Positions 1-64,000 of a stretch of DNA of 64,000 bases are shown here, piece by piece; position 1 is the stretch's first letter, and every line of letters starts with the position of its first letter. This stretch comes from a virus. The position numbers and the translations under genes are program-made. The notes beneath the pieces are model-generated. The model had not been told where the DNA came from. It was given only the letters and a program-made list of their open reading frames with translations, and ran no database searches. The DNA lies in IMG/VR virus record IMGVR_UViG_3300044713_000107, positions 16,847-80,846 of that record, one strand, 5' to 3'.

Positions 1-1205
1 TGCCCCGGGTCAGCCGCGACGGTCACACCAGGCGGGATCACGCGGTTGGCGGCCAGGAGCGCGGCGGTGTGCGGGCCATGAGGATACGTTCCTGAATTGA
101 GGAGATCAGAGAGACCCTGCGGGAGACTGAACGCGGCCACGACCGCCGCAGCGACCAGAACGCCAGGGGCCTGACGCGCGTAGGAGCGGGCCCACGGGCG
201 CGGCGACATGATCAGACGCTGCCAGCCGTCGGCCGCGGCGAGGAACACGATCGGCATCAGCGGGGCCGAGTAGTGCCAGTACGTGTTCCAGTACTCGGGG
301 TTCGACGATTCGAACCGCCACAGCAGTGTCGGCACGGCGAGGAGAAGCAGCGGTGAGCGCAGGCACATGAACCCGGTGATGCCGAGGACCCAACCCAACG
401 TCTGCACCTTGATGGCGGGCCAGACGAGCGCGGCCAGCAGATGCCAGCCACCGCCAGGAAGTTCCGTGAAGTAGGCGTAGTGGTGGTGCGGGTTGAACAT
501 TGGGATCAACACGAACACCTCCGCGAGCGTCGCACCCACGCCAACAAGGGCGAGGAGCGACCCGAGGAGCCGGCGCCCATGCTGCCACGCCAGCAGCACG
601 CCCAGGGCGGCCACTGTCAGGCCCAAGTCCTCCTTGACCAGCAGCAGCGGCAGCGACCACACCGCAGCCCGCTCCGGACGACCCAGCAGCAACTGACGGC
701 CCACCACAGCCAGCACGGGGACAGCGAACGCGATCTCGTGGAACCCCGCAGCGACAGCCTGTGCCAACCCCCACGCCAGCCCGTATGCGACGGTCAGGCA
801 CGCGCCCCGGGAGCGGCCCAGGAGACGCACTGCGGTGTCGCCGACCACGCCGACTGAGCTGCCGAAGAGGACGGCCTGCGCGGTCACGAGCATCAAGGGC
901 GACGGCCACACCCACCACACGGGCGCGAGTAGGGCAATGATCGGCGACCAGTGATCACCGAGCAGATTCATGCCCTTGATCGGATCCCACGGCGCGCCAT
1001 GCGTCGCCCAACCCTTCACGGCCTCCGTGAAGATGGCCGTGTCGTACGTGTAGTCGTCGCCGCGGACCGTCCGGCACACCGCGAGGATGACCCAGGCTGC
1101 GGTGAATGCGAACGCGAGCATGACTGGCGTCGACGGGCGATGCGGGAGGCGCGCCTTGAGCGGGTGCAGGGCGATGGGTCTGGCAGGGTCACTAACGGAA
1201 GTCAC
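1..1205 (-). CDS. DUF2079-type polytopic membrane protein, 3' end missing
   Basis: About 400 residues are visible and the gene runs off the left edge. It starts at GTG 1205-1203, four bases after an AGGGGG ribosome-binding site. A hydrophobic segment follows a short basic leader, then a soluble loop with YDTAIFTEA and GDHWSPII, then several further transmembrane segments. This pattern matches the DUF2079 family, a GT-C-like membrane family of unknown substrate common in actinobacteria. The loop motifs D-x-x-x-F and H-W-S-P are family hallmarks. It lies downstream of the transfer-like operon in the same direction. Function beyond family membership is unknown. Confidence 0.75.
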   Translation of the reverse strand, partial: MTSVSDPARPIALHPLKARLPHRPSTPVMLAFAFTAAWVILAVCRTVRGDDYTYDTAIFTEAVKGWATHGAPWDPIKGMNLLGDHWSPIIALLAPVWWVWPSPLMLVTAQAVLFGSSVGVVGDTAVRLLGRSRGACLTVAYGLAWGLAQAVAAGFHEIAFAVPVLAVVGRQLLLGRPERAAVWSLPLLLVKEDLGLTVAALGVLLAWQHGRRLLGSLLALVGVGATLAEVFVLIPMFNPHHHYAYFTELPGGGWHLLAALVWPAIKVQTLGWVLGITGFMCLRSPLLLLAVPTLLWRFESSNPEYWNTYWHYSAPLMPIVFLAAADGWQRLIMSPRPWARSYARQAPGVLVAAAVVAAFSLPQGLSDLLNSGTYPHGPHTAALLAANRVIPPGVTVAADPG

Positions 1206-1272
1206 AATTCCCCCTGATTGCTTTCACGTTCCGTTTAATCAAGGTAGACGGCAGCACCGACGAACGAGCGGG

Positions 1273-1866
1273 TTACTGCCAGGGCGCGGGGCCGGTCCGG
1301 CTGGCCCAAGCGGCGAGGGCGTGTTCGTCGAGGAGCCGTAGCCCGACCCGCTTACCGAACGAGGCAGCGTCCTGCGTGAACGACGACGTGGTCACGACCG
1401 CCGCCAACTGCGCGCCGTGGATGTCGCGGTAGGTCCCGTTCACGGCCTGCAAAGCGGGGGACCGGACGGGGTTGCCGCGGGCGTACCGCTTCGCCTGGAT
1501 CAGGATCCGGCGCCCGTCCGGGGCAGTCGCGAGGACGTCAGCGGCGAGGTCACCGCCTCCGCCGACACGCTCGACGTTGCGGCATCCGTCGCGGCGGCAG
1601 AGGTCGGCGAGGGCGTACTCGAACTGGGTGGGGTCCATCTGCTGAAAGCCGACGATGGCGCGGGCCCGGGTGAGCTTGTGGCGACGGTGGTGGTGTCGGC
1701 GTCGCACGATCAGGGCGCTTGCCGCGAAGCAGCCGGCCGTGCACAGCACGACAGCGAGCGGGTGCTGCAGGATCGGCCACGCGACCGCGAACAGGACCAG
1801 GAACGCGATCAGACCGGGGCCGGCGTGGTGCCGGTGCCTCCGTATCCGCCTCACTGCCCTCTTCAC
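1273..1866 (-). CDS. Mrr-type restriction endonuclease domain protein with two N-terminal membrane segments
   Basis: A 197-residue protein starting at GTG 1866, whose GTGA overlaps the stop of the upstream gene. After a basic leader come two hydrophobic segments (about residues 15-30 and 35-50), an Arg/His-rich linker, then a C-terminal Mrr_cat domain. The domain begins MDPTQFEYALADL and carries the PD-(D/E)XK-like core: an acidic residue in GGDLAADVLA followed by ILIQAKRY (Q-x-K). Mrr-like nucleases cleave modified DNA, but membrane-anchored versions are also widespread and uncharacterised. Its place at the end of the transfer operon suggests a role at the membrane during DNA transfer or exclusion. 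The role is inferred; the domain is clear. Confidence 0.75.
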   Translation of the reverse strand: MKRAVRRIRRHRHHAGPGLIAFLVLFAVAWPILQHPLAVVLCTAGCFAASALIVRRRHHHRRHKLTRARAIVGFQQMDPTQFEYALADLCRRDGCRNVERVGGGGDLAADVLATAPDGRRILIQAKRYARGNPVRSPALQAVNGTYRDIHGAQLAAVVTTSSFTQDAASFGKRVGLRLLDEHALAAWASRTGPAPWQ

Positions 1867-2306
1867 CGCCTGCCCCCGATGCTGAAGCTGGAGTTGTCGC
1901 CGATCTTTACGTTGGAGATCCGGATGCCGCCCGCCACCTTGAGGGCGACGATCGCGACTGCGGCGAGCGCCACGGCGATGCTGATCGCGACGACGGCGTG
2001 CTCGGCCATGCTCAACCCCTTGAAGAAGACCCACGATCCGCACTCGACGAGCGCCAGGCCGGCGCACCAGCAGAACCCCATGAAGCCGCATCCGTGCATG
2101 CGCGCGGGCAGCGGGTCGTAGGCGGGAAGCGGCTGGGGTTCGGGGTCGGGCTGGTAGTAGGCGATGCCGTTGGCGTCGTGGAGGACGCGGACACGGGCCG
2201 GGGCCGGGATGAGCGGCTGCGGCGTGTAGACGGCCGGGGTGCTGGTGGGCTGCGGGTCTTCGTACGCGGCCCAGTCGAAGACCTCCTCGCTGCGGTGGTG
2301 CTGCAT
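1863..2306 (-). CDS. Membrane protein of the transfer operon (Spd-like)
   Basis: A 147-residue protein whose ATG at 2306 overlaps the TGA of the FtsK-like gene (TGATG), so translation is probably coupled. The N-terminal half is Pro-rich and soluble. The C-terminal half has two hydrophobic stretches (about residues 55-75 and 82-105) followed by a short polar tail. No family is recognised. Small membrane proteins beside traB in Streptomyces plasmids (Spd proteins) take part in intramycelial plasmid spread, and position makes that role plausible here. Confidence 0.6.
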   Translation of the reverse strand: MQHHRSEEVFDWAAYEDPQPTSTPAVYTPQPLIPAPARVRVLHDANGIAYYQPDPEPQPLPAYDPLPARMHGCGFMGFCWCAGLALVECGSWVFFKGLSMAEHAVVAISIAVALAAVAIVALKVAGGIRISNVKIGDNSSFSIGGRR

Positions 2307-4453
2307 CACTGCTCCTGGATGTGGTCGGTGTGGATGTAGTTGGTGCGCTCCCCGCCCGGCTGCACGATCTTCGGCTCGGCCTTCAGCCACGTGGTGACGG
2401 TCTGCCGGGACGGCGCCTTCGCGTTCGGGAACACCGCGCGGAAGGTGTCGAGGATGCCCTCGGGGTTGATGCCTTCCGGGCCGGAGGAGCGGACGATGCC
2501 GTAGACCTGGGGCCAGCGGTCGTCGCTGCTGATGCCGGGGGTGGGCGAGTTCGGACTGGCTGCGGGCGCGGGGGTGTCGTCAGTGGGGGGCGTCCAGACG
2601 CCACCGGCGCCTTCGACGATGTCGCGGAACTGGCGCTCCAGGTCGGCGTCACGGCTGGCGTTCTCGTCCATCGTCTGGTGCAAGTCCCGCTTCGCCGCAT
2701 CCGCCTGGTCGATCACAGACTGCGCCTCGGGAGCCAGCGGCCCGGCCTCCGGCTTGCCCCAGTCGGCGGTGACGCTACGGCGGCGCTCGGGCCGATCCCC
2801 GACGATGCTCGTCAGGCCTTCCTCAACTGGGAACGGCGCGGAGCCGAGGCCGAAGAGGTGGTCCGTGTTCTCCCACCGCTTCTCGTAGGCGTCGCCTGCG
2901 GCTTTGCGGGACAGGTCGTCAAGGTCGGGGTGGCGGTCGCTGGTGGCCTTCACGATGTCGGCGATCTGGTTCGGCAGCATCCGGTACGCCTTGAACGGCC
3001 GCGCGGGCTCGTCCAGGATCTTCACGAAGCCGCACCCGGGGTAGGGGGCGTCGTCGGTGCTGATCCGGTCGGACCAGCCGAACAGGTACGACATCTCCCG
3101 CTCGTCGGACTTCATGCCGATCTTCAGGCCGGACTGGGCCAGCAACTGCGGCTCGCTGATCACATCCTGCGTGGCGCGCAGCGCGGTGATGAGCGCGTTC
3201 ACGGCAACGGCGCGGGCGAGCTCGACGACCTGGATGAGGGTGTCGCCGGTCTCCTTCAGGATCTCGTTCTTGCGGGCCTTCGGGGAGAAGATCTCCGCGA
3301 TCTCATCGCCGACGATCATGATGCCGGGGACTGCGGCGCACACCGGCAGCTTGTCGTCGTTCGCCTCCAACTCCAGGTGCTTGTAACCCGGCTTGCGGGC
3401 CTTCGCGATCCGCAGCGCGGCCTTCGCCATCGCCAACGCCTTCGCCGGAGTGTCCGCAACCCAGTCGATCGGCGGCTTACCCGGGCGCCCGGCCTTCTCC
3501 CACGCGTGCAGCCACGCCAGCGCGAGACCACCGCCGTTGAGGTCGATCACCCACGTGATGTTGTCGGTCATGCGGACCAGGCCCGCGACCTCCACGTTCG
3601 ACAGGTTCGTCTTCCCGGAGCCCTTACGTCCGGCCATGAGCGTCGACAGCTGCCGCAGTGACGGAGCAACGCGCGCACCGTCCCGGTACACGCCCATCGG
3701 CAGGCCGTCGTTCAAAGACAGCGGCGAGTAGTCCGCCGGGTAGGGCTCATCCCCGGCGAGCCGGTTCACGGTCGCCACGTTGATCAGCACAGCACCGCGG
3801 TGCGCACCCGGGCCGACCTCAACCCCGCAGCCCTCGGGCAGCTTCGCGTCGGCGGCGAGGCCGTCCTCGAACGCCTTGAAGTCACGCCACTTCGTGCCGT
3901 TGGAGCACTCCCCATCGAGGGTGAACCCGCCGCCGGACTCCCACTGCTCAACGCCGACGATCTGCACGGTCGCACTGGTGCACACCCGGGTCAGACGCTC
4001 GGTCCACTCGTCGGCGACCGCGCGCCGCTTGGCGTCCATGCTGGCCGCACGCTCAATCGCCTCGAAGCGGGCCCGTTCGTCGGCCTTCACCTCCTCGTGG
4101 TGGCGTGCGCCCTCGATCGCGGCACCGAGACCGATGCCGCCTGCGATCAGCGCGCCAATCGCCTTGCCCGTCCAGGGACCTTCAACGGTCGCCCACGAGC
4201 ACCAGCCGCCGACACCCAGCCACGTGGCGGCACGCATGATCAGGGCTGAGCGGGGGATCCGCTTCTTCCGTCCGGCATACATGCTGCCGACCAGTCCGGC
4301 GCCAGCAGCACCGGCGAGCCAGCCGGGGCCGAGGTGGGCAAGGTGGTGATGGGCGAGTTCGTAGTCGGCCCAGGCAAGCGTGAGGCTCGTCCAGGTGGCG
4401 TTGATGGGGCCGGCGACGGGGCCGTGTCCGGCGTCCCAATCGATGTGCACCAC
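2306..4453 (-). CDS. traB: FtsK/SpoIIIE (TraB-type) DNA translocase
   Basis: A 715-residue protein starting at GTG 4453 with AAAGGA about ten bases upstream. Two hydrophobic segments near residues 40-110 anchor it in the membrane. The motor has Walker A GRKGSGKTN (about 275-283), a WVIDLNGGG strand and a Walker B-like GIMIVGDE (about 377-384). The C-terminal about 200 residues are charged and Pro-rich and end in a possible winged-helix segment. In Streptomyces, one such hexameric ATPase (TraB) moves double-stranded plasmid DNA between cells. Its neighbours are Spd-like proteins and a separate gamma-like domain, which supports a transfer role over cell division. The symbol rests on architecture and context only. 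Confidence 0.8.
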   Translation of the reverse strand: MVHIDWDAGHGPVAGPINATWTSLTLAWADYELAHHHLAHLGPGWLAGAAGAGLVGSMYAGRKKRIPRSALIMRAATWLGVGGWCSWATVEGPWTGKAIGALIAGGIGLGAAIEGARHHEEVKADERARFEAIERAASMDAKRRAVADEWTERLTRVCTSATVQIVGVEQWESGGGFTLDGECSNGTKWRDFKAFEDGLAADAKLPEGCGVEVGPGAHRGAVLINVATVNRLAGDEPYPADYSPLSLNDGLPMGVYRDGARVAPSLRQLSTLMAGRKGSGKTNLSNVEVAGLVRMTDNITWVIDLNGGGLALAWLHAWEKAGRPGKPPIDWVADTPAKALAMAKAALRIAKARKPGYKHLELEANDDKLPVCAAVPGIMIVGDEIAEIFSPKARKNEILKETGDTLIQVVELARAVAVNALITALRATQDVISEPQLLAQSGLKIGMKSDEREMSYLFGWSDRISTDDAPYPGCGFVKILDEPARPFKAYRMLPNQIADIVKATSDRHPDLDDLSRKAAGDAYEKRWENTDHLFGLGSAPFPVEEGLTSIVGDRPERRRSVTADWGKPEAGPLAPEAQSVIDQADAAKRDLHQTMDENASRDADLERQFRDIVEGAGGVWTPPTDDTPAPAASPNSPTPGISSDDRWPQVYGIVRSSGPEGINPEGILDTFRAVFPNAKAPSRQTVTTWLKAEPKIVQPGGERTNYIHTDHIQEQ

Positions 4454-4492
4454 GGCTGTGCAGTCCTTTCAGGAGGTGAGGGTGAGCTGGGG

Positions 4493-5905
4493 TCAGGACA
4501 GGTTGGTCGAGACGTCCCACATGCGCTCGCCAGCGATGCCCTTGCGCGGGTTCTCCAGGCGGGCGAGGTCGACCTGGTGGAGGCTCTTGAACGCGGGCTG
4601 CAGCTCGGCGGCGAGCTCGGAGGCCTTCAGCTGGAGACCGTGGATCTGCTTCATCAGGTCGACGATCTGCGGGTCGAGGGGGTGCTGGGCGTCGGCCTTG
4701 TCGACGGTGACCCTCATGGCCTCGGCAACGAGCTCCAGGCCCTCCTGGAGTCCGGCGAAGTCGGCGCCGACCTGGAGCATGCCGGTGGGTTCGTAGGCGG
4801 CTGCGGCGCGGGCCATTTCCATGGCGGGGCCGGTGAAGTGGTGGCCGGGCATGAGGGTTCCTCCGTTGGCGGTTCGGGTGATCTGGTTGGTGGGCTTGCG
4901 GACGACGGACGAGATGGTGGGTTCGGGCTTGGCCGGGTCGGTGGTCTTGTTCTTGCGGTTGGCGCGGTGCTGCTTCCATGCGGCCCAGGCTTTGGCGAGG
5001 CCCTTCTTGATGGACCAGTGGCGCAGCGTGCCCCACACGCCGGTGCGGATGGCGCGGAGGGCGTCGGCGGTGAACCCGCGGGACTTCCGTCCGGCTTTCT
5101 TCGCGGCAGCCCACGACTTGGTGCGCAGCGGCTTGCTGGTCTTCCACGCCTTCGAGGCACCGGCACCGGCGAGGCGACCGGCACCCGCGGCGGCGCGCCC
5201 GACGTGACCAGCCGTGGTCTTCGCGGCACGGCTGGCGGCGGACGGGCTCGTCTTCGAGGACTTCTGGGAGCGGTTCGAGTTGCTGCCGTTGGAGCCGGCG
5301 GAGCTGCCTCCATCGCGGCGGTTCCTGGTTCGCTGCGAACCAGGACCGCTAGCCGTGCTTCCGGTTCCGCTTCCGTGCGAACCAGCGCCCGCAGGCGAGC
5401 CGGAACCAGACCGCGAACCACCGCCGCTGGAACCTGCGGAACCCGTTGAGGTACGCCACGGCGAACCAGCCGCCGAGGTTCGCGAACCACCCGACCCGGA
5501 ACCACGCGAACCCCAGCTCGAACCCGTGCCGGAACCGCCCCACGAACCGCCGCGTGAACCACCGGAACCGAACCCGCCGGAACCGAGCGAGGACCGGCGC
5601 CGAACCTGACGGCGCCGGCGAACCACAGCCGCCACCGCCCCCAACGCAACCACCCCGCCAGCCGCGGCCAGCGCGGGCAGACCACCCGCCTCCGCCGCAG
5701 CCGTCAGGCCCATCGCGGTCGCGTTGCCGGTCGCAGCGAGCGCCGGCCCGGCGGGGATGCCGCGCTTCTTCGCGGGCTTCTCCTTGGCCTCCTTCGGCTC
5801 CGCAGCCTGCTGCCCGGCGGGTACAGCCCACCCGGCGGTGAGAGTCGGCGCGGGGATCGTGATGGTGGCCGGCTCCGGGGCGGGCGCGACCTGAGTGTCC
5901 GCCAC
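4493..5905 (-). CDS. Gly/Ser-rich membrane protein of the transfer operon (SpdB-like)
   Basis: A 470-residue protein starting at GTG 5905 behind AAGGGAGG. Order of parts: a Pro/Ala-rich leader, a hydrophobic segment (about residues 68-95), a very basic RRRRQVRRR patch, a long Gly/Ser/Thr repeat tract (about 105-200), a basic Lys/Arg region, then a C-terminal helical domain of about 140 residues beginning MPGHHFTGPAMEMARAAAAY. It resembles the SpdB2 type of Streptomyces conjugation proteins, which bind DNA and assist spread. Gly codons preceding Ser in the tract are mostly GGT, giving many GGTTC pentamers; see the repeat entry. Confidence 0.65.
   Translation of the reverse strand: MADTQVAPAPEPATITIPAPTLTAGWAVPAGQQAAEPKEAKEKPAKKRGIPAGPALAATGNATAMGLTAAAEAGGLPALAAAGGVVALGAVAAVVRRRRQVRRRSSLGSGGFGSGGSRGGSWGGSGTGSSWGSRGSGSGGSRTSAAGSPWRTSTGSAGSSGGGSRSGSGSPAGAGSHGSGTGSTASGPGSQRTRNRRDGGSSAGSNGSNSNRSQKSSKTSPSAASRAAKTTAGHVGRAAAGAGRLAGAGASKAWKTSKPLRTKSWAAAKKAGRKSRGFTADALRAIRTGVWGTLRHWSIKKGLAKAWAAWKQHRANRKNKTTDPAKPEPTISSVVRKPTNQITRTANGGTLMPGHHFTGPAMEMARAAAAYEPTGMLQVGADFAGLQEGLELVAEAMRVTVDKADAQHPLDPQIVDLMKQIHGLQLKASELAAELQPAFKSLHQVDLARLENPRKGIAGERMWDVSTNLS
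5280..5605. repeat. Dense GGTTC/GAACC pentamer cluster inside the SpdB-like gene
   Basis: About twenty GAACC or GGTTC pentamers fall in roughly 320 bases. They encode Gly-Ser steps on the minus strand, but GGT is used before TC-type Ser codons although GGC would be expected at this GC content. The same pentamers form the palindromic repeats in the neighbouring DUF2637 gene, so a DNA-level signal such as a motor recognition site is possible. Confidence 0.6.
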
Positions 5906-5987
5906 AGCGGGCCTCCCTTGGTGTCGTCGTCGGTGTCGTCGTCAAGCGGGATGGGGTGTCATGGGCGCAGGTGGAGGGGGTGATCTA

Positions 5988-6018
5988 GGTGGTGTCGTCG
6001 GGCGACGACGACACCACC
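5988..6018 (-). terminator. 13-bp perfect stem-loop between two Spd-like genes
   Basis: GGTGGTGTCGTCG at 5988-6000 pairs with 6006-6018 around a five-base loop. It lies just after the stop of the DUF2637-type gene and about 80 bases before the next start, so it may attenuate readthrough. There is no clear T-run. Confidence 0.5.
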
Positions 6019-6022
6019 ACCA

Positions 6023-6913
6023 TCAGTTGGGCGGGCTCTGCTCGTTGGCCTCAGACCAGGCGGTGCGGGCCTCGACGAGCCGGTTGTAGGAGGTGGTCTT
6101 GGACCATCCGGTCTCGTCCATGACGAACTTGAGCTTCACCGTGTCGAAGCCGTGCTCGTCGATCAGGTCGAGGATCTGCCGGACCTGCTCGGTGACAGGC
6201 GGTATGGCCGGCTGCTGTCCCGAGTTGGCGGCCGGCGCGAGCGCAGGGCGGGCAGCGGCGGCGTTCGGCCTGGTTCGCTTGGGCTGGTTCCGGACCAGGC
6301 TCGGGCCAGTAGCCGGAACCTGCTTCAGGGTGGGCTGCTGAACCGGGTTCGGAACCGTCGACGGAACCTGCGGTGCTGCCGGGTTCGGAACCTGGGCGGT
6401 CGTCTGGCTCACGGGGTTCGGAACCTGGTTCGCCGGGGTTCCAGCGGGCTGGTTCGGAACCTGCGCGGTGGGGTTCGCCGGAACCTGAACCTGTGCCGTC
6501 ACCGCAGGGTTCGGAACCGTCTCCGCGAGCGCGGTTCGGGATTCCGCTTCGGGGTTCGCATGGACTACCGTCTCGGCGAGCGCGTGGACTCGCCAGATCG
6601 TCAACGGAACCAGGATCGACACGAACGCGACGAGCGTGACGGACACCTGAACCTGTCCGGCATCGAGGAGACGGGCGGCGATCTGAGCGCACGACATGAT
6701 CGCGAGAGCGAACGCCAAATCCGGGCGACGCCCAGCACGAACCGCAGCCACGACGTACGCGTCGATCGCGAGAGGAAGCGCCGGAGCAACCCACGACGGG
6801 GCGCCGATGATCCGGGCCAGCTGCCACTCGGAGACTGCCGTCCACACGACGCCGGCTGCGACCGACAGGCGGACGAGCCAGACAACGGCCGTGTCCCTGG
6901 CTCGTTCGCTCAT
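6023..6913 (-). CDS. DUF2637-type membrane protein with C-terminal helix-turn-helix
   Basis: A 296-residue protein starting at ATG 6913 (MSERARD), with a GAGGGAGAA ribosome-binding site. Four hydrophobic segments occupy about residues 8-110, the DUF2637 pattern seen beside traB/spd genes in Streptomyces plasmids. A long Pro/Asn/Val-rich linker (about 120-225) repeats V-P-N-P and carries five copies of GGTTCGGAACC in its DNA. The C-terminal about 65 residues (EQVRQILDLIDEHGFDTVKL...WSKTTSYNRLVEA) look like a winged-helix or HTH, so a membrane protein that touches DNA. Role in transfer is inferred from neighbours. Confidence 0.7.
   Translation of the reverse strand: MSERARDTAVVWLVRLSVAAGVVWTAVSEWQLARIIGAPSWVAPALPLAIDAYVVAAVRAGRRPDLAFALAIMSCAQIAARLLDAGQVQVSVTLVAFVSILVPLTIWRVHALAETVVHANPEAESRTALAETVPNPAVTAQVQVPANPTAQVPNQPAGTPANQVPNPVSQTTAQVPNPAAPQVPSTVPNPVQQPTLKQVPATGPSLVRNQPKRTRPNAAAARPALAPAANSGQQPAIPPVTEQVRQILDLIDEHGFDTVKLKFVMDETGWSKTTSYNRLVEARTAWSEANEQSPPN
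6346..6518. repeat. Five copies of palindromic GGTTCGGAACC
   Basis: Identical 11-mers (arms GGTTC/GAACC around one G) start at 6346, 6382, 6415, 6451 and 6508. They encode V-P-N-P in the linker of the DUF2637-type protein. Streptomyces TraB motors bind short repeats at clt loci, so this cluster next to the motor gene is a clt candidate. Confidence 0.6.
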
Positions 6914-6937
6914 GATGGTTCTCCCTCTCGGGTAGGT

Positions 6938-6963
6938 GCCGGGCAGCGGGGGGACTGCCCGGC
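6938..6963 (-). terminator. 9-bp GC-rich hairpin
   Basis: GCCGGGCAG at 6938-6946 pairs with CTGCCCGGC at 6955-6963, in the gap between the small gene ending at 6985 and the DUF2637-type gene starting at 6913. It probably attenuates transcription. Confidence 0.5.
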
Positions 6964-6984
6964 GGACTGTGGTGGGCTGGCGTG

Positions 6985-7236
6985 TCAGGAGGTGGTGTCG
7001 TCGGAGCTGGGCCCGGTCTCGATGGCGGCGGCGATGCGGGCGTATGCGGCGGCGAGGGCGGTGTGGGCGTCGACGGTCCGCATCTGGTGGGCCTGTTCGC
7101 GCTCGGGGTAGCTGCGGCGGAGGAGCTTCGCGGCTTCGTGGGCGTGTTCGACGGCTTTGGTGAGGAGCTCCTCGCGCTTGGGTTGGTGGTCGCCGAGGTT
7201 GATGCGGACTCGGCTGGTGGGCTTGTTGTCGGCCAT
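6985..7236 (-). CDS. Small basic helical protein of the transfer operon
   Basis: An 83-residue protein starting at ATG 7236 with GGAAGGA upstream. It is mostly helical and charged: a basic N-terminus (SRVRINLGDHQPKREEL) then an Ala-rich amphipathic helix region. No family is recognised. Its position between the gamma-like protein and the DUF2637-type gene suggests a small accessory transfer (Spd) protein. Confidence 0.6.
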   Translation of the reverse strand: MADNKPTSRVRINLGDHQPKREELLTKAVEHAHEAAKLLRRSYPEREQAHQMRTVDAHTALAAAYARIAAAIETGPSSDDTTS

Positions 7237-7368
7237 GCGGGTCCTTCCGTCGGGGTGGGTGGCTTGGGGTCCCGGGCGCGGGCTTTGCGGTGGGGGAGCC
7301 GTGTGGACTCGCGCCCGGGGGTTGGCGGTCGGGTGGTGCGGCCGGTTTCATCCGCACGGCCCGACCAG

Positions 7369-7599
7369 TCAGTTGGCCTGTTGTGTCAGGCGTTGGTGTG
7401 CTTCCTGCGGGTCGAGGAGGACGTCGCGTGCGAGCGTGCCGCGTGAGGGTCCGACGATGCCGTGGGCGGCGAGCTGGTCCATGAGCCGTTCGGCGGTGGA
7501 GAACCGGATGCGGAGCTTGCGCTGGAGCATGTTGGTGGAGCCGAAGCGGGTGGTGGTGATGATCTCGGCGGCCTGGAACAGGAGGTCGTCGGCGGTCAT
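7369..7599 (-). CDS. Stand-alone FtsK-gamma-like winged-helix protein
   Basis: A 76-residue protein that is almost entirely one domain. DDLLFQAAEIITTTRFGST, NMLQRKLRIRFSTAERLM and DQLAAHGIVGPSRG follow the FtsK gamma winged helix in order: helix, QR-(x)-RI recognition helix, AxRLxDQLexxGIVGP. In bacterial FtsK this domain is fused to the motor C-terminus and reads KOPS. Here it is a separate gene four genes upstream of the motor. ATG 7599 overlaps the stop of the preceding gene (TGATG). It probably directs the translocase to DNA sites; the partner is inferred. Confidence 0.75.
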   Translation of the reverse strand: MTADDLLFQAAEIITTTRFGSTNMLQRKLRIRFSTAERLMDQLAAHGIVGPSRGTLARDVLLDPQEAHQRLTQQAN

Positions 7600-7949
7600 C
7601 AGAACGCGGCCCAGGCGTGCGGCTGCCCAAGGACGATGCGGTCGTAGGTGCGCTCGGTGCGCTCGTGGGAACCCTCGGCTTCGACGGCGGCGAGCTGGGC
7701 ACGAACCTGCTGGCGGGTCATCGAGACGGGGCCGTGTGGGGCGGTCGGGATGGAGTCCCAGTCGAGGTCGTGGCTCAGCGGGCGGGCGGTGAGCGGCCGG
7801 GCGGGCGGAGCCGGGCGCGGGCCGAGACCGGAGGGCTTGCGCGGGCCAGGGACGCGGGGGATGGCCGGCTTGTCGTCGTCGGTGTCCCAGCCCTGCGGGG
7901 CTGCTGTGCTGCTGATGGTGCTGGCGATACTCTCCATGTGTCTGCCCAT
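7599..7949 (-). CDS. First gene of the transfer operon, unknown function
   Basis: A 116-residue protein if ATG 7949 is used; ATG 7937 is an alternative. The N-terminal two thirds is Pro-rich and probably disordered. The last about 50 residues, with SMTRQQVRAQLAAVEAEGSHERTERTYDRIVLGQ, are predicted helical. No family is recognised. It leads the minus-strand operon and follows the divergent control region with the large dyad. Confidence 0.55.
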   Translation of the reverse strand: MGRHMESIASTISSTAAPQGWDTDDDKPAIPRVPGPRKPSGLGPRPAPPARPLTARPLSHDLDWDSIPTAPHGPVSMTRQQVRAQLAAVEAEGSHERTERTYDRIVLGQPHAWAAF

Positions 7950-8042
7950 TCGCTTCGGAGTGGTTGGGCGGCTTGGCCCGGTCGGTGTTCGCGCACTGGT
8001 CGGGCCGTCTTGCTGAGAACCGGGTGCGGTTCCCATGAGACA

Positions 8043-8083
8043 AACCCTAGGGCTTGTTCGTAGGCATGGCAAGCCCTAGGGTT
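8043..8083. promoter_or_regulatory. Perfect 14-bp inverted repeat, putative operator
   Basis: AACCCTAGGGCTTG at 8043-8056 is repeated inverted at 8070-8083, with a 13-base spacer. Each arm contains the palindrome CCCTAGGG, so four half sites are present. It lies between the transfer operon (minus) and the HTH regulator gene at 8128 (plus), as the Kor operators do in Streptomyces plasmids. It is most simply the operator for that regulator. Confidence 0.75.
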
Positions 8084-8127
8084 GGTGTCGTTGGATCTGC
8101 ACTCCCCAAAGGGAAGGGAGCGCGGGC

Positions 8128-8451
8128 GTGTCGAAGGAGCCCAAGGAGGTGGAGAGGCTGTTGGAAGCCATCGCAGCGTTCGAGGCCATCGATGACGACG
8201 CCGAATGCACGCGCGTCGTGTCTCAAGCACTCAAGGACTGGCCTGAGCTCCACTCGCGCCTTCGCGCGCTGCGGCAGGCCCGTGTGCAGTCTCTTCGCGA
8301 ACAGAAACTGTCGTGGGCTCAGATCGCTGAGATCATCGGAGGCGAGATCACGCCCGAGCGTGCCCAGCAGATCGGCAAGGGCCTCAGTGGCGCCACCCGC
8401 AAGAAGGCCAAGCGGGAAGCCGAGGCCGCGGCGGAGAAGCCGGCCGAGTAG
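8128..8451 (+). CDS. HTH regulator divergent from the transfer operon
   Basis: A 107-residue protein starting at GTG 8128 behind GGGAAGGGAG. The N-terminal half is helical and acidic. Residues about 55-85 (QSLREQKLSWAQIAEIIGGEITPERAQQIGKG) form a sigma-region-4-like HTH; the tail is Lys/Ala/Glu-rich. It is divergent from the tra/spd operon across a perfect dyad, the arrangement of Kor-type repressors that keep transfer genes off in Streptomyces plasmids. It is probably autoregulatory. The repressor role is inferred. Confidence 0.7.
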   Translation: MSKEPKEVERLLEAIAAFEAIDDDAECTRVVSQALKDWPELHSRLRALRQARVQSLREQKLSWAQIAEIIGGEITPERAQQIGKGLSGATRKKAKREAEAAAEKPAE

Positions 8452-8464
8452 CCGCCCGCTGTCG

Positions 8465-8490
8465 CGCCCCGGTGAGCTCTTGCCGGGGCG
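8465..8490 (+). terminator. Intrinsic terminator after the HTH regulator
   Basis: CGCCCCGG at 8465-8472 pairs with CCGGGGCG at 8483-8490 and is followed by TTGTTGTGTT. This is one of the few hairpins here with a T-rich tail on the sense strand. Confidence 0.7.
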
Positions 8491-8498
8491 TTGTTGTG

Positions 8499-8699
8499 TT
8501 ACCGGAACCGCAGCGTGCTGGTGGTGCCGCGGGCGAGCTCGGCCGTGTACATCGCACCCCCGGCGAGCTCGGTGTAGTCGGTGACGGGCTCGCCAGCCTT
8601 GATGAGGGCGACAGCGCAGTCCAGGCACCACGGGGAGGTGGTTTCACGGTCGACGATGACCGCGGCCTGGCCGCAGCTGCCGCACTGGTGCTCCGTCAT
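8499..8699 (-). CDS. Small four-cysteine zinc-ribbon protein
   Basis: A 66-residue protein from ATG 8699. The N-terminus has two CxxC knuckles (CGSC and CLDC) about 20 residues apart, then a short polar tail. It forms a pair with the next zinc-ribbon gene upstream. Such proteins are common in actinophage early regions; function is unknown. Confidence 0.55.
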   Translation of the reverse strand: MTEHQCGSCGQAAVIVDRETTSPWCLDCAVALIKAGEPVTDYTELAGGAMYTAELARGTTSTLRFR

Positions 8700-8710
8700 C
8701 GTTCCTCCGG

Positions 8711-8890
8711 TCATCCCCAGCTGGAACCGCACTGGACGCAGCCCCAGCGGCCACCGCCGGTCTGGTAGGTGCTGCTCGATCCGCAGACTGGGCAGTTCAT
8801 GTCCCGGCACTGGTGGTCGGGCTGGTCCTCGTCGGGCATCGTAGCCGGGATGGTGGTGGTGGTCGGGGGTTCGAGCAGGATCACGCTCAT
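8711..8890 (-). CDS. Small zinc-ribbon protein
   Basis: A 59-residue protein from ATG 8890, which follows an AGGAGG site. The second half has CPVCGSSSTY and WGCVQCGSSWG, a compact rubredoxin-like zinc ribbon. Two genes of this kind sit back to back between convergent terminators. No specific function can be given. Confidence 0.6.
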   Translation of the reverse strand: MSVILLEPPTTTTIPATMPDEDQPDHQCRDMNCPVCGSSSTYQTGGGRWGCVQCGSSWG

Positions 8891-9053
8891 GGGGGTGACC
8901 TCCTGTCGGTGTACAGGCGTGCAGCGGTAGCGTGGATGACTGGCCGTCACCACGTCGTTGCTGCTTGGGATGTCTCAATCCCACCGCGAGCCGGGCCGCA
9001 GCACGATGAGGGCAGGGACCATCTGGAATGCAGGTAGCCGACTGGGGGTTGGC

Positions 9054-9686
9054 GTGGATGTCGTTGGCAGGTGGTCGGCCAGGCGCGCGGTGGCGTTGCA
9101 GTTGGCGATGCGGGCCACGAATGAGGGTTTCGCCGGGGTGCTCGGTATCAGCACCAGGACTGTCGCCGCGTGGCATGCGGCCCCGGAGGTGACGCCTCGG
9201 GAGGAGTTCCAGCAGATCCTCGACACCGCGTTCGAGAAGGCCCCGGAGCAGGTGCGTGCCCGCTACGAACAGCTGGTCAAGACCCCGGCGGCGGATGTGC
9301 AGGCGCTCAGGGTTGCGGTCGCGGTGATCACGCATGAGGGCCGGGTACTGCTGGTGTGCCGCCGCGGCGACGACGCGATCAGCTGGCAGTTCCCGTCCGG
9401 GATCGTAAAGCCAGGCAGCAAGCCCGAGGCCGCTGCGGTGCGTGAGGCGCTGGCGGAGACCGGCGTCCACGTCGCCGTCCAGCAGCACCTCGGCGAACGC
9501 CTCCACCCCGTGACCGGGGTTCAGTGCCACTACCTGCAGTGCAGTTGGCTCGCAGGCGACGCTGCGAATGCGGACCCGGATGAGAACGTGGCAGTGATGT
9601 GGGTCGCGACCGCCGATGTGTCGCGGTTCATCCCAGCGGACAGGATCTACCCGCCCGTCATGGCGGTTCTGGAGGGGAAGCAGTGA
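9054..9686 (+). CDS. HTH-NUDIX hydrolase fusion
   Basis: A 210-residue protein. GTG 9054 is chosen because GGGGG lies five bases upstream and the homologous part starts there. The N-terminal about 75 residues contain an HTH (EGFAGVLGISTRTVAAWHA). The C-terminal NUDIX domain has a box spanning GIVKPGSKPEAAAVREALAETG, matching G-x5-E-x7-R-E-x-x-E-x-G with A for one Glu. NUDIX enzymes hydrolyse nucleoside-diphosphate-X compounds; the HTH suggests a sensor or regulator version. GTGA overlap couples it to a second NUDIX gene. The substrate is unknown. Confidence 0.8.
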   Translation: MDVVGRWSARRAVALQLAMRATNEGFAGVLGISTRTVAAWHAAPEVTPREEFQQILDTAFEKAPEQVRARYEQLVKTPAADVQALRVAVAVITHEGRVLLVCRRGDDAISWQFPSGIVKPGSKPEAAAVREALAETGVHVAVQQHLGERLHPVTGVQCHYLQCSWLAGDAANADPDENVAVMWVATADVSRFIPADRIYPPVMAVLEGKQ

Positions 9687-10075
9687 GCGAGCAGGGGATC
9701 AGCGCGGCGATCATCGTCCACGACGGGCGGGTGCTCATGGCCCGGCGCCGCGTCACGGAGGGCGAGCTGTCGTGGCAGTTCCCCGCGGGCGGCATCGAGG
9801 CGGGGGAGTCGGCGGAGCAGGCCGCAGTCCGCGAGACCGTCGAGGAGACCGGCCTCACCGTCAGCGCGGTGAAGGTGCTCGGGGAGCGCGTCCACCCGAA
9901 GACCGGCCGGCACATGTCCTACGTCGCCTGCACAGTCGAGGGCGGCGCGGCAACGGTCGCGGACGACGAGGAACTTGCTGAGGTCCGCTGGGCGACACTC
10001 GCCGACCTCCCGCAGCTCGTGCCGTACGGCTTGTTCCCGGTTGTGCAGCAGTACCTCGACGCCGAGCTCGCGTAG
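9683..10075 (+). CDS. NUDIX hydrolase
   Basis: A 130-residue single-domain enzyme starting at GTG 9683, overlapping the previous stop by GTGA. The NUDIX box is complete (GGIEAGESAEQAAVRETVEETG, with R-E-x-x-E-E). It resembles MutT-like house-cleaning or NTP-pool enzymes and the C-terminal half of the preceding fusion, so the pair probably arose by duplication. In a phage-like element it may act on modified or alarmone nucleotides; that is speculation. Confidence 0.85.
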   Translation: MSEQGISAAIIVHDGRVLMARRRVTEGELSWQFPAGGIEAGESAEQAAVRETVEETGLTVSAVKVLGERVHPKTGRHMSYVACTVEGGAATVADDEELAEVRWATLADLPQLVPYGLFPVVQQYLDAELA

Positions 10076-10090
10076 CATCCACCGCAAGCA

Positions 10091-10133
10091 CGACTGAGCC
10101 CGACCCCAACTGCCATGGGGTCGGGCTCAGTCG
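10091..10133. terminator. 18-bp perfect hairpin, bidirectional terminator
   Basis: CGACTGAGCCCGACCCCA at 10091-10108 pairs perfectly with 10116-10133 around a seven-base loop. It sits between the convergent NUDIX gene and the phage gene ending at 10143, so it can stop transcription from both sides. Confidence 0.8.
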
Positions 10134-10142
10134 CGTGCAAGG

Positions 10143-10670
10143 TCAGGCTGCGATCTCCCCGCCGCCGAGGTACTCGTCGAACGACGTGCCCATTGCCTCG
10201 CATGCCTCACGCGGATTCGCCGAACCGGGGGCGAGATCCTGAAGCGCGAGCACCTTGTCGCACATCGCCGCGTTGGTGCTGTAGGCGCGCTCCTGCTTCA
10301 GGTACTCCTGCCGCTTCGCCTCGATCGCATCCCAGGACGAGACCTCGATCAGCGCCTGCTCGATCCACTTCTCGCCCGTCTCGGTGGTGCGCCGGATACC
10401 GACGACCGCGTTCTTCGTCAGCTGCTCGCCGTCGTGGGAGAACATGACCTTCTGCTGCTGCACGAACCAGGTCACGACGGCGTTCGAGCCGCGCCGCAGG
10501 ATGTCCGCCTCCAGATCCATCGCCCAGCGCCGCTGAGCCTGGATCGCGTCGCGCCAGATGCTGATGAAGGCAGCGATGCGGTCGGGCGTCCGCTTCGAGC
10601 TGGCGATCACCTCCCGCATCGCCTCGTCGAACTCGTCGTTGTCGACGTCCGACCACCAGGGCTTGCGCAC
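10143..10670 (-). CDS. Phage-type protein of unknown function next to parB
   Basis: A 175-residue protein. GTG 10670 is favoured because a GGAGG inside the end of parB lies five bases upstream; a TTG at 10682 is possible. It is mostly helical with many Trp and charged residues (KPWWSDVDND, RWAMDLEADILRR). No family is recognised. It is cotranscribed with parB, so it may be a partition partner in place of a ParA. No Walker motif is seen. Confidence 0.6.
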   Translation of the reverse strand: MRKPWWSDVDNDEFDEAMREVIASSKRTPDRIAAFISIWRDAIQAQRRWAMDLEADILRRGSNAVVTWFVQQQKVMFSHDGEQLTKNAVVGIRRTTETGEKWIEQALIEVSSWDAIEAKRQEYLKQERAYSTNAAMCDKVLALQDLAPGSANPREACEAMGTSFDEYLGGGEIAA

Positions 10671-10671
10671 A

Positions 10672-11664
10672 TCAACCTCCAACTATCAGGGACAGGCCCG
10701 CGGGGCGCTCCCGCAAGGCTTCGATGCGACCGACGTAGTCGGCCACGGACTTGGCCAGCTGGCGCAGGTCTTCCATCTGGCGCTCGTCGGCGCCGGCCGC
10801 GACCTGTTCCGGGGTGAACATCCCGATCAGGCCGAAGGAACGGGCGAGCTCCTTCTGGAAGTTGTGCTGCCACTGCTTGCGACGGATCTCCTCGGCGGCG
10901 CCGGAGGATTCGAGGTAGTCGCGGACAGGGGCGACCAGGGCGTCGGCTTCGGCCTGCTTGACCTTCTTGAAGGCCGGGTCGACCTTGCCGGTGCGGTCCA
11001 TCACGGCCTGGGCCTCGCGAGCGGCTTCGCGCACCGGCTCGGGTGCCTCCAGGTCGCGGGCGGCCTCGACGACATGCCGGGCCTTCTCCAGGGTCCGGCC
11101 GGACATGCCAGTTGCCTTGGCGATCTGATCCCGAGTCTTCAGCGACGGCTTCGGTGCTTCGGCGGCAACGACGCTCGGTGGAAAATTTCCACCGAGCGTC
11201 GACTTGGCTTCTGGCTCGACGGCGACGAGTACGGGTGCTTCTGGATCGGCGGCTAGGCGCGCCTTTGCGGCTTGGGGGCCGCCGGCGCGCTGGCCCGCCA
11301 GGCGGCGTTCGGCTGCGCGCTGCTCCTCAATGCCGCGGATCCGCTCGGCGTGCTCAACCGCCTCGGTGGGCGTGAATGCCTCGCGCTCGGTGTTCTCTTC
11401 GCCCTCGGCGAGCAGGGCCTCCAGTTCGTCGGCGAGAGACCCGGCGACGTGGGCGTCGATCGTGTCGCGGCCGAGTAGCCGGTGGGCTTCGATGCGCCGA
11501 CCGCCAGCGACGAGGGCGTAGCCGCCGCCGTCGGGCCGGACGACGATCGGCTGGAGAAGCCCTCGCTCTTTGATGGATTTTGCAAGGGAATCGATGTTGC
11601 GCATCTCCTGGCGCGCCCTGTCGCCAATGGTGATGCGGTCGAGGGATATGGCGTTGACGATCAA
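10672..11664 (-). CDS. parB: ParB-family partition protein
   Basis: A 330-residue protein starting at TTG 11664 with GGAGG eight bases upstream. The N-terminal ParB/Srx domain has LAKSIKERGLLQPIVVRP and YALVAGGRRIEAHRLLG, the canonical ParB motif. A middle HTH follows (TRDQIAKATGMSGRTLEKARHVV), then a long helical C-terminus. No parA is found in the window; the downstream 175-residue gene may serve instead. A 33-bp palindrome inside this gene (11169-11201) is a candidate parS. It acts in segregation of the episome or in regulation. Confidence 0.85.
   Translation of the reverse strand: MIVNAISLDRITIGDRARQEMRNIDSLAKSIKERGLLQPIVVRPDGGGYALVAGGRRIEAHRLLGRDTIDAHVAGSLADELEALLAEGEENTEREAFTPTEAVEHAERIRGIEEQRAAERRLAGQRAGGPQAAKARLAADPEAPVLVAVEPEAKSTLGGNFPPSVVAAEAPKPSLKTRDQIAKATGMSGRTLEKARHVVEAARDLEAPEPVREAAREAQAVMDRTGKVDPAFKKVKQAEADALVAPVRDYLESSGAAEEIRRKQWQHNFQKELARSFGLIGMFTPEQVAAGADERQMEDLRQLAKSVADYVGRIEALRERPAGLSLIVGG
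11169..11201. repeat. 33-bp near-perfect palindrome inside parB, candidate parS
   Basis: Sixteen-base arms (11169-11184 and 11186-11201) are perfectly complementary around one central A. The core GTGGAAA-A-TTTCCAC is strikingly A/T rich for this gene. It encodes a flexible STLGGNFPPS segment between the ParB domain and the HTH. ParB proteins bind 16-bp palindromes of similar design, though the sequence is not the chromosomal parS. Confidence 0.65.
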
Positions 11665-11891
11665 GAGCGGACCTCCGCAGACGTCTGACCGATACTCACT
11701 ATGAGTGAACGACTGGGGGATGCGCAAAGAGCCCGAGGCTGACGTGCTATGGAGTCCCGAATGGTGTGACTTTCCGGGCGCGCTGACGGCCCTTCAAGTC
11801 ACACGCAGTTGCGACGCTCGCAAAAGCGCCCGCGCTCCGAAGAGAGCAGGCGCTTCGTTGTGCTCAGTCCCGCGGTGGGCGATGAAACAGG
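11665..11891. other. Upstream region of parB with dyads
   Basis: No gene is seen. The region holds a small dyad ACTCA-CTA-TGAGT (11694-11706), just upstream of the parB ribosome-binding site, and a wider one, GTGTGACTT (11764-11772) with AAGTCACAC (11796-11804). Either could be an operator. The left end of the region also carries the terminator of the next gene. Confidence 0.5.
11824..11855 (-). terminator. Terminator of the 11892-12311 gene
   Basis: AAGCGCC at 11824-11830 pairs with GGCGCTT at 11849-11855, with further partial pairing inside. On the minus strand the stem is followed by TTTTGC. Confidence 0.6.
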
Positions 11892-12311
11892 TCACGCCCT
11901 GTTCAGGAAGATCTTCGCTCCGTTGTGGCACAGGATCGTCGCCCCGTACCCGACCGCGGGCGGTGCTGGCCGGCGCGAGTACAGGTCCACGGCCGCGATC
12001 TCCCCGGCGTCGGCGTCGAGGACCGCGGCGATGAGCGCTGCTTCGAGGTGCTCGGGCGTGCCGGGAGTGCCGCTTACGGCAGGGGCGTCGGGCTTCTCGC
12101 CGAGGACCGGCTCTCCCTCGGGCTGGTCGTACTTGTCGCCCGGCGCGGACGCGGCCACGACCTGCCAGCGCGACGTCTTCCCGCCCGCCTGCACCGTCAC
12201 CAGATGCGGGCGCAGACTCCGGCCGTCAGTCTCCGGCGTCAGCTCGGCAGTCACCCCATCGAGCGAGTTGGCGGCGGACACAAGCAGGCGGGCGAAACGA
12301 TCAGGGCGCAT
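11892..12311 (-). CDS. Hypothetical protein downstream of the XRE regulator
   Basis: A 139-residue protein starting at ATG 12311, ten bases after the stop of the XRE regulator, so in the same operon. It has an N-terminal helix (RFARLLVSAANSL), a beta-rich middle, a Pro-rich linker and a C-terminal Ala-rich helix. No family is recognised. Confidence 0.5.
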   Translation of the reverse strand: MRPDRFARLLVSAANSLDGVTAELTPETDGRSLRPHLVTVQAGGKTSRWQVVAASAPGDKYDQPEGEPVLGEKPDAPAVSGTPGTPEHLEAALIAAVLDADAGEIAAVDLYSRRPAPPAVGYGATILCHNGAKIFLNRA

Positions 12312-12320
12312 GCGGGCACG

Positions 12321-12917
12321 CTACCCCTCAGCCTCGGGCGGCTCCGGCGGGACCTGCCGCGGACGGCCACCGACACCACGCTGCACGCCAGGAGTGCGCC
12401 CACGGTTGCGGGAGATGCGCGCGCTGAGCTCCTCGGTCACCTTGTGCGACGGGTCCGGCTCCTTGGTGGCCCGATACTTCCGCAGACCCGGTGCCCTTGA
12501 CGTGGTCTGAAAGTCGTTCCATACCGCGCCGTCGTCATCAGCGGGCAAGTCGAGCGGCTGCTCGGCGAGGGCCCACGACCAGGCGAGGTCGGCGCTCACG
12601 CTGCCGTGGCCGGTGATCTCGATGTCGCTGTTGGGGTCGGCAGTCGGGGGCAGGAGTAGCGCGACCGGACTGACGCGGAGTGCGACGGCCAGCGCCATCA
12701 GGTCGTCGACGTCGACCTTTCGGGCTCGGGACTCGATGCGGCTGATCGCGCTGGGGGCGATCGGCCGGCCTGCGGCGGCGAGCAGCTTGGAGAGGTCGTA
12801 GGTCGACAGACCGCGGACTTCTCGTAGGGATACGAGGTTCCTCGCGACTGCCTGACCTGTGGGTCCGACCTCGTTGGTCTTGCGCGTTGCCTTCTCGCGC
12901 GCTTCGTCCGCTGCCAT
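12321..12917 (-). CDS. XRE-family transcriptional regulator
   Basis: A 198-residue protein. The HTH spans about residues 25-85 (LVSLREVRGLSTYDLSKLL, PIAPSAISRIESRARKVDVDDLMALAVAL), followed by a linker and a basic, Arg/Pro-rich C-terminal tail. It is divergent from the excisionase-like gene at 13023 across a dyad at 12979-12997, so it probably represses that operon. Confidence 0.75.
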   Translation of the reverse strand: MAADEAREKATRKTNEVGPTGQAVARNLVSLREVRGLSTYDLSKLLAAAGRPIAPSAISRIESRARKVDVDDLMALAVALRVSPVALLLPPTADPNSDIEITGHGSVSADLAWSWALAEQPLDLPADDDGAVWNDFQTTSRAPGLRKYRATKEPDPSHKVTEELSARISRNRGRTPGVQRGVGGRPRQVPPEPPEAEG

Positions 12918-12978
12918 GTCCGCAGCATCCCATGTCTATGTGCCCGCGCCTATCGACACGGGCCGCCATCCACGTATA

Positions 12979-12997
12979 TGCTGCGTAATAAGCAGCA
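12979..12997. promoter_or_regulatory. Operator-like dyad between XRE and excisionase-like genes
   Basis: TGCTGC and GCAGCA flank the AT-rich GTAATAA. The site sits 26 bases before the start of the plus-strand operon, where a repressor would block it. Confidence 0.5.
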
Positions 12998-13022
12998 CAC
13001 ACCATCAAGGAAAAGGCATGTG

Positions 13023-13247
13023 ATGTTGGAACTGGCGCGTCCCCTCAGGGACGACGAGCTGCTGACCCCCATCGAGGTCAGCAAAATGACCAAGCTCGCC
13101 CTGCGCACCCTCGCCGACAAGCGATGGAAGGGAACGGGCCCCGACTACATCAAGCTCAGCCCCGGCAGGAACGGCCACGTGCGTTACTGGCGCAGCGCCG
13201 TCCTTGCGTGGCTGAACGAACACGACGACCTCGCGGACGCAGCATGA
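13023..13247 (+). CDS. MerR/excisionase-like HTH protein
   Basis: A 74-residue protein. ATG 13023 is chosen for the AAGGAAAAGG six bases upstream. LLTPIEVSKMTKLALRTLADKRWKGTGPDYIKL and VRYWRSAVLAWL are the helix and wing of the HTH_17/AlpA-excisionase fold. These serve as recombination directionality factors or small regulators. ATGA overlap couples it to the GIY-YIG gene. It could be the RDF for the serine integrase, but the distance (36 kb) makes that uncertain. Confidence 0.7.
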   Translation: MLELARPLRDDELLTPIEVSKMTKLALRTLADKRWKGTGPDYIKLSPGRNGHVRYWRSAVLAWLNEHDDLADAA

Positions 13248-13825
13248 TCGAGCTCGACCGACGTCGGACCGCCGTGTACCGCTTCTACGACGCACGCGAC
13301 AACCTGCTGTACGTCGGAGTGGCAGTGAACCCAAAGAGCCGCTGGTACGGGCACAGGGACGACAAGCCTTGGTGGCCCGAGGTGACCACTAGGACGATCG
13401 AGTGGTTCGACGATCGGCGTGCCGCCGAGCGCGCCGAGTTCGAGGCCATCCAGAAGGAACGTCCTCGCTACAACATCCACCCGACGTTCTGGCCCAAGGA
13501 ACCCGTCGCGGCCGACCCTGACGAGCCCGGCATCGAGTTCGTCGAATGGGTCCGGCGCACCGCACTGGCCAAGGGCTATCGCCTCGGCGAGCGCGGAGCA
13601 ATGCCCGCTCTGGCCCGTGCCGGCGACATGGATCTGAACATCCTGAAGAACTTTCTCGCCCCCAAGGGGCCCACCCAGAAGTGGCGGCGAAGCCCATTCG
13701 TGCCGTATCCGCCGAGCGTTGCGTTGCTCCGTGGCGTCGCCAAGGCATTTGGGCTGCCGCTGGACGACGTGATCATTCGCGCCGGACTCGCGGAGATCGA
13801 CGACTTCACCCGAGGCAAGTCCTGA
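13244..13825 (+). CDS. GIY-YIG nuclease-domain protein with C-terminal HTH
   Basis: A 193-residue protein overlapping the preceding stop by ATGA. The N-terminus has AVYRFYDARDNLLYVGVAVNP (the GIY and YIG strands as VYRFY and YVG), RWYGHRDDKPWW with the catalytic Arg, and a Glu (AEREFEAIQKE region). The C-terminal third (LNILKNFLAP, SVALLRGVAKAFGLPLDDVI) resembles an XRE-like HTH. Such stand-alone proteins occur in many actinophages and may be homing-type or regulatory nucleases. Confidence 0.75.
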   Translation: MIELDRRRTAVYRFYDARDNLLYVGVAVNPKSRWYGHRDDKPWWPEVTTRTIEWFDDRRAAERAEFEAIQKERPRYNIHPTFWPKEPVAADPDEPGIEFVEWVRRTALAKGYRLGERGAMPALARAGDMDLNILKNFLAPKGPTQKWRRSPFVPYPPSVALLRGVAKAFGLPLDDVIIRAGLAEIDDFTRGKS

Positions 13826-13834
13826 ACATGCGAA

Positions 13835-13860
13835 AGGCCCAGCGCGGGAACGCCGGGCCT
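13835..13860 (+). terminator. Hairpin after the GIY-YIG gene
   Basis: AGGCCC-a-GCG pairs with CGC-c-GGGCCT. The upstream CATGCGAA context is shared with the hairpins near 58.1 and 60.1 kb. Confidence 0.5.
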
Positions 13861-13925
13861 CGCAACTCACTACGCGCCGCTGGCCTCGACAACCGGGCGC
13901 GCTGTTCTTGAAGGGATGCATTGCC

Positions 13926-14378
13926 ATGGTGGCATACGACGAACGATCCGTCAGCCCCACACCGGAGCACGGAACCGAGCAGGCCATCGACGCCGCCGCG
14001 CTCCAGCTCGCCCGTGAGATCCGCGCCTACGCCCAGGCGAACCCCCAGCACGGGATCCCCGCCGGGCAGCGCCTCACCGTCGCGCAGACGCTGGCGTTCG
14101 ACTCCCTGATCCCGCTCCTCGTCGCGGTCCACGACCAGCTCGACGACATCTTCCCCGGCGCCAAGACGCAGCTGGAGCGGAAGCGGGACGTGCTGCTGAA
14201 CATGCTGACGACGTACATGCTGCCCGAGCTGTTGAACGCGTCCGCCGAGGCCGCCACAGGCGAGAAGCCGGACCACAACCGCATCCACACCGCGGTGTAC
14301 GGCGACGTCGACAGCCTCTTCGACTTCGTGCTGCACCGCGCCAACGACGCCGTCCGCGAAGCCAAGCGAACCGTCTAA
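13926..14378 (+). CDS. Phage-type helical protein of unknown function
   Basis: A 150-residue protein starting at ATG 13926 with GAAGGG ten bases upstream. It is almost wholly alpha-helical, including LAREIRAYAQANPQHGIP and FDSLIPLLVAVHDQLDDIFPG. No family is recognised. It opens the operon that leads to the initiator and DnaB genes, suggesting a replication or regulatory role. Confidence 0.6.
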   Translation: MVAYDERSVSPTPEHGTEQAIDAAALQLAREIRAYAQANPQHGIPAGQRLTVAQTLAFDSLIPLLVAVHDQLDDIFPGAKTQLERKRDVLLNMLTTYMLPELLNASAEAATGEKPDHNRIHTAVYGDVDSLFDFVLHRANDAVREAKRTV

Positions 14379-14435
14379 CCCACAAGCTCCCTGCGCCGCC
14401 CGGTGCAGGGCCGCCACAACCCTTAGGAGCACGTC

Positions 14436-14642
14436 ATGTCCAACGTCACCGCGATCCCCGTTCCGGACCGCAAGACGTTCCTCGTCGAGCAGATCGACGA
14501 CACCCACACCGTCACCACCATCCCCGGGTTCGGCGGCTGGGGCACCTGGTACGAGGTCTGGGACGTCACGAAGGGCCGCACCATCGGCGGTGCCAACCGG
14601 CGCCACCTCGTCCCGGCACTGATCGCCCGCACCGCCGCCTGA
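14436..14642 (+). CDS. Small protein of unknown function upstream of the replication genes
   Basis: A 68-residue protein starting at ATG 14436 behind TTAGGAG. It is beta-rich with a GFGGWGTWYEVWDV stretch. No family is recognised. Confidence 0.55.
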   Translation: MSNVTAIPVPDRKTFLVEQIDDTHTVTTIPGFGGWGTWYEVWDVTKGRTIGGANRRHLVPALIARTAA

Positions 14643-14651
14643 CACACCAAA

Positions 14652-14680
14652 GGGCCGCCCCAGGGAAAGTGGGGCGGCCC
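14652..14680 (+). terminator. 11-bp hairpin upstream of the initiator gene
   Basis: GGGCCGCCCCA at 14652-14662 pairs with TGGGGCGGCCC at 14670-14680. With no T-run, and 43 bases before the next start, it may attenuate rather than stop transcription. Confidence 0.55.
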
Positions 14681-14722
14681 ACACCAACCGTACCGCCACG
14701 CACAGGAGTCGGAGTAGGACAC

Positions 14723-15604
14723 GTGGGCGACAGCGACGCCGGACAGCCATCCGGCAAGAAGCGCGCAGAGACGCGCTACTGCCGTGTCCCGCAGTGGCTC
14801 TACAGCGCTGGCGTCTCACTCCAGGCCATCGCCGCATACGGCTGGCTGCACGGCCGCTACGGATTCCTGCCCGTGATCAACCCGTCGTACGCGACGCTCG
14901 CCGAGGAGCTCCACTGCAGCCGCGGCAGTGTCATCACCTACCTGAAAGAGCTGGTCCGGGTCGGTGCGATCCGCATCAACGTGGGCGGCCCGAAGGGTCG
15001 AACGATCAACACCTACGAGATCGCGTTCGACGCTCCGTTCCCCGTAAGTGGTCAGTCGGCTGACCACTTGAAGGGTGCCGAGAGCTCCCAAGTGGTCAGC
15101 GGGCTGACCACTACTGGTCAGCCCGCTGACCAGAGCCCCGGTCAAAGTGGTCAGCGGGCTGTACCCGAAGAAGAAGTAGTTAAGAACGGGAAGACTCTCT
15201 CTGCTCGCATGCCCCGTCAGCCCCAGCCGTCTCCCGCTCCAGTCGAGAGAGAGACGGTTGCTTCGCAGGACAAGCTGACGACCGCGCAGCGGATCGTTCG
15301 CACTGCCGCCGTCGTAGCCGAAGCAGACGAAGACACGTTCATCGCCTGGGTGCGCGCCAAGCACCCGCCAGCCGGCCCGCAGTTCTGGCGCAAGGTCTCC
15401 GCCCAGGGCGATCTGCCCGAGCTCGTCGAGGCCTGGCGCGCCGACCAGCCTTCCCGGCCCACGCTGTCGCTCATTCCCGACTGGTGCGGCCACTGCAACC
15501 GCGGCCAGCAGCCCGCCAGCATCGCCGAACGCATCAACGAGACAACCGACGGCCGCATCGAACAGTGCCGGGCCTGCCACCCGGCCCGACGTGCCGCCGC
15601 CTGA
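14723..15604 (+). CDS. Winged-helix replication-initiator-like protein
   Basis: A 293-residue protein starting at GTG 14723, with GGAGTAGG eight bases upstream. Residues about 15-110 form a wHTH of the HTH_36 type (LQAIAAYGWLHGRYG, PSYATLAEELHCSRGSVITYLKELV), then a low-complexity linker, then a helical domain (about 190-265) and a C-terminal CGHCNR...CRAC zinc pair. The linker DNA carries 3.5 phased copies of a GGTCAG dyad (15046-15161) and then an A-rich stretch. With dnaB directly downstream, this resembles lambda O: an initiator whose gene contains its own origin. The function is inferred from architecture and context. Confidence 0.7.
   Translation: MGDSDAGQPSGKKRAETRYCRVPQWLYSAGVSLQAIAAYGWLHGRYGFLPVINPSYATLAEELHCSRGSVITYLKELVRVGAIRINVGGPKGRTINTYEIAFDAPFPVSGQSADHLKGAESSQVVSGLTTTGQPADQSPGQSGQRAVPEEEVVKNGKTLSARMPRQPQPSPAPVERETVASQDKLTTAQRIVRTAAVVAEADEDTFIAWVRAKHPPAGPQFWRKVSAQGDLPELVEAWRADQPSRPTLSLIPDWCGHCNRGQQPASIAERINETTDGRIEQCRACHPARRAAA
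15046..15161. repeat. Iteron cluster inside the initiator gene, candidate origin
   Basis: A dyad of AAGTGGTCAG, four bases, and CTGACCACTT is perfect at 15046-15069, near perfect at 15090-15113, a shortened perfect form (CTGGTCAG/CTGACCAG) at 15114-15133, and a half copy starts at 15145. Their centres are 44, 22 and 33 bases apart, all multiples of 11, so they share one helical face. An AT-richer run (GAAGAAGAAGTAGTTAAGAA) follows at about 15168-15187 and could be the unwinding element. Confidence 0.7.
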
Positions 15605-15614
15605 AAGGACCCCC

Positions 15615-16973
15615 GTGCAGACCGCACCCGACCCGTTCGACGACCTCGTAGACGAGCCCGAGCCCGATCCGATCCTCGACGCCGAGCAGGCTGTCCTCGG
15701 GTCGATGATGCTCGACCGCGACACCATCCCCGACGTCAACGCGATCCTCGCTCCGCGCGACCACTCCCGTCCGGCGCACACCACGATCCACGAGGCCGTC
15801 AATGCCCTGTTCCAGCGCGGCGAGCCGTGTGACCCGATCACCGTCACCCGGGAACTCATGGCCCGTGGCGATCTCGCCCGCGTCGGCGGAGCGTCCTACG
15901 TTCACGGCTGCGTCGAGGCCGTTCCGACGGTCGCGAACGCCGAGTACTACGCCGAGATGATCCACGAGCGCGGCGTGTTCCGGCGCCTGGAGGCCGCGGG
16001 GATCGGCATCGTGCAGCTCGGGCAGCAGCGCCTCGGGAACGCCGTCGAGGCGGTCGACAAGGCGCAGGCCGAGCTGTTCACCATCGCCGAGGAGCGGGCG
16101 AGCGAAGACGTCGTCCCGGTCGGGCAGACGCTCACAATCACGCTGGACGCGATGGAGGAGCGGCAGAACAGCGACCAGGCGAAGATGCCCGGCGTGCCGA
16201 CGGGCTTCACCGATCTGGACACGCTGACTGGTGGCCTCCGCGGCGGCCAGATGATCGTAGTTGCCGCACGGCCAGCCATGGGCAAGTCCACCGTGGCGCT
16301 CGACTTCGCCCGCTCCGCTGCGATCAAGCACGGCATGACGACGGCGTTCTTCTCGCTGGAGATGGGACGTCAGGAGATCGAGGAGCGTCTCATCTCGGCG
16401 CAGTCCCGGGTTGCCCTGCACCACATCCGCCAGGGGACACTCACCGACGACGACTGGACCAGGATCGGCCGCCACACTGGCGAGATCCTGGAAGCGCCGC
16501 TGCTGCTTGACACCTCGACGAACCTGACCGCTATGGACATCCGGGCGAAGTCCCGCCGGTTGGCGCAGAAGCACGACCTGAAGCTCGTGATCGTGGACTA
16601 CCTGCAGCTGATGCAGTCCGGGGGAGCGAAGTCCGAGACGCGGCAGCTCGAAGTCACTGAGATCAGCCGGAACTTGAAGCTGTTGGCCAAGGAGCTCGAC
16701 GTTCCCGTGGTCGCCCTGTCGCAGCTGAATCGTGGTCCGGAGCAGCGCGCCGACAAGCGGCCGATGGTCTCCGACCTCCGTGAGTCGGGCTCCATCGAGC
16801 AGGACGCGGACATGGTCATCCTGTTGCACCGCGAGGACGCCTACGAGAAGGAATCCCCCCGCGCCGGCGAGGCCGACCTCATCGTGGCCAAGCACCGCGG
16901 CGGCCCCACGGCGACGATCACAGTCGCCGCCGCGCTCCACTATTCGCAGTTCGTCGACATGGCGCAGAGCTGA
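15615..16973 (+). CDS. dnaB: Replicative DNA helicase DnaB
   Basis: A 452-residue protein starting at GTG 15615 with AAAGGA upstream. The N-terminal primase-binding domain (AEQAVLGSMMLDRDTI) is followed by the RecA-like motor with Walker A ARPAMGKST (about 218-226), SLEMGRQE, Walker B LVIVDYLQLM and the Arg-finger region near the C-terminus (SDLRESGSIEQDADMV). The length is normal for DnaB. It unwinds the replication fork and is presumably loaded by the upstream initiator-like protein. No intein is present. Confidence 0.95.
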   Translation: MQTAPDPFDDLVDEPEPDPILDAEQAVLGSMMLDRDTIPDVNAILAPRDHSRPAHTTIHEAVNALFQRGEPCDPITVTRELMARGDLARVGGASYVHGCVEAVPTVANAEYYAEMIHERGVFRRLEAAGIGIVQLGQQRLGNAVEAVDKAQAELFTIAEERASEDVVPVGQTLTITLDAMEERQNSDQAKMPGVPTGFTDLDTLTGGLRGGQMIVVAARPAMGKSTVALDFARSAAIKHGMTTAFFSLEMGRQEIEERLISAQSRVALHHIRQGTLTDDDWTRIGRHTGEILEAPLLLDTSTNLTAMDIRAKSRRLAQKHDLKLVIVDYLQLMQSGGAKSETRQLEVTEISRNLKLLAKELDVPVVALSQLNRGPEQRADKRPMVSDLRESGSIEQDADMVILLHREDAYEKESPRAGEADLIVAKHRGGPTATITVAAALHYSQFVDMAQS

Positions 16974-17060
16974 CCCACGCTCACCCGCGCGTCCCGGGTC
17001 TCACTGCACGCACACTGATAGCCAACACCTATCAACCAACCCTCAACGATAGGACCACCG

Positions 17061-18194
17061 ATGAGCGATCTGACGCTGACCGACCTGTTCCCGCCCGAGG
17101 CGCTTGCCGCCGCGATCGACGCTGGGCACGTGACCCGCAAGCAGCACCCGACACTGCCCCTGTCGATCTACACCTACACGCGGGAGTGCCAGTACGGGCA
17201 CATCTGGACCCCCGTCACGATGCAGTGCCGGGGCCTGATCGCTGACGACGCGTCGGGGCGCATCGTGGCCCTGCCGTTCCCGAAGATCTTCGTGACGGGC
17301 ATGCACGGCGTCCACGACTTCGCCCCCGCGCTGCCCGCCGAGCCGTTCGAGATCTTCGAGAAGGCCGACGGCAGCCTCATCATCCTGTTCCACCACGGCG
17401 GGCGCTGGCACGCCGCCTCAAAGGGCTCGTTCATCAGCGAGCAGGCCACCTGGGCGCAGCAGTTGCTCGACGCCTCCGACCTGACCCGCCTTGACCCGCA
17501 GTTCACCTACCTCGCCGAGGCCATCTACCCCGGCAACCGAATCGTCGTTGACTACGGCCAGCGCGAGGCCCTGATGCTCCTCGCCGCGTACCGGCCAGCG
17601 GACGGCACCGAGGAGCTCCTGTCGACGGTCGCGGCGCACTGGGAGCCGATAGGCCCGGTCGTGCGCTCCTGGGGTCTGTCGTCGGACATCGCGGTGCTGG
17701 AGAAGCTCGCTGCGGAGTCGACCACCGTCGACGGCCAGGAGGTCGGCGGCGTGGACGAGGAGGGCTACGTCATCCGCTTCCAGTCCGGGCTGCGCGCCAA
17801 GGTGAAGCTTGCCGCCTACCTCAAGCTGCACAAGCTGTTCACTGGCACGAACGAGCGCACCATCTGGGAAGTCCTCGCGTCCGGCCAGGACCCGGCCGTC
17901 CTCTTCGACCAGGTCCCCGACGAGTTCGCCGACTGGGCCCGCCAGATCGCGGACGGGCTGCACGAGCAGCACCGGCAGCTCCTCGCCGAGGCCACCGCGG
18001 ACTATGCGGAGGTACTCGCCCAGCTCCCTGCCGGTTGCGACCGCAAGTCGTTCGCGCTCCTGGCCAAGGAGACCCGGCACCGCTCCGCGCTCTTCCTGCT
18101 CGTGGACGGCCGCGTCGACGCGGCGAGCGCCTGGGCGTGGAAGCAGCTCAAGCCCCGCGGCGACAAGCCGTTCAAGACCGACGAGGAAGGCTGA
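17061..18194 (+). CDS. T4 Rnl1-type RNA ligase
   Basis: A 377-residue protein starting at ATG 17061. The nucleotidyltransferase core has motif I EKADGSL with Lys101 (T4 Rnl1 uses Lys99), a TYLAEAIYPGNRIVVDYG motif III region, EGYVIRF motif IV and KVK motif V. A helical C-terminal domain follows, and the length matches Rnl1. Rnl1 seals tRNAs cut in the anticodon loop by host anticodon nucleases, using ends healed by Pnkp, which is encoded immediately downstream. The pair forms an RNA-repair cassette. Confidence 0.9.
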   Translation: MSDLTLTDLFPPEALAAAIDAGHVTRKQHPTLPLSIYTYTRECQYGHIWTPVTMQCRGLIADDASGRIVALPFPKIFVTGMHGVHDFAPALPAEPFEIFEKADGSLIILFHHGGRWHAASKGSFISEQATWAQQLLDASDLTRLDPQFTYLAEAIYPGNRIVVDYGQREALMLLAAYRPADGTEELLSTVAAHWEPIGPVVRSWGLSSDIAVLEKLAAESTTVDGQEVGGVDEEGYVIRFQSGLRAKVKLAAYLKLHKLFTGTNERTIWEVLASGQDPAVLFDQVPDEFADWARQIADGLHEQHRQLLAEATADYAEVLAQLPAGCDRKSFALLAKETRHRSALFLLVDGRVDAASAWAWKQLKPRGDKPFKTDEEG

Positions 18195-18196
18195 CC

Positions 18197-19114
18197 ATGC
18201 CCACCATCCACTTCACTACCGGCCTGCCGGCCAGCGGCAAGACCACGTACGCCATGGAGCTGTTGCGCCAGTCGAACGGCTCGATGCGCAGGGTCAACCT
18301 CGACGACATCCGCGCGATGCTCGACCAGGCCGGCGACACCAAGGTCTGGACGCACCGGCACGAGGCGACCGCGCAGGCCGTCCAGGAGGCCGCTGTGCGT
18401 GCGGCGGTGAAGGACGGCTTCGACGTGGTCGTCGACAACACCCATCTGACGCCGCGGATGCCGGGCCGGCTCAAGCAGGTGCTCGGCGAGTTCGACGAGC
18501 TGACGTTCGTGGTCCACGACTTCACGGACGTCCCGCTTGCCGAGTGCCTGATCCGTGACGCGAAGCGGGAGAAGCCGGTGGGGGAGGAGGCGATCCGACG
18601 GCTCCACTCCCGGCACGTCTCGGCGACGAAGGGCGGATGGCGGCTCACCCCAGAGTGGCTCGCCGACCGAGTCCCCGTGCACCCGTACGAGCCAGATGCG
18701 TCGCTGCCTGCGGCGGTCATGTGCGACATCGACGGCACCCTCGCACTCCACACCGACCGCGGCCCTTACGACTTCGACCGCTGCATGAGCGACGGGCTGA
18801 ACCTGCCGGTGTTCGAGGCCCTGACGATGTACCGGAACTCTGGGCACGCGATCGTGCTGCTGTCCGGGCGGCAGGAGGAGTATCGGCGGCACACGGAGCA
18901 GTGGCTTGCCGAGTTCAAGGTGCCGTACGACGAGCTGTGGATGCGCGGAGTCGGCGATCGGCGCCGGGACGACATCGTCAAGGCCGAGCTGTTCGACGCG
19001 CACGTCCGGGACCGGTTCAACGTCCGGGTGAGCCTCGACGACCGTGACCGTGTCGTGCGCCTGTGGCGCCGGCTGGGCTTGCCGACGTGGCAGGTCAACT
19101 ACGGCGACTTCTGA
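18197..19114 (+). CDS. pnkp: Polynucleotide 5'-kinase/3'-phosphatase (T4 Pnkp type)
   Basis: A 305-residue protein starting at ATG 18197, two bases after the ligase stop. The kinase domain has the P-loop GLPASGKTT (about 9-17) and VNLDDIR. The HAD phosphatase domain has DIDGT (177-181) as nucleophile, LLSGRQEEYR and a C-terminal SLDDRDRV acidic motif. The order and length match T4 Pnkp. It heals 2',3'-cyclic phosphate and 5'-OH ends so the adjacent Rnl1-like ligase can seal them, restoring tRNAs cleaved by host defence. Confidence 0.93.
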   Translation: MPTIHFTTGLPASGKTTYAMELLRQSNGSMRRVNLDDIRAMLDQAGDTKVWTHRHEATAQAVQEAAVRAAVKDGFDVVVDNTHLTPRMPGRLKQVLGEFDELTFVVHDFTDVPLAECLIRDAKREKPVGEEAIRRLHSRHVSATKGGWRLTPEWLADRVPVHPYEPDASLPAAVMCDIDGTLALHTDRGPYDFDRCMSDGLNLPVFEALTMYRNSGHAIVLLSGRQEEYRRHTEQWLAEFKVPYDELWMRGVGDRRRDDIVKAELFDAHVRDRFNVRVSLDDRDRVVRLWRRLGLPTWQVNYGDF

Positions 19115-19120
19115 GACGGA

Positions 19121-19152
19121 CACCGACCCCGGTCTAGCTGTCGGGGTCGGTG
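19121..19152. terminator. 11-bp hairpin at convergent gene ends
   Basis: CACCGACCCCG at 19121-19131 pairs with CGGGGTCGGTG at 19142-19152. It overlaps the last codons of the minus-strand ribbon-helix-helix gene and follows pnkp, so it probably serves both directions. Confidence 0.65.
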
Positions 19153-19340
19153 GTCTTGCCGCGGCGCTTCTTCGTGACGAGGTCGTGGAGTGCTTCGACG
19201 ACGAGGTCTGAGTGCTTGCGGCCTTCGTCTTCCGCGATCTGCTCGACCTCGGTCCAGAGTGCGGCCGGCGGTCGGAAGGACTTGACCGGCGTTTGGCCGG
19301 TCTTGGGCCTGCCGGGGCTCTTGGGCGGGGTTCCTGTCAT
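19134..19340 (-). CDS. Ribbon-helix-helix (CopG/Arc-like) DNA-binding protein
   Basis: A 68-residue protein. After a basic leader, TPVKSFRPPAALWTEVEQIAEDEGRKHSDLVVEALHDLV fits an RHH fold: a beta strand then two helices. The start is ATG 19340. It is divergent from the 19442 operon and probably represses it. No toxin partner is adjacent, so an antitoxin role is less likely. Confidence 0.7.
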   Translation of the reverse strand: MTGTPPKSPGRPKTGQTPVKSFRPPAALWTEVEQIAEDEGRKHSDLVVEALHDLVTKKRRGKTTDPDS

Positions 19341-19441
19341 ACAGAAAAGGATAGCTGTCTGGGCCTATGGGTTGACAAGGGTCTGCGACGGGTCCATTCT
19401 TGTATTACGGAAAAGGGAATGGACCAGCCAAGGAGCCCGCC
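19341..19441 (+). promoter_or_regulatory. Divergent promoter region with repeated ACRGAAAAGG
   Basis: A sigma-70-like promoter for the plus operon has TTGACA at 19372-19377, a 17-base spacer, and CATTCT at 19395-19400. ACAGAAAAGG at 19341-19350 and ACGGAAAAGG at 19407-19416 are direct repeats, one before each gene, and are likely operator half sites for the RHH protein. Confidence 0.6.
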
Positions 19442-19618
19442 ATGGCCACCGAGCAGCAGATCGCCGAGGCCCGCCAGGCCCTCGCCAACGCTGACCGCAC
19501 CGAGCTCATCTACGGCGTCGACAGCGAACCCGCCCAAGACGTGCGACGCGCCGCCGACAAGCTCGCACTCCACGCCCTCATCGCCGGCGCCACACCGGAG
19601 CAGCTCGGCCAGCACTGA
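19442..19618 (+). CDS. Small helical protein
   Basis: A 58-residue protein starting at ATG 19442 with AAGGAG upstream and a good promoter before it. It is Ala-rich and helical (EQQIAEARQALANAD, ADKLALHALIAGATPEQL). No family is recognised. It is the first gene of the rightward early operon. Confidence 0.6.
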   Translation: MATEQQIAEARQALANADRTELIYGVDSEPAQDVRRAADKLALHALIAGATPEQLGQH

Positions 19619-19667
19619 ACGCACCTGCTCATCGTCCGCAACGAGATCGAAGCCTGAGGAGGCCGCC

Positions 19668-19964
19668 GTGAGTAACGTGGTCCGGCTCGGCCGAAGCCCG
19701 TCCGAGCCTCGTCGTGGCCGTCAGTGCGTGTGTGGCGCGTTCTGGCGGCCGGGATTCGCATCCGATCCGGCATGGCTGCTCACCGCTGACCCGGAGTTGA
19801 GTTTCTTCGTGGGCGTGCTGTCGTGCCACTGCTGCGGGCGCAAGAAGTTGGACGTGATCCGGGAGCAGGCCGAAGCCGCCCGCGCCGCGAAGCCCTCGGT
19901 GATCGTCGTGGAGCGGGAGGAGCGCGAGCCGGCCCCGGTGATCGAGCTCCGATCCCGCGAATGA
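19668..19964 (+). CDS. Putative zinc-binding protein
   Basis: A 98-residue protein starting at GTG 19668 behind GAGGAGG. It has QCVCGAF and SCHCCGRKK cysteine clusters about 40 residues apart, then a charged helical tail. Function is unknown. Confidence 0.6.
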   Translation: MSNVVRLGRSPSEPRRGRQCVCGAFWRPGFASDPAWLLTADPELSFFVGVLSCHCCGRKKLDVIREQAEAARAAKPSVIVVEREEREPAPVIELRSRE

Positions 19965-20094
19965 GCAGCCCGCCACGCCTGTTGGCCTGCGGTGTTAAGG
20001 CCAGCGGATGTTGCCGTTCGGCTGATGTCGATCACCAGATCACGAGAAGATATACCTACTCAGAACCCCACAATTGCCGTGAAAGGTAACCCTC

Positions 20095-20559
20095 ATGGGA
20101 ATGAGCGCTGATGGCCTCCTCGTCTACGGCTACGACCTTGGCGGCAGCGAGGAGTGGAAGATTCGCGAGACCGGCGAGTACGGCGAACCGAACCTGCCCT
20201 GGTATGGCGACGAGGACGACTTCGGGACCGTGGCCATGCGCCGGCTCCGCGCCGAGGTCGCTGGGTTCACGGAGACCTGGGAGACCCGCACCGGCGACGG
20301 CTACCACACGCGGGAGCGAGAGGCCGACAAGAGCCTGGGCGTGGACCTGGAGTTCTACTGCTCGCACGACTACCCGATGCACATCCTTGGCGCCGCGAAG
20401 ATCTGCGTCGATCAGGGCTACACGCACCTGCTCGACTTCGACGACCTTCGGCAGCGCCAGGAAGGCTGCGACGAGAAGCTGCAGCGGGCGATCACTGCAC
20501 TCGGCGTCACGCCGCTGCAGGACCGGCCGGGCTGGCTCCTCGCCTCGATCTACGGCTGA
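20095..20559 (+). CDS. Conserved phage-type protein of unknown function
   Basis: A 154-residue acidic protein starting at ATG 20095 (MGMSADGLLVYGYDLGGSEEW), behind AAAGG. Its N-terminal segment resembles small proteins found repeatedly in Streptomyces phages, but no function is known. It has a central YHTREREADKSLGVDLEFYCSHDYPMHILG region. The preceding 130 bases show no gene, only a possible -10 TATACC at 20051-20056. Confidence 0.6.
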   Translation: MGMSADGLLVYGYDLGGSEEWKIRETGEYGEPNLPWYGDEDDFGTVAMRRLRAEVAGFTETWETRTGDGYHTREREADKSLGVDLEFYCSHDYPMHILGAAKICVDQGYTHLLDFDDLRQRQEGCDEKLQRAITALGVTPLQDRPGWLLASIYG

Positions 20560-20605
20560 CCCGAGCACCCTCGCCTGACTCCCGACCCTCGAAACGGAGC
20601 ACCCC

Positions 20606-21040
20606 GTGACCAACGTCCGCGCCCTCACAGTCAAGCAGCCCTGGGCGTCGCTGATCGCCATGGGCATCAAGGACATCGAGAACCGCACCTGGGTCCCCGC
20701 CCAGTTCCACGGCCCCATCCTCATCCACGCCGGCGCCAGCCCGGACAAGCAGGCCATGCAGCGGGCCCAGGTCACCGGATCGCTCGGCGGCACCCGCCTG
20801 GACGAACTGCCCGCGTCCGCGATCATCGCGGTGGTCGGGACCGTTCGCGCGCACCGGGACAGCATCGGTGGCCACTGTGAGCCGTGGGGTCTCGACGACT
20901 GCTGGCACTGGGTCCTGTCCGACGTCCGCCAGCTCCCTCGGCCCATCCCCGCCACGGGCAGGCTCGGCCTGTGGAAGCCCGACGCCGACCTGCTCGCCGC
21001 CGTCGAAGCCCAGTACACCGACATGGAGGTGGCGTGGTGA
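20606..21040 (+). CDS. ASCH-domain protein
   Basis: A 144-residue protein starting at GTG 20606. ALTVKQPWASLIAMGIKDIENRTWVPAQFHGPILIHAGA is the hallmark of the ASCH (ASC-1 homology) PUA-like beta barrel. These domains bind RNA or modified nucleosides, and some hydrolyse acetylcytidine or act as RNases. It overlaps the next gene by GTGA. A role in RNA metabolism would match the nearby RNA ligases, but that is inference. Confidence 0.85.
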   Translation: MTNVRALTVKQPWASLIAMGIKDIENRTWVPAQFHGPILIHAGASPDKQAMQRAQVTGSLGGTRLDELPASAIIAVVGTVRAHRDSIGGHCEPWGLDDCWHWVLSDVRQLPRPIPATGRLGLWKPDADLLAAVEAQYTDMEVAW

Positions 21041-21813
21041 TCCGCATCGACCCAGCGAACACCCGCTGGTACCCACGCCAGCACACCCGCAAAGGCCACA
21101 TCGACGAACCGACCTGGGCCGCCTCCACCTGGCAGTCCTCGCACCCGGCCCGGCGCGTCGAAGACCGCGAGCACGAACGGCAACGCCGCGAAGCGAACCC
21201 CGTTCTCACCCCCGGCATGCTCGTCATCTTCCACCGGAAACCGTGCCGCATCGTCGAGATCCGCGAGCACGCCGCAGACCTGTGGCCCGAGCAGTACGAG
21301 CGTGGCCTCGCCGAAGCCCAGCGCGCCTGGGACCGCGACCCCCGGTTCGGCGACCGCCCAGAGCGGGCCACCTGGCGGAAGCGACCCATCGACATCGCCC
21401 TCGTCGCCGACGAGCCCGGCGCCAGCGAGCAGCACTGGTGCGTGCCCGCGAACCGTGACTGGGACGTGCTGCCCGAGCACTACATGATCTGCCGCCAGTG
21501 CGGGCAGCTCCCGCCGTGCGACGACGAGTTGGCCGAGCATGTCATCCAGCACGCCGTCGGCCAGGCCGAGCACCTGATGTCGATCCAGCGCGGCTGCTGC
21601 CTTGGTTGCGGGGAGCCGATCACGCACCGCATGAAGGCGACCCGCTTCCCCGGCCCGAACCTGTGGCGCCCTGACTTGGGCGACGGCTCGGCGGTGTTCC
21701 ATGCCCGGCAGGGCTGCGACAGCTTCACGTACCGGTATCGGGAGCAGTGGGAGGCCGCACGGAAGGCCGAGCAGCCGGCCGGGCAGTTGACGCTGGACGA
21801 GGGGAGCGCCTGA
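21037..21813 (+). CDS. Zinc-finger protein of unknown function
   Basis: A 258-residue protein starting at GTG 21037 in a GTGA overlap. The C-terminal half has ICRQCGQLPPCDDE and GCCLGCGEPITHRMK cysteine motifs. The N-terminal half (LTPGMLVIFHRKPCRIVEIREH) looks like a small beta barrel. It is typical of actinophage early genes. Confidence 0.6.
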   Translation: MIRIDPANTRWYPRQHTRKGHIDEPTWAASTWQSSHPARRVEDREHERQRREANPVLTPGMLVIFHRKPCRIVEIREHAADLWPEQYERGLAEAQRAWDRDPRFGDRPERATWRKRPIDIALVADEPGASEQHWCVPANRDWDVLPEHYMICRQCGQLPPCDDELAEHVIQHAVGQAEHLMSIQRGCCLGCGEPITHRMKATRFPGPNLWRPDLGDGSAVFHARQGCDSFTYRYREQWEAARKAEQPAGQLTLDEGSA

Positions 21814-21986
21814 TGGCCCGTCCGGAGCCTGCCCGCATGAACTGCCCGCGCTGCGGCGAGGAACTGCTGCTGCCGATCACCGTCTGGGGCGACACCGACA
21901 GTCCCAAGCCGCTGTTCCACGTCGCCATCAGCACCGAGCCCGTCGAACGGCACGTCGCCCGCTGCGGCGACGACCCGACTGCCTGA
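21813..21986 (+). CDS. Small zinc-ribbon protein
   Basis: A 57-residue protein, TGATG-coupled to the previous gene. It has NCPRCGEELLL and HVARCGDD, a degenerate four-ligand ribbon. No function is known. Confidence 0.55.
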   Translation: MARPEPARMNCPRCGEELLLPITVWGDTDSPKPLFHVAISTEPVERHVARCGDDPTA

Positions 21987-22034
21987 CCCGTCCGCCTGGT
22001 TGCGGCCAGGCAGCCACCACGAAGGAGACCCGCC

Positions 22035-22619
22035 GTGAAGAAGATCCCCACCGTGTTCCTGCGTGACCCTGATGACCGTGCCCACGTCCTGCCTGAGGTC
22101 AACCCCGACTGTCAGTGGGTTCTCGACGGCGAAGGGCGCGCGACCCGCAAGTACGACGGCACCTGCACCTTGTTGGACGAGCTCGGCAAGTGGTGGGCCC
22201 GGCGCGAGGTCAAGCCTGGGAAGCCGCTGCCCGCCGACTACTGGCTCATCGAGGGCGACGAGGTCACCGGGAAGCTGTTCGGCTGGGAGCCGATCGGCCA
22301 GTCCGCGTTCGCCAGGTTCCACGCCGAAGCCCTCGACAACCACCGCGGCACCAACAACGGGATCTACACGCCGCGCCCCGGCACCTACGAGCTGATCGGG
22401 CCGAAGGTCAACGGGAACCCGGAGCGGGAGCAGCGGCACTGGCTGATCGAGCACGCCAAGGCGGAGCGCATCCGCCAGCTCGACGAGCTGACCTTCGACG
22501 GCATCCGCGAGGTGGTGCTCGCCCTGGCCGAGGCCGACGGCTGCGAGGGCATCGTCTGGCACCACCCCGACGGCCGCATGGCGAAGATCAAGGCACGCGA
22601 CTTCAAGGCCGGTGCGTGA
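22035..22619 (+). CDS. Compact nucleotidyl-transferring ligase (RNA ligase-like)
   Basis: A 194-residue protein starting at GTG 22035 with GAAGGAGA upstream. Motif I is RKYDGTC with Lys39; motif III-like GTYELIGPKVNG; motif IV CEGIVWHH (from about Glu171); motif V KIK (184-186). It is a bare adenylyltransferase domain with no N- or C-terminal extension, closest in style to small RNA ligases annotated in actinophages. With the Rnl1/Pnkp pair it gives the element two distinct ligases. RNA rather than DNA substrate is inferred. Confidence 0.75.
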   Translation: MKKIPTVFLRDPDDRAHVLPEVNPDCQWVLDGEGRATRKYDGTCTLLDELGKWWARREVKPGKPLPADYWLIEGDEVTGKLFGWEPIGQSAFARFHAEALDNHRGTNNGIYTPRPGTYELIGPKVNGNPEREQRHWLIEHAKAERIRQLDELTFDGIREVVLALAEADGCEGIVWHHPDGRMAKIKARDFKAGA

Positions 22620-22903
22620 TGCCCAAGCTGATCCGCCAGCTCCTCGACGGTGTCACCCACTCCGGCCCGTCGTACAACCCGCCTGTGTTGCCGCGTCGTG
22701 GTGACGCCGTCGAGGCGTGGCTCAAGCAGCAGCGGGACGGCGCCGCCGACTACCCCGAGGCGTACCAGGCCACCGACGGCCTGCTGGACCTGTACCGCCT
22801 CCACGCCGACACGGGTACGCCGCTGCACGAGCACGTCTGCGAAGGCGGCAACCGCGACGACTGCGCCGGCTGCTACGACGCACAGAACGGAGCGACCGCG
22901 TGA
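22619..22903 (+). CDS. Hypothetical early protein
   Basis: A 94-residue protein, TGATG-coupled to the ligase. The first half is helical; the last 25 residues hold HVCEGGNRDDCAGCYD, possibly metal binding. No family is recognised. It may assist the ligase, by coupling only. Confidence 0.5.
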   Translation: MPKLIRQLLDGVTHSGPSYNPPVLPRRGDAVEAWLKQQRDGAADYPEAYQATDGLLDLYRLHADTGTPLHEHVCEGGNRDDCAGCYDAQNGATA

Positions 22904-23364
22904 CCGCCCAAACCATCGTCGATCTCCGCCGCGAGCTGGAGAAGGCCCGCATCACCCTCATCGCCGCCCAGTCCCATCTCGCCGCGCACGCGGAAGCGAA
23001 CGCCGCCCTGCACTGCGCCGCGACGGTGATGTACTCGCCGCTGCACGCCCAAGTCACCGCCGCCATCGCACAGATCGAACACGCCCTCACGCGCACCGAG
23101 CAGGCGTACATCGACGCCAGCCGCACCCCGCAGCGCGACCGCGACATGGAGCAGCTCGGCGCGATCCTCCTCGACCTCGACCGGTGCACCCACGGCCGCC
23201 ACTCTCTCGACCCGTGCGGTGACTGTGGCGGGAAATCGCGCGGTAACCCGTATCTCCGTCCTGGTGAGGGGATCGGCTACACGGTGCATGGGCAGTCGAT
23301 CGTCATACCCGAGGCGGCTGACCGGCACAACCCGAAGGCATGGAAGGTAGGCCCCAATGACTGA
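22900..23364 (+). CDS. Helical protein with CxxC motif
   Basis: A 154-residue protein starting at GTG 22900 (GTGA overlap). Residues 1-90 are a long helical hairpin (IVDLRRELEKARITLIAAQSH). The end has CTHGRHSLDPCGDCGGK, a small zinc-binding segment. Function is unknown. Confidence 0.55.
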   Translation: MTAQTIVDLRRELEKARITLIAAQSHLAAHAEANAALHCAATVMYSPLHAQVTAAIAQIEHALTRTEQAYIDASRTPQRDRDMEQLGAILLDLDRCTHGRHSLDPCGDCGGKSRGNPYLRPGEGIGYTVHGQSIVIPEAADRHNPKAWKVGPND

Positions 23365-23560
23365 CCAGGAGTTCGGCCGCCCGTTCAACCTGACCACCGC
23401 TGAGGGCTCGCGCTTCCACGGCGTTGAGTTCCCGTCCGGGCACGTCGTCCTCGCGAACGAGGGCGGCCTCGTGACCGCCTACATGTCCCTGGCTGTGATG
23501 CTCAACTTCCCGGACATGGCCGACGCCACCATCGAACGGCCTGCGGCGGGGGAGGGCTGA
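23357..23560 (+). CDS. Small beta-rich protein
   Basis: A 67-residue protein overlapping its neighbours at both ends. It contains GVEFPSGHVVLANEGGLVTAYMSL. No family is recognised; overlap at both ends argues that it is translated. Confidence 0.55.
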   Translation: MTDQEFGRPFNLTTAEGSRFHGVEFPSGHVVLANEGGLVTAYMSLAVMLNFPDMADATIERPAAGEG

Positions 23561-23901
23561 TGGGCATCGACGAACTCGCGGCCCTGGTGCGCGCGGGCCT
23601 GGATGCCGACGAGCAGCCCGCTAAGGGACTCCTCGGTGCCGCGCGGTTCCTGGACCGCACACCGGACTTCTACGGCGCTGGTGGGCCCGCTGCTGAGGCG
23701 TTGTGGCGACGCTTCAGCGAGGCCCGTGTGTTGGCGGAGGTGGCGTCGAAGCGGGAGTTGGTTGCCAGGCTGCTCCGCGAGAAGCACCACGCCGACTGCG
23801 TGTCCAGCATCGACGTCTGGTGTGACTGCGGCCGGGACGCCCGCGTGCTCGCCGTACTCCAACTCCTCGCCACCCCCTACCAGGAGGTCGAACGTGGCTG
23901 A
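23560..23901 (+). CDS. DUF6221-like protein
   Basis: A 113-residue protein from ATG 23560. It has KRELVARLLREKHHADC and CDCGRDARVLAVLQLLATPYQE, resembling the DUF6221 family of short actinobacterial proteins of unknown function (a terminal LALPYaD-like motif). It is part of the overlapping early operon. Confidence 0.6.
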   Translation: MGIDELAALVRAGLDADEQPAKGLLGAARFLDRTPDFYGAGGPAAEALWRRFSEARVLAEVASKRELVARLLREKHHADCVSSIDVWCDCGRDARVLAVLQLLATPYQEVERG

Positions 23902-24169
23902 TCCTGGACAGCGTCTCTACGAAGCCCTCCGCATCGGACACGCCGGCTGGGCGGTCCTCGACAGCGACCTCCGCGAATACTGGGCCAGCATCGAGTCCAC
24001 TGCGCGCCGACAGGCAGCCGAAGACCTTCGCGCCTGGGGCGAGGAAGGGCATCTGCGCCGGGCCGTGGACCAGTACGGTGCTCCCCTTCACCAGTCGCCG
24101 TTCTACATGTACGAGGACGCCGATCGGGCCGCCGACTGGATCGACCTCGACAAGCAGGAGACACCGTGA
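23894..24169 (+). CDS. Hypothetical early protein
   Basis: A 91-residue acidic protein starting at GTG 23894 and overlapping the previous gene by eight bases. It has a helical stretch with a Trp-rich N-terminus. No family is recognised. Confidence 0.5.
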   Translation: MADPGQRLYEALRIGHAGWAVLDSDLREYWASIESTARRQAAEDLRAWGEEGHLRRAVDQYGAPLHQSPFYMYEDADRAADWIDLDKQETP

Positions 24170-24315
24170 TCCATCTGCACAAGTGGGGCCGCTGGCAGGA
24201 CGCCCAAGCCACCTACAGTTCCCCGCTGTTCCCGAAGCTGGGCGAGTCCCAGGGTCTGATACAGATCCGGGCGTGTGAACGCTGCGGCAAGAAGAAGATC
24301 CGGGAGGTACGGTGA
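24166..24315 (+). CDS. Micro-protein with CxxC motif
   Basis: A 49-residue protein starting at GTG 24166 in a GTGA overlap and ending in a GTGA overlap with the next gene. Sequence includes HLHKWGRWQDAQ and ACERCGKKKIREVR, a half zinc ribbon common in actinophage early operons. Coupling at both ends supports it. Confidence 0.6.
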   Translation: MIHLHKWGRWQDAQATYSSPLFPKLGESQGLIQIRACERCGKKKIREVR

Positions 24316-24926
24316 CAGACACTCTGCGGGACCAGATCCACGCGATCCTCGACGGCGGCATCTCCTGCGGTGCCTGCGGTACGCCCGACTGGTACACCGG
24401 CCAGATCATGGCCGTCGTCGAGCAGCAGGCAGCCGACGACCTGGCTCTGTGGCGGTCTGCGGCGTACCAGCACGCCCGCGAACGCGACCAAGCCCGCGAG
24501 ACGCTCGCCAAGGTGCGGGAGTACCTGGAGACCAGCGACGACGACGGCGTGCGCACCCGCCAGCACATCCTCGGCATGCTCGACCGGGCCGGCGTGCCCA
24601 GCGGCTTCCGCTGGCACGTCCTGAGCCAGTGCCCGGACGAACAGGCGTGCACCATCCACGGCCGCAACGACGAGCCAGCAGCCTGCCCGCCAGCCTGCGC
24701 CGAAGCGCACACCTACGACGGCGACTGCCAGCAAAGCCCGTACCTCGACGGCGTGATCGGTAGCGGATGGGACAACGGCCGCGAATCGTGGGTGTGGCGC
24801 TGCGAAGACGCGCCCGGCTGCGACGGCCTCCTCAGCCTCGGCCATGGTTCAGCAGCGGAGGCAAGGCGCTCCTACGACCGGCACTGCAACCGCGAGCACG
24901 GACCGGCTGTCAGTGCCACGTCGTAG
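24312..24926 (+). CDS. Cys-rich early protein
   Basis: A 204-residue protein starting at GTG 24312. It has an N-terminal SCGACGTPDWY, a central helical part (HARERDQARETLAKVREYLE) and a C-terminal region with many Cys/His residues (HCNREHG at the end). It is probably zinc binding; no function is known. It is the last gene of the rightward early operon. Confidence 0.55.
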   Translation: MTDTLRDQIHAILDGGISCGACGTPDWYTGQIMAVVEQQAADDLALWRSAAYQHARERDQARETLAKVREYLETSDDDGVRTRQHILGMLDRAGVPSGFRWHVLSQCPDEQACTIHGRNDEPAACPPACAEAHTYDGDCQQSPYLDGVIGSGWDNGRESWVWRCEDAPGCDGLLSLGHGSAAEARRSYDRHCNREHGPAVSATS

Positions 24927-25044
24927 CGTCGTTTCCAGCGCACCACGCCCGCCAGGGCCACGATCGAGCGCGACGGGCCGGGCCAGCTCCAACACACGGG
25001 AGACGGCCCGGCTTACTCACGTTCCGTGATCGGGATCGTGGGCC

Positions 25045-25085
25045 GTGCAGCTTTTGTTTCTCTCTGGAGGTAACAAACGCTGCAC
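25045..25085. other. 14-bp imperfect hairpin with GGAGG in its loop
   Basis: GTGCAGCTTTTGTT at 25045-25058 pairs with AACAAACGCTGCAC at 25072-25085 with one mismatch; the loop contains TCTCTGGAGGT. It follows the early operon and could be a terminator or a small structured RNA. The surrounding 24927-25210 holds no convincing gene. Confidence 0.5.
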
Positions 25086-25127
25086 AGCCGCCGCATAGTC
25101 GTAGCAGCCAGTGACTAGCGGCCCAAC

Positions 25128-25164
25128 TACTAGTCCAGTAGCTACTAGTAGGTAGATAGTAGCT
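25128..25164. promoter_or_regulatory. Operator-like cluster of CTACTAGT repeats
   Basis: CTACTAGT occurs at 25128 and 25142 (14 bases apart), each with the ACTAGT palindrome. AGCTACTA at 25140-25147 is inverted at 25157-25164 as TAGTAGCT. This AT-rich island lies 50-80 bases upstream of the 25211 gene. Confidence 0.6.
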
Positions 25165-25210
25165 GTACGCCCGCTGGTACGGCGTTCCCCGTAGAGATAC
25201 CTTCGAACAT

Positions 25211-25630
25211 GTGAGCGAGTACAGGTCTCCGGTTCCTCCAGGCTGGCCGAAGCAAGTCGACCGCCCCGGCGCACCCGACAGCGGCTGGGAGACCAGCGCC
25301 GTCCGCTGGCTCTACGACCAGGCCCCCGGCGCGTGGCGAGACGGCCTCAATGGACGCCAATACCCCGACCGGCCCCTCATGCTCGCCCGGGACGTCCGCT
25401 ATCTCGTCGACGGCCAGATCAACGGGCTACGTGAGGCATACAGGCGCGCCCGCGTCGAACTCGCCGAGAAGTTCGAGCCGAACCAGATCGCCGAGCAACT
25501 CAACATGTACCAGCAGGAAGCCGCACGCCTCGAAGCGCTCCTCAAACAAGTCCAAGTCGTCGAAGACGCGCTGTCGGGCATCAGATGGGTGCCCAGGAAA
25601 GCCGACGTCACCTTCGACACCCTCAACTGA
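25211..25630 (+). CDS. Helical protein, solitary plus-strand gene
   Basis: A 139-residue protein starting at GTG 25211. No ribosome-binding site is evident, and an AT-rich AGATACC lies about ten bases upstream, so it may be leaderless. The first 60 residues are Trp/Pro-rich; the rest is a coiled-coil-like helix (ARVELAEKFEPNQIAEQLNMYQQEAARLEALLKQV). No family is recognised. It is convergent with the minus array that follows. Confidence 0.55.
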   Translation: MSEYRSPVPPGWPKQVDRPGAPDSGWETSAVRWLYDQAPGAWRDGLNGRQYPDRPLMLARDVRYLVDGQINGLREAYRRARVELAEKFEPNQIAEQLNMYQQEAARLEALLKQVQVVEDALSGIRWVPRKADVTFDTLN

Positions 25631-25638
25631 GCCGGCGC

Positions 25639-25827
25639 CTACTGCATGCCGGGCAACACGTCCTGCTCCACCTCGAAGCCGCGCGGCGTCAGCGGCACCT
25701 CGTGGCGGCATGCGGCCCCGCGCCGATACAACCGCGCGACCGGATCCGTGAGCGGCCGACCGCACGCCTCACAGCGCACCACCCTGCGCTCAGGTGGCAC
25801 GCTGCCAGGAAGAAGCAGTTGGGTCAT
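25639..25827 (-). CDS. DUF6011-like small zinc protein
   Basis: A 62-residue protein starting at ATG 25827. VRCEACGRPLTDPVARLYRRGAACR is close to the DUF6011 motif (CxxCGRPLtDP...GxxC), a small zinc-binding domain frequent in actinophage proteins. It is the last gene of the minus-strand array. Confidence 0.65.
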   Translation of the reverse strand: MTQLLLPGSVPPERRVVRCEACGRPLTDPVARLYRRGAACRHEVPLTPRGFEVEQDVLPGMQ

Positions 25828-25967
25828 CGGCCCGTCGGGGAACCAGCACCCGGACCAGGCGGCGGCACAGGCTCCTCGGGCGTCTCCCTGGACGGCATCG
25901 CACGATGGCCGCCCTTCGACACCATCGCCCGCAACTCCGCCGAGGTCAGCCGCTTCTCGCTGCTCAC
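25824..25967 (-). CDS. Micro-protein of the minus array
   Basis: A 47-residue protein with GTG 25967 in a GTGA overlap and an ATGA-type overlap at its end. The first half (KRLTSAELRAMVSKGGHRAM) is helical and basic; the rest is Pro-rich. No family is recognised. Confidence 0.5.
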   Translation of the reverse strand: MSSEKRLTSAELRAMVSKGGHRAMPSRETPEEPVPPPGPGAGSPTGR

Positions 25968-26440
25968 GTCGTCTCCTGGTTGTTCGGAACGGTTTCCTCG
26001 CCGACACCCGAACAACTCGCATCCGGGCGCGGGCCACGCCAGTCCACCGCGGCGTCCGGGCAGGTCTCCCGGTGCTCGCCGTCGACGTACTCCAGCCACG
26101 ACTGCCCACACGAGCACGTCCGCCGCCAGCCCGCGAATGCCTGACGGCCGCCCGCGTAGTGGTGCTCCAACGGGCCCACGTACAGCGGGCAGTACATCAG
26201 GTGCCCCAGCCGCTTCTTCGTCCGCGCGAACTCGGACTCCGGATGCGGGGCGTTGCAGCGCAGGCACTGCCCACGACGCCAGCGGACGGACATGCTGCGG
26301 GCGTCGTACAGCGGCGCGATCAGCTCATCCCACACGACGTCGGCGGTCTCGGCCGGGAGCAGACTCAGAAGACGCTGGGCGGCCTCCTCGCGGCCCAGCA
26401 CGACCGGCAGGTGCAGATCGGTATTCAGCGGCTCACGCAT
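25964..26440 (-). CDS. Cys-rich protein of the minus array
   Basis: A 158-residue protein from ATG 26440. It has LRCNAPHPESEFARTKKRLGHLMYCPLY and WRRTCSCGQSWLEYVDGEHRETC, two putative zinc sites. Function is unknown. It overlaps both neighbours. Confidence 0.55.
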   Translation of the reverse strand: MREPLNTDLHLPVVLGREEAAQRLLSLLPAETADVVWDELIAPLYDARSMSVRWRRGQCLRCNAPHPESEFARTKKRLGHLMYCPLYVGPLEHHYAGGRQAFAGWRRTCSCGQSWLEYVDGEHRETCPDAAVDWRGPRPDASCSGVGEETVPNNQETT

Positions 26441-26789
26441 GCTCGTCCTCCTCGGGCTTGGGCATCGGCGGCAGGTGCAAGTCGACGAACACGGGCACCT
26501 GAGCCGTTGTCGACGCGCTGGGACGCTCCCACTGCGGTTCGCAGTCAGGCGGCTCCAACTGGGCGGGCACTCTGGGCGGGAGATGGCCGGCGACCCACGC
26601 GGTCCGGGTCACCTGCCGGGACATGAACTCGACGTGATCCTCGCCGTGCAGGGCGACTTCGTGGTCGTAGGCGTTCACAGCATCACGGAGGAAGCCGTTG
26701 AACTCGCGAGTGTGCTGCTTGCCCTGGAAGTACGTGATGCGGACGGCGTACTCGGTGATGCGCTGGACGTCGGTGGTGGGCTCGATCAT
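26433..26789 (-). CDS. Hypothetical protein of the minus array
   Basis: A 118-residue protein from ATG 26789. The N-terminal 70 residues (ITEYAVRITYFQGKQHTREFNGF...HVEFMSRQVTRTAW) form an alpha/beta segment seen in small actinobacterial proteins; the tail is Pro-rich. Function is unknown. Confidence 0.55.
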   Translation of the reverse strand: MIEPTTDVQRITEYAVRITYFQGKQHTREFNGFLRDAVNAYDHEVALHGEDHVEFMSRQVTRTAWVAGHLPPRVPAQLEPPDCEPQWERPSASTTAQVPVFVDLHLPPMPKPEEDEHA

Positions 26790-26800
26790 CGGTGGTGCTC

Positions 26801-27007
26801 CTAGCGGCGTTCGTGTTCGGGCTGGCGGGCAGGCAGGCGGTGCAGTTCTTCGAGGTAGGCGATGGCGTAGTCCTGGTTGACGGTCGACCAGATCGCGGCC
26901 AGCTTGAGCCGGTTTCGGCGTTCGACCCGGTGCACCATGACTCGGCCCACGATCAGCCCGGCCGCGACCACGCCAACCGCCACCATCCACGCCCACACGG
27001 CCGTCAC
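26801..27007 (-). CDS. Small single-pass membrane protein
   Basis: A 68-residue protein starting at GTG 27007. A hydrophobic helix (about residues 2-22) is followed by a basic, helical cytoplasmic tail. It overlaps the LuxR-type gene by GTGA. Confidence 0.6.
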   Translation of the reverse strand: MTAVWAWMVAVGVVAAGLIVGRVMVHRVERRNRLKLAAIWSTVNQDYAIAYLEELHRLPARQPEHERR

Positions 27008-27309
27008 CGCTCGGCCTCTGTCAGATTCAGCGGGCCGATGATCTTCTGCCGGAAGCCCAACGCCACAGCATGCGCCCTATTCCGCGCACCCAACTGCTTG
27101 AACATGACCCGCAGGATCGTCTTCACCGTGTCCTCCGCGATGTACAAGCGGCCACCGATCTCCACGTTCGACAAGCCACACGCAACCAGGCACAACACCT
27201 GCCGCTGGCGTGCCGTCAACAAGCCGCCGGCCGCCATGGCATCGTGCTCCCGCACACTGTCCTGCGCGGCCAGCACAGCCGCGACCGTGTCCTGCACCGT
27301 CGGCGTCAT
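27004..27309 (-). CDS. LuxR-type HTH regulator
   Basis: A 101-residue protein. LLTARQRQVLCLVACGLSNVEIGGRLYIAEDTVKTILRVMFKQLGARNRAHAVA is a full LuxR/GerE HTH. The N-terminus is only 30 residues, with no receiver or ligand domain, so it is a stand-alone DNA-binding protein. It is embedded in the array and may control it. Confidence 0.85.
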   Translation of the reverse strand: MTPTVQDTVAAVLAAQDSVREHDAMAAGGLLTARQRQVLCLVACGLSNVEIGGRLYIAEDTVKTILRVMFKQLGARNRAHAVALGFRQKIIGPLNLTEAER

Positions 27310-27497
27310 CTGCTCGTCTCCTGCTCGGGCAGTTCACGGAACGAGATCGTGACGGGCTGCGTGGTGCCGCAGTTGCTGCACCGGACCGCGAACTCGTGAT
27401 GCACCGCGTCCACAAACTCCGAGTTGGCGATCTCGTCCAGCAGATGCTGCTGCTCGGCGTCAGCAGCAGGCAGCGCAGTGATGTCGGTCTTCGTCAT
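27306..27497 (-). CDS. Small protein with CxxC motif
   Basis: A 63-residue acidic protein from ATG 27497. RCSNCGTTQPVTISFRE is a single zinc-knuckle-like pair preceded by an acidic helix. It overlaps its neighbours on both sides. Confidence 0.55.
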   Translation of the reverse strand: MTKTDITALPAADAEQQHLLDEIANSEFVDAVHHEFAVRCSNCGTTQPVTISFRELPEQETSR

Positions 27498-27967
27498 GAC
27501 GGGTTCTCCTTCGCGATCGTGTCGAGGTCTCTGGCTGCCATTCGCAGCAGCAGCGGATCCGATGCCGGGCCTGCTTCGACCCGGTCAGCGGTCGAACGCA
27601 ACAGGGCAGCGGTCGACCGGCAGGCACTGATGGCGTCCGCGAGCTCCTTCGCGTGCTTGTACGCGGCGTTCCGCCAGCCCTCGACCTCCGTGTTCAGCGC
27701 GGCGACCTTCGCGGCGTGCCGCTCGTCCGAGCAGACCAGCGGGATGCCAACGCGAAGCCGCTCCAACTCCGGCTGCACGACGGCGGCCATCAGGTCGGCG
27801 ATAGCGTCGACCGGGCCCTCAATGGCCGTGACCTGGTCGAAGTTCAGCACCGTGGCTTGGATCGGATGCGCCGCATCACACGCAGCCGGGTCCGGGCAGT
27901 CGTCGTCGCACAACCGCCCGGCCTCACGCAGCGCCTCGGCGATCCGGGCACGCAGGTCATCAGCCAC
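27494..27967 (-). CDS. Helical protein of the minus array
   Basis: A 157-residue protein starting at GTG 27967 behind AGGAGACC. It has an acidic Cys-containing N-terminal part (CDDDCPDPAACDAAH) and a long helical C-terminus (KVAALNTEVEGWRNAAYKHAKEL). The WRNAAYKHA motif recurs in variant form (WRSAAYQHA) in the gene at 24312, pointing to shared ancestry. Confidence 0.55.
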   Translation of the reverse strand: MADDLRARIAEALREAGRLCDDDCPDPAACDAAHPIQATVLNFDQVTAIEGPVDAIADLMAAVVQPELERLRVGIPLVCSDERHAAKVAALNTEVEGWRNAAYKHAKELADAISACRSTAALLRSTADRVEAGPASDPLLLRMAARDLDTIAKENPS

Positions 27968-28301
27968 GGCGGGTCTCCTTCCGCCGCTCGTGCATGCGGA
28001 TCGCGTCAGCAACCGTGAATCCGTTCACCGTCACCAACGGCGCGGCCTCGCGGGCGAGCTTCAACGCCGTGTCCAGGTCGAAGCGATGCTCAGCAAGCCA
28101 CTCGTCCTCACGCGCCGACGGCCGCATCTCGTACTCCCAGGCGCCCGCCGCCGAGAGGCAGCACCCGTGGCGGAGGACTGCCCAACGGTCGCGGCCTCGG
28201 TACTCGACGGTGATCTCGAACGCGCCGCCGTCCATGACGCCTTCGGGTACGCAGTTGACGGTGTAGCGGTCCGCACGCACGGCAGGCTCAGGCACGGTCA
28301 T
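27960..28301 (-). CDS. Hypothetical protein of the minus array
   Basis: A 113-residue protein from ATG 28301. It is alpha/beta with EITVEYRGRDRWAVLRHGCCLS and a C-terminal helix; it resembles small actinophage proteins of unknown function. Confidence 0.55.
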   Translation of the reverse strand: MTVPEPAVRADRYTVNCVPEGVMDGGAFEITVEYRGRDRWAVLRHGCCLSAAGAWEYEMRPSAREDEWLAEHRFDLDTALKLAREAAPLVTVNGFTVADAIRMHERRKETRRG

Positions 28302-28635
28302 CACGGGCCTCCCCGAGAATCGCCCGCGCCGTCGCCAGAGCGAGCTCGTCGAACCGGTCGGTCTCCTGGATGTCCGCCTCCGGGTCGAAGCGGCCAGCAG
28401 CCGCGTCCAGCCAGTTGGACAGCGCCAACGCCACGCCCGGGTGCAGCGTTGCCACGTACTCGCTGACGCCGCCCCAAAACGCGAGCAGGATCGGCGCGTC
28501 CTCACCGGGCGCGGTCAACACGCCCTGCTTCTCCGGGAACGGCTTCTGGATCCACGGCGTCGGCACGTGCCCGACATCAGCGTTCAGCTCCCGCAGACGG
28601 GCAGACGCGGCACGCAATGTCTCAATGTCGTTCAT
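28288..28635 (-). CDS. Hypothetical protein of the minus array
   Basis: A 115-residue protein from ATG 28635. It has a helical N-terminus, a VATLHPGVALALSNWLDAAA segment typical of small actinobacterial phage proteins, and an acidic C-terminus. Function is unknown. Confidence 0.55.
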   Translation of the reverse strand: MNDIETLRAASARLRELNADVGHVPTPWIQKPFPEKQGVLTAPGEDAPILLAFWGGVSEYVATLHPGVALALSNWLDAAAGRFDPEADIQETDRFDELALATARAILGEARDDRA

Positions 28636-28874
28636 GAGGTCTCCTGGGTGGTGTTGGTGTCGGCCATGCGCAGCACGGCCTCCATCGCTGCCGCACGGTC
28701 ACGCGGGTCGTGCCAGAACGTCTCCGCCCCAAGCACCTCGACGACCTTGAACAGCACCTCGTTGCGGTGCACCGCCTCGTACTCGTCGAGCAGCTCGTCG
28801 ACCTCGCTGACGGGCCGGTTCGCCATCGCGAACGCGAGCCCGAACGGCACGCGGATGTCATCCCGGGCGCTCAT
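28632..28874 (-). CDS. Small acidic protein of the minus array
   Basis: An 80-residue helical protein from ATG 28874 with ATGA-type overlaps at both ends. No family is recognised. Confidence 0.5.
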   Translation of the reverse strand: MSARDDIRVPFGLAFAMANRPVSEVDELLDEYEAVHRNEVLFKVVEVLGAETFWHDPRDRAAAMEAVLRMADTNTTQETS

Positions 28875-29377
28875 CGGGTCGCCTCCCCGGCAGCCGGCAC
28901 AGCCAGGTCGAGCGCGGCCCGTACGTCGTCGGCGAACAGGAAGCCCTTCCCGTCCTCGTTCTTCCAGACACGAACCTGGGCGATCGCGTGGACCTTCGCC
29001 TCGGCCTTCTTGCGGGCGAGAGTCGCGGCAATGGCCTTCTCCATGCGCTCCTGTGCGCGCTCCACGGCCTCGTCACGCTCGCGACGCTCACGCGCCAACT
29101 CAGACCGGAGGCGCTTCACCTCGTGCGCCTCGCCCAGGTAGTTGTCCATCGCGGCGCGGTACTCGAACTCCCAGAACAGGAGCTCGCCGAGACGCTGCTC
29201 CGACTCGAAGCGGAGGCCGTCGATCACGGGCATCACGGCGTCGGCGTACAACTCCCGGACCCGCACACAGTCCGCACACCCGGTCTCGCCGGGCTCGAAA
29301 CCACACTCGCCACAGAACGCGCCAGCGGTCGACAAGGCGGCGAGCACCTGCTCGCGCTCGGGCATTTCCTTGCTCAC
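28871..29377 (-). CDS. Coiled-coil protein with N-terminal zinc site
   Basis: A 168-residue protein from ATG 29377. FCGECGFEPGETGCADC near the N-terminus is a four-Cys site. A long charged coiled coil follows (about residues 75-125). Function is unknown. Confidence 0.55.
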   Translation of the reverse strand: MSKEMPEREQVLAALSTAGAFCGECGFEPGETGCADCVRVRELYADAVMPVIDGLRFESEQRLGELLFWEFEYRAAMDNYLGEAHEVKRLRSELARERRERDEAVERAQERMEKAIAATLARKKAEAKVHAIAQVRVWKNEDGKGFLFADDVRAALDLAVPAAGEATR

Positions 29378-29613
29378 CAGTTCTCCTCTCCAGTGCTCGG
29401 GTAGGCGGCCAGGAAGATCGGGCAGCGATCCGCATGGTCGTTCGGGTTCGGGTAGCAGTCACAGGCACGCAACTTGGCCAGCTCGGCGCGGAGGCGGTCC
29501 AGCTCCGCCAGCAGCACGCCCACGGTCGTGGTGTCGCGCCAGTCCGGGTGCGTGGTCCGCTCGAACTCAGCGCGGATCTGCTGCTCGCGCTCGGGGGACA
29601 GGGGCCCGGTCAC
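29374..29613 (-). CDS. Small helical protein
   Basis: A 79-residue protein starting at GTG 29613 in a GTGA overlap. GPLSPEREQQIRAEFE and VLLAELDRLRAELAKLR are a helical pattern shared by many actinobacterial phage proteins; CDCYPNPNDHADRCP follows. Function is unknown. Confidence 0.55.
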   Translation of the reverse strand: MTGPLSPEREQQIRAEFERTTHPDWRDTTTVGVLLAELDRLRAELAKLRACDCYPNPNDHADRCPIFLAAYPSTGEENW

Positions 29614-29786
29614 CGCAGGTCTCCTTCGTGCTGCTTCCGCCACTCGTAGCGAAGCGCGGCCATCTCCTCGCAGATCGCATCGAAGTTGGCCTGAGCCCGG
29701 GACAACGCCTTCCGGGCGTCCTCCGCGTTCGCTTGCAGCCGCCGCATCTGCTTCTCGTACTCGGCCTCAGACAGTTCGTCAGGCAT
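29610..29786 (-). CDS. Small coiled-coil protein
   Basis: A 58-residue protein from ATG 29786 that is nearly all helical (EAEYEKQMRRLQANAEDARKAL). It lies just downstream of the methyltransferase gene. Confidence 0.5.
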   Translation of the reverse strand: MPDELSEAEYEKQMRRLQANAEDARKALSRAQANFDAICEEMAALRYEWRKQHEGDLR

Positions 29787-29812
29787 CGGGGGTCTCCTTC
29801 GGGGTGGTGGGG

Positions 29813-30850
29813 TCAAGCCGCGGCACGAGCCGCAAGAAACGGAACACCAGCAGCAGCCGACACAACATGCGCCGCCAACAACGGCGGCACAGCGTTACCG
29901 ACCTGAAGCGACCGCTGGCCCTTGTTTCCCTGGAACGGGTAGCCATCAGGGAAGCCCTGCAGACGGCCGGCTTCCTCGACCGTCAGATTCAGGTGACCGC
30001 CGGCCTGCTTCCCACCGACATGCCCGACCGTCCCGGTGACAGTCGGCGCCGGACGCCGCCAAGCCCAATGGCTGGGGTTGTCCATCGCCGCGCGCATCGC
30101 CTTACGGCTCGTCGACGAGAACGGCTCAGCGCCGCCCGTCTCCGTGCCGCCGCCCGTCACCGTCGGCGCCGGCCGCCGGGTGTAGCCCCAGCCGAGCGTG
30201 TCCGCCATCGTCCGCCACGGCAGCAGCGCCGGACCGAACAGGTCGTCAGCCGGATGCTCGGCATGCGTCGGAGCAGGCGGCGAAACCTGCCGCACCCGGG
30301 ACGCGACCAGGAACGCCCTGCGGCGCGCCTGCCCCAGGCCGTAGTCCGCGGCGTGGAGGATCCCGCACCACGAGCTGTAGCCCCAGCCGGTGAGGATCTC
30401 GCCGTAGTGCCGCCACAGCGGCAGGACCGCGGGGACCTGCTCCATGGCTATCCACTCGGGGCGGATCGCCTCCAGGTAGCGCATCGGCTCGGCGGCCAGC
30501 AGTGACCGCGGGTCCTTGCAGTCGGCGAGCAGTTGCGGGCGGGAGTCGCGGCCGTGGGCCAGGTCGTGGACCGCCTGGTGCACGAGCGGCTCGTCGTCCA
30601 GGCCGGCCATCTTGCCTCCCTGGGACCAGGTCTGGCACGGCGGCGAAGCGATCACGGCGCGGACGTTGCCGACCATCCGAGCAACGGTGAGGGCGGCGAC
30701 GTCGGCCTGGACCGTGGTGTGTCCGGCGGCGCGGCGGGTGTTGCAGGCGGCGGTGTCGAACTCCACGCCGACGTCCCGCACGTCGAGCATTCGCAGGGCC
30801 TCGCTCCAGCCTCCGGGGCCCGCGAACAGGTCCAGAATCACGGCGGTCAT
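29813..30850 (-). CDS. DNA cytosine-C5 methyltransferase
   Basis: A 345-residue enzyme from ATG 30850. Motif I is ILDLFAGPGGWSEAL. Motif IV is SPPCQTWS with Cys72 as nucleophile. Motif VI is MEQVPAV, where the usual ENV is EQV. Motif VIII is GQARRRAFLVA and motif X is GNAVPP. The target-recognition region has two repeats of RRPAPTVTG. It probably protects the element DNA from host restriction; no cognate nuclease is adjacent, so it is an orphan. The target sequence cannot be read from here. Confidence 0.93.
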   Translation of the reverse strand: MTAVILDLFAGPGGWSEALRMLDVRDVGVEFDTAACNTRRAAGHTTVQADVAALTVARMVGNVRAVIASPPCQTWSQGGKMAGLDDEPLVHQAVHDLAHGRDSRPQLLADCKDPRSLLAAEPMRYLEAIRPEWIAMEQVPAVLPLWRHYGEILTGWGYSSWCGILHAADYGLGQARRRAFLVASRVRQVSPPAPTHAEHPADDLFGPALLPWRTMADTLGWGYTRRPAPTVTGGGTETGGAEPFSSTSRKAMRAAMDNPSHWAWRRPAPTVTGTVGHVGGKQAGGHLNLTVEEAGRLQGFPDGYPFQGNKGQRSLQVGNAVPPLLAAHVVSAAAGVPFLAARAAA

Positions 30851-30925
30851 GCGGTTTCTCCAGTTCGGGCTGGGGCTTCGGGGTGGTGGGGTCGCGCCAA
30901 CAGGAACAACCCCAAGGCGGGCAGG

Positions 30926-31231
30926 TCAGTCTTCGTTCTCGAAGTACGTGGTGATGGCGGCGTGGCGCTTCCAGCGGTCCGTGAACGCCTCCACGGACAC
31001 ATCGCCCTCCGTGTACGCGGCAAGCCCGAACACACCCAACTCCGTGTCGTCGTAGACCGCGACGACCTGATACGGCCAGTCGCCAACGAGACGGCCGTCG
31101 ATACCGGCCAGCTCCCGCCAGCCGGTGCCGGTGAGCAGCTCGATCCAGTCGTAGCCGCTGTCACACAGGGCCGGGTTGGGCAGCTCGGGCAGGAGCGCGG
31201 TGGCGGCCTCGATGCTGAGGATCTCGGTCAT
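30926..31231 (-). CDS. Hypothetical protein of the minus array
   Basis: A 101-residue acidic alpha/beta protein from ATG 31231. GYDWIELLTGTGWRELAG and PYQVVAVYDDTELGVFGLAAYTEGDV suggest a small beta sheet. No family is recognised. Confidence 0.5.
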   Translation of the reverse strand: MTEILSIEAATALLPELPNPALCDSGYDWIELLTGTGWRELAGIDGRLVGDWPYQVVAVYDDTELGVFGLAAYTEGDVSVEAFTDRWKRHAAITTYFENED

Positions 31232-31246
31232 GGCGGTGGTCTCCGA

Positions 31247-31549
31247 TCAGGCGGTCGGGTCGGTGGGGCGCGGCAGTAGTTGGCCCTCGGAGTTGACCGG
31301 GTGGGCGTGGCGGGTGCCACAGAAGCGGCAGCCGGCCTCGATGGCGGCGCAGTCGGTGGTGGCCTCGGCTGCCTGCAGAGTGCAGACGTTGCGGTCGTCG
31401 CCGTCCCACTTCACGGCGATCCACAGGCCCTGGAACTGGCCCGGCATGTCGTGCAGGTCGACGGCGTCGCCGACGTTGAGGTCGCGCAGGCTCTCACCGT
31501 TGTCGAGCTCGATGGCCCAGTGGTCGACGGTGATCTCTCGGACGGGCAC
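31247..31549 (-). CDS. Hypothetical protein with C-terminal Cys motif
   Basis: A 100-residue protein from ATG 31549. The beta-rich N-terminus (EITVDHWAIELDNGESLRDLNVGDAVDL) is followed by AGCRFCGTRHAHP. Function is unknown. Confidence 0.5.
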   Translation of the reverse strand: MPVREITVDHWAIELDNGESLRDLNVGDAVDLHDMPGQFQGLWIAVKWDGDDRNVCTLQAAEATTDCAAIEAGCRFCGTRHAHPVNSEGQLLPRPTDPTA

Positions 31550-31558
31550 GGCGGGCTC

Positions 31559-31789
31559 CTAGGCGGTGGCGGTGGGGTGCGGGTTGCGGCACGTCGGGCC
31601 GTAGATGTCGGCGGACCGAACGTGGTCGATCTGGCAGTGACCGGACTCGTCGACGTTGCCCTCCCACATGCACGGGGACAGGTCGATCTCGTGGTCGTCG
31701 CACCGGTCCATCCCGTACTTCGAGTGGGTGGCCCCGGCACTGCACCACTCCCGGCCGTCGATGTGGGCGCAGAGGAAGGTGAACGGCAT
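31559..31789 (-). CDS. Small Cys/His-rich protein
   Basis: A 76-residue protein from ATG 31789. It has five Cys and several His residues (FLCAHIDGREWCSAG, DRCDDHEI, CMWEGNVDESGHCQIDH) and is probably zinc binding. Confidence 0.5.
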   Translation of the reverse strand: MPFTFLCAHIDGREWCSAGATHSKYGMDRCDDHEIDLSPCMWEGNVDESGHCQIDHVRSADIYGPTCRNPHPTATA

Positions 31790-31802
31790 GACGGGCTCCA
31801 GT

Positions 31803-32081
31803 TCAGGCGGCGGTGCTGGGGGTGTGGGTGAGCGGTTCGGTGCGGGCGGCGTACACCGCGTCACGGTGCGCATCCATCGCGGACTCACGGTCATCAGTCC
31901 GCTCGTTGTACTTGTCGATCACCCAGCGGCCCACGGAACGGCCCGTGTTCGCGCGGTCCTCGGACTCGTCGAACACGACCGTGTCGTAGCGGCCACGACA
32001 GATACGGATCGTCGACACGAGCAGGACACGGTCACCGCCATGGACGGGGGTCGTACGGACGGTCTCAGGCAGACAGGACAT
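31803..32081 (-). CDS. Hypothetical protein of the minus array
   Basis: A 92-residue protein from ATG 32081. RYDTVVFDESEDRANTGRSVGRWVIDKYNERTDDRESAMDAH resembles small repeated-use actinophage proteins. Function is unknown. Confidence 0.5.
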   Translation of the reverse strand: MSCLPETVRTTPVHGGDRVLLVSTIRICRGRYDTVVFDESEDRANTGRSVGRWVIDKYNERTDDRESAMDAHRDAVYAARTEPLTHTPSTAA

Positions 32082-32135
32082 GACGGGCTCCTAGGCGGCG
32101 AGGGTGAGGCGGTTGTTGGGGCTGAGTGCCTGACG

Positions 32136-32160
32136 GGCTGCCCGTACGAGACGGGCAGCC
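32136..32160 (-). terminator. 10-bp hairpin
   Basis: GGCTGCCCGT at 32136-32145 pairs with ACGGGCAGCC at 32151-32160 around a five-base loop, just past the stop of the 32170 gene. Confidence 0.6.
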
Positions 32161-32169
32161 GACCGGCCA

Positions 32170-32592
32170 TCAGACGAAGCACGCGAACCCGAACGTCTGG
32201 TCGACGCCGGTCTCGTCCAGCACCTCGATGTCCGTCGCGGCGTCGCGGTCCGCGAGACGCATCACCACCCGGCCGACACGCTCGACACCCGCGGCAGTCA
32301 GCACGCGCTCCTTGACGCCCTCGGCGGTGCGGTACCGCAGCGTGAACACGGGCTCCGGCGTCCAGTCCCGCCCGTACGCGGTCAGCTCGACGTAGGCGTT
32401 CCGGTTCCGGTCGTGGCCAGTGGAGAGGAGGCCCATGCGGGCGGCACGACCGACAGCGGCGGGGATGTGGTTCTGGGCGTCGCCCATGCCCCAGCCGAGC
32501 GCGGCCACGTCGGTGCGGAGGTAGGTGCTGGACTGCAGGCGGCGCATGACGTCGGCGACGGTCGCGGTACGGAGAGCGGCGGTGGTGAGCAT
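32170..32592 (-). CDS. Winged-helix-like hypothetical protein
   Basis: A 140-residue protein from ATG 32592. The N-terminal half (VADVMRRLQSSTYLRTDVAALGWGMGDAQNHIPAAVGRAARMGLLST) has a wHTH look; the C-terminal half is beta-rich. A DNA-binding role is possible; no family is recognised. Confidence 0.55.
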   Translation of the reverse strand: MLTTAALRTATVADVMRRLQSSTYLRTDVAALGWGMGDAQNHIPAAVGRAARMGLLSTGHDRNRNAYVELTAYGRDWTPEPVFTLRYRTAEGVKERVLTAAGVERVGRVVMRLADRDAATDIEVLDETGVDQTFGFACFV

Positions 32593-32649
32593 CGGGGCCT
32601 CTTTCGGACTGGCGGTACGCGGACGGGCGGCGGGTGCGGCGAAGTCGGT

Positions 32650-33057
32650 CTATGCGACCTCCGCGAGGACATGGACGGGGACGAGGTGCGCGGTCCGGCT
32701 GTAGCTGCGGAGGCCGGACTCGATGGCCGGGTCGCCGGGCACGTACACGTGGGCGTGGATCCATCGGCCGGTGGTGCGGTGGCGGACCCAGGCCTTGAGC
32801 GGGTTGCGGTGGTTGGTGAGCCGGTAGGCGGTGGCGATGTGGCGGCCGGCCCAGGAGTGGTAGCCGTCCTTGAACTCCGGCTCCACGCCGTAGCCGTCGA
32901 GGATCGTGTTGACGGTGACGAGCTGCCCGAGGTCGAGCATCTGCTGGACCTGGGTGCCGTCGAGGAGGCGGAAGAGGAGGTCGGTGGGGAGCTGCATGAC
33001 GCGGCCGAGGATCGCGGTGACCTGGCGGGTGATCGAGCGGCGGGCGGTGGCGTTCAC
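32650..33057 (-). CDS. Hypothetical protein divergent from an HTH regulator
   Basis: A 135-residue protein starting at GTG 33057 behind AGGGGAG. It has helical N-terminal (TRQVTAILGRVMQLPTDLLF) and Trp-rich middle (WAGRHIATAYRLTNHRNPLKAW) parts. As first gene of the minus array it is directly exposed to the three operators at 33113-33201. Function is unknown. Confidence 0.6.
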   Translation of the reverse strand: MNATARRSITRQVTAILGRVMQLPTDLLFRLLDGTQVQQMLDLGQLVTVNTILDGYGVEPEFKDGYHSWAGRHIATAYRLTNHRNPLKAWVRHRTTGRWIHAHVYVPGDPAIESGLRSYSRTAHLVPVHVLAEVA

Positions 33058-33112
33058 GGTGGCTCCCCTGGTGCAGTGGGCCGCTGTGCGCTTCCCTCTG
33101 CTCCAATTATGT

Positions 33113-33201
33113 AGCCCTACGCGTAGCGCTGTCCATAGGTGTGGTGTAGCAATATTGAGAGCCCTACATGTAGCGCTCCGATGCGCCCTATCCGTAGTAC
33201 T
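33113..33201. promoter_or_regulatory. Three copies of an 18-bp operator in a divergent promoter
   Basis: AGCCCTACGCGTAGCGCT (33113-33130) and AGCCCTACATGTAGCGCT (33160-33177) differ at two central bases. CGCCCTATCCGTAGTACT (33184-33201) is a weaker copy. Each has CTAC/GTAG half sites. The minus promoter has TACATAAT-like sequence at about 33105-33112, abutting the first copy. Confidence 0.75.
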
Positions 33202-33216
33202 CCAACCCGTGAGACC

Positions 33217-33738
33217 ATGACGACCATGACCAAGACCTGGAAGCCCGACGACGAAACCGCAGAGATCTTCGCCACCTACAGGGACGCCATCGAAACCGAA
33301 CGCCGACTCAAGCCCGACGTGCGGGAACGCGCCGAAGCCGCCCTCAAAGCCGGAGCCACCGGAACCCAGCTCTCCCGCCTCACCGGCATGACACCCGAGG
33401 TCTTCCGACGCATGGCCCGCGACCTCGAACTCCCCGTCGACCCGCGCTACGCCGAACGCGCCGCAGCCAGCCGCCGAAAGCCCCGAACCGACGCCGCGAA
33501 AGCCACCGCGACCGAACCCCGCGAGCGCCCGTCCCCGCAGCCGGACGCGGAGCAGCCCAACCCCGTCCCGCAGCTGACTGATCGACAGGCCGCCGAGCTG
33601 GCCACGCGCGCCTACCCCAAGGCCGACCCGCGCCAGTACGAACTGCTGGCCAACGCTTCCGCCAACGGAGACCGCGCCGTCATCCGGGCCGCACTCGACA
33701 TGGGCCTGCTCGACGCAACGGACCTGCTCATCACCTGA
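33217..33738 (+). CDS. HTH regulator of the minus array
   Basis: A 173-residue protein from ATG 33217 (ATG 33226 also possible). Residues about 30-70 (ERAEAALKAGATGTQLSRLTGMTPEVFRRMARDLEL) form an HTH, followed by a basic/Pro-rich linker and a C-terminal helical domain (YELLANASANGDRAVIRAALD). It is divergent from the long minus array across three copies of an 18-bp site and is likely an autoregulated repressor. Confidence 0.7.
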   Translation: MTTMTKTWKPDDETAEIFATYRDAIETERRLKPDVRERAEAALKAGATGTQLSRLTGMTPEVFRRMARDLELPVDPRYAERAAASRRKPRTDAAKATATEPRERPSPQPDAEQPNPVPQLTDRQAAELATRAYPKADPRQYELLANASANGDRAVIRAALDMGLLDATDLLIT

Positions 33739-33897
33739 GCCGCCCCGCCCCGCTGCCGCCGGCCCTGCCTGCCGCGCGGCATTTCGTGCTGCCCAGAACG
33801 CGCGAGCTGACGACAGAACGTTCCCGTACTGACGCCCTGTGACCTGCCCCACAGCCGAATCCTTGCCGCGCACCGAAACGCTGAGCACGCTGGGCGC
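33739..33897. other. Intergenic region, nothing recognised
   Basis: A GC-rich CGCCCCGCCCCGCTGCC tract follows the regulator stop, then sequence with no clear repeat, promoter or gene. Confidence 0.4.
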
Positions 33898-34125
33898 ATG
33901 GACCAAATCCCACGCCAACACCCCGTCGAAATCAGCGTGTTCAACCCCTGCGACCGCATGCGGCAAGTCCGCATCGCCCGCCCCGGCCACACGCCCCTGT
34001 GGGTCCAATGCCAGTCGCAGGCCGAGCTTGAGTCTGCGATCAACACGCACCGCCCCGGCATCGACCACACCGACCCCGAACAGGTCCACTGGATCGACCA
34101 CCCCGGCGAATGGTCCGGCATCTGA
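33898..34125 (+). CDS. Small hypothetical protein
   Basis: A 75-residue protein from ATG 33898. It is polar with a hydrophobic centre (VRIARPGHTPLWVQCQSQAELESAI), beta then helix. It is convergent with the SLOG gene. No family is recognised. Confidence 0.5.
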   Translation: MDQIPRQHPVEISVFNPCDRMRQVRIARPGHTPLWVQCQSQAELESAINTHRPGIDHTDPEQVHWIDHPGEWSGI

Positions 34126-34130
34126 CCCGC

Positions 34131-34637
34131 TCACCGGGCCACCTGCTGGGTGGTGAAGTTCCGGTACGGCAACCCCGCAGCCTTGATGCGCCGCCAGCAG
34201 TCGTGCGTGCCCCGATTCCGCTGCTGCCCGCCGACCTCCGGAACGAGGAACACCAGCGCCAGCACACCACCCGGCACGGCCTGCGCGGTGACGTGCTCGA
34301 CCATGCGCTGGTTACGGCGCGCACCCTCCGCCGGGCAGTACGTGCCGCCACCGCGCTGCGGACGCCGATGGTCTTTCGCGCACTCGGCGGTGCAGTTGCC
34401 CGCCCAGTCCGCGCGGAAGATCCGCCAGTTGACGCCACGCGCCTGCCGCCGTTCAGCCCACTCCTGCGCCAGCAGGTCCGCGCCGCGCGCGCCGCCGTGG
34501 ACGACGACGAGGTCGTTGAAGCCGCGGCCCATCGCTTCCGTCCACGCGTGGTCGAGAGCGTTCCGGAGCAGGCGGTGGTCGTTGAACTGGCGGCTGCCGG
34601 TGACGAGCAGCAGCGCCGGCTGCTCGCGGGCCGTCAC
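34131..34637 (-). CDS. YspA/cpYpsA-related SLOG-family protein
   Basis: A 168-residue protein starting at GTG 34637 in a GTGA overlap. LLLVTGSRQFNDHRLLRNALD and DLVVVHGGARGADLLAQEWAE are the Rossmann-like nucleotide-binding motifs of the DUF2493/SLOG family. The C-terminal part has additional His/Cys residues. SLOG proteins are thought to bind nucleotide signals, and several sit in phage or defence loci. The ligand is unknown. Confidence 0.85.
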   Translation of the reverse strand: MTAREQPALLLVTGSRQFNDHRLLRNALDHAWTEAMGRGFNDLVVVHGGARGADLLAQEWAERRQARGVNWRIFRADWAGNCTAECAKDHRRPQRGGGTYCPAEGARRNQRMVEHVTAQAVPGGVLALVFLVPEVGGQQRNRGTHDCWRRIKAAGLPYRNFTTQQVAR

Positions 34638-34924
34638 GCTGCCGCCTCCGGCTCGTCGTTGCGGCCGAAGCGGTAGTCCGTGCCGGGCTTCTGCCAGCAC
34701 ACGCCCCACGGCTGCTCGACGGGTACGAGCTTTGCCTTGCTCGGGTGGACGCAGTGCCGGTCGATGCCGGGCTTGCCGCGGCGGTGCATCTCGGCGGCCG
34801 AGTCGGAGTTGAACGTCTCGTGGCAGACGGGGCAGTGGGCGCGGCGGAGTCCGGTCCAGGTTTTGCCGCACTCGCCGTGGGTGATCGCGCCCCGAAGCGT
34901 CACGGGAGTCTCGGTGTTGTTCAT
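34634..34924 (-). CDS. FDXHR-type putative zinc-binding protein
   Basis: A 96-residue protein from ATG 34924. It has GECGKTWTGLRRAHCPVCHETFNSDSAAEMHRRGKP and a following Cys/His, matching the FDxHR zinc-binding proteins common in actinophages. It is coupled to the SLOG gene. Function is unknown. Confidence 0.7.
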   Translation of the reverse strand: MNNTETPVTLRGAITHGECGKTWTGLRRAHCPVCHETFNSDSAAEMHRRGKPGIDRHCVHPSKAKLVPVEQPWGVCWQKPGTDYRFGRNDEPEAAA

Positions 34925-34971
34925 AAGTGCCTCGATTCGCTGTCGTAGTCGTGCTCAGATCGATCGGGGGG

Positions 34972-34992
34972 CCTCCGCTGTAGCGGCGGAGG
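34972..34992 (-). terminator. 7-bp hairpin
   Basis: CCTCCGC at 34972-34978 pairs with GCGGAGG at 34986-34992, between the stop at 35019 and the start at 34924. Confidence 0.5.
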
Positions 34993-35018
34993 AACGGGGG
35001 TCTCGTGCGTGGCGCTGG

Positions 35019-35261
35019 CTACGACTGCGAGGGCGGCGTCTTCGGCAGGACGCCGGTCCTCGCCGACGGCCGCCTGGGGCGCTTCCTGCCACCAGGCGGA
35101 GGCGGCGGCGGATCAACCGGACGCGCCTCAGCCGCCGCCATCGCCGCCAACTTCGCGATCCGCCCCAACAGCAACGGCGTGACCGGCCAACGCTCCTGCT
35201 CCGCGTGCTGCATGAGGCGGCGTCGGATCCGCCACTCGACGGCGGAGATCGTCACGGACAT
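35019..35261 (-). CDS. Small basic protein
   Basis: An 80-residue protein from ATG 35261. The N-terminal half is helical (AVEWRIRRRLMQHAEQERWPVTPLLLGRIAKLAA), the rest Pro/Arg-rich. No family is recognised. Confidence 0.5.
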   Translation of the reverse strand: MSVTISAVEWRIRRRLMQHAEQERWPVTPLLLGRIAKLAAMAAAEARPVDPPPPPPGGRKRPRRPSARTGVLPKTPPSQS

Positions 35262-35358
35262 GCGGTCCTCCTGGGGGTGCGGCGGCGTTCCTGTGGGCGG
35301 CGAATGAGACGGGGTGTCAACAAGCGGCTGGCTGCGGATCGGCCCGGCTGGCGGCTGG

Positions 35359-35976
35359 TCAGCTGGCTTCCGGTCGCGCGGCGTAGGCCTCTTTCCGCGA
35401 CGGGTGTGTGTCCTGCAGGACCCGATGCCGGGTGGGCGTGCGGCACGGGTTGCCTGCGTAGGCCCGGCAGTAGGGGCAGTCGACGGCGATGTCCGGGTGT
35501 GCGAGCTTCATCGCACCCCAGCCGGTCAGGGATTCAGCGAGCTGCAACCGGATGTGGTCCGGCATGTACTGGCGCTTCTCGGGCTTGATGACGTTGCGTT
35601 CGATGCCTGCGGTGAGTTCTTTGACGTCGTAGACCGGGGCTCGGCCTGTGACGACGGCGCTGCGCTCGGCGTGCAGCTGGCGTCGGTAGTCCTTCTCGTC
35701 GTCGGGGTCGGCACGCGGTGGTGTCTCGACGTGGCGTTCGAGGCGGCGCCTCGTCTCGGCTTTCCACTTCGCGGCTATGTCCGCGGGCAGGACGGGGAAC
35801 GGCGAGGTGGCGTAGTGCTGGCCGACGGCGTCGAGGGCGAACTGCAGCGGGACGTCCTTGAGGACGGTGGCCCACATGGCGACTTGGCCGCGTTGCTCGG
35901 CGGGGTCTTCACGGAGGACGCGGGGGTCGGCGTAGCTGATCTGCTTGAGGAGTTCGGGGACGTCTTGGAGGTTCAT
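35359..35976 (-). CDS. Replication-module protein with zinc-finger C-terminus
   Basis: A 205-residue protein from ATG 35976, overlapping the initiator-like gene. The N-terminal about 75 residues (PELLKQISYADPRVLREDPAEQRGQVAMWATVLKDVP) are helical in the manner of helicase-loader-type proteins. DCPYCRAYAGNPCRTPTRHRV at the C-terminus is a zinc finger seen in actinophage replication proteins. A helicase-loader role is inferred from its pairing with the upstream gene. Confidence 0.65.
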   Translation of the reverse strand: MNLQDVPELLKQISYADPRVLREDPAEQRGQVAMWATVLKDVPLQFALDAVGQHYATSPFPVLPADIAAKWKAETRRRLERHVETPPRADPDDEKDYRRQLHAERSAVVTGRAPVYDVKELTAGIERNVIKPEKRQYMPDHIRLQLAESLTGWGAMKLAHPDIAVDCPYCRAYAGNPCRTPTRHRVLQDTHPSRKEAYAARPEAS

Positions 35977-36848
35977 GCGGTTTCCCCGCTTTCGATGGCT
36001 TGGGCGGCGATTTCGGCGGCGATGGCGTCGTAGCCGGAGCGGGCGGCGTTGCGGGCGGCGGCCTTGGGGTCGGCGGCGTGGATGGGCACGACTGCGGCGC
36101 CGGGCTGTGGGGGCGCGGGCCTGCGGGTGCGGTGCCAGGTGTCGTAGAAGAGCCGGCTGCTGACGGCGGGGCCTTTGAGGGTCTGCATGACGCTGATGGC
36201 GAGGCTGACCATGAGCGGGACGCCGAGGCGTTTGATGTCGTTGTGGAGCCGGAACGCGTCGTCGCCTTTGAAGCTCCAGGGCACGTTGATGCCTGCGGCG
36301 CTGATGGCGTCGGCGAGTTCGATGCACCAGATGGGGAAGTCGTCGTCGGGGTCGCGGCGGGCGATCTCGCGGGAGGTCGCGGGCGCGCGCGTTGATGATT
36401 GGTTCCCTGACGGTTCCTCTGATGGTTCTAGTGATGATTCGGGTGAACTTTGGACGGGGTTTCGTGTCGCAAAGTTCGGGGTTTCGTGCTCAAAGTTCGG
36501 GGTTTCTGTCGCAGAGTTCGGGGTTTCTCGCTCCGTTACCCCGTCAGATGTGCGGGGTTTCTGGGCGGATACCCCGTCGATCTGACGGGGTTTCGGGATG
36601 ATCTGATACCGGTTCCGGCGGTGTCGGCCGCCGCCGAGACCCACCGCCAGTTCGCCGATTTCGATCAGGTTGGCGATGCCCTTCTGGACCGCGCGCGGGG
36701 ACAACAGCGTCCGGTTGGCGATGTCCTCGATGGACGGCCACGCGAACCCGTTCTCGTCGGCCCGGTCCGCGATGGCGAGCATGACGAGTCGGGCTCCGTT
36801 ACGGGACTGGGAGTTCTCCCAGACCCAGTTCGTGACCTTGATGCTCAC
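35973..36848 (-). CDS. Second winged-helix initiator-like protein
   Basis: A 291-residue protein starting at GTG 36848. The N-terminal HTH_36 wHTH (SRNGARLVMLAIADRADENGFAWPSIEDIANRTLLSPRAVQKGIANLIEIGEL) is followed by a low-complexity linker repeating ETPNFxx and a helical C-terminal domain (about 180-240) like that of helicase loaders. The linker DNA carries six phased GGGGTTTC repeats. Architecture parallels the 14723 gene: wHTH, repeat-laden linker, helical domain. It is probably an alternative replication initiator for this element. Confidence 0.7.
   Translation of the reverse strand: MSIKVTNWVWENSQSRNGARLVMLAIADRADENGFAWPSIEDIANRTLLSPRAVQKGIANLIEIGELAVGLGGGRHRRNRYQIIPKPRQIDGVSAQKPRTSDGVTERETPNSATETPNFEHETPNFATRNPVQSSPESSLEPSEEPSGNQSSTRAPATSREIARRDPDDDFPIWCIELADAISAAGINVPWSFKGDDAFRLHNDIKRLGVPLMVSLAISVMQTLKGPAVSSRLFYDTWHRTRRPAPPQPGAAVVPIHAADPKAAARNAARSGYDAIAAEIAAQAIESGETA
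36456..36594. repeat. Second intragenic iteron array
   Basis: GGGGTTTC starts at 36456, 36478, 36499, 36520, 36554 and 36587: spacings 22, 21, 21, 34, 33, close to whole helical turns. Three copies share AAAGTTCGGGGTTTC or one change. ACCCCGTCAGAT at 36538-36549 is also inverted at 36580-36591. Together they look like an origin embedded in the linker codons. Confidence 0.65.
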
Positions 36849-36887
36849 GTAGGTCTTCTCTCGGAAGTGAGCGGACGGATGGAGGAT

Positions 36888-36913
36888 GCGGGGCGGCCGG
36901 CGGACCGCCCCGC
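36888..36913 (-). terminator. 9-bp hairpin between ParB-like and initiator-like genes
   Basis: GCGGGGCGG at 36888-36896 pairs with CCGCCCCGC at 36905-36913. Confidence 0.6.
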
Positions 36914-36921
36914 GGGTGGGG

Positions 36922-37764
36922 CTACTTGGGCTCGGGGAACGGCTCGGGCTTCGCGCCACCGGCGCGCCAGACGAGGATCTGGACGGTCTTGCCTTCGCGG
37001 AAGAGGTTCCAGGCCTTGATGACGAGGGCGTTTACGTGCGTCTCGTCGGGGCGTCCTTGCTGGTTGGCGAGGTTGGCCAGGGCGCGGCGCAGGGCGTAGA
37101 TGGGGTCTTCGCCGTCGAGGCCGACGCCGTCGCCGAGACGCGCGAAGAAGTACGCGCAGTCGCTCTTGTCGATGCTGTTGAACAGCCAGTGGCACAGCGC
37201 GGCGGTGCTGCCGTTGAGGGCGATCACGGAGCGGACGCGCTCGGCGATTTCGGCGGACCGGCGCAGCTCGGGGTGCTCGTTGAGGATTTCGAGGAGCTGC
37301 CGGTTGGTGACGGTGGCGTTGCCGCCCCGCTTGAGGTTCTTTCGGTAGCCCTGCTTCCACTTCGCGACGCGCAGGAGCGCGGCGGCGAGGATGACGACGT
37401 GGGCCTCGCCGCGGAGCTTGAGGACGTCGGCCATGGTGCGCTTGGCGCCGGTGTCCATGGTGTCCTGGGTGTGGTTCGGCAGGTCCCGGACGACGAGGAG
37501 GCGGATCGTGACGCCGGACTGCACGATCGCGGCGAGGCGGTGCTGGCCGTCGAGGAGGGTGCCGTCGGCGGCGAACTTGATGGACTGCCCGTCTTCGAGC
37601 CACGCGCCGGAGGCCATGTCGGTGGCGTAGCCGTTGACGACGCGCTCGCGGAGGTTGCGGTTGTGGGTGTTGCGCTGGAGCCATTCCTTGGCCATGGCGG
37701 GCGTGATCGCGGTGACTTCGTAGGTCGGGCCGTTGTCGAGGGTTCCCTGTACGGTGGTGCTCAT
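36922..37764 (-). CDS. ParB/sulfiredoxin-fold protein
   Basis: A 280-residue protein from ATG 37764. IKFAADGTLLDGQHRLAAIVQSGVTIRLLVVRDL contains the DGQHRL motif of ParB-like nuclease-fold proteins, common in actinophage early regions. The rest is helical (LILAAALLRVAKW, ALRRALANLANQQ). It could be a nuclease or a DNA-binding switch protein; residues around the motif are intact. It is cotranscribed with the next upstream gene. Confidence 0.7.
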   Translation of the reverse strand: MSTTVQGTLDNGPTYEVTAITPAMAKEWLQRNTHNRNLRERVVNGYATDMASGAWLEDGQSIKFAADGTLLDGQHRLAAIVQSGVTIRLLVVRDLPNHTQDTMDTGAKRTMADVLKLRGEAHVVILAAALLRVAKWKQGYRKNLKRGGNATVTNRQLLEILNEHPELRRSAEIAERVRSVIALNGSTAALCHWLFNSIDKSDCAYFFARLGDGVGLDGEDPIYALRRALANLANQQGRPDETHVNALVIKAWNLFREGKTVQILVWRAGGAKPEPFPEPK

Positions 37765-37767
37765 CTC

Positions 37768-38571
37768 TTACTGCTCCTTATTGAGGGTGTCGGCGACGTC
37801 GCGCAGGGCGTCGCTGGTCTTGTGGAGGCTCGCCGCCCACCAGCGGCGGGCCTCCTCGTTTGTGGTGGTGCCGAGGTCCATGGCTTGGATCAGGGCGGTG
37901 GTGTTCTCCAGTGCCGTGATGAGGTCGGGCATCTGGTGGTGGGTCTGGTCCCGGTTGCGGTTGAACCGGTCGTCTTCGCGGAGTCGGCCGAGGCGCTCGC
38001 TGGTCTTGGCGAGGTCGAGGGCGGCTTCGGCGAATGCTTCGGGGAGCGGCCGGCGCTTCGGCTTCGACGGCTCTGCCACAGGCTCGGGGGGCCGGATGGT
38101 GACGGTCGGCGTGATGGTCTCGGTGCCCGCCATCTCGACCAGGTCTGCGGGCTCGTCGTCCATGACCCAGTCCGCGCCGGCGAAGAGTTCCGCCTCGGTT
38201 GCCGCGGCTGGCCGACTGGCGGTGTACGACTTGCCGTCGGCTCCCGTGATCGAGGTAGGTGACTCAATTTGAGTCACGTCCTTGAGGACGGTGTTGTAGG
38301 CCGCCCCTGTGGCGGAGGCGATTGCGCGGACGCTGAGGCCGCTCTCGCGGAGGCTGGCGACGACTTCCTGTCGCTCCTCGCGGGGCAGCCGGAGGCGCGC
38401 GGCGCCGAACTCGGCGTTGCAGTAGTCGTCCCAGTTGCTGTAGCCGAGGGCGGCCCAGGCGCGGCTGGTGTACGCCTCCTGGATGAGGAGCCAGGTGCCT
38501 TCGACGGCGACCTTGATGCGGTCGGTGAGGGTCCGCGCCTGCTCCTTGTCGACGGTCACGATGTCGGTCAT
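37768..38571 (-). CDS. HTH protein of the ParB-like pair
   Basis: A 267-residue protein from ATG 38571. The N-terminus (DRIKVAVEGTWLLIQEAYTSRAWAALGYSNWDDYCNAEFG) and the HTH (VVASLRESGLSVRAIASATGAAYNTVLKDV) match a family of actinobacterial phage DNA-binding proteins sometimes called ParB-like. A disordered Pro-rich linker and a C-terminal helical domain follow. It ends three bases before the ParB-fold gene. Confidence 0.65.
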   Translation of the reverse strand: MTDIVTVDKEQARTLTDRIKVAVEGTWLLIQEAYTSRAWAALGYSNWDDYCNAEFGAARLRLPREERQEVVASLRESGLSVRAIASATGAAYNTVLKDVTQIESPTSITGADGKSYTASRPAAATEAELFAGADWVMDDEPADLVEMAGTETITPTVTIRPPEPVAEPSKPKRRPLPEAFAEAALDLAKTSERLGRLREDDRFNRNRDQTHHQMPDLITALENTTALIQAMDLGTTTNEEARRWWAASLHKTSDALRDVADTLNKEQ

Positions 38572-38744
38572 GCGGGTGGTCCTCCCTTCTGGTTGTTGTC
38601 GGTCTTGAGGTGGTGGCCTGGGAGGTGATCCGGGCATCTGGGGCCTGCGGGGAACGGGCTTGCCTTCTTGCCGCACCGGCCGGTTGGCAGGCCCCAGTTG
38701 CAGCCCGCGTTGAGGCGGTCGGGTGGTACGCCCGGCGCGGTCAC
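38568..38744 (-). CDS. Small protein with Cys motif
   Basis: A 58-residue protein starting at GTG 38744 in a GTGA overlap. NWGLPTGRCGKKASPFPAGPRCPDH is a short Cys/His motif recurring in Streptomyces phage proteins. Function is unknown. Confidence 0.5.
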   Translation of the reverse strand: MTAPGVPPDRLNAGCNWGLPTGRCGKKASPFPAGPRCPDHLPGHHLKTDNNQKGGPPA

Positions 38745-38962
38745 GGACTGGCCCCTATGCGGCGTTCGCGGGCGGCGAGTCCGGCGCGGATGCCGTAGGC
38801 GGTGTTCTCGTCGGTGGCGCGCGCGTCGTCGAGGCAGGCCCACACGACGGGGCAGCGGTGGCAGATGTTCTTCGCGGCCCGCTGGTCCTCTTTGTCGTCG
38901 GAGAACCACAGTTCGGGGTCGACGCCCCGGCATACGGCCTGTTCGCGCCAGTCGTCGTTCAT
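38741..38962 (-). CDS. WhiB-family Fe-S transcription factor (first copy)
   Basis: A 73-residue protein from ATG 38962. The four cluster ligands are Cys11, Cys34, Cys37 and Cys43, followed by the GIRAG beta-turn and a basic C-terminus (ARERR). WhiB proteins bind sigma-region 4 and control development or stress genes in actinobacteria. Phage copies can interfere with host WhiB2 and septation. Confidence 0.92.
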   Translation of the reverse strand: MNDDWREQAVCRGVDPELWFSDDKEDQRAAKNICHRCPVVWACLDDARATDENTAYGIRAGLAARERRIGASP

Positions 38963-39405
38963 GCGACGGCCTCCGCCTTGGCTTTGGCCCTGATGATGCG
39001 GCGGCGAATGTTGTGCGGCTCCTCGCCGAGGAGTTGGGCGATCTGCACGTAGTTGAGGCCGCGCCGGTGGAGGTCGAGGGCCTGCGTGAGCTGGTCTTCG
39101 GGGAGGACGAGGGGGGTCCACTGGTTGCGGGCGTTGGCGCGGATGCTGCCGCTCGCGGTGCCCGGGTTGGTGGGGCGCCCGTTCTCGTCCCAGGTGATGT
39201 AGGCGAGGGTGTCGTTGATGTCGGCGTCGGGGTTGACGAGGCCGGCGAGGACCACGATCAGGGCGGGGATCTCGACGTCGTCGAGCTGGCCGAGGACGTA
39301 GCGGATGTCCTGCTCGTTGCCGTCGCCGTGGACGATGCAGGCGAGTTGCGCGGCAACGGGGAGCATGCGTTCGGCGAGGTCGCCGCGCTGTTCGGCGGTC
39401 AGCAT
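38959..39405 (-). CDS. Hypothetical protein with C-terminal HTH-like segment
   Basis: A 148-residue protein from ATG 39405. The first half is a helical region (DIRYVLGQLDDVEIPALIVVLAGLVNPDADI). The C-terminus (TQALDLHRRGLNYVQIAQLLGEEPHNIRRRIIRAKA) is a sigma-like HTH. It may be a regulator; it is coupled to both neighbours. Confidence 0.6.
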   Translation of the reverse strand: MLTAEQRGDLAERMLPVAAQLACIVHGDGNEQDIRYVLGQLDDVEIPALIVVLAGLVNPDADINDTLAYITWDENGRPTNPGTASGSIRANARNQWTPLVLPEDQLTQALDLHRRGLNYVQIAQLLGEEPHNIRRRIIRAKAKAEAVA

Positions 39406-39923
39406 CACGCCACCGCCTTGGCGAGCTGGGGCCACTTCATCTTGTCGAGGGATGCGCGCTGGGCGGCGGGGAGCTCGAACTCGGCGTGCCCGAGCCAGTC
39501 GAGGCCGGCCCAGCGGAGCCAGGCGGCGTCGCACTGGTTGTCGTCGCCGAACTCGCGGTTGGCCCGCTTGAGTGCGGCGATGGCCATGGGGGTCTTGTCT
39601 CCGTTGCCCTTGCCGGTGGCGTACTTCTTCAACGTGGCGGGGACGACGAGCGCGTAGGGGATTCCGGCTTCAAGGAGGGCGGCGCGGGCGACGCCGTGGA
39701 CCATCCCGGTGATCCCGGCGGACTTGGCGTGTACGGGGAGGTCTTCGACGACGGCGAGGTCTGCGCCGGGCGCGAGGGCGTTGGCGAGGGTGTGGGCGAT
39801 GTGGAGGAGTCGGGCGTCGCCATCCTTGGCATTGGTTTTGATGGTGTGCGTCGTGCCGTCGGGGAGGCAGATCCCGGTGGCGGTGAGGCTGAGGTCGAGG
39901 CCGATGACGCGGGGCGTGTTCAT
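39405..39923 (-). CDS. RuvC-like Holliday-junction resolvase
   Basis: A 172-residue protein from ATG 39923. The RNase H fold begins VIGLDLSLTATGICL with Asp10. LAVVEDLPVHAKSAGITGMVHGVARAAL has the second acidic residue and the RuvC-like helix. DKTPMAIAALKRANREFGDDNQCDAAWL gives the final Asp pair. It cleaves branched recombination or replication intermediates before packaging. Confidence 0.85.
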   Translation of the reverse strand: MNTPRVIGLDLSLTATGICLPDGTTHTIKTNAKDGDARLLHIAHTLANALAPGADLAVVEDLPVHAKSAGITGMVHGVARAALLEAGIPYALVVPATLKKYATGKGNGDKTPMAIAALKRANREFGDDNQCDAAWLRWAGLDWLGHAEFELPAAQRASLDKMKWPQLAKAVA

Positions 39924-40237
39924 GCCGCCCTCCGGTATGAGCGCCGGCTGCGGCCGACGCCGACGTGGTTGGCGCGCTCTTCGGGGGTGAGGCCGCCTCG
40001 GATGCCGTTGCGACTCTCCGCCTTGGTGCGCTTCTCCTCGTCAAGGGCGTCGTCGAGGCAGAACTGTCGGACCGGGCAGGTGGCGCAGATGCTCTTGGCC
40101 TCTTCGACCTTCGGCAGACAGGCGGGGTCGACGTAGCTGATCGGGAAGAACAGCTCGGCGTCATCGGGGCCGCAGGCAGCGCGGACCTGCCAGTTGGTGT
40201 TGTCGGTCTCACGGATTCGGATGCGTGCGGTGCGCAT
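39920..40237 (-). CDS. WhiB-family Fe-S transcription factor (second copy)
   Basis: A 105-residue protein from ATG 40237. Ligands are Cys22, Cys51, Cys54 and Cys60, with an extra Cys40. GIRGG and a basic C-terminus (GRSRRSYRR) follow. It is diverged from the first copy. Two WhiB genes two genes apart suggest distinct targets. Confidence 0.9.
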   Translation of the reverse strand: MRTARIRIRETDNTNWQVRAACGPDDAELFFPISYVDPACLPKVEEAKSICATCPVRQFCLDDALDEEKRTKAESRNGIRGGLTPEERANHVGVGRSRRSYRRAA

Positions 40238-40274
40238 GGTGTCCTCCTTTCTGGAGGCGTGGGAGGGTTGGGGT

Positions 40275-40307
40275 GCCAGCCCGCTCAATGGCCCTGAGCG
40301 GGCTGGC
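40275..40307 (-). terminator. 13-bp perfect hairpin
   Basis: GCCAGCCCGCTCA at 40275-40287 pairs with 40295-40307 around seven bases. It separates the whiB-containing operon from genes upstream at 40312 onward. Confidence 0.75.
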
Positions 40308-40311
40308 GTGT

Positions 40312-40497
40312 TCAGTCGTCGTGGTCGAGGCCGAGGACTGCGAGGAGTTCGCGGAGTTCGGCGGCTGGCTGGCTGGTGGTGAGGGCGTGGGCGGCGAGCT
40401 TGAGCTGGGCGCGGCGCCGCTCTTTGCTGGTGTTGTGGGCGGCTCCGGCGAGTAGTGCGCCTTTGCCGTCGCCGCTGATTTCGTCGATGGCGCCCAT
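40312..40497 (-). CDS. Small helical protein
   Basis: A 61-residue protein from ATG 40497, coupled to the membrane protein by TGATG. It is Ala/Leu-rich and helical with a basic KERRRAQLK. Function is unknown. Confidence 0.5.
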   Translation of the reverse strand: MGAIDEISGDGKGALLAGAAHNTSKERRRAQLKLAAHALTTSQPAAELRELLAVLGLDHDD

Positions 40498-40709
40498 CAG
40501 CTGGACCGCTGCCCGGGGATACGGCCGTCGTTGATGGACTCGCGGACGAGTTCGAGCTTCTGGGTGGCCTTGGTGATCTCGTCGAGGTGGCGCTGGCGGC
40601 GGCGCTCGGCGATGTCGTCGATGTAGGCCCAGGCTCCGGCGAGGAAGAACAGGGCCCCGCAGATCATGAAGATCGCGAAGGGGTAGCCGTACGGGTGCGT
40701 GATGGTCAC
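40497..40709 (-). CDS. Small single-pass membrane protein
   Basis: A 70-residue protein starting at GTG 40709. A hydrophobic helix (about residues 10-30, FAIFMICGALFFLAGAWAYI) is followed by a basic coiled-coil-like tail. Confidence 0.6.
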   Translation of the reverse strand: MTITHPYGYPFAIFMICGALFFLAGAWAYIDDIAERRRQRHLDEITKATQKLELVRESINDGRIPGQRSS

Positions 40710-40744
40710 GGCGGTGGTTCCGTTCAGTCGGTGCTGGTGGTGGG

Positions 40745-41116
40745 CTAGCGCTGGCCGCGGGTGAGGATCTGCTCGGCCGTCGACCAGGGGCCGCACGGCC
40801 ACGCGATGAGCGCGCCGGTCAGGGAGCAGGCCTCGCACAGTGCGCCGGGCTGCGTGGGGTCGGCGTGCGGCCGCGGCCGGTGGCTGTCGCGGAGCTGGGT
40901 GAGGTCTTCGCGCATCCGCTTGATCTCGGCGCACGCGTTGGAGCCCTGGAACACCGCCTGCTGGACGGCTTCCATGAACTGGCGGGCCTCGTCCGGGGTG
41001 GGCGGGGCGGCGTTGGGTCCGCGGAAGCTGAAGGTGACCATGGTGACGAGCGCGGTACCGATGGCCTTGTGGGCGGTGTCGAGGTCGAACGGCGGCAGGT
41101 CGGTGGGCGTGTTCAC
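40745..41116 (-). CDS. Hypothetical early protein
   Basis: A 123-residue protein starting at GTG 41116 in a GTGA overlap. It has helical N-terminal and central parts (DEARQFMEAVQQAVFQGSNACAEIKRM) and a C-terminal CEACSLTGALIAWPCGPW motif found in other Streptomyces phage proteins. Function is unknown. Confidence 0.5.
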   Translation of the reverse strand: MNTPTDLPPFDLDTAHKAIGTALVTMVTFSFRGPNAAPPTPDEARQFMEAVQQAVFQGSNACAEIKRMREDLTQLRDSHRPRPHADPTQPGALCEACSLTGALIAWPCGPWSTAEQILTRGQR

Positions 41117-41709
41117 GGGGTGGCTCCTTCGGGCTGGAGGGTGGCGTGGACTTTGGTGACGGCGGCGAGTCCGGCGGTCATGGAGATCTCGCTCGGGCCG
41201 GCTCCGGGTAGCGCGCCGGGCGCGGTGGCCCACGCTTCGAGGGCCGCTTGGTCGCCGGTCTTGGTGCCCCAGGTGAGCGGCGGCAGGGAGTCCACGGCTG
41301 CGGGGAGGACGGGCATCGTGGGCGGGATGGCGACGATGGGGATGACGGCGGTGTCGCCTTCGCCTATCGCGTCGCGGAGTTCGGAGACGTCGACCGCCTG
41401 GGTGTCCGCGTTCGACGCGGGGGTGTCGCGGCAGCCCGGCTCGATCGGCGCCGGAACCGGCTCCGTACCGGGAACACCCGCGTCTGCGCCGAGGAGATGC
41501 TGCAGGTGCTGGACTTCGGCCCGGGAACGCCGGAGCAGGTTGAGGTGGTAGTTGGAGCGGCGGCGGGCCTCGTCACGCTCCTCCCGCATGGTGGCGAGCT
41601 CGTCGCGAAGCCGGTCAACGAGACCAGCCTCCGTGTGACGGCCCAGCCGGGGCGCATCCTCGGCAGGAGCGGCCTTCGCAGCGAAGCTGATGCGGTCCAG
41701 AAGTCTCAT
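41113..41709 (-). CDS. Coiled-coil hypothetical protein
   Basis: A 198-residue protein from ATG 41709. The N-terminal coiled coil (GLVDRLRDELATMREERDEARRRSNYHLNLLRRSRAEVQHL) is followed by a Pro-rich part. Function is unknown. Confidence 0.5.
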   Translation of the reverse strand: MRLLDRISFAAKAAPAEDAPRLGRHTEAGLVDRLRDELATMREERDEARRRSNYHLNLLRRSRAEVQHLQHLLGADAGVPGTEPVPAPIEPGCRDTPASNADTQAVDVSELRDAIGEGDTAVIPIVAIPPTMPVLPAAVDSLPPLTWGTKTGDQAALEAWATAPGALPGAGPSEISMTAGLAAVTKVHATLQPEGATP

Positions 41710-42119
41710 GCCGCAACCTCCTCGGCGGTGTTGGTGGTGATGGGCTCAAGCCATTCGTCGATCTGCTCGCCCAGCTCGGCGGCCTGCGCCTGCTCCTTGG
41801 CGTGGCGGGTCTGCCACTCCTGGTGGTCGGCGGCGTGCTGGTCGACGAGGGCGGGGATCTGCCGGAGCGCGTCCTGGAGGTCCAGGCCGTACATGGGGTG
41901 GCCGGACGCGATGGCGTCGACGGGGGTGATCCAGTCGCTGCCGTTCCAGATGGAGCGGTCGTCGACGCCGTGCCGGAAGACACCCCAGCGGCCGGAGCCG
42001 ATGAGGTCGGTCTGGACGGCGATGAGCTGCGACGGCGCGTCGGGGACGGTCCACACGAACCCGGTCGCGTGCTGCATGGCGGTGAGCAACTGGTCCTTCG
42101 TCAGCGGGCGAACGCTCAT
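41706..42119 (-). CDS. Hypothetical early protein
   Basis: A 137-residue protein from ATG 42119. It has an alpha/beta N-terminus (LTKDQLLTAMQHATGFVWTV) and a helical acidic C-terminus. No family is recognised. Overlaps couple it on both sides. Confidence 0.5.
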   Translation of the reverse strand: MSVRPLTKDQLLTAMQHATGFVWTVPDAPSQLIAVQTDLIGSGRWGVFRHGVDDRSIWNGSDWITPVDAIASGHPMYGLDLQDALRQIPALVDQHAADHQEWQTRHAKEQAQAAELGEQIDEWLEPITTNTAEEVAA

Positions 42120-42415
42120 CGGGCACCTGCCTGGCGACGCAGGCGGCCGAGCTCGGCGCGGGCCTGGGACTGCTTCCGCTCCACGTCTCGCTTCCACGGC
42201 AGGGACACCGCCACGGCCGGGATCTTCAGCATCTGGGTGTACCGCTGCAGATCGTTGAAAGCGTCGGCAGCGGTGCGCTCGCGGATCGGCTCGCTGGCCA
42301 GCTCGGCGCGGAGCGCGGCGTTGCGGATCTCCCGGTCCGCGATCTGCTGGAACAGGACCCGCTGCCACGGACTCAGGGTGCTGGTGGGGCGGACGTGCGA
42401 CGTGTCGACCGACAC
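42116..42415 (-). CDS. Small helical protein
   Basis: A 99-residue protein starting at GTG 42415, with GGAGG five bases upstream. It is mostly helical (SPWQRVLFQQIADREIRNAALRAELAS). Function is unknown. Confidence 0.5.
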   Translation of the reverse strand: MSVDTSHVRPTSTLSPWQRVLFQQIADREIRNAALRAELASEPIRERTAADAFNDLQRYTQMLKIPAVAVSLPWKRDVERKQSQARAELGRLRRQAGAR

Positions 42416-42441
42416 GAGAACCTCCAGGAAGGAGAGGGTGG

Positions 42442-42567
42442 TTACTGCTGCTCGGGGCCCGGTTCGGGCTTCTTCCGGCGCGTGTGGGGCAGCTGCGAGG
42501 CCGCGATCAGCGACAGGGCGAAGACGCCCAGGAACGCCACGACAACGGAGGTCCAATCGACGCCCAT
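42442..42567 (-). CDS. Micro membrane protein
   Basis: A 41-residue protein from ATG 42567: one transmembrane helix (about residues 6-25) and a basic Pro-rich tail. TGATG overlap with the exonuclease gene supports translation. Confidence 0.55.
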   Translation of the reverse strand: MGVDWTSVVVAFLGVFALSLIAASQLPHTRRKKPEPGPEQQ

Positions 42568-43157
42568 CAGGCACCGCCGGTGACGGCGTCGTAGAGGTCG
42601 CGGGCCCAGCGGCAGTCGCCGAGCGCGGTGTGAGCGACATCGCCGGACGGGCGCGGCACACCGACCGCCTCGGAGATCTCCCACGACCGCCACGGACGAC
42701 CCAGCGCCGCGGTCTCGCCGTGCGCGTACAGCCAGCCGGCTGCCATCGCGACGACGTCGTCAGGCCGGTAGTGCCACGGGATGCGCCTGCCGTGGTCCTG
42801 CAGCAGCGCGGTCAGGAACCGGTCGTCGAACGCCGGGTTCGACCCGATCAGAACCCCGCCGCTGAGAGTGTCCTGGAGGTCGTAGAGGAACTCCGGGAGC
42901 GTGAGCCGGAAGGTGGGCTTGCCGTCAACGATGCAGGCGGCGTCCCAGCCGTCTGGGACGACGAACCGCTCGTGGTAGCGGCCGATCTCCAACGCCTTCG
43001 GCTCGGCTTCGGTCAGGTCGGGGCGGACCTGCCACACCGTCTCGACGTCCTTCGCGTCGGGCTCGCGGAGGATGACCGCGATCTCCCACACGTGGTGACG
43101 TCGCACATCGAGGCCCGTGGTCTCCGTGTCGACGAAGATCAGGTTCTGGTCAGCCAC
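42567..43157 (-). CDS. DnaQ-like 3'-5' exonuclease
   Basis: A 196-residue protein starting at GTG 43157. ExoI has LIFVDTETTGLD with Asp10 and Glu12; ExoII has GSNPAFDDRFL; ExoIII has DVAHTALGDCRWARDL with His and Asp. It is a DEDDh exonuclease like DNA polymerase III epsilon or RNase T. It probably trims or proofreads during phage replication or recombination. No polymerase gene is adjacent. Confidence 0.88.
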   Translation of the reverse strand: MADQNLIFVDTETTGLDVRRHHVWEIAVILREPDAKDVETVWQVRPDLTEAEPKALEIGRYHERFVVPDGWDAACIVDGKPTFRLTLPEFLYDLQDTLSGGVLIGSNPAFDDRFLTALLQDHGRRIPWHYRPDDVVAMAAGWLYAHGETAALGRPWRSWEISEAVGVPRPSGDVAHTALGDCRWARDLYDAVTGGA

Positions 43158-43257
43158 GACGACCACCACCCCGACGCCCGGTCAGCCACGCGTCGACACC
43201 CAGGAGCAGCAGCGCCGCAATCGCGACCGCCCACACACCCCACATCGGCCCAGTCAC
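43150..43257 (-). CDS. 35-residue membrane micro-protein
   Basis: It starts at GTG 43257 in a GTGA overlap with the BRO-N gene and ends inside the exonuclease start (GTGGCTGA). One hydrophobic helix (VWAVAIAALLLLGVDAWL) is followed by a basic tail. Coupling on both sides argues for translation. Confidence 0.55.
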   Translation of the reverse strand: MTGPMWGVWAVAIAALLLLGVDAWLTGRRGGGRRG

Positions 43258-43982
43258 GCCGACTCACCGCCCTGGATCGCCGGGAACTCGCGGCCGATGG
43301 CGTCGAGCTCCAGGAGCATCTGCACGTTGTCCGACGCGGCCTGTATCCGGCGCACCGTCACCAAGGCGACACCGACGAGGTACTGCACGGCGTGCGCGTG
43401 GATCTCCCAGCGCGTGTCGGTCGGCCAGAACAGGTCCTCGTACTGCTTGCGCGGCGCGCCCGTGAGCTTGAGGATGCTCGCGGACTTGAGGACCCGCTTC
43501 CAGGCGTGCTCGTCCATGCCGAGGCCGTGGTGTGCCCGGCCAATCGCCGCAGCGGCCTCCCACGACAGCGTCGTCGGCAGCGACCCGTGGACGCGGTCGC
43601 CGCCGGGCAGCTCGTACCGGCCGTGCTTCCTCAGGGCCGGCAGGACGTCGTGGAAGATCCACCGCTGGAACCGTTCGACCTGAGCCCGGATCTCCTCGTT
43701 CTTGATCCGCGCTGCCTGCCGCTGACCGATCACCCGATACAGGCCCGGCTCGGAGATGAAGCGCACTTCCTGCAGGCCACCGGGGGTGGGAGCTAGTGCC
43801 CACCCTTTCTCGTCCTCTGGAATGGATCGGAGCATGTCCTTAGCCGATCCGAAAGCCAGGCCGCGCGCGATTCCCGGCGCCAGCGCGCGGAAGGAGTCAC
43901 CAGCCGCGATGAGCTCGATATCGAACTCGCTGTTCGTAAAGTGCTCGATGCCCGACTGTGGGTGCATGTTGGGAGTCGCCAC
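43254..43982 (-). CDS. BRO-N domain protein, antirepressor-like
   Basis: A 242-residue protein from ATG 43982. The N-terminal BRO domain has FDIELIAAGDSFRALAPGIARGLAF and FISEPGLYRVIGQRQ; a helical C-terminal domain follows, with FQRWIFHDVLPALRKHGRYEL linking the two. Phage proteins of this design act as antirepressors or bind DNA during induction. It heads the transcription unit downstream of the recombination genes. Confidence 0.8.
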   Translation of the reverse strand: MATPNMHPQSGIEHFTNSEFDIELIAAGDSFRALAPGIARGLAFGSAKDMLRSIPEDEKGWALAPTPGGLQEVRFISEPGLYRVIGQRQAARIKNEEIRAQVERFQRWIFHDVLPALRKHGRYELPGGDRVHGSLPTTLSWEAAAAIGRAHHGLGMDEHAWKRVLKSASILKLTGAPRKQYEDLFWPTDTRWEIHAHAVQYLVGVALVTVRRIQAASDNVQMLLELDAIGREFPAIQGGESA

Positions 43983-44021
43983 GGAGGGTGCTCCTTCCTC
44001 TGGTTGGTTCGGATGGATCAG

Positions 44022-44050
44022 GCGGGGCCGCAGGCGCAGGACGGCCCCGC
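44022..44050 (-). terminator. 9-bp hairpin
   Basis: GCGGGGCCG at 44022-44030 pairs with CGGCCCCGC at 44042-44050 between the 44058 stop and the BRO-N start. Confidence 0.65.
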
Positions 44051-44057
44051 GAGATGG

Positions 44058-44504
44058 CTAGAACGGGTGGGTCTCAATCCGGCCGCCAGCACCGCGCAGC
44101 GACGGCACCGTCCGCATTGCCTCCAGCACCAGCCGGTCGACACGGGTCTCGATGTCCGTCAGCCCGGCGTTGTCAGCGGCGAGCTCCAGCTCTCGGGCCC
44201 TGGCCGCCTGCTCGTCGCTGCCAGACACGTACGCGCCGGCGATGTGTCGAGCCAGGTCGCTACGCAGCGCATCCACACGGCTCGTCGCGGTTTCGGCTTT
44301 TGGAGGAGCCCACGCTGCGGGGCTTCCGCCGAGGGCGACGATCCGGGAGCGGGCCTCGTCTGCGACGTCCACGCCGCCGCGCCTGAGCTCCTCCGCGATC
44401 GACCATGCCCACGTGCGGGTCGCCAGCGGGCCATCGAGCATCGCCTCCGCCAGGTGGCCCACGACGACACGCAGCAGGACGGCAGACTCCAAGTTGGCGT
44501 TCAT
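44058..44504 (-). CDS. Helical protein after the annealing-protein gene
   Basis: A 148-residue protein from ATG 44504, coupled to the upstream gene. It is almost all helical and Ala/Arg/Glu-rich. No family is recognised; a recombination accessory role is possible from position. Confidence 0.5.
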   Translation of the reverse strand: MNANLESAVLLRVVVGHLAEAMLDGPLATRTWAWSIAEELRRGGVDVADEARSRIVALGGSPAAWAPPKAETATSRVDALRSDLARHIAGAYVSGSDEQAARARELELAADNAGLTDIETRVDRLVLEAMRTVPSLRGAGGRIETHPF

Positions 44505-45520
44505 GCCGCACCGCCCATCAAGAGACGCGACGTGGTGGCCTGGATCGGGCCGACACCGGCCTGGGACGGCTGCATGTCGTGCTCGTTGACGAACTCGGCG
44601 TCCACCTGCTCACGCGACAGACCAAACCGCTCACCCGCCGCGTACAGCGCAGCCAGTGCGTCCTCGTGGGACGGCTCCGCCTCGGTCTTCTTCGCAGCCC
44701 GCTTCGGCGCAGGGGCCTGCGTGATCTCGTCGATGGTCTGACGCGGCGCAGGGAACTCCTCCTCCACGCTGATCTCGCCCCGCTGGATCGACCGGAACGT
44801 GATGCTCAGCTGCGCCACGTCGTGCTCCGTCCACTTCGCCGACGGACGACCACCGAGGCGCTTCTCCAGCTGATCCGTGGTCACCCCCAGGCCGGCGAAA
44901 GCCCGGATCGCGTCCGCGATGCGCTGCGGCAGCGGCACACCACCGCCGTCGCGGAGCGTCTGGTTGCACAGCTCCTTCGCCTTCTCGACGAACCACGGCG
45001 GGAGGATCGCGAAGATCGCCTCACGGACCCGGCGGGCACCGTTGTTCGCGTTGTTCTCGTAGATGTCCCGCATGTCCGTGAGCTTCTCCGGGCCGCCCTT
45101 CTTGTCCCTCATGTGCGGGACGATGAACGTGGAGGCGTTGCGGGTGTTCGTCTGCACGTCCCACGCGAACGCCTGCATCTCCGACTGGGCGTAGTCGTCG
45201 TCACGGCGCATCTCCGTCAGCCCGTATTGGACGTTGCCCCAGCAGCGGGCGAGCTCGCGGGCCAGGTGCACCGAGGGGCCGGTCACGGCGCCGCCAGCGC
45301 GGGGGAAGCGGTAGAACGCCTTCTCTGCGAGACCCATCTGGCGGCAGGACATCTCCAGCTCGACCAGGGCCTGCTGGACGTTGCGGGGGCACTGCTGGGC
45401 GACGACGATCGCGGCCTGGACCTCGGCGACGGCGCGGGACTGCTCGACGGCGGTTCCCTGCCCGAGCCGGGCCGGAACGGGGGGCGCCTGCACGGTCGCG
45501 GGCGCGTACTGCTGACTCAT
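44501..45520 (-). CDS. Putative single-strand annealing protein (RecT-like role)
   Basis: A 339-residue protein from ATG 45520 (MSQQYAPATVQAPP) with AGGAG upstream. It has RAVAEVQAAIVVAQQCPRN, GPSVHLARELARCWGNVQYGL and TFIVPHMRDKK, then a Pro/Lys-rich linker and a C-terminal segment. I do not see the canonical RecT motif. Its size, position directly downstream of a RecE-like exonuclease and conservation pattern suggest the annealing partner. Alternative: a structural or DNA-binding protein. Confidence 0.6.
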   Translation of the reverse strand: MSQQYAPATVQAPPVPARLGQGTAVEQSRAVAEVQAAIVVAQQCPRNVQQALVELEMSCRQMGLAEKAFYRFPRAGGAVTGPSVHLARELARCWGNVQYGLTEMRRDDDYAQSEMQAFAWDVQTNTRNASTFIVPHMRDKKGGPEKLTDMRDIYENNANNGARRVREAIFAILPPWFVEKAKELCNQTLRDGGGVPLPQRIADAIRAFAGLGVTTDQLEKRLGGRPSAKWTEHDVAQLSITFRSIQRGEISVEEEFPAPRQTIDEITQAPAPKRAAKKTEAEPSHEDALAALYAAGERFGLSREQVDAEFVNEHDMQPSQAGVGPIQATTSRLLMGGAA

Positions 45521-45530
45521 CGAAAGGCTC

Positions 45531-46394
45531 CTATCGGTACTCGCGCTCAACCCAGGCGGGGAGCGTGATCTCAGGCAGTCGGGGGCGGGCGTCGACCATG
45601 TAGTCCGACCACTCGCCGGAGGCGGTGCACTCGGCGTAGGCGTAGATCGCCATCTCGGCGAACCGCTTGCCGATGTCCAGGGCGACCGTGTCGAGCTCGA
45701 CGATCGTGATCAGGTACGGGGCGGTCTTCTCCTGGAACACGAACCGGAACCACGGGTCGGGGTCGCACAGGCCCAGGGCCTTCACGCCGGCCAGGTACCA
45801 GGCGGCCTGGATGTGGTAGCCGTACTTCCACACATCCCGCTGGATCGAGTCCAGGTCTGCGGCGGTGGTCGTCTTGTAGTCGACGACCTGGTCGGGGCGC
45901 AGCCAGTCGGGGCGGCATCGCAGCGTCACACCCGTGCCGTGGTGCAGCCAGTACAGGGACTGCTCGGCGTGGCCGGTGCCCGGGGCGAACAGCGCGCCGG
46001 CGACCGGGTGGTCCCGTACGACGCGGGCCATGGCCTGGAGCTCGACGTACTGGCTCTCCAGGACGGGGACGGCACCGCGGGCGCGCGCTTCTTCCTGCGC
46101 CTCCTCGGCGGCCTTGGACCGCCAGCTGTTGAACTCGCAGACCGCGATCTCCGGGCCGTCGTCCAGGATCAGGGTGTGCGCGGCGGTGCCGAAGTCGAAG
46201 TGCGGCTTCGGCCCCTCCGGGTGGTCCATCGCGTACCGGAACTTCGCCGGGCACGACGGGGCAAGGAGCTTCCGCGCGCCCGACGACGACAGCGTTGTGG
46301 TGTCGGCGTGGTACTCGGCGAGCGGGATGTCGGAGTACACGCCCGGCTCACGCGACGCCGCGAGAGGTATCGGTGTCTCAGCCAGCAACGTCAT
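45531..46394 (-). CDS. RecE-like/PD-(D/E)XK exonuclease (DUF3799 type)
   Basis: A 287-residue protein from ATG 46394. YSDIPLAEYHADTTTLSSSGARKLLAPSCPAKFRYAMDH and FDFGTAAHTLILD are the entry motifs of RecE C-terminal/DUF3799 nucleases. The catalytic part is RCRPDWLRPDQVVDYKTT (D...D-Y-K). YGYHIQAAWYLAGVKAL is the usual QxxxY helix. It resects double-stranded ends to feed the annealing protein encoded next. Confidence 0.88.
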   Translation of the reverse strand: MTLLAETPIPLAASREPGVYSDIPLAEYHADTTTLSSSGARKLLAPSCPAKFRYAMDHPEGPKPHFDFGTAAHTLILDDGPEIAVCEFNSWRSKAAEEAQEEARARGAVPVLESQYVELQAMARVVRDHPVAGALFAPGTGHAEQSLYWLHHGTGVTLRCRPDWLRPDQVVDYKTTTAADLDSIQRDVWKYGYHIQAAWYLAGVKALGLCDPDPWFRFVFQEKTAPYLITIVELDTVALDIGKRFAEMAIYAYAECTASGEWSDYMVDARPRLPEITLPAWVEREYR

Positions 46395-46656
46395 AGCGGG
46401 GGCCGTCCGATCGGGTGTAGTAGCGGCGGCCGGGGGTCTCGTGCAGGTCCAGGACGCCCTCGGCGTGAAGACGTGCCAGGTCGTGGCGCATGGTGCGGCG
46501 CAGGATGTGCGTGAGGCGGGCGTCGTGGTGGTACAGGCGCTTCAAGCGGCCGGGCGTCCACTCGCCGCTCTGGCGGTCCACGGCGGCACGCAGGATCGCG
46601 AGGCGCTCACCAGTCCTGAGCGGCAGGGCCTTCATCGGCTGCACGGTGGTCGTCAT
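46378..46656 (-). CDS. Winged-helix-like small protein
   Basis: A 92-residue protein from ATG 46656 overlapping the exonuclease start by 17 bases. RLAILRAAVDRQSGEWTPGRLKRLYHHDARLTHILRRTMRHDLARLHAEGVLDLHE resembles a wHTH. It may regulate the recombination genes. Confidence 0.6.
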   Translation of the reverse strand: MTTTVQPMKALPLRTGERLAILRAAVDRQSGEWTPGRLKRLYHHDARLTHILRRTMRHDLARLHAEGVLDLHETPGRRYYTRSDGPRYDVAG

Positions 46657-46886
46657 GCCGCACCGCCAGTCGTGACCTCACGCCGCACGGTGTAGGTGCC
46701 GTTGGGGCGGATCAGGACGGTGTCGCCGAAGTACGCCACAATGTGGTCCGGGCGCCGGCCGATCCGCATCCCGACGGTGATGATCTCGTCGCCGATCCAC
46801 GTCGTGAACGGCTTCGCGAAGACGTTGAACCGGTCGAGCTCCGCGTCGATCAGCGGATAGCTCGCGGGCGTCAGCAGGCGGTTCAT
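46653..46886 (-). CDS. Small beta-rich protein
   Basis: A 77-residue protein from ATG 46886. EIITVGMRIGRRPDHIVAYFGDTVLIRPNGTYTVRRE is beta-rich. No family is recognised. Confidence 0.5.
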   Translation of the reverse strand: MNRLLTPASYPLIDAELDRFNVFAKPFTTWIGDEIITVGMRIGRRPDHIVAYFGDTVLIRPNGTYTVRREVTTGGAA

Positions 46887-47251
46887 GCGGCCTCGACCGC
46901 CTCGTGGTTGTCGGTGGCGTGCTTGTCCTGGCGGGCGCACCAGGCCGAGCAGTACGCCTGACCGGCCGCGACGATCTGCGGGCAGTACACGTGAGCGCAC
47001 TGGGACACGGCAGCCCAGGCGGCAGTGGCCTGACGCGTCGACCAGGTGAAGTTGTGGCCGTTCACCAGCGCGCCGTGCACGTCCGTGCCCTGCTCGGCGT
47101 GGTCCACAGCGCACACCACGAACCCCGTAACCGAGCCCGTGTGCGGCATGTTCGACGGGCACAGGACCGGCTCGGCTCGCTGCACCGGGGCGGGGATGTC
47201 CCACAACTTGGCGTTCTCGCCCGTGTACTGGGCCAGCGACACGGCGCTCAC
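46883..47251 (-). CDS. Cys-containing early protein
   Basis: A 122-residue protein starting at GTG 47251 in a GTGA overlap. The C-terminal half (CAHVYCPQIVAAGQAYCSAWCARQDKHA) holds four Cys and is probably zinc binding. Function is unknown. Confidence 0.5.
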   Translation of the reverse strand: MSAVSLAQYTGENAKLWDIPAPVQRAEPVLCPSNMPHTGSVTGFVVCAVDHAEQGTDVHGALVNGHNFTWSTRQATAAWAAVSQCAHVYCPQIVAAGQAYCSAWCARQDKHATDNHEAVEAA

Positions 47252-47460
47252 GCGGCACGCGCCATGCTGTGCAGGGCGCGGATCTCGTCCGCCGCGTCGC
47301 CGTGCAGCAGGCACGAGCCGCTGTCCGCGACCGCGTGCGCCACCACGTTCTTCGGCCCCCACGACTGGTCCATGCACAGGCGGGACACCTGGATCGACAG
47401 TTCACGGACCGTCAAACCCAGCTCGGCCGCCAGGTCGTTCACACTGATCTGCGCGCTCAT
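47248..47460 (-). CDS. Small HTH-like protein
   Basis: A 70-residue protein from ATG 47460. ISVNDLAAELGLTVRELSIQVSRLCMDQSWG has the look of an HTH; the rest is helical. A regulatory role is inferred. Confidence 0.55.
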   Translation of the reverse strand: MSAQISVNDLAAELGLTVRELSIQVSRLCMDQSWGPKNVVAHAVADSGSCLLHGDAADEIRALHSMARAA

Positions 47461-47777
47461 GCCGCCGCCCCCATCTCGGGGAGCTGGTCGCCGCGGACCA
47501 CCGTGACGGGGAACTCGTGGACCGTCGCCGTCGCCGTAGCAAGGTGGTCGGTGACGTGCGCGTCCGGGCGCTGGTCTGCGTAGTCGTACAGGGCGACGAT
47601 CCACGCCGACCACGCCGTCACCGAGTCGACCAGGACGATCAACACGTCCGCCCGCTCGATGATCTCCGTGGCCTGCCAGGCGGCAGGAAGCTGGTCGTCC
47701 GCCTGCAAGAGCGCCATCAGCGCCTCACTCGCGGGGGAGTGCGATCCGATCGGACCGCTACTCTGGGAAGGCGTCAT
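47457..47777 (-). CDS. Hypothetical early protein
   Basis: A 106-residue protein from ATG 47777. It has a Rossmann-like stretch (RADVLIVLVDSVTAWSAWIVALYDYA). No family is recognised. Confidence 0.5.
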   Translation of the reverse strand: MTPSQSSGPIGSHSPASEALMALLQADDQLPAAWQATEIIERADVLIVLVDSVTAWSAWIVALYDYADQRPDAHVTDHLATATATVHEFPVTVVRGDQLPEMGAAA

Positions 47778-47859
47778 CGCCTACTCCTTCGGTTGAACCT
47801 GAAGTGGGTGGTGGTGCTGGGCCGTCCGGTGACGCGGGCGGCCTTCTTCTTTTCCGCTG

Positions 47860-48063
47860 CTATGCGGCGGCGGGGCCGGCGTGCTGCTCGATGAGCAGGG
47901 CGTCTTCGGCGCGGCGCTGGATGATGCGGGCTTCGATCGCTTCAACGGTCTTGTCCGGGTGGCCCGGATACCAGGCGGCCTCGGCGGCTTCGCGGGCGGG
48001 GAGGGATTCGCGGGCTTCGATGGCGCGGATGTAGGCGCGGGCGAAGTCGTCTATGGCGCTCAT
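47860..48063 (-). CDS. Small helical protein after the Cro-like gene
   Basis: A 67-residue protein from ATG 48063, ATGA-coupled to the Cro-like gene. It is helical and charged. Function is unknown. Confidence 0.5.
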   Translation of the reverse strand: MSAIDDFARAYIRAIEARESLPAREAAEAAWYPGHPDKTVEAIEARIIQRRAEDALLIEQHAGPAAA

Positions 48064-48308
48064 GCGGCGACCGGCTCGGGCTCGGCGTTGTCGTCCTCGT
48101 TGAGGATGAGTCCGTCGACGGTGAGGCCGTAGGGACGGCCAAGAGCTCGGAAAGTCGCGACCTTGGGTTCGTTGGTGGCGTCGGGTCGGGCGAGTCGGGA
48201 GATGGTGGCCGGGGAGACGCCGGTTCGGGCGGAGATCATGGTGTCGGTGGTGTCTCCGTGAGCCTTTGCTGCTGCCCGGAGTCGCTCGACGTTGAGGCGG
48301 GTGGTCAT
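48060..48308 (-). CDS. XRE-family Cro-like regulator
   Basis: An 82-residue protein from ATG 48308 with AGGAGG upstream. LNVERLRAAAKAHGDTTDTMISARTGVSPATISRLARPDATNEPKVATFRALGRPYGL is a complete HTH, with a short acidic tail and no oligomerisation domain. It is the first gene of the leftward early operon and divergent from the repressor gene, the position of Cro. Confidence 0.8.
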   Translation of the reverse strand: MTTRLNVERLRAAAKAHGDTTDTMISARTGVSPATISRLARPDATNEPKVATFRALGRPYGLTVDGLILNEDDNAEPEPVAA

Positions 48309-48322
48309 GTTCACCTCCTGTT

Positions 48323-48401
48323 TTACGTCTGCGGAAGAGCTTCCGTTGGCGAAAACAGTAGGCGGATGGCGACGCGTGCGCAAGCTCTTACGCAGACGTA
48401 A
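48323..48401. promoter_or_regulatory. Immunity operators: inverted pair of 20-bp sites
   Basis: TTACGTCTGCGGAAGAGCTT (48323-48342) and AAGCTCTTACGCAGACGTAA (48382-48401) are reverse complements with one mismatch. A third match to the CGCAGACG core lies at 48512-48519, overlapping the repressor promoter. Three operators between Cro-like and repressor genes mirror a lambdoid switch. Confidence 0.8.
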
Positions 48402-48507
48402 GAGTAAAGCTATGGCAAACCGCTTGGCGTGAACATGAGCCCAAATGTGGCGTCTGAGTGAAGGTGTGGCTTACCCTCTGACCACTGCCCTTTCGTGCAT
48501 GAAAGAG

Positions 48508-48545
48508 TTGCCGCAGACGCAACAAAGCCCGCTAGCCTGCCAACA
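48508..48545 (+). promoter_or_regulatory. Promoter of a probably leaderless repressor mRNA
   Basis: TTGCCG (48508-48513) and TAGCCT (48533-48538), with a 19-base spacer, place the transcript start at the ATG (48545). No ribosome-binding site precedes the gene. The -35 overlaps the third operator core. Confidence 0.6.
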
Positions 48546-48994
48546 TGGGAAGCGATGTCGACATGACGCCATCAGAGGAGTTCGCTGCCTGGCTCGAACC
48601 CGCCATGCGCCGCGCGGGCTACGACCTCGACCGGCTCAGCGGCGGACGCACAGCCTTCGCCGAAGCAGTCGGCGTCTCAGGAGCCACCGTCACACGCTGG
48701 CTCTCCGGCAAGTCCATGCCAGACCCCGACAAGTTCGAATCGATCGCGACGGCCCTCAAGGTCAACCCGATCGACATGCTGCACGGAATTGGCGTTCTTT
48801 CAGCCAAACCGGCTGCAACAAGCCGTGAAACAGCAGTACGATCGCGTCCCATCACCCCCTCAGAAGCCGCCGACGCGCTAGGCATTGACGACCCATACGA
48901 CCGTCAGATGTTCACTGCGATGGTCAAACAACTCGCCAAACGCCCCAAGCTCACCGCCGCGCCCGACCAGGGGAGTTCTGCAGCCGAGGGATAG
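48545..48994 (+). CDS. XRE-family repressor (immunity candidate)
   Basis: A 149-residue protein from ATG 48545, probably leaderless. The HTH is about residues 35-75 (GGRTAFAEAVGVSGATVTRWLSGKSMPDPDKFESIATALKV). The C-terminal part (PITPSEAADALGIDDPYDRQMFTAMVKQL) is a short helical segment, not a LexA-type peptidase, so induction may depend on the BRO-N antirepressor instead. It is followed by a membrane protein and the integrase, a lysogeny module. Confidence 0.8.
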   Translation: MGSDVDMTPSEEFAAWLEPAMRRAGYDLDRLSGGRTAFAEAVGVSGATVTRWLSGKSMPDPDKFESIATALKVNPIDMLHGIGVLSAKPAATSRETAVRSRPITPSEAADALGIDDPYDRQMFTAMVKQLAKRPKLTAAPDQGSSAAEG

Positions 48995-49006
48995 CGGGGG
49001 CACGCC

Positions 49007-49534
49007 GTGAAAACAGCCTGGAGACTGGCCTACATCACCACCATCACGGCCGCCCTCGCCGGGCTCGGAGCCATCGCCTACTGCGTCGCCCACAACCGCC
49101 CCACCCTCGCCATCGGCAGCCTCGCGGCCTTCCTCGTCGCCGTCATCGCCTTCCGCATGGTCTGGGAGATCGACGTCCTCCACCGCCGCCGCGTGCGCCT
49201 CGCCGCCCAGGAGCGAGGCTTCGAAGCCGACCGCGGAGTGTTCGAGCAGGACAAGGAACGCGCGATGCGTGACCTCTCGGACCGGGAACGGGCCATGCGC
49301 GACCAGGCCACGATCGAGCGCAAGAACCTGCGCCGCGAAATCGAGGCTGAGCGCGACCGGCTGGAGACCGACCTCGCCAACAAGAAGGCCCTCATCGAGC
49401 GCAAGGCGGTCCAACTCGCCTTCCAGATGGCCGAGAACGGCATAGCAGACGAGCAACGACCCGCCGATGTGATCGTGCTGCCCGTCGGCCAGAACGCACC
49501 CACCATCATGGGAACCGGCACCACGCACCCATAG
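49007..49534 (+). CDS. Two-helix membrane protein with coiled coil
   Basis: A 175-residue protein starting at GTG 49007. Two hydrophobic helices (about residues 5-28 and 33-53) form a hairpin. A charged coiled coil follows (about 55-135; ERDRLETDLANKKALIERKA), then a Pro-rich tail. It is cotranscribed with the repressor, so it is expressed in lysogens; superinfection exclusion is a reasonable guess. No family is recognised. Confidence 0.6.
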   Translation: MKTAWRLAYITTITAALAGLGAIAYCVAHNRPTLAIGSLAAFLVAVIAFRMVWEIDVLHRRRVRLAAQERGFEADRGVFEQDKERAMRDLSDRERAMRDQATIERKNLRREIEAERDRLETDLANKKALIERKAVQLAFQMAENGIADEQRPADVIVLPVGQNAPTIMGTGTTHP

Positions 49535-49554
49535 CCCGCACCCTCGGGGGGACC

Positions 49555-51135
49555 ATGCTGACCCAGACTCGCCAGAACCTGCAGCCCGTCGAGCTGATCC
49601 CCGCCCTCGGATACATCCGCGTCAGCGCATGGTTCGAAGAGAAGATCAGCGACGAGATCCAGAAGGCCTCCATCGAAGACGGCGCCCGCCGCCGAGGACG
49701 CCGCATCGTCGCCTGGATCACCGACCTCGACGCCACCGGCCGCAACTTCAAACGCAAGATCATGGAAGCGATCGGCGCAGTCGAAACCGGCGAAGCCGAA
49801 GGCGCCCGCGAGATCTGGGTGTGGAAATACTCCCGCTTCGGCCGCAACCGCCACGGCGTCGCCGTCAACCTCGCCCGCGTCGAACAAGCCGGCGGCCACC
49901 TCATCTCCTCCACCGAGGAAGTCGATGCCACCACCGCCACAGGCCGCTTCACCCGCGGCATGCTGTTCGAACTCGCCGCGTTCGAGAGTGATCGCATCGG
50001 CGAGCAGTGGCGCGAAACCCACGAATACCGGCGCGTCCACGGCCTGCCCGCTACCGGCGGCGAACGCTTCGGCTACCTGTGGCACCGCCGCGAGATGGAC
50101 AACGGCATCCTCACCGTCCCCGAGAACTACGAGCCGAACCCGGACTCGGCAGAAGCCGTCAAACAGATCTACGAGGACTACGCCCACCACGACGCGTCGT
50201 TCCGCGACCTGGCCGACACCCTCAACGACGCCCGGATCCTCAACCCCGGAGCCATCACCGCCGACAGATGGAAGCGGCAGACACTGCGCTACTACCTCGA
50301 CTCCGGCTTCGCCGCAGGCCTGCTCCATGTCCACCGCGGTGACAAGAACTGCCCGGCAAGTCAACGGTGCCCGCACGTCGTGGAGCACTACGGCTACATC
50401 CCAGGCGCGCAACCGCCCATCATCTCGGACGACCTATGGGCGGCATACCGGGAACGCCGAGGCCAGCGCAAGGAGCTCCCGCCCCGGTCCCGTATCCCCC
50501 GCTACCCGTTCTCTGGTCTTGCTAAGTGCGGGCTGTGCGGGGGTGCCGCAGTTGCCGCGAACGGTTCAGGTGGCCGGCGCGGCTACATGTACCGCTGCTC
50601 GGTCAAGTACACCGAGCCCGAGCTCGGCCGGTGCCGTGGGGCGGTTGTGCCGTCGAAGTGGGTTGAGGCTGAGGTGCTGCGGTGGCTGGGGAAGGCTGCG
50701 GTCGAGATCGACCGGAGGCTGCAGGGGACGGTGCTGACGCCGAAGAAGGCCGAGCCGCGCGTTGACTCGCGGAAGCGGGAGCGGCTGGCCGCCGAGGTGA
50801 CGAAGATTCAGCAGGGCCTCGACCGGGCGTCGACGGCTTACGCGATGGGTGACATGCCGCGTGACAGCTACCTGCGGGTCCGTGATGAGCTCACGGCGAA
50901 GCGGGAGCAACTCGACTCGCAGCTCGGCGGCTTGCGGGCCGAGGAACGCGAGGAGTCGAAGACTACGTGGGAAATGCGGGGTGCCGTGGTCCGCAGTCTC
51001 CTGGAGGAGTGGGACACGCTTTCGGTGTCCGGCAAGCGGGATTTGCTGTCGAGGGCTGTGACGGAGATCAGGGTGTTTCCGACCGGGATGGAGCCCCGTG
51101 TGGTGTGCGTTCCCCGGGAAGGCTTTGTGTTTTAG
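49555..51135 (+). CDS. int: Large serine integrase
   Basis: A 526-residue protein from ATG 49555. The catalytic resolvase domain begins LGYIRVS with Ser24 and includes VWKYSRFGRNR and ELAAFESDRIGEQW. The recombinase domain (about 160-330) has PPIISDDLWAAY. The zinc ribbon is CGLCGGAAV...YRCSVK...RCRG, then a coiled coil (VTKIQQGLDRASTAYA). All parts of a phiC31-type integrase are present. It would integrate attP into attB unaided. The candidate attP overlaps its 3' end. Confidence 0.95.
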   Translation: MLTQTRQNLQPVELIPALGYIRVSAWFEEKISDEIQKASIEDGARRRGRRIVAWITDLDATGRNFKRKIMEAIGAVETGEAEGAREIWVWKYSRFGRNRHGVAVNLARVEQAGGHLISSTEEVDATTATGRFTRGMLFELAAFESDRIGEQWRETHEYRRVHGLPATGGERFGYLWHRREMDNGILTVPENYEPNPDSAEAVKQIYEDYAHHDASFRDLADTLNDARILNPGAITADRWKRQTLRYYLDSGFAAGLLHVHRGDKNCPASQRCPHVVEHYGYIPGAQPPIISDDLWAAYRERRGQRKELPPRSRIPRYPFSGLAKCGLCGGAAVAANGSGGRRGYMYRCSVKYTEPELGRCRGAVVPSKWVEAEVLRWLGKAAVEIDRRLQGTVLTPKKAEPRVDSRKRERLAAEVTKIQQGLDRASTAYAMGDMPRDSYLRVRDELTAKREQLDSQLGGLRAEEREESKTTWEMRGAVVRSLLEEWDTLSVSGKRDLLSRAVTEIRVFPTGMEPRVVCVPREGFVF

Positions 51136-51164
51136 GCATCATGACGGACAAGGTCGTGCCTAAA
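51131..51164. other. Candidate attP dyad at the integrase 3' end
   Basis: TTTAGGCA (51131-51138) and TGCCTAAA (51157-51164) form an inverted pair 18 bases apart. The left arm overlaps the int stop codon; the right arm overlaps the stop of the convergent gene. Serine-integrase attP sites are imperfect dyads of about 50 bp next to int. The core dinucleotide cannot be assigned from one sequence. Confidence 0.5.
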
Positions 51165-51399
51165 GCATGCCTGATGGGCCGTCGGGAGCCTCGCCGCACC
51201 GCTTGCTGAGCTCGGCGCAGAGGCCGAGCAGGTCCTTGGCGGTGGTGCGGAGTCGGGCGAATTGGTGGGCGCGCTCGGCGTCGTCGAGTCGGTTGATGTC
51301 GGTGTGCTCGGCTGCGGTGAGGTTTCGGTGGGCGGTGATCCAGCGCAGGCCTTCGGAGGGGGAGAGGCCGGGCGGAGGGGATGGATCGTGGTCGTTCAC
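51160..51399 (-). CDS. Small helical protein convergent with int
   Basis: A 79-residue protein starting at GTG 51399. GLSPSEGLRWITAHRNLTAAEHTDINRLDDAERAHQFARLRTTAKDLL is helical. Longer upstream starts (for example ATG 51459) exist. Function is unknown. Confidence 0.5.
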   Translation of the reverse strand: MNDHDPSPPPGLSPSEGLRWITAHRNLTAAEHTDINRLDDAERAHQFARLRTTAKDLLGLCAELSKRCGEAPDGPSGML

Positions 51400-51584
51400 T
51401 GTTCCTCGCGAGGGTGGAGCGGAAGCACGTTGTGCGATTGGCATATGACGCTTAGGCATAGTGCCCGATAAGTTGTGGCTTAGCACTAGCTGTTCGAACG
51501 TTTGACCTACTCTTTGCTCCTTGATCCAGTTTCATGACAGATCTGACAGTGACAAGATGATCATGGTGCCGCGAGCGTTCAAGG

Positions 51585-51842
51585 GTGCCAACCCCGCCCG
51601 AGCCCTGGATCATCAACCAGCGAATCCAGATTGGCAGCCGGCTCCGCGCCCTGCGAGAGTGGCGCAACCTCTCCCAAGAAGACCTCGGCCTTGCAGCAGG
51701 CCTGTCCGCGTACTCCGTCTACCGCGCAGAACACGGCGTCACGAGCCTCAACCTTGACCACCTGATGCGGTACGCGCGCGTCCTCAAAGTGCCCCTGGTG
51801 TGGTTTTTCACCGACAACTCAGAACTTCCCGGCGACGACTGA
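51585..51842 (+). CDS. XRE-family HTH protein
   Basis: An 85-residue protein starting at GTG 51585. IGSRLRALREWRNLSQEDLGLAAGLSAYSVYRAEHGVTSLNLDHLMRYARVLKVPLVWFF is a full XRE HTH with a short tail. No strong ribosome-binding site is seen. The upstream 51400-51584 is relatively AT-rich (TTTGCTCC, GACAAGATGATCATG) and probably holds its promoter. Confidence 0.75.
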   Translation: MPTPPEPWIINQRIQIGSRLRALREWRNLSQEDLGLAAGLSAYSVYRAEHGVTSLNLDHLMRYARVLKVPLVWFFTDNSELPGDD

Positions 51843-51956
51843 TCCAGCACCACCAAGCCGCCTGGGTGAACCGTCGGGAAACGCTGGCCAAGAGGTTGCT
51901 GTGAGCCGTGGTGAACCGCGACGCGCACGGCGCGCGGCATCAGCCGCACGCCCCAG

Positions 51957-52187
51957 TCAACGGGCCGTCAGCCGGTTCCGGTCCGCGGTGTGGCAGGTGC
52001 AGTCGCAGCCGTGAACCCGGCCGCTGACCTTGTACACACCGACCGGGCACACGTGGGTGTCGCCTGTGCTGCCGCCCTTGCACTCACCGAACAGGTACCG
52101 GTCCGGCGCCTGCCACGTGCGGACGCCCGGCTCCGGGAACGTGAACGGCTCCCGGCACTCGGGGTATGGCGGCCGTGGGGCGGTCAC
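51957..52187 (-). CDS. Small Cys-rich protein
   Basis: A 76-residue protein starting at GTG 52187. FGECKGGSTGDTHVCPVG and HGCDCTCHTADRN provide six Cys and two His, probably zinc binding. Function is unknown. Confidence 0.5.
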   Translation of the reverse strand: MTAPRPPYPECREPFTFPEPGVRTWQAPDRYLFGECKGGSTGDTHVCPVGVYKVSGRVHGCDCTCHTADRNRLTAR

Positions 52188-52336
52188 CGGCCACCGTCCT
52201 CGCGCTTGGCGACCTCGGCGGCGCGCTGGTAGTCCTCGAAGCGGAGCGGACGCCCCTCCGAGTCGGTGAGGGGTCGGCCGTTCTCCATGACCAGGTAGCC
52301 GCCGGAACGGGGGTCGTGCTCCACAGTCCGGCTCAC
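52184..52336 (-). CDS. Micro-protein
   Basis: A 50-residue protein from GTG 52336, coupled by GTGA overlaps on both sides. MENGRPLTDSEGRPLRFEDYQRAAEVAKRE is polar and helical. Function is unknown. Confidence 0.5.
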   Translation of the reverse strand: MSRTVEHDPRSGGYLVMENGRPLTDSEGRPLRFEDYQRAAEVAKREDGGR

Positions 52337-52746
52337 GCTGCACCCTCCAAGGGCAGCAGCAATGCCCGACGCAGCGCCCCGGCATCGACCAGACCATCCG
52401 GCCCGTCAGGATCCGGCGGACAGAGCCAGAACAGGCCAGGAGGCTCTATCGTCGTCCAGCCAGGCAAACCGACGTACGCGGTCTCACCGAGGGCCTGAGT
52501 ACCCGCCACACGCCAGCCATCGGCCGTACCGAGGGGCACCAGGAAGTACAGGCGCGGCGACATGCTGTTCTGATCCCACGCGACAGGTCCCGGGTCCCGC
52601 CCGGTCTCGTGGTCGAGGACTTCAAGCGCATCAAGGCCGCGCTGCTGGGGGACGACGATCGCGTCCCACCAGCGTCCGGCCTGAACGGCGCTGATCGTGT
52701 TGTCCGGTGGCATCCACACCGGGCGGAGGGGCCTCGTCGCCCGCAT
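52333..52746 (-). CDS. Hypothetical protein downstream of the XRE-TPR regulator
   Basis: A 137-residue protein from ATG 52746. It has a beta-rich core with GRWWDAIVVPQQRGLDALEVL and YFLVPLGTADGWRVAGTQALGETAYVGLPG. I see the style of a widespread Streptomyces chromosomal family often found beside XRE-TPR regulators, but cannot name it. It heads the short operon of micro-proteins. Confidence 0.55.
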   Translation of the reverse strand: MRATRPLRPVWMPPDNTISAVQAGRWWDAIVVPQQRGLDALEVLDHETGRDPGPVAWDQNSMSPRLYFLVPLGTADGWRVAGTQALGETAYVGLPGWTTIEPPGLFWLCPPDPDGPDGLVDAGALRRALLLPLEGAA

Positions 52747-52804
52747 CGCGCACTCTCCCTGTGGTAGCTGGTGTACTCACAGGGTGGGTGGATGCCATGC
52801 CCTC

Positions 52805-52828
52805 AACCATCACAGTTTTGTGATGGTT
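52805..52828. promoter_or_regulatory. 10-bp perfect inverted repeat
   Basis: AACCATCACA at 52805-52814 pairs with TGTGATGGTT at 52819-52828 around GTTT. It lies upstream of the 52746 gene and just after the XRE-TPR stop, so it may be the regulator's operator or a terminator. Confidence 0.6.
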
Positions 52829-52840
52829 CTTGACACTGGG

Positions 52841-54025
52841 TTACATGCCGACCCATTGGGCGAAGTTGGAGAGCGTGTCCGGGGCCTGCCGCTTCGCGTT
52901 GACCAGCCCAGCCACGGTGTCCCGCACGGACGCCGAGTAGCGGACCTGCTGAGGGGCAAGCTTCCGCGCCTCCAGCAAAGACCTGAACGCGGCGTCCGTG
53001 CGGCCAGTCCACAACTGGGCGCGCGCGATCTCCGCCCGGTGATGGGCCGCACGGGACGCGGGCCAGTCTGCGGGCACGCTCACGGTCTTGGCGACCGTCA
53101 ACGCCTTGGCGTACTCGTCCTGGTCCGTCAGCACGCTCACGCGGTGGGCGACGACGTTGAACGGCCCGAACGACAGCCAGTACACCCGGGACGCGTCGCC
53201 GGTCAGGGCCGCGTACCGCTCAGCCTCCACGAGATGCCCCTCCGCGGCGTCGCCGTCACTGGAGCGTGCCGCGAGAACGGCGCCGCCGAGGTGGATCTGA
53301 CCCGTCACCGCGTCCCGGGCCCGGCTCGGATCGGCCAGCTGCGCCATCGACTCCCCGACCGTGACCAGGCGGCGCCCGGTGCGGTACTCGCCGGCGCGCA
53401 GGTAGGCCAGCGCCCGCAGGTACTGGCGGATCGCACCAACCAGCGGATCACTGCCGCGTTCGGCAGCCCACGCCATGCGGTCCAGTGCGATCCCGGACAG
53501 GTCTGGGAAGCCGAGCTTCGTGGCGACGTCGTACGCGGTGCGGTACGTCGACGCGAGCGTCCCCCAAGCCTTGTCGGACGGGCGAAGGGCCGCGGCGGTG
53601 GTCGCTTCGGCGATCAGCGCCGGGAGCTCGGCGGCGGCCGTCCTCAGGTCGGTGGCGCGCACGAGGGCGCACAACCGGTCGGCGTCCTCCGCGATCTCGG
53701 CGGCGCTTCGGGGCTGGATGTCGGGGTCGGCGCCGAGGTCGTAGACATCGAGGGATTCGCGGATGGGCTGGATGAGCTGGTCGAGCTGGTCGGCCTGCAG
53801 CTCCACGAGGTAGGGCTGCCCAGTGAGGTCGGTGACGGGCACGGACAGGGCGCGGGCGATCGACGCGATCGCGGCTGGGGTTGCCTGCCGATGCCCCTTC
53901 TCGATCTTCATGAGGAGGCTGTAGGAGATGTTGGCTTGCTGCGCGAGACCGGTCTGCGTCAGGTGCCGCAGCTTCCGGATTCGGGCGATGCGCGTACCGG
54001 TGTGCTCAAGGTCGGTGGAGGGCAT
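52841..54025 (-). CDS. XRE-TPR transcriptional regulator
   Basis: A 394-residue protein from ATG 54025. The N-terminal HTH (RIARIRKLRHLTQTGLAQQANISYSLLMKIEKGHRQATPAAIASIARAL) is followed by about 300 residues of TPR-like helical repeats (LIAEATTAAALRPSDKAWGTLASTY, YLRALAYLRAGEYRTGRRLV, RAEIARAQLWTGRTDAAFRSLLEA). These regulators are abundant on Streptomyces chromosomes and often control development or antibiotic genes in response to a ligand. Its presence among phage genes suggests host-derived cargo. Confidence 0.8.
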   Translation of the reverse strand: MPSTDLEHTGTRIARIRKLRHLTQTGLAQQANISYSLLMKIEKGHRQATPAAIASIARALSVPVTDLTGQPYLVELQADQLDQLIQPIRESLDVYDLGADPDIQPRSAAEIAEDADRLCALVRATDLRTAAAELPALIAEATTAAALRPSDKAWGTLASTYRTAYDVATKLGFPDLSGIALDRMAWAAERGSDPLVGAIRQYLRALAYLRAGEYRTGRRLVTVGESMAQLADPSRARDAVTGQIHLGGAVLAARSSDGDAAEGHLVEAERYAALTGDASRVYWLSFGPFNVVAHRVSVLTDQDEYAKALTVAKTVSVPADWPASRAAHHRAEIARAQLWTGRTDAAFRSLLEARKLAPQQVRYSASVRDTVAGLVNAKRQAPDTLSNFAQWVGM

Positions 54026-54194
54026 ACTGGACTCCGTTCTTGGCTCGACACCTTGAACATACCGAGCGCGCGGGCGTCCGGTAATGGCAATCCGCCTCCT
54101 GGACGTGTTCCAGGGGGCGGTTGCGTTTCTGGTGGGGTAGTCGTGCAGGTGCTAACTGGCCGCCGCCCGGCGGCATCTGGCACCCCGTGGCCGC

Positions 54195-54200
54195 TAGAAT
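54195..54200 (+). promoter_or_regulatory. Minus-10 box of a probable leaderless promoter
   Basis: TAGAAT ends six bases before the GTG at 54207, and no ribosome-binding site intervenes. A -35 box is not obvious. Confidence 0.5.
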
Positions 54201-54206
54201 TGTGGC

Positions 54207-54410
54207 GTGCCTGATAGTTCGCGTGACCTGCGGAAAGCAGTCGAGGACGCGAACCAGGCCATCCGCGCACATGCCCGCGGCACCCACGTGTGGACGCAGC
54301 TCGCGCACCACCGCCACACCCAGCTCGTCGACGCGTGGCTGCGCGCCGTCGAAGCCCTCCGGGTGCACGGGGCAGACGACGAACCGGAGCCCGAACCCCT
54401 CGCCGCGTGA
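54207..54410 (+). CDS. Small helical protein, probably leaderless
   Basis: A 67-residue protein from GTG 54207. It is one long helical region (LRKAVEDANQAIRAHARGTHVWTQLAHHRHTQLVDAWLRAVEAL) with an acidic tail. No family is recognised. Confidence 0.55.
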   Translation: MPDSSRDLRKAVEDANQAIRAHARGTHVWTQLAHHRHTQLVDAWLRAVEALRVHGADDEPEPEPLAA

Positions 54411-54415
54411 CCGAC

Positions 54416-54460
54416 CTATGGCACCCCTCCCATTGACATCCTATGTGAGGGGTGCCATAG
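54416..54460 (+). promoter_or_regulatory. Promoter embedded in a perfect 14-bp inverted repeat
   Basis: CTATGGCACCCCTC (54416-54429) is inverted at 54447-54460. Between and within the arms lie TTGACA (54433-54438) and, after 17 bases, CATAGT (54456-54461). A protein on the dyad would clamp the promoter of the 54507 gene, or the RNA could fold as the terminator of the gene before it. Confidence 0.75.
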
Positions 54461-54506
54461 TCGTTGTGTCGGGACGGAAGCCCGGCCAACTCGGGAGGAC
54501 ACCACC

Positions 54507-55217
54507 ATGCGACCGCTCACCGCCACCGACATCCTCGACTTCTACGCCAGCCGCGCCGACCTCCTCGTCCTCCGCACCAGCACCGGCGAGTACGACCACA
54601 TCGACGCCAGCGACATCGACGAAGGCCGCCCCGACAGCTACAACCTCGTCACCCTCACCGACGAGACCGACGCCCAAATCCTCCTCGCCCGCGACACCAT
54701 CACCGACGGCGAGTGGTTCCCCGACGCCCTCGACGACGAAGGCGATCTCGATCCCGGCGCCGCCAACGACATGGCGTTCATTATCACCAGCGACGGCGTC
54801 CTGCAGCGCTGCCTGAAGCGGGCCAACTTCGCGAGCACGGCGTGGACCGAAGCAGCCGAGAAGGCCAACCACTATGCCGCCCTCCGCGCCGCAGCCGTCG
54901 CCGAGGTCGTTGACGTCGTCGGCGGCAACCAGTCCGAGGCCGCCCGGCTCCTCGCCCTCGACCAGTCCACCGTCAACCGGCTGGTAAAGAAGGCCCGAGC
55001 CGCCGCCGAAGCCGACAACGACCGCCCCAAGGAGTCCACCATGACGTTCACCAGCAGCGACCTCCGCGACCAGGTCACCACCGCGACCGATGCCAGCGAT
55101 GGCGAGTACGACGTCGACGCGATCGTTGAGGCCATCATCGAGCGCCATGGCGCGGTACCGGTGGACGACCTGGACAGCGACGAGTTCTGGGGCATCGTCA
55201 TGGAGCACGCGAAGTAG
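54507..55217 (+). CDS. Regulatory-type protein with FIS-like HTH
   Basis: A 236-residue acidic protein from ATG 54507 behind GGGAGG. Residues about 125-170 (AAAVAEVVDVVGGNQSEAARLLALDQSTVNRLVKKA) form a FIS-like HTH. The N-terminal part is alpha/beta with many Asp; the C-terminal part is helical. It follows a strong dyad-bound promoter and could be autoregulated. It lies just before the tRNA-like gene and lysis cassette, so a late regulator is possible. Confidence 0.6.
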   Translation: MRPLTATDILDFYASRADLLVLRTSTGEYDHIDASDIDEGRPDSYNLVTLTDETDAQILLARDTITDGEWFPDALDDEGDLDPGAANDMAFIITSDGVLQRCLKRANFASTAWTEAAEKANHYAALRAAAVAEVVDVVGGNQSEAARLLALDQSTVNRLVKKARAAAEADNDRPKESTMTFTSSDLRDQVTTATDASDGEYDVDAIVEAIIERHGAVPVDDLDSDEFWGIVMEHAK

Positions 55218-55236
55218 CCTCCTGGGAACGCAAAGA

Positions 55237-55284
55237 GAGCCCCCGCCGCCCGTCCGGCCGAAGCCAGACGAACGACGGGGGCTC
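55237..55284 (+). terminator. Terminator hairpin after the FIS-like gene
   Basis: GAGCCCCCG at 55237-55245 pairs with CGGGGGCTC at 55276-55284. Confidence 0.6.
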
Positions 55285-55337
55285 GACGCCCAGGTCAGGG
55301 AGCGTTGCACGGCTGCGGAACCAGACTACGACAGAGC

Positions 55338-55425
55338 CTGCCGGGGCCGGACTTGAACCGGCGACCTCGGTTTCAACTTCTTACGTCCCGGGACCGCGCT
55401 CTGAACTCTGCTGAGCTACCCGGCA
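55338..55425 (-). tRNA. tRNA-like gene with oversized anticodon loop
   Basis: On the minus strand, TGCCGGG and CCCGGCA form a perfect 7-bp acceptor stem. GCTC/GAGC form the D stem and GCCGG-TTCAAGT-CCGGC a perfect T arm. The anticodon arm is abnormal: CGGT/ACCG closes a 21-base loop instead of a 5-bp stem with a 7-base loop, about 12 bases too long. No CCA is encoded. It may be a degenerate phage tRNA, or a tRNA carrying an insertion. The isotype cannot be assigned. Confidence 0.6.
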
Positions 55426-55444
55426 GGCATCACCAGACTACGCG

Positions 55445-55951
55445 TCAGGCGCCGATCAGCGCGGCGAGGTCCGCGGGGGTCACGTCGCCCGGTTCGCGTC
55501 CGTCGGTGAACAGGTGGACGCCAGCAGCCTGGTAGGCGGCATCAGTCAGCTGGCTGCAGATCATCGAGGCGCGGGACGCCATGACGTGCTTCGCCCACGG
55601 GATCCGCAGGCGGAAGTGCCACAACGCCAGCGCGAAGTAGTCCGCGGCCGAGTACGGCACCCCTATGAACGACCGGGCCGCGCCGACGATGACCGCTCGC
55701 TGGGCCTCCGTCAGCTCGACGTACCCCGTCGACCACGCGACCGGACGGCCCGCGTACTCGTCGAGCCCGGCCAGGCGCGCGCCGCCCGGCTCCGCCTCCA
55801 CGATCTGACCGTCGCCGAGGTACACCCCGGCGTGGTCCCAGTGACCGAACCGGGAGCCATTTGCCCACTCCCCGAGCGAGATGAGGAACCCGACCTGCCC
55901 GGAAATCGACGTGACGAAGAAGTCACCCGGCAGCGGCTGAGACGCGGTCAC
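55445..55951 (-). CDS. YiiX/NlpC-P60-like cysteine peptidase-fold protein
   Basis: A 168-residue protein starting at GTG 55951, GTGA-coupled to the endolysin gene. GHWDHAGVYLGDGQIVEAEPGGARL holds the conserved His of the permuted NlpC/P60 fold; MICSQLTDAAYQAAGV holds the Cys. The fold has peptidase or amidase activity on peptidoglycan or lipids. As the last gene of the lysis cassette it probably aids cell-wall breakdown. Confidence 0.75.
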   Translation of the reverse strand: MTASQPLPGDFFVTSISGQVGFLISLGEWANGSRFGHWDHAGVYLGDGQIVEAEPGGARLAGLDEYAGRPVAWSTGYVELTEAQRAVIVGAARSFIGVPYSAADYFALALWHFRLRIPWAKHVMASRASMICSQLTDAAYQAAGVHLFTDGREPGDVTPADLAALIGA

Positions 55952-56775
55952 GCCTTCGCCGGCGGAGTCGGCGGCACCACAGGCGCGGGCTCGGCCTCCA
56001 ACTTCTTGATCTCCGCGTGGATCGCCACGATCGCCGCCGCAGCCGCCGCAGACGCCCCCGCCGGCACGACACCCGTGACGGCGTGCTGCCACCACCACAG
56101 GTCATCAGCGACCGCCAGACCCCGGTTCTTCGGGTCCTGCAGCGCCAGGTTCGCGCCCTGCTGGGCCGCGTCGATCAGATCCTGCTTCGTGAACTGAGCC
56201 ATGGGGTCGACCTCCGGTCGAGGGTATTGGCCGAAGTCCGGAACCTCGGCCGTGTCGTAATCAGCACCACCAGACAAGGTCGTGCCGCCAGGCTGCTGGA
56301 TCGTCGCGTACGGAACCCACACGCCCCCAGACCACGCCACCGTCTGCCACAGGAACGGAATCCCCGCCGCGTGCGCGCCTTCGATGACCTGCACACCGCC
56401 GTACACGCCGACGCGCGAGACGCCGAGCTCGGACATGACGCCCTGGAAGTATGGGGCGACCTGCGGCCATGTCGTGTCGGTGTCGACGGCGAAGTAGATC
56501 GGCATGTCGGCGGGAAGGCCCACGCTCACGCACTGCGCCTGCGCGGCTTGGGCGTCCGCGACACCAGCCGCGTGACCGTTCAACGGGGTCGTGCCCGTCG
56601 ACTCCCACACGACGACGATCCCGAGACCCGCCGCCGGATAGTCGTGAACCTCCGCCGCGGTGAGGTTCTTCGTCGGATCCGGCGAGAAGTACCGCGCCAC
56701 CCAGTGCGCGCCTGTCGCCAAGATCTGTGCCACCGTCGGCGTGTCCCACGCGATGTCGATACCGATGACGCTCAT
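55948..56775 (-). CDS. DUF1906 glycoside-hydrolase-like endolysin
   Basis: A 275-residue protein from ATG 56775. The TIM-barrel-like DUF1906 (Rv2525c-like) domain has [52 protein letters not shown] and GVYGG (about residues 3-190). An Ala-rich helical linker and a Pro-rich tail follow, probably a wall-binding or spacer region. In actinophages this fold serves as the muralytic endolysin. No signal peptide is seen, so a holin is needed. Confidence 0.85.
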
Positions 56776-57314
56776 GCCGCCGCCTTTCCAGCTGCCGCTT
56801 GCAGCATGTGGTGGTGGATCGCGTCCACGCGTGCCCGCGCCTCCGCGGCGACGAGCGGGTCGCGGACGATCGTGGCCTGGTTGTCCTGCTTGGTCTCTCC
56901 CGATCCGGACCAGTTCGTGGAGCCGGTCACGACGTCGATGCCGTCGACGATGAGCAGCTTCATGTGCATGATCGCCCCGCGCTCGGAGCGGCCAACCGCG
57001 ACCGAAGCAGACGGGTACGCCTCCGCGGCGAGGAGCTTTCGCTCATGCACGCCACCGGCCTGCGAAGAGTCCAGCGTCAGCTGCACGAACACGGATGGGT
57101 CGGCGAGCTTGGCGTGGATCGCATCCGCCAGCTCTTCGTCGTCGAATCCGTAGAGAGCGACGATCAGCGACGACGTGGCGGACTGGACCAGATCCATGAG
57201 CGCCCCGTGGACGTCGTCCACCGGGGAGTACAGGCTTCTGAGGATCGACGGGTAACCCGGCGGGTACCCGCCCGTCTTGTGCTTGTCCAGCAAGGACAAG
57301 TCGGAGAGAGCCAT
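56772..57314 (-). CDS. Phospholipase D/HKD nuclease-family protein
   Basis: A 180-residue protein from ATG 57314. One HKD motif is clear: [20 protein letters not shown] (H-x-K-x4-D, then S/T-N). [18 protein letters not shown] begins the domain. A single HKD implies a dimeric enzyme, as in Nuc-type endonucleases and bacterial PLD nucleases. No signal peptide is seen. It is coupled to the endolysin gene, an unusual site; it could hydrolyse phospholipid at lysis or degrade DNA. Confidence 0.82.
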
Positions 57315-57348
57315 GCGGACCTCCAAGGGTGAGGGTGGGCATGAGAAA

Positions 57349-57370
57349 GCCCCGGCCATGGGCGCGGGGC
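57349..57370 (-). terminator. GCCCCG hairpin of the late region
   Basis: GCCCCG at 57349-57354 pairs with CGGGGC at 57365-57370; on the minus strand it is followed by TTTCTCAT. Confidence 0.6.
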
Positions 57371-57378
57371 GGGGTGGT

Positions 57379-57630
57379 TCAGGGCTTGAGGTCGTCGAGC
57401 TGCTGGCGGAGTTGAGCGAGCGCCCTGTCCTGCGCGCTGAGGACGGCGTCTTGCGCCGCGAGGGCCTTGTCCTGGCGGGCGAGCGTCTCGTCCTGCTCGC
57501 TGAGGTGCTCGTTCATCGCCCCGAACCGCTGACCGGCCTTCAGCAGCAGGACGGCGACACCGGCCAGGCCGACGAGGATCGACACCCACGCCGCCAACGG
57601 CATCTGGCCCGAGGCAGCGGCGGCGGTCAC
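57379..57630 (-). CDS. Membrane-anchored coiled-coil protein, holin-like
   Basis: An 83-residue protein starting at GTG 57630. One hydrophobic helix (about residues 12-30, [19 protein letters not shown]) is followed by a heptad repeat with recurring (A/R)QD-x4-L. Its size and site just upstream of the endolysin group fit a holin or a lysis regulator. Confidence 0.6.
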
Positions 57631-58100
57631 TCGGGCTCCGCAGGCGCTGGGACGCCGAGGTGGTCGGCGACGGCAGCAATCAGCCGGCGCACCTCCTCGA
57701 CGTCCTCGAACGTCTTCGCCGAGCGGGCGTCGTTGGCCTCGTTCTGCAGGTTCTGGCCCACCATCAACGCCGGTAGGAGCACTAGCTGGACGTAGTTCTG
57801 GCACACCCAGGTGATCAGCAGCACGAACCCGAACGTGAGGAAGTAGGCGGGCACGATCGGGACGTGGATGCCCATCTGGTGCAGCGTCGCCGGGAGGCTC
57901 AACAACGACAGCACCGTGAAGATCCAGAAGCACGACATCGTGCCGACGTTCCGGGTGATCCACAGCGCCAGGGACTTGTTGAACCGCTGGTAGCGGGTCT
58001 CAGCGGCAAGGTGGTCGACCGTGGCGACGTGGACCGCCTGGCCCAACTTGGTGAAGCCGAAATGCGGCCGCGCAACGACGTCATCGAGGGCGTCGGGCAT
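57627..58100 (-). CDS. Two-helix membrane protein of the lysis cassette
   Basis: A 157-residue protein from ATG 58100. Two hydrophobic helices (about 55-72 and 84-115) lie between a soluble N-terminus and a helical acidic C-terminus. The segment FNKSLALWITRNVGTMSCFW resembles DUF1003-type membrane proteins. It could be the holin or a partner of the coiled-coil protein. Confidence 0.6.
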   Translation of the reverse strand: MPDALDDVVARPHFGFTKLGQAVHVATVDHLAAETRYQRFNKSLALWITRNVGTMSCFWIFTVLSLLSLPATLHQMGIHVPIVPAYFLTFGFVLLITWVCQNYVQLVLLPALMVGQNLQNEANDARSAKTFEDVEEVRRLIAAVADHLGVPAPAEPE

Positions 58101-58121
58101 GATGCCTCCGGGCATGGAGAA

Positions 58122-58141
58122 GCCCCGCACGATGGCGGGGC
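58122..58141 (-). terminator. GCCCCGC hairpin of the late region
   Basis: GCCCCGC at 58122-58128 pairs with GCGGGGC at 58135-58141; on the minus strand it is followed by TTCTCCAT. Confidence 0.6.
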
Positions 58142-58157
58142 GGTGAGGGTTGAGGGT

Positions 58158-58910
58158 TCAGCGGGGGCCGGTCGAAGTCGCTGGCGTGGCACGGGGCTTG
58201 GCCGGATGCTTGATCCCGCCGCTCGTCACCGCAGTCTGCGACGGTGCCGGGGTTGGGGCCGGCGAGGGTGTGGTGCCGGTCTCCGTGCACGAGTAGCTGG
58301 TCGAACCGGACGAGGTCTGGGTGCACGTGTACGTGTGCGTGACCCCGGTCGCGTCAGTCCACGACCACGTCCACGACGACGGCGCAGGCCCAGCCGGGCC
58401 CTGAGCTCCGGTCTGGCCGGGACTGCCCTGAGGTCCAGCGGGGCCCGCGGGTCCGGTGCTCCCGACCCCAGCGGCGCCCTGAGCACCTGTCTGGCCAGTC
58501 TGCCCGGGGACGCCTTGGGCTCCAGTCTGGCCAGTTTTCCCTGTCGGCCCGGCCGGACCTGTGGGCCCGACCACGCTAGCCCCCGGCGGCCCGGAGGGTC
58601 CGGCAGGCCCGGGGACGCCCTGAATGCCCTGCATCCCGGGAACGCCCTGGACGATCTGCCCCGGCGGCGGCGCGGATGGCTGCAGCCCGTGCTGCTTCAG
58701 CTGGTTCTGCGTCGTTTGCAGCGCCGAACTGAGCTGCCCGATCGCGGTCGCTTCGCTCTGCTTGTCCTGCTGCAGCTGCACGTTGGCGTCCGCCGCGGAC
58801 CGGAGCGCGATCACTGCGAAGCCGACCGCGAGCAGCCCCAGCAGCAGACACCCGAGGATCACCATCGTGGAGCGGCGCGGCGCCCTTGGGCGGATCGAAT
58901 CCACGGTCAC
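58158..58910 (-). CDS. Collagen-like membrane-anchored protein
   Basis: A 250-residue protein starting at GTG 58910. A basic N-terminus and transmembrane helix (about residues 16-38) are followed by a coiled coil ([20 protein letters not shown]), then about 25 Gly-X-Y triplets (about 90-175, for example [19 protein letters not shown]), then a Ser/Thr domain with a Cys pair. Phage collagen-like stretches form trimeric stalks; the membrane anchor is unusual for a virion fibre, so it may be displayed on the cell surface. Confidence 0.8.
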
Positions 58911-59239
58911 TAGTGAGCCCCCTTCAGCGTCCCGTAGGCCGTCACGACGAGCGTCAACACCGCTGCCACCGCGAGGATCACGGCCGCCCACCTGCCGACC
59001 GTCATCGCGGGCCGCTGCTCCAGTGCTTCATGCCGGTGCTCTAGGCCCTCCATGCGCCGCTCCAGGGTCTGCACCTCGCGGTCGCGGGCGCGCTGGTCGG
59101 CCCGGTACTCGCCGAGAGGGACCGTGCTTGCCTCAAGGCGCGAGATGCGTTCGTCGAGCGCAGCGTGTTTGACATCGCTGCGCTGCACGTGATCCCGCAT
59201 GCTGCGGTAGAGCTCACCTGCAGTCGGCTCATCGGCCAC
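58910..59239 (-). CDS. Coiled-coil protein with C-terminal membrane helix
   Basis: A 109-residue protein starting at GTG 59239 with AAGGGGG upstream. A charged coiled coil ([21 protein letters not shown]) precedes a C-terminal hydrophobic helix (about 85-103). It overlaps the collagen-like gene by one base. It is typical of phage proteins next to tail and lysis genes; function is unknown. Confidence 0.65.
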
Positions 59240-59275
59240 GTCGCCCCCTTCGTACACGGGCGGTCAGGGGGTGGA

Positions 59276-59512
59276 TCAGGTGAAGACTGCCGGGCTCTGA
59301 GTGAAGTCGGCCTGGTACGACTCGTCGGTGACGAAGTCCTTCTGCAGCGTGATCGTGGTCCCGGTAGGCCACGCCAGTGCCTTGACTGCCTCGCCGAGCT
59401 GCAGCACGAGATCGTCGGTGATGCCGTCCGCGCCCACGAGGATCATCTGGGACACGTTCGCCCCGAATGCGATGTTGAGCGTCCACTGCGTGTTGTTGCC
59501 TGTGCTACTCAC
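59276..59512 (-). CDS. Small tail-associated protein
   Basis: A 78-residue protein starting at GTG 59512. It is beta-rich with QWTLNIAFGANVSQMILVGADGITDDLVLQLGEAVKAL. It follows the C1q-like protein and is probably part of the tail-fibre gene set. Confidence 0.55.
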   Translation of the reverse strand: MSSTGNNTQWTLNIAFGANVSQMILVGADGITDDLVLQLGEAVKALAWPTGTTITLQKDFVTDESYQADFTQSPAVFT

Positions 59513-59529
59513 GGTTGATGGCCTTTCGG

Positions 59530-60060
59530 CTAGGCGTGGACCCAGATCACGGTCATGCCGGTCCCGGTTCCAGAGGTGGTCAGGCTGCTGCCGGAGGTCT
59601 GGTTGACGCCGACTTCGACGTAGTCGGTCGTGCCGTTCAGCTGCACCAACGCCACGCACTGCAGCTGTGTGCCGTTGCCTGCAGCGGGGGCCAGGCCGAC
59701 AACGATGCCGAGCGGCACGTTGGTGCCGTTCTTGTTGACCTGGCAGATGCGGTTTCCGGTCGCGTTGCCGCCGAGCCCGACAGACCCGATGACGAGGTAG
59801 TAGCCCGACTGCTGGGCGGTGTACCGGCTGTTGTTGGTGGTGTTGGAGTGTCCTGCGTAGGTGTCGAGGACGCTCGTGTCGATGGCGATCGCCGTAGAGC
59901 CGCCGCCGGTTGTGATGGACTGCGTGGCGGTCTGGTAGCCCTGGAATACGGGCGGGTTGAAGGCGAACGTCAGCCCGTTGTAGACGTTCGCGTTCCACAA
60001 CGTGCTGGTGATGAGGTTCCCGGGGACTTCGGAGGCGGGCGTGGGCAGTGCGAGCGGCAC
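59530..60060 (-). CDS. C1q-like tail fibre/appendage protein
   Basis: A 176-residue protein from ATG 60060. PLALPTPASEVPGNLITSTLWNANVYNGLTF is a tail-attachment N-terminus common in actinophages. The C-terminal about 130 residues (RYTAQQSGYYLVIGSVGLGGNATGNR...YVEVGVNQTSG) have the jelly-roll of C1q/TNF-like domains. It probably trimerises at the tail tip and may bind the receptor. Confidence 0.75.
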   Translation of the reverse strand: MPLALPTPASEVPGNLITSTLWNANVYNGLTFAFNPPVFQGYQTATQSITTGGGSTAIAIDTSVLDTYAGHSNTTNNSRYTAQQSGYYLVIGSVGLGGNATGNRICQVNKNGTNVPLGIVVGLAPAAGNGTQLQCVALVQLNGTTDYVEVGVNQTSGSSLTTSGTGTGMTVIWVHA

Positions 60061-60082
60061 GAAGCCTCCCTGGACATGCGGA

Positions 60083-60104
60083 AGGCCCCGCTGGACGGCG
60101 GGGC
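60083..60104 (-). terminator. GGCCCCGC hairpin of the late region
   Basis: GGCCCCGC at 60083-60090 pairs with GCGGGGCC at 60097-60104; on the minus strand it is followed by TTCCGCATG. Confidence 0.65.
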
Positions 60105-60120
60105 CCTCAACGGGTGGTGG

Positions 60121-63100
60121 TCAGTAGGAGAAAGCCACGGAGCCGAACACCGCGCTCGCGTCGTAGGCGGACGCCGACGTCACCCCGGACGGCAGGGGTT
60201 CGCACACCGTGTCCCCGCTGTTGTGGGACTTGGTCGTGTTGGCCTGCAGGGTGATCGTGGCCGTCGACCAGCCCGATGTCGTCGCGCTGACCGACTTGAC
60301 AGTGACGGTCTCCTGGTTCGCGGTGCCCAGGCCGAGGACGAGCTGCTGCCCGAACCCGATCTGCGCCGCCGCGGGGTTCGTGTTGTCCGCACCCGCGTGA
60401 ATGATGAACGAGCCCACACCCGAACTGATCGACGCGTTCAGCGTGGTGTGGAACGACGCGAAGATCCCGTAGGGCGTGAGATCGACCGGGCTGCACTGCA
60501 GCGTGAGGAATGCCTCGCCGCCGTCGTCGTTCGTCCACTGGAGGTTCTCGACGAAGCAGTCAACCGTGATGGGCGGTGCGCCGGGCGGCCTGCGGTTGAC
60601 CCGGATCCGCATGCCCAACTCCAGAGACAGGCAGACAGGCCACATCGAAGGGTTCGCCGACGGGTGCAGCACCATCGTGCTGATGCGAGTCGCGGGCTGC
60701 TTGTACCTGCTGAGCAGGTAGTCCGCCGCCGACTGGCACTCCACCGTGCTCGAAGCGTTCACAGTCCGCGTCATCGTTCGAGGGAAATACTCCTGCTGCG
60801 ACGTACTGTCCTGCGCGGTCAACACCTGGTTGCTGCTGGCCTGCGTCACCTGGACGATGTTGCCGAGGTGCGTCGGATCGTAATCCAACTGAGCGTTCTC
60901 GTATGGGATTTCGCCCGAGCCGGTGTTCTCACCGAAGACGTACACTGGCGTCGTCGCGTTGTAGCGGGCTGCCCTCGACTGGAACGTCACCGTGCCGTCC
61001 CGGCCGATGAAATGCTGGCCATTCTCGGTGTCCACGACCGCCTGCAGGGCGCTCAACGCGTCCTGGCCGGACGTGGCCATGGGGCCCATCGACGTTGTCT
61101 GCCCGGCCTGGAGGTTCGTCAGCCCCGTGTATCCGGCGTAGCCGAGGATCCGCGAGTACCGCCGGTCCGTGCTGTCGCCGGTGAACGCTGACAGCCACGC
61201 CCCGTAGAGAGAGGCCGTGTCCGATGTCGCCAGCGCGAACGGGAACTCGGCAGCGAAGGACATGTCGCCCTTGTAGTTTCCGAGGGCGTAGTTGCCGTTC
61301 TGCGAGTCGATGTACGCGCCGAGGCTGTCGCTCTTGAGGTTCTGTGCAGTGTTCGCCGTGGTGACGCCGCTGTAGACGTTGTAAAAGCTGTCCACCTGGA
61401 TCAAGAACGTCCCGGCCGCGTTCGAATAGGACAACTGCGCCAGGTGCCAGTTCGAGTCGCAGACGTTCACGCCGGACGTGTAGACGTACACCGGCGATCC
61501 AGCCGGGCCGGCCATGGCGATCCCGAAGGCTCCCGTGTTGTCGATCTGCCAGTACAGGACCGAACCGCCGGGCCCACCGTTGGCGGCACGGACCCCGTCG
61601 AAGCAGGTCCACAGGTACGCAGTCCCCGTAGGCGTCGGCCCGGTGTACCGGAACGCCAGGATGCGGCTCCATGCCGTCGTTGGATTCGCCGGGCCCGTGA
61701 TGCCCGCCGAGGTGAGGCTGATGAAGCTCGCCGCCTCGAAGGCATTGACCCCCGGGTTCGGGTTGCTGATCGTGACGACAGTGTTCGAGGAGCCCGTGTA
61801 CACGCCGGTAGGCGACGCGGCCGTGACCTGGTTCCCGAACGTCAACGATCCGGCGCCGAGTTTGGCGTTCCCCACGGGTGCCGGTGGGTTGTTGCCCGTC
61901 AGGTCCGCCGCGTAGGAAGAGTTGCTCGGGTCGCCGAGGGTGTAGACGAACCTGGGGGTCCGGGCGTTGATCTCCTGGGTGAGCGCGTCATCCAGTGTCA
62001 CCTGCGACAGCAGGGCCATCGCGTCCACGCCGGTCGGCTGCACCGTGCCGTAGGTGCCGCCCATGTCCCACTGGGACGGCCAGCGCTCGAAGAAGCCCGC
62101 GAACCAGGGGTACCAGACGCCGGGGCAGGCCCACGATGACGGCGTCGCGGCCTTTTCTGCCTGCCAGCCGTCGATCTGCACGTTGCACGTCGCCGCTGGC
62201 GCCGCGTGCACGAGGAGCCCGATCAGGACCTCGGCCGTGGTCGGGTCCATCGTCGCCGTCACTGTGGCGGGCGTCCATGCGGCCGTAGTGCTGCCGGTCA
62301 GCGTGACGGGCGAGCCGGTGGTGAGCGTGATGGTGTTCAGGCTCGTGTTGAGGGTGCACGTGAACGCCTGGACCTGGACGCTCGTCGACGCGGTGACGTT
62401 GCGGACTTGCAGGGTCTCCGAGTAGGTGGTGCCGACCTCGGCGGCGACCTGCCGGGTGTAGCAGATGTACGTTCCCGCACTGGTGCCAGATGGCACGTTG
62501 AACTGGAAGACGCTGCCGCCCTGCCACGCGGACGCGGTGGCGACGATGCTGCCGCCCGTCACGTCGCTGGCAGAGTAGATGGCCGCGCTCGCCGGGATGC
62601 TGCCAGCTGAGGCGCCGCCGAGGTCACCGCCGGTCGCCTGGATCTGCGTGAGGAGGTTCCGGGTCCGTGGCCACTGCGCGCGCTTCTTGTACGGCTGGTA
62701 GGGGCGGATGCTGCCGTAGTACGGCCCGGCGGCGTTGAGCGGGTCGAGTATCCCGTCCAGGTTCTCCAGTTCGATGGACGCTTCGCCGGAGCGCACCTGG
62801 TCGACTTCGTACTGCTTGCCGCGGTTAGCCGAGGACTGCTGGCGGGTCCGGTTGGTGATCTCGACGTAGGAGTCGATCGGGACGCTTCCACCGTCAGCGG
62901 TGGCCCATGGCGCCCAGCCCTCTTCGAGCAGCGGCCAGTTGATGTTGAAGGGTCCGCCGACCATCGTATTGACGTGCTGCAGTGTCGCCGCGTTACCCGC
63001 GACCTCGGTTGCGGTGGCGGAGGTGAGGAACTGGAACTGGACCCCGGTCGCAGCCCATGTGTACGCGGACGAGTACAGGTTGGTCCAGGTGAAGCCGTCC

Positions 63101-63537
63101 GCGCTGACGTCGGCGTAGAAGACGCCGCTGGCCTCGCGGATCCGCCACCAGCCGTAGGCGTTCGGGTCGAACGTGGTCGCCAACTGGGTGGTGACTGTGG
63201 TCCCGGCGGTCTGCAAGGTGAAGTTGAAGACGTTGGATTGCAGGCGCATCGCCACACTGTTGTTGGCATCAAGCAAGACCTTGAACGCGGTGTTGGTGTG
63301 CCCGCCGCCGTTGGCGACGGGGCCGACCTCGGCGTAGATGCTGCTGCCGGTGGCGTCGTACAGGTTTGTCGACCCGAACGTGTTGGTAGTGGATGCGACG
63401 GTCGGCTGCGCAAGCACCACGAGGTCGTTGACCTGGTCGAGCGTCGCCACACCAGCGGTGACGTTGTTCCACAGCGTGGTGTTGATCGACGTGCCGGTGA
63501 AGCCGTCGATGAGCGTTGCGATCTTCGGGTTTGCCAC
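60121..63537 (-). CDS. Large minor tail protein/baseplate hub-fibre
   Basis: A 1138-residue protein starting at GTG 63537. Residues about 1-210 form a lectin/glucanase-like beta sandwich (IDGFTGTSINTTLWNN, GWWRIREASGVFYADVSADG). Then comes the conserved siphovirus segment with SGEASIELENLDGILDPLNAAGPY (about 255-285). A second LamG-like domain lies near 630-800 (WSRILAFRYTGPTPTGTAYL). The C-terminal third has YLLSRYKQPATRIS and IRVNRRPPGAP, typical of actinophage minor tail proteins downstream of the tape measure. It contacts the host envelope. Confidence 0.88.
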   Translation of the reverse strand: MANPKIATLIDGFTGTSINTTLWNNVTAGVATLDQVNDLVVLAQPTVASTTNTFGSTNLYDATGSSIYAEVGPVANGGGHTNTAFKVLLDANNSVAMRLQSNVFNFTLQTAGTTVTTQLATTFDPNAYGWWRIREASGVFYADVSADGFTWTNLYSSAYTWAATGVQFQFLTSATATEVAGNAATLQHVNTMVGGPFNINWPLLEEGWAPWATADGGSVPIDSYVEITNRTRQQSSANRGKQYEVDQVRSGEASIELENLDGILDPLNAAGPYYGSIRPYQPYKKRAQWPRTRNLLTQIQATGGDLGGASAGSIPASAAIYSASDVTGGSIVATASAWQGGSVFQFNVPSGTSAGTYICYTRQVAAEVGTTYSETLQVRNVTASTSVQVQAFTCTLNTSLNTITLTTGSPVTLTGSTTAAWTPATVTATMDPTTAEVLIGLLVHAAPAATCNVQIDGWQAEKAATPSSWACPGVWYPWFAGFFERWPSQWDMGGTYGTVQPTGVDAMALLSQVTLDDALTQEINARTPRFVYTLGDPSNSSYAADLTGNNPPAPVGNAKLGAGSLTFGNQVTAASPTGVYTGSSNTVVTISNPNPGVNAFEAASFISLTSAGITGPANPTTAWSRILAFRYTGPTPTGTAYLWTCFDGVRAANGGPGGSVLYWQIDNTGAFGIAMAGPAGSPVYVYTSGVNVCDSNWHLAQLSYSNAAGTFLIQVDSFYNVYSGVTTANTAQNLKSDSLGAYIDSQNGNYALGNYKGDMSFAAEFPFALATSDTASLYGAWLSAFTGDSTDRRYSRILGYAGYTGLTNLQAGQTTSMGPMATSGQDALSALQAVVDTENGQHFIGRDGTVTFQSRAARYNATTPVYVFGENTGSGEIPYENAQLDYDPTHLGNIVQVTQASSNQVLTAQDSTSQQEYFPRTMTRTVNASSTVECQSAADYLLSRYKQPATRISTMVLHPSANPSMWPVCLSLELGMRIRVNRRPPGAPPITVDCFVENLQWTNDDGGEAFLTLQCSPVDLTPYGIFASFHTTLNASISSGVGSFIIHAGADNTNPAAAQIGFGQQLVLGLGTANQETVTVKSVSATTSGWSTATITLQANTTKSHNSGDTVCEPLPSGVTSASAYDASAVFGSVAFSY

Positions 63538-63553
63538 CGGACACCCCTACCCT

Positions 63554-63569
63554 GGTGCCCGGTGGCACC
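63554..63569 (-). terminator. Small hairpin between tape measure and minor tail genes
   Basis: GGTGCC and GGCACC pair around four bases. The stem is short, so it more likely reduces than stops transcription. Confidence 0.4.
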
Positions 63570-63576
63570 CTCGCTG

Positions 63577-64000
63577 CTACTTCTTGGCGCTCTGGTATGT
63601 CTGGCTGTTCCGGCCACCACGCTGCAGGTTCAGCTTCTCCAGCAGGTCACGCAGTTGACGTTCCGCCACGACCGTGCCCGCGACGTTGATGTTCACCACC
63701 TGGCCGCCCCCACCAGCAGCGGCACCCCCGTAGCCTGCGCCGGCCATCGCCAACTGCCTGCCGCCGCTCACCCCGAGCGCCACGCCCGGGCTGCCGAAAC
63801 CGGTCACGGCACTGAGCGCCAGGTTGGTCGAGGCACTCGTGACCTGCTGCTTGCCAGCCGTGATGCCGTTGACGAGACCCTTGGTGACGTTCACGCCGAT
63901 ATCGTGGAACACCCGCGACGGGGAGAAGATCCCCAACACCTTCAGCACCGGCCCCGGCACGACCGACTTGATGAAGCCGGTGATCGAGCTGGCGATCCAC
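63577..64000 (-). CDS. Tail tape-measure protein, C-terminal end only
   Basis: The frame is open to the right edge and continues beyond; about 141 residues are seen. WIASSITGFIKSVVPGPVLKVLGIFSPSRVFHDIGVNVTKGLVNGI is the hallmark tape-measure C-terminal motif (GI-x-SPS-x-VF-x-x-IG). A Gly-rich segment, a beta stretch and a helical basic end (LRDLLEKLNLQRGGR) follow. It sets tail length and is ejected at infection. The rest lies outside the window. Confidence 0.88.
   Translation of the reverse strand, partial: WIASSITGFIKSVVPGPVLKVLGIFSPSRVFHDIGVNVTKGLVNGITAGKQQVTSASTNLALSAVTGFGSPGVALGVSGGRQLAMAGAGYGGAAAGGGGQVVNINVAGTVVAERQLRDLLEKLNLQRGGRNSQTYQSAKK

Follow-up and report, generated by a model that had tools for sequence, protein, structure and literature searches.

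A GGTTC word array within coding genes of a viral TraB/FtsK-type operon as a putative self-encoded docking site

Genes of the operon

Analysis of a 64,000-nucleotide stretch of viral DNA (hereafter the window), part of the 80.8-kb record of a Streptomyces-type phage element that also encodes a phage integrase, revealed an operon with a TraB/FtsK-like translocase gene, in which two further genes are rich in the pentamer GGTTC and its complement GAACC. The features are the following:

2306-4453, minus strand: P0001, TraB/FtsK-like translocase (715 aa), Walker A GRKGSGKT, own C-terminal wHTH; no array
4493-5905, minus strand: P0002 (P2), 470 aa, membrane segment, Gly/Ser linker, conserved helical C-terminus; 30 words
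5272-5624, no strand: dense part of the array in the P2 gene (codons ~94-210, Gly/Ser linker)
6023-6913, minus strand: P0003, Spd-type membrane protein (296 aa), hydrophobic N-terminal part, Val-Pro-Asn-Pro linker, C-terminal HTH; 25 words
6041-6196, minus strand: C-terminal HTH of P0003 (residues ~240-291), recognition helix SKTTSYNRLVEAR
6272-6557, no strand: dense part of the array in the P0003 gene (linker codons)
6346-6518, no strand: five GGTTC-G-GAACC dyads, exact matches
6985-7236, minus strand: P0004, small protein (83 aa), same operon by position
7369-7599, minus strand: P0005, stand-alone FtsK-gamma protein (76 aa), Pfam PF09397
7599-7937, minus strand: P0006, small protein (112 aa), stop overlapping the gamma start; weak relative in locus L066

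The motor P0001 is a TraB-type translocase, namely an FtsK-like ATPase akin to actinobacterial plasmid translocases and bearing a C-terminal wHTH. It gave tblastn matches to plasmid proteins annotated as FtsK/SpoIIIE, and the Pfam FtsK_SpoIIIE model did not match it. P0004 had no relatives in the other loci. P0005 matched PF09397 with 67.6 bits (gathering cut-off 30.6, E-value = 7.6e-19) as well as solved FtsK gamma chains, and it is 60% identical to the gamma domain of chromosomal Streptomyces FtsK. Motor and gamma-like wHTH are separate genes, as the earlier note had stated, but its notion of a split translocase is not supported: the motor retains a conserved C-terminal wHTH-like region of its own, to which its relatives have a homologue, and those relatives in which gamma is fused to the motor carry both wHTH and gamma. 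For P0003 no Pfam match was obtained, DUF2637 (PF10935) included, although P0003-type proteins at the equivalent position in three related loci (L010, L011, L017) do match that family; the literature searched contained no mention of DUF2637 in combination with plasmids. The AF2 model of the P0003 HTH reached a pLDDT above 90 over its core, and its best Foldseek matches were mostly DNA-binding HTH proteins, with weak E-values.

The word array in the window

About 55 GGTTC/GAACC words are spread across ~2.4 kb within the P2 and P0003 genes, whereas synonymous codons would lead one to expect 13.4. The P2 gene contains 30, compared with 6.2 ± 2.2 for codons redrawn according to the usage of the element and 11.4 ± 2.5 for synonymous codons shuffled inside the gene; for the P0003 gene the count is 25, and the two nulls give 5.1 ± 1.8 and 10.3 ± 2.2, respectively. 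The comparison with codon-shuffled expectation, suggested earlier as a check, therefore reveals an excess in these two genes but not in the motor gene (four words, 3.2 expected). Word density is 24-26 per kb in the P2 and P0003 genes, while the rest of the record has a mean of 2.5 and a maximum of 7. Whole-window counts against a dinucleotide shuffle are less informative than the codon nulls, and our conclusions are not based on them.

The first reading of this DNA had pointed to about twenty pentamers at 5280-5605 and to five exact palindromes at 6346-6518. We count ~22 words within 5280-5606, and the palindromes, exact GGTTCGGAACC sites forming GGTTC-G-GAACC dyads, are located at 6346, 6382, 6415, 6451 and 6508, with no further exact copy in the record. 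With one mismatch allowed, GGTTCGGAACC has 11 matches, against 1.6 expected from shuffles. The dyad geometry is significant in the window (p = 0.026) and in locus L111 (p = 0.001), where the array contains GGTTC-N2-GAACC dyads; it is not significant in L066, L109 and L110, and no fixed spacing or helical phasing of the words was found in general. The TRS of TraB/clt systems, GACCCGGA, occurs in the window at chance frequency. ARAGORN places a tRNA-His at 5585-5659, which looks like a false call, the GGTTC-rich array mimicking the T-arm consensus.

The repeats had been attributed to GGT choice in Gly-Ser runs. This explains the excess in P2, where the GGT codon stands ahead of Ser, but not that in the P0003 gene, which stems from GTT (Val) ahead of Pro or Gln, together with the rare CGA-ACC and other frames. 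Across both orientations and several frames, the word encodes Gly-Ser, Val-Pro, Arg-Thr, Asn-Pro and others. Since reading frame and encoded residues vary while the word stays the same, selection acts on the DNA.

Words and HTHs in related loci

Genomes scanned with the motor sequence alone gave no matches, and alignment-based scans retrieved 73 loci; the word counts that follow refer to 61 non-redundant ones. At p < 0.005, where ~0.3 genes are expected per gene type, a significant word was detected in 29 spd-type (P0003-like) genes, 23 P2 genes and a single motor gene, and about half of the loci had no significant array in this test. The word varies from locus to locus and is shared by the spd-type and P2 genes: at 13 loci, against 0.6 expected, the top spd 5-mer also ranks among the first five of 512 in P2, and at no locus does it do so in the motor. 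Nearly every locus examined has its array genes next to the translocase and P2, and the same gene order occurs in cultured Hiyaavirus phages and in the plasmid-phage pZL12.

The word covaries with the HTH of the spd-type protein. Even words taken from P2 only, that is from another gene, follow spd-HTH similarity (r = 0.80; partial correlation given the motor wHTH 0.74, p = 0.001), whereas the motor wHTH, given the spd HTH, retains a partial correlation of only 0.065. GTAGC is the word in all eight loci with one common HTH, despite their differing N-terminal membrane parts (a full-length AF2 model of such a GTAGC-type protein has low confidence outside the HTH), and GGTTC is the word in five of five close relatives of the window HTH. 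Locus L066, first found by its P2 word, turned out to have the HTH that best matches the one in the window (E-value = 3e-22); its membrane part differs and it lacks gamma. In L078 the HTH is 30% identical to that of the window, yet GGTTC is missing.

This covariation held in a blind out-of-sample check. In three plasmids retrieved solely by the window HTH, GGTTC is the top 5-mer of 512 in the P0003-type gene (22 vs 3.9, 27 vs 7.2 and 30 vs 10.4 expected), neighbouring genes are near expectation, and the arrays run beyond the stop codon into noncoding DNA. The window HTH was not found in three Streptomyces genomes and one genus of 35 genomes. A search of 394 genomes with the GTAGC HTH yielded two hits, one apparently the same as L021 judging by ORF sizes, and the other (L108) having a divergent HTH and its own word, GTGAGC.

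Candidate reader, possible functions and known systems

We propose P0003, which covaries with the word and is encoded inside the array, as its reader, and the GGTTC/GAACC field is probably a self-encoded cis-acting docking array for this protein. The hydrophobic N-terminal half of P0003 would anchor the protein in the membrane, and a flexible linker would connect it to the C-terminal HTH, of which many copies could then bind the ~55 words in the P2 and P0003 genes, some as GGTTC-N1-2-GAACC dyads. Element DNA would thereby cluster at the membrane alongside the TraB/FtsK-like translocase and P2, which may mark the element for double-stranded DNA transfer or inter-hyphal spread. The array may lie in disordered-linker codons because linkers can absorb sequence constraint, and with a word of its own and a matching HTH in every lineage the site would be self-specific. 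Binding, membrane tethering and the role in transfer are what we infer from the sequences, which a role in partition or regulation would fit almost as well as transfer. L078, the loci with no significant array, the locus-dependent dyad geometry and the pIJ101 results described below weigh against this reading.

The strongest competitor, although unlikely, keeps reader and array and assigns them to segregational stability, as a membrane-anchored centromere. Numerous short sites per cluster are typical of centromeres, and in pIJ101 the loss of the sps sites, which are coding-region palindromes bound by the plasmid's SpdA2, or of SpdA2 itself lowered stability and left transfer unaffected (PMC4170104). 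In R388, the stbDRs, a repeat array associated with StbA, lie beside transfer genes, serve stability and modulate transfer (PMC3098194). Against this stand the adjacency of array genes to translocase and P2, the separate ParA/ParB of some elements (pZL12/pSLE1, L014, L015) and the phage integrase in the record, with which partition may matter less.

Reading by the motor's C-terminal wHTH is improbable. The motor family possesses such a domain, and TraB of pSVH1 reads repeated 8-bp motifs at clt via helix 3 of its wHTH (reported in PMC3583192), but the words hardly follow it once the spd HTH is given (0.07, rounded), and L009 carries the PHAATIGRWL helix of the GTAGC loci and no GTAGC excess. 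The earlier note's proposal that the stand-alone gamma reads the repeats and steers the motor is slightly more doubtful still. Gamma is a known DNA-reading domain, it belongs to the same operon, and 10 related loci (12 if duplicate contigs are counted) have it fused to the C-terminus of the motor, but most array-bearing loci, including L066 with the identical word, have no gamma, the words track the spd HTH, and 60% identity to a host-type FtsK gamma does not suggest a GGTTC-specific reader. Covariation and absence patterns led us to reject both domains as readers. Least tenable is an origin by codon bias, protein repeats, tandem duplication or translation pausing with no DNA function: the arrays do occupy low-complexity linkers (Gly-Ser, VPNP) with rare codons, but counts exceed the synonymous and within-gene permutation nulls and the same word recurs across frames, amino acids, two genes and relatives' downstream noncoding DNA while covarying with the HTH, so that codon bias or protein repeats alone were discarded.

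The putative docking array in P2 and P0003 would be a clt/sps-type cis site in a new form. Like sps/SpdA2 of pIJ101 (Thoma et al., 2014; PMC4170104), it involves short palindromes in a coding region, there bound by the region's own product on a Streptomyces transfer plasmid. However, sps consists of 2-3 copies of one conserved 12-mer, CGTCACGTGACG, compared with ~55 copies of a lineage-specific pentamer over two genes, and SpdA2 is small with a zinc-finger-like motif, while P0003 is predicted to be membrane-anchored and has an HTH. With up to two mismatches, CGTCACGTGACG matched the window twice, below chance, neither match being in the operon. TraB/clt (pSVH1, pIJ101, pJV1) and TraA/clt (pWTY27; PMC3583192) are similar in their FtsK-like motor with C-terminal wHTH and their plasmid-variable cis repeat arrays, but the motor reads clt, which is largely noncoding, whereas most of the window array lies in coding DNA and its word follows the HTH of the membrane protein; judged by covariation only, reading by the motor wHTH does not apply here. 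What survives of the variation on TraB/clt anticipated by the earlier note is a recognition array at the DNA level, placed in coding regions of a TraB/FtsK-type transfer operon; reading by gamma is not supported. StbA/stbDRs of R388 likewise combine a plasmid DNA-binding protein with repeats beside transfer genes, balancing stability and transfer; in the stbDRs, the promoter is surrounded by two groups of five 9-bp direct repeats, and the parts of that source used here do not describe StbA as membrane-anchored, unlike the predicted P0003 (PMC3098194).

Such sites, with words in linker codons read by an encoded HTH and pairs co-diversifying per lineage, may well form a widespread and undescribed class in actinobacterial phages and plasmids. 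DNA site and probable reader would be encoded by the same nucleotides, in a natural recognition code setting which DNA each transfer machine docks. This bears on how Streptomyces plasmids and phages choose their own double-stranded DNA for transfer and on the role of most Spd proteins, and it indicates that coding sequence, which annotation does not search for them, can conceal cis-acting sites of considerable size. Dozens of lineages with matched HTH-word pairs make docking specificity directly testable and offer a natural data set from which to derive the rules of HTH recognition.

As for P0005, PF09397 is usually the C-terminal domain of a motor and is here a separate 76-aa protein. Given its identity to chromosomal FtsK gamma, it plausibly reads KOPS-type sites and contacts XerD. 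Fusions and separations of FtsK gamma within one family provide a further clue to how these motors gain direction.

The GGTTC array in the window

The TraB-type module occupies the minus strand, with its genes in the following order, going down the operon:

7599-7937 (-), P0006
7369-7599 (-), P0005, a stand-alone FtsK gamma
6985-7236 (-), P0004
6023-6913 (-), P0003, with a hydrophobic N-terminal half, a linker and an HTH
4493-5905 (-), P2
2306-4453 (-), TraB/FtsK-like motor

The source is an 80.8-kb IMG/VR virus record (window = bases 16847-80846). All five exact GGTTCGGAACC palindromes that the earlier note had described were recovered within 6346-6518 and none elsewhere in the record. GGTTC/GAACC occurs 30 times in P2 and 25 times in P0003, against 6.2 ± 2.2 and 5.1 ± 1.8 expected from synonymous resampling with the element's codon usage; the excess, which the note had proposed to check against codon shuffling, also stands under within-gene permutation of synonymous codons (11.4 ± 2.5 and 10.3 ± 2.2, respectively). 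The motor gene has 4 (3.2 expected). Density is 24-26/kb in the P2 and P0003 genes vs 2.5/kb (maximum 7) in the rest of the record, and the word, common to these two genes, is under selection at the DNA level. Its attribution to GGT choice in Gly-Ser runs applies to P2, where GGT makes up 16 of the 23 Gly codons preceding Ser (14% of Gly elsewhere), but not to P0003, where the excess arises through GTT, present in all 9 Val codons preceding Pro (9% of Val elsewhere). Since the words are also spelled CGA-ACC, xxG-AAC-C and in other ways, they are not the by-product of a single amino-acid repeat. Most of them lie in codons 94-210 of P2, a Gly/Ser linker, and in codons 119-213 of P0003, which separate the membrane part from the HTH. 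A tRNA-His called by ARAGORN inside the array, at 5585-5659 (-), looks like a false positive, as the array resembles a tRNA T-arm. An inverted repeat, GTCGTCGTC...GACGACGACACC, lies in the noncoding DNA that separates P0003 from P2 (5906-6022), and a similar one is located in the spd-P2 gap of the related locus L066.

AlphaFold2 modelled the P0003 C-terminus (71 residues, three-sequence alignment) as three helices with block-mean pLDDT >90 over the core, and Foldseek matched it, with weak E-values, mostly to DNA-binding HTH proteins (TetR, AsnC/Lrp, sigma region 4). The conserved helical C-terminal domain of P2 (4493-4850) matched nothing in Pfam or NCBIfam with a meaningful score and appears to represent an uncharacterised family.

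Word arrays and the HTH across relatives

Plasmid, genome and viral relatives were gathered by motor-based searches, and 61 non-redundant loci were analysed using mechanical ORF calls. The most enriched 5-mer of each gene was compared with that gene's own synonymous null (codon usage from the motor gene). At p < 0.005, applied gene by gene and uncorrected across loci, the P0003-type class had 29 genes with a significant word, the P2 class 23 and the motor class 1, where chance would give about 0.3 in each. The best P0003-type word was in the top 5 of 512 words of P2 at 13 loci (0.6 expected), and in the top 5 of 512 of the motor gene at none of the 61. The trait is common but not universal, about half of the loci lacking a significant word. 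Words vary by locus: GTAGC in eight close relatives, GTTGC in L069, GGTAC in L028/L030, CGTAC in L032, GTGAAC in L029/L035/L047, and others. The spd-P2 intergenic regions of three GTAGC-type loci (L019, L020, L070) carry repeated CTGCAGTCAC/GACTGCAGTC-like words. A GTGAGC-rich gene of L108 (1718-3760; 13 vs 1.3 expected) encodes a divergent relative of the GTAGC-type HTH, a candidate further HTH-word pair.

Word similarity between loci tracks similarity of the P0003-type C-terminal HTH (r = 0.80 when only P2 words, from a gene that does not encode the HTH, are counted). Kinship among loci was handled by partial Mantel-type tests only; conditioning on the motor wHTH, the motor core or the membrane part left correlations of 0.74, 0.70 and 0.73, respectively (each p = 0.001), while the reverse test, words vs motor wHTH given the spd HTH, gave 0.065. 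The eight GTAGC loci have one common HTH (NSxxQAxKIRxQV) and differing membrane parts; L009, with the motor recognition helix of the GTAGC loci and a different spd HTH, shows no GTAGC excess. In L066, GGTTC was first detected via the P2 gene, and the locus then proved to be the best match (3e-22) when the window HTH served as query; it has 17 words in each gene and an unrelated membrane part. Residue-to-base rules within HTH families (e.g., T[ST]RQ-GTGGC, SRRH-GGGGC) are not claimed, the arrays being few and partly weak.

As an out-of-sample test, plasmids were searched using the 71-residue window HTH alone, and matches came from Kitasatospora fiedleri, Streptomyces californicus and S. microflavus. 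In one plasmid from each species GGTTC is the top 5-mer of the HTH-bearing gene (22, 27 and 30 copies vs 3.9 ± 1.6, 7.2 ± 2.1 and 10.4 ± 2.5 expected), and in neighbouring genes it is at or near expectation (largest deviation 11 vs 6.0). The S. californicus locus is a relative of the S. microflavus one, which leaves at least two independent tests and perhaps fewer than three. The arrays run beyond the stop codon into noncoding DNA, where that of S. microflavus forms six GGTTC-N2-GAACC dyads. Convergent pairing was significantly above orientation shuffles in two loci, the window (p = 0.026) and the S. microflavus plasmid (p = 0.001), and not in the other three. In the plasmid relatives L109-L111, a long N-terminal extension of coiled-coil-like character precedes the membrane part of the HTH protein.

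The gamma gene and a proposed role in transfer

A gamma gene apart from the motor is present in the window, as first noted, and otherwise only in L008/L068. Fusion of gamma to the motor C-terminus occurs in 10 related loci (12 counting duplicate contigs), and in fused examples (L017, L022, L081) the motor's own wHTH stands before it. The suggestion that gamma reads GGTTC is not supported, since most related loci lack gamma, including L066 with its GGTTC words, and words follow the spd HTH. Identity between the window gamma and the chromosomal FtsK gamma of Streptomyces genomes is 60%. The most plausible view is that the window protein is an accessory domain acquired from host FtsK; it would probably read host-type polarity sites or meet XerD.

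We infer that the HTH of P0003 binds the word; the element would then be tethered to the membrane next to the translocase, because the HTH protein is membrane-anchored and its sites are many. Such docking could serve partition or stability, for which pIJ101 sps/SpdA2, affecting stability alone, is a precedent (PMC4170104). A transfer role is favoured, as the array genes sit with the motor and as pZL12 and SCP2 reportedly require a tra gene and two adjacent genes for transfer (PMC3583192). The gene order of pZL12 is the same as in the window module.

Phage and plasmid carriers

The record shows that a phage carries the TraB-type module, as it encodes:

G000:C1:1-16846 (L006) and window 49555-51135, major head protein, head protease-like protein, large terminase and phage integrase

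L010 (NZ_CP108596.1), a circular Streptomyces plasmid of 51.7 kb, has a full set of phage structural genes. The order membrane protein-P2-FtsK is common to L010, L092 (ZL12) and the cultured Hiyaavirus phages Galactica, Keanu and Hiyaa (L093-L095), and the P2 genes of Galactica and Keanu have an excess of CGGACC. Two adjacent window genes are possibly a phage RNA-repair pair:

17061-18194, RNA ligase (PF09511)
18035-19114, PNKP-type kinase/phosphatase

Follow-up and report, generated by a model that had tools for sequence, protein, structure and literature searches.

A phage HTH_36 initiator gene with GGTCAG dyads in its linker codons, a probable replication origin within the coding sequence

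In phage lambda, the initiator gene O contains dyadic iterons followed by an A+T-rich segment, and a helicase-related gene lies directly downstream. A few lactococcal phages and staphylococcal plasmids are known to have origins located inside the genes of their winged helix-turn-helix (wHTH) initiators. Specifically, ORF13 of TP901-1 and Rep of Tuc2009 bind to repeats that lie within the genes encoding them and act as ori (PMC8965321). Plasmid pSK41 has four Rep boxes in the middle of rep, where the encoded protein segment is dispensable, and the N-terminal pfam13730 HTH of the chimeric Rep of pPR9 has a relative in a phage replication protein (PMC5703833). In actinobacterial phages, a position inside or adjacent to repA has been proposed for the origins of prophage RepA proteins, with no repeat array identified (PMC7157519).

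We analysed a 64,000-nucleotide stretch (the window) of an 80,846-bp virus record, in which an inspection of the letters alone (the original prediction) had pointed to dyads inside an initiator-like gene. The gene and its downstream partner are as follows.

14723-15604, plus strand: replication initiator gene, 293 aa (PF13730, PHROG 270, AF2 model)
15475-15580, plus strand: C-terminal cysteine-rich module WCGHC...CRACHP (alignments with loci L004 and L026)
15615-16973, plus strand: dnaB replicative helicase gene, GTG start (DnaB_C, E 1.3e-98; PHROG 19, E 7.6e-107)

The GTG start at 14723, the gene coordinates, the wHTH and the downstream dnaB had all been called correctly. On the other hand, the view that the protein belonged to no nameable Rep family was not upheld: judged by its profile matches, it is a divergent member of the HTH_36/PHROG 270 phage replication initiators. 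Its N-terminus matched HTH_36 (PF13730) with an E value of 3.9e-5 and 23.8 bits, just under the curated cut-off of 25, and the protein matched PHROG 270, "replication initiation protein", with an E value of 1.3e-9; the sibling protein of L026 matched the same PHROG with 2.9e-31. PHROG "O-like" matches were weak, and Pfam gave no match of the protein to the RepA_N domain (PF06970) or, at E 0.1, to the lambda O N-terminal domain. An AICE Rep identity, prompted by an FtsK-like gene in the window, was set aside, as Pfam and PHROG indicated HTH_36 initiators. No match to the protein was found by tblastn against 50,697 phage records or among plasmid records, and a protein search of genome contigs returned no relative.

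In the AF2 model, a winged helix (residues ~24-102) is followed by an unstructured linker (~105-185) and a helical segment (187-241). Note that the model was built from three sequences and is poor outside the wHTH, with a pLDDT of ~70-80 in the wHTH, a mean pLDDT of 50 and a pTM of 0.32. Foldseek against the PDB placed 4pql, 5kbj and 4pt7, which we take to be the N-terminal domains of the pSK41 and pTZ2162 Reps, one of them DNA-bound, among the best but weak matches (E ~0.008), and MarR folds scored nearly as well. Against predicted structures of viral proteins, the top hits with a name were helix-turn-helix proteins, replisome organizers, replication initiators and GpO-like proteins. The cysteine-rich C-terminus is common to the window protein and L004, and its cysteine pairs would bind zinc. 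L026 has another C-terminus, a FW..YP.K domain that is common in the family but absent from the window protein and L004; since this domain is missing in several other family members as well, it does not define the family.

We next characterized the dyads, which coincide with the disordered linker of this low-confidence model.

15046-15069, no strand assigned: iteron 1, AAGTGGTCAG-N4-CTGACCACTT, perfect 10-bp arms, core 15050-15065
15091-15112, no strand assigned: iteron 2, AGTGGTCAGC-N2-GCTGACCACT, frame different from the other three, core 15094-15109
15114-15133, no strand assigned: iteron 3, CTGGTCAGC-N2-GCTGACCAG, core 15116-15131
15149-15164, plus strand: iteron 4, GGTCAGCGGGCTGtaC, half copy with two mismatches, both in the right arm
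15167-15196, no strand assigned: presumed DNA-unwinding element, among the lowest-GC 30-mers of the gene

Pattern matching confirmed three full dyads and one half copy in the linker codons. The exact GGTCAG-N4-CTGACC site occurs at 15050-15065, 15094-15109 and 15116-15131, its only three positions in the 80,846-bp record, from which the reversed control pattern was absent; the dyad arms of the three full sites reach 9-10 bp, beyond the 6-bp core pattern. When the codons were shuffled synonymously, with the protein and the codon usage of the gene held constant, none of 2000 trials contained three or more copies of any dyad with 6-bp arms and an N4 spacer (maximum, 2). The four sites lie in reading frames 0, 2, 0 and 0 and are translated as SGQSADH, VVSGLTTT, GQPADQ and SGQRAV. 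The presence of the dyads in two reading frames and the outcome of the shuffles indicate selection on the DNA and not on the peptide. The opposite explanation, that the repeats merely reflect a repeated GQxAD-like linker motif, draws on the recurrence of GQ.AD several times in the linkers of the window protein and L004, but the frame and shuffle tests refute it: codon shuffles that preserve the peptide lose the dyads, one and the same gene reads the site in the different ways given above, and the related locus L031 reads it as VRKLTH or GQKTD, depending on the frame.

The A-rich run that had been noted after the array was confirmed: within the 882-bp gene, the 30-mers lowest in GC (40% GC vs 67%) start at 15167, 2 bp past the last site. 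In addition, dnaB starts 10 bp after the end of the initiator gene. Because an in-gene array, a following A+T-rich segment and an adjacent dnaB match the known in-gene origins, these features support the reading that the phage initiator carries a replication origin inside its own coding sequence, to which we give a probability of roughly 85%. Specifically, dimers of the N-terminal winged helix would occupy the GGTCAG dyads of the linker codons along approximately one face of the DNA helix, and several assembled dimers would melt the neighbouring segment at 15167-15196. The phage's own DnaB would then be loaded at the melted segment, probably via the C-terminal part of the initiator. Replication of the phage very probably starts inside its own initiator gene. 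Given that in-gene origins of wHTH initiators are already established, the window case joins a known class. Less expected are a C-terminus rich in cysteine, the recurrence of a single iteron sequence in distant phages, and the presence of two arrays in one record, as described below.

How the locus compares with the described systems differs from case to case. The layout had been likened to that of lambda O, and this holds for the organisation, as dyadic in-gene iterons are followed by A+T-rich DNA in both; however, the helicase-related neighbour is DnaB itself in the window and a P-type loader in lambda, and TP901-1/RepA_N-like is the better name for the layout. With the P335 lactococcal phage proteins TP901-1 ORF13, Tuc2009 Rep2009 and BK5-T ORF49, the likeness consists in repeats inside the initiator gene. 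The BK5-T record has a repeat_region annotated within the ORF49 gene, and ORF49 belongs to the protein-similarity set of L057, one of the window's relatives, but these phages have an AT-rich host, and their repeat sequence and C-terminus differ from those of the window. In the RepA_N plasmids pSK41 and pTZ2162, a wHTH N-terminus likewise binds boxes in the middle of rep, and the fold match of the window protein to it is the weak one mentioned above. The RepA_N Rep has a C-terminal DnaD-like domain; in the window protein, the helical segment and the cysteine pairs follow the linker.

We then examined relatives of the initiator. L004, which was picked by protein similarity alone, encodes a protein 41% identical to that of the window, and has sites at 3310, 3327, 3349 and 3370 (two perfect dyads and two half copies) in the same position as in the window, although its linker peptide is largely rewritten. 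The original prediction had proposed that retention of the linker peptide without the dyads in homologues would speak against it; L004 showed the opposite, with the dyads kept while the peptide changed. L026 is 37% identical over the alignment and 48% in the wHTH region, and its dyads lie in the same place. Both loci, which are from uncultivated phages or prophages, also have dnaB downstream of the initiator, but their spacings differ from those of the window. A scan of viral contigs by the DNA pattern alone led independently to wHTH initiators with linker sites in L026, L031 and four loci nearly identical to it, L060, L054 and L057, and a second pattern scan added L140 and L151, so that the site is present in at least five initiator groups more distant than L004. 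Note that most three-site matches, above all bacterial ones, were unrelated repetitive genes with no recognisable wHTH; the DNA pattern was therefore rejected as a sole diagnosis of the family and requires a protein context. A gene in L009 (10368-11690), without a PHROG or Pfam match, has three perfect GGTCAGAATTCTGACC dyads in its linker and a cysteine-rich C-terminus, and may be related to the window initiator at a far greater distance.

The spacings between the four window sites are 44, 22 and 33 bp, as the original prediction of exact multiples of 11 had it for this gene. As a rule, however, exact 11-bp periodicity was rejected, since all spacings are multiples of 11 in the window copy only: those of the relatives were 17/22/21 in L004 and, for example, 46/21/21/22, 19/24/24 and 21/21 in others, mostly 19-24 bp with a mode of 21. 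Clustering modulo 10.5-11 bp was significant (Rayleigh p ~2e-4 to 6e-4 for 22 spacings, which are not independent), and rough helical phasing alone is the general feature. The lowest-GC 30-mer begins 0-5 bp past the array in the window, L004, L026 and L054 and at the array edge in J-1, where an unwinding element would be expected; in L031, L060 and L140, the lowest-GC segment does not directly follow the array. The same data bear on a function at the RNA level, in which the dyads would form hairpins or attenuators in the rep mRNA. Although every dyad is able to fold as a hairpin, Rfam had no match in the window, the spacings keep the rough helical phase, and the copies in L140 and L151 are imperfect dyads that retain GGTCAG half sites, which suits protein binding better than stems. 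We thus regard an RNA function as very improbable.

The window contains a second initiator gene of the same family, with an array of its own.

35973-36848, minus strand: second HTH_36 replication initiator gene, 291 aa (PF13730, E 7.4e-11)
36455-36594, minus strand: second in-gene array, six GAAACCCCG repeats with spacings of 33, 34, 21, 21 and 22
36422-36451, no strand assigned: lowest-GC 30-mer of the second initiator gene (40% vs 66%), 3 bp past the last repeat

A longer frame of this gene (35973-36959) matched PHROG 1032 with an E value of 1e-22. The GAAACCCCG repeats lie in the linker-coding part of the gene, occupy all three reading frames and occur nowhere else in the window, and none of 2000 codon shuffles matched them. 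The dyads had been proposed to mark the origin of the element; the in-gene origin layout is supported, but because the second initiator gene has its own in-gene iterons, the dyad array is not necessarily the element's origin and stands as one of two candidates.

This second complete array is also one of the points in favour of an alternative in which the dyads are an intragenic operator, by which the wHTH protein tunes or blocks its own rep-dnaB operon, and replication begins at another place, such as the second initiator gene. Dyads to which a wHTH protein binds typically serve as operators, and a one-mismatch copy of the dyad, GGTCAGCAAAATGACC, is present at 13076-13091, within a small gene of the HTH_17 type that precedes the rep operon; this copy may be a chance occurrence or an operator. 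However, the usual place of an operator is the promoter, whereas the array lies within the gene by its most A+T-rich segment, a position kept in distant relatives, and the equivalent repeats of characterised relatives are ori (PMC8965321). We therefore consider it unlikely that the array is an operator only, while autoregulation could occur in addition to, or in place of, the origin role.

The presence of two initiators bears on the identity of the element, but not on the in-gene origin itself. Genes for the major head protein, the portal and the large terminase were found at the left end of the record, and the window encodes FtsK/SpoIIIE-like and ParB-domain proteins, a RecE-like exonuclease, an antirepressor, a serine integrase and an endolysin, which fits one large temperate phage, possibly circularly permuted. 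The GC skew has a broad maximum near 13 kb only and gives no clear origin signal. The record might instead be a composite of a plasmid- or AICE-like module (FtsK-like, ParB, wHTH and DnaB) and a prophage with its own initiator, each array being the origin of a separate element. Consistent with this, the FtsK/SpoIIIE-like and ParB-like genes lie on the side of the first initiator and the exonuclease, antirepressor and integrase genes on that of the second, and the 36.8-kb record of L315 has the second initiator type only. Yet a single circularly permuted phage could account for the minus-strand genes at both extremities, those for head and packaging on the left and that for the endolysin close to the right end. 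G001, the record of L004, which is unrelated to the window record, likewise has two HTH_36 initiators, and no internal element ends were noticed. We regard the composite as possible, but doubtful. In G001, the second initiator (L326, G001:C1:23000-25200, minus strand, gene ~141-1127) has an in-gene array of the GGACGTGGACG type, and ~1 kb upstream of this initiator there is a relative of the ParB-like protein of the window. No second HTH_36 initiator was found in the record of L026, where the extra matches fall in a GntR-like regulator.

L315 has the same wHTH and iteron spacing pattern as the second window initiator, with an unrelated C-terminal domain, which looks like a module swap with its boundary at the array. 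Similarly, in L054, J-1 (L302) and R29.1 (L314) of lactobacillus phages, the protein after the linker is nearly identical and the wHTH and the repeats differ jointly. Such a joint change would be expected of a wHTH that reads the repeats, and suggests apparent swaps of wHTH-plus-repeat cassettes bounded at the in-gene origin. Phage P1 divides prophage maintenance from lytic replication, using different proteins. As a tentative idea, some large actinobacterial phages may be two-origin replicons, with two unrelated HTH_36 initiators that each have in-gene iterons (in the window, GGTCAG dyads with dnaB as partner in one case and GAAACCCCG repeats in the other), possibly splitting plasmid-like prophage maintenance from lytic replication; their in-gene origins would be the exchange points at which wHTH-plus-iteron cassettes pass between C-terminal modules. 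The two in-gene arrays in one phage record are an oddity open to direct test.

To survey the family, we compared short repeats within 130 bp with 400 codon shuffles in 24 initiators, nearly all of which were selected by protein. Repeats exceeded the shuffles with p ~0.02 or less in 20 of the 24 and with 0.022 in one further; CL1_46, Bolt007 and DelaGarza showed no excess in this test. Out-of-frame direct repeats were in excess in about half of the set. The repeat sequence varied between lineages; staphylococcal phage 77, for instance, has GTCAATA dyads, and J-1 has GGGTATACCGAAAAATCGGACA. These results suggest that an in-gene origin is the normal condition among HTH_36 initiators. If so, codon-shuffled repeat tests could locate in-gene origins from sequence alone, and would thereby assign origins to many uncultivated phages in which none has been mapped. 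In addition, the shared GGTCAG-N4-CTGACC site and the joint wHTH and repeat swaps form a natural data set on wHTH specificity.

Several minor features were observed elsewhere in the window. ARAGORN called a tRNA-His at 5585-5659 on the minus strand, within a long minus-strand ORF where Rfam had no tRNA, and the call is probably spurious. A strong G+C-rich hairpin (GGGCCGCCCC...GGGGCGGCCC, 14652-14680) without a T run lies between a small upstream ORF and the first initiator, and is a possible attenuator or terminator. Just past dnaB, an RNA ligase (RNA_lig_T4_1, E 1e-11) is encoded at 17061-18194, and the frame after it (~18.1-19.1 kb) appeared kinase-like by eye; the two are perhaps an RNA repair pair.
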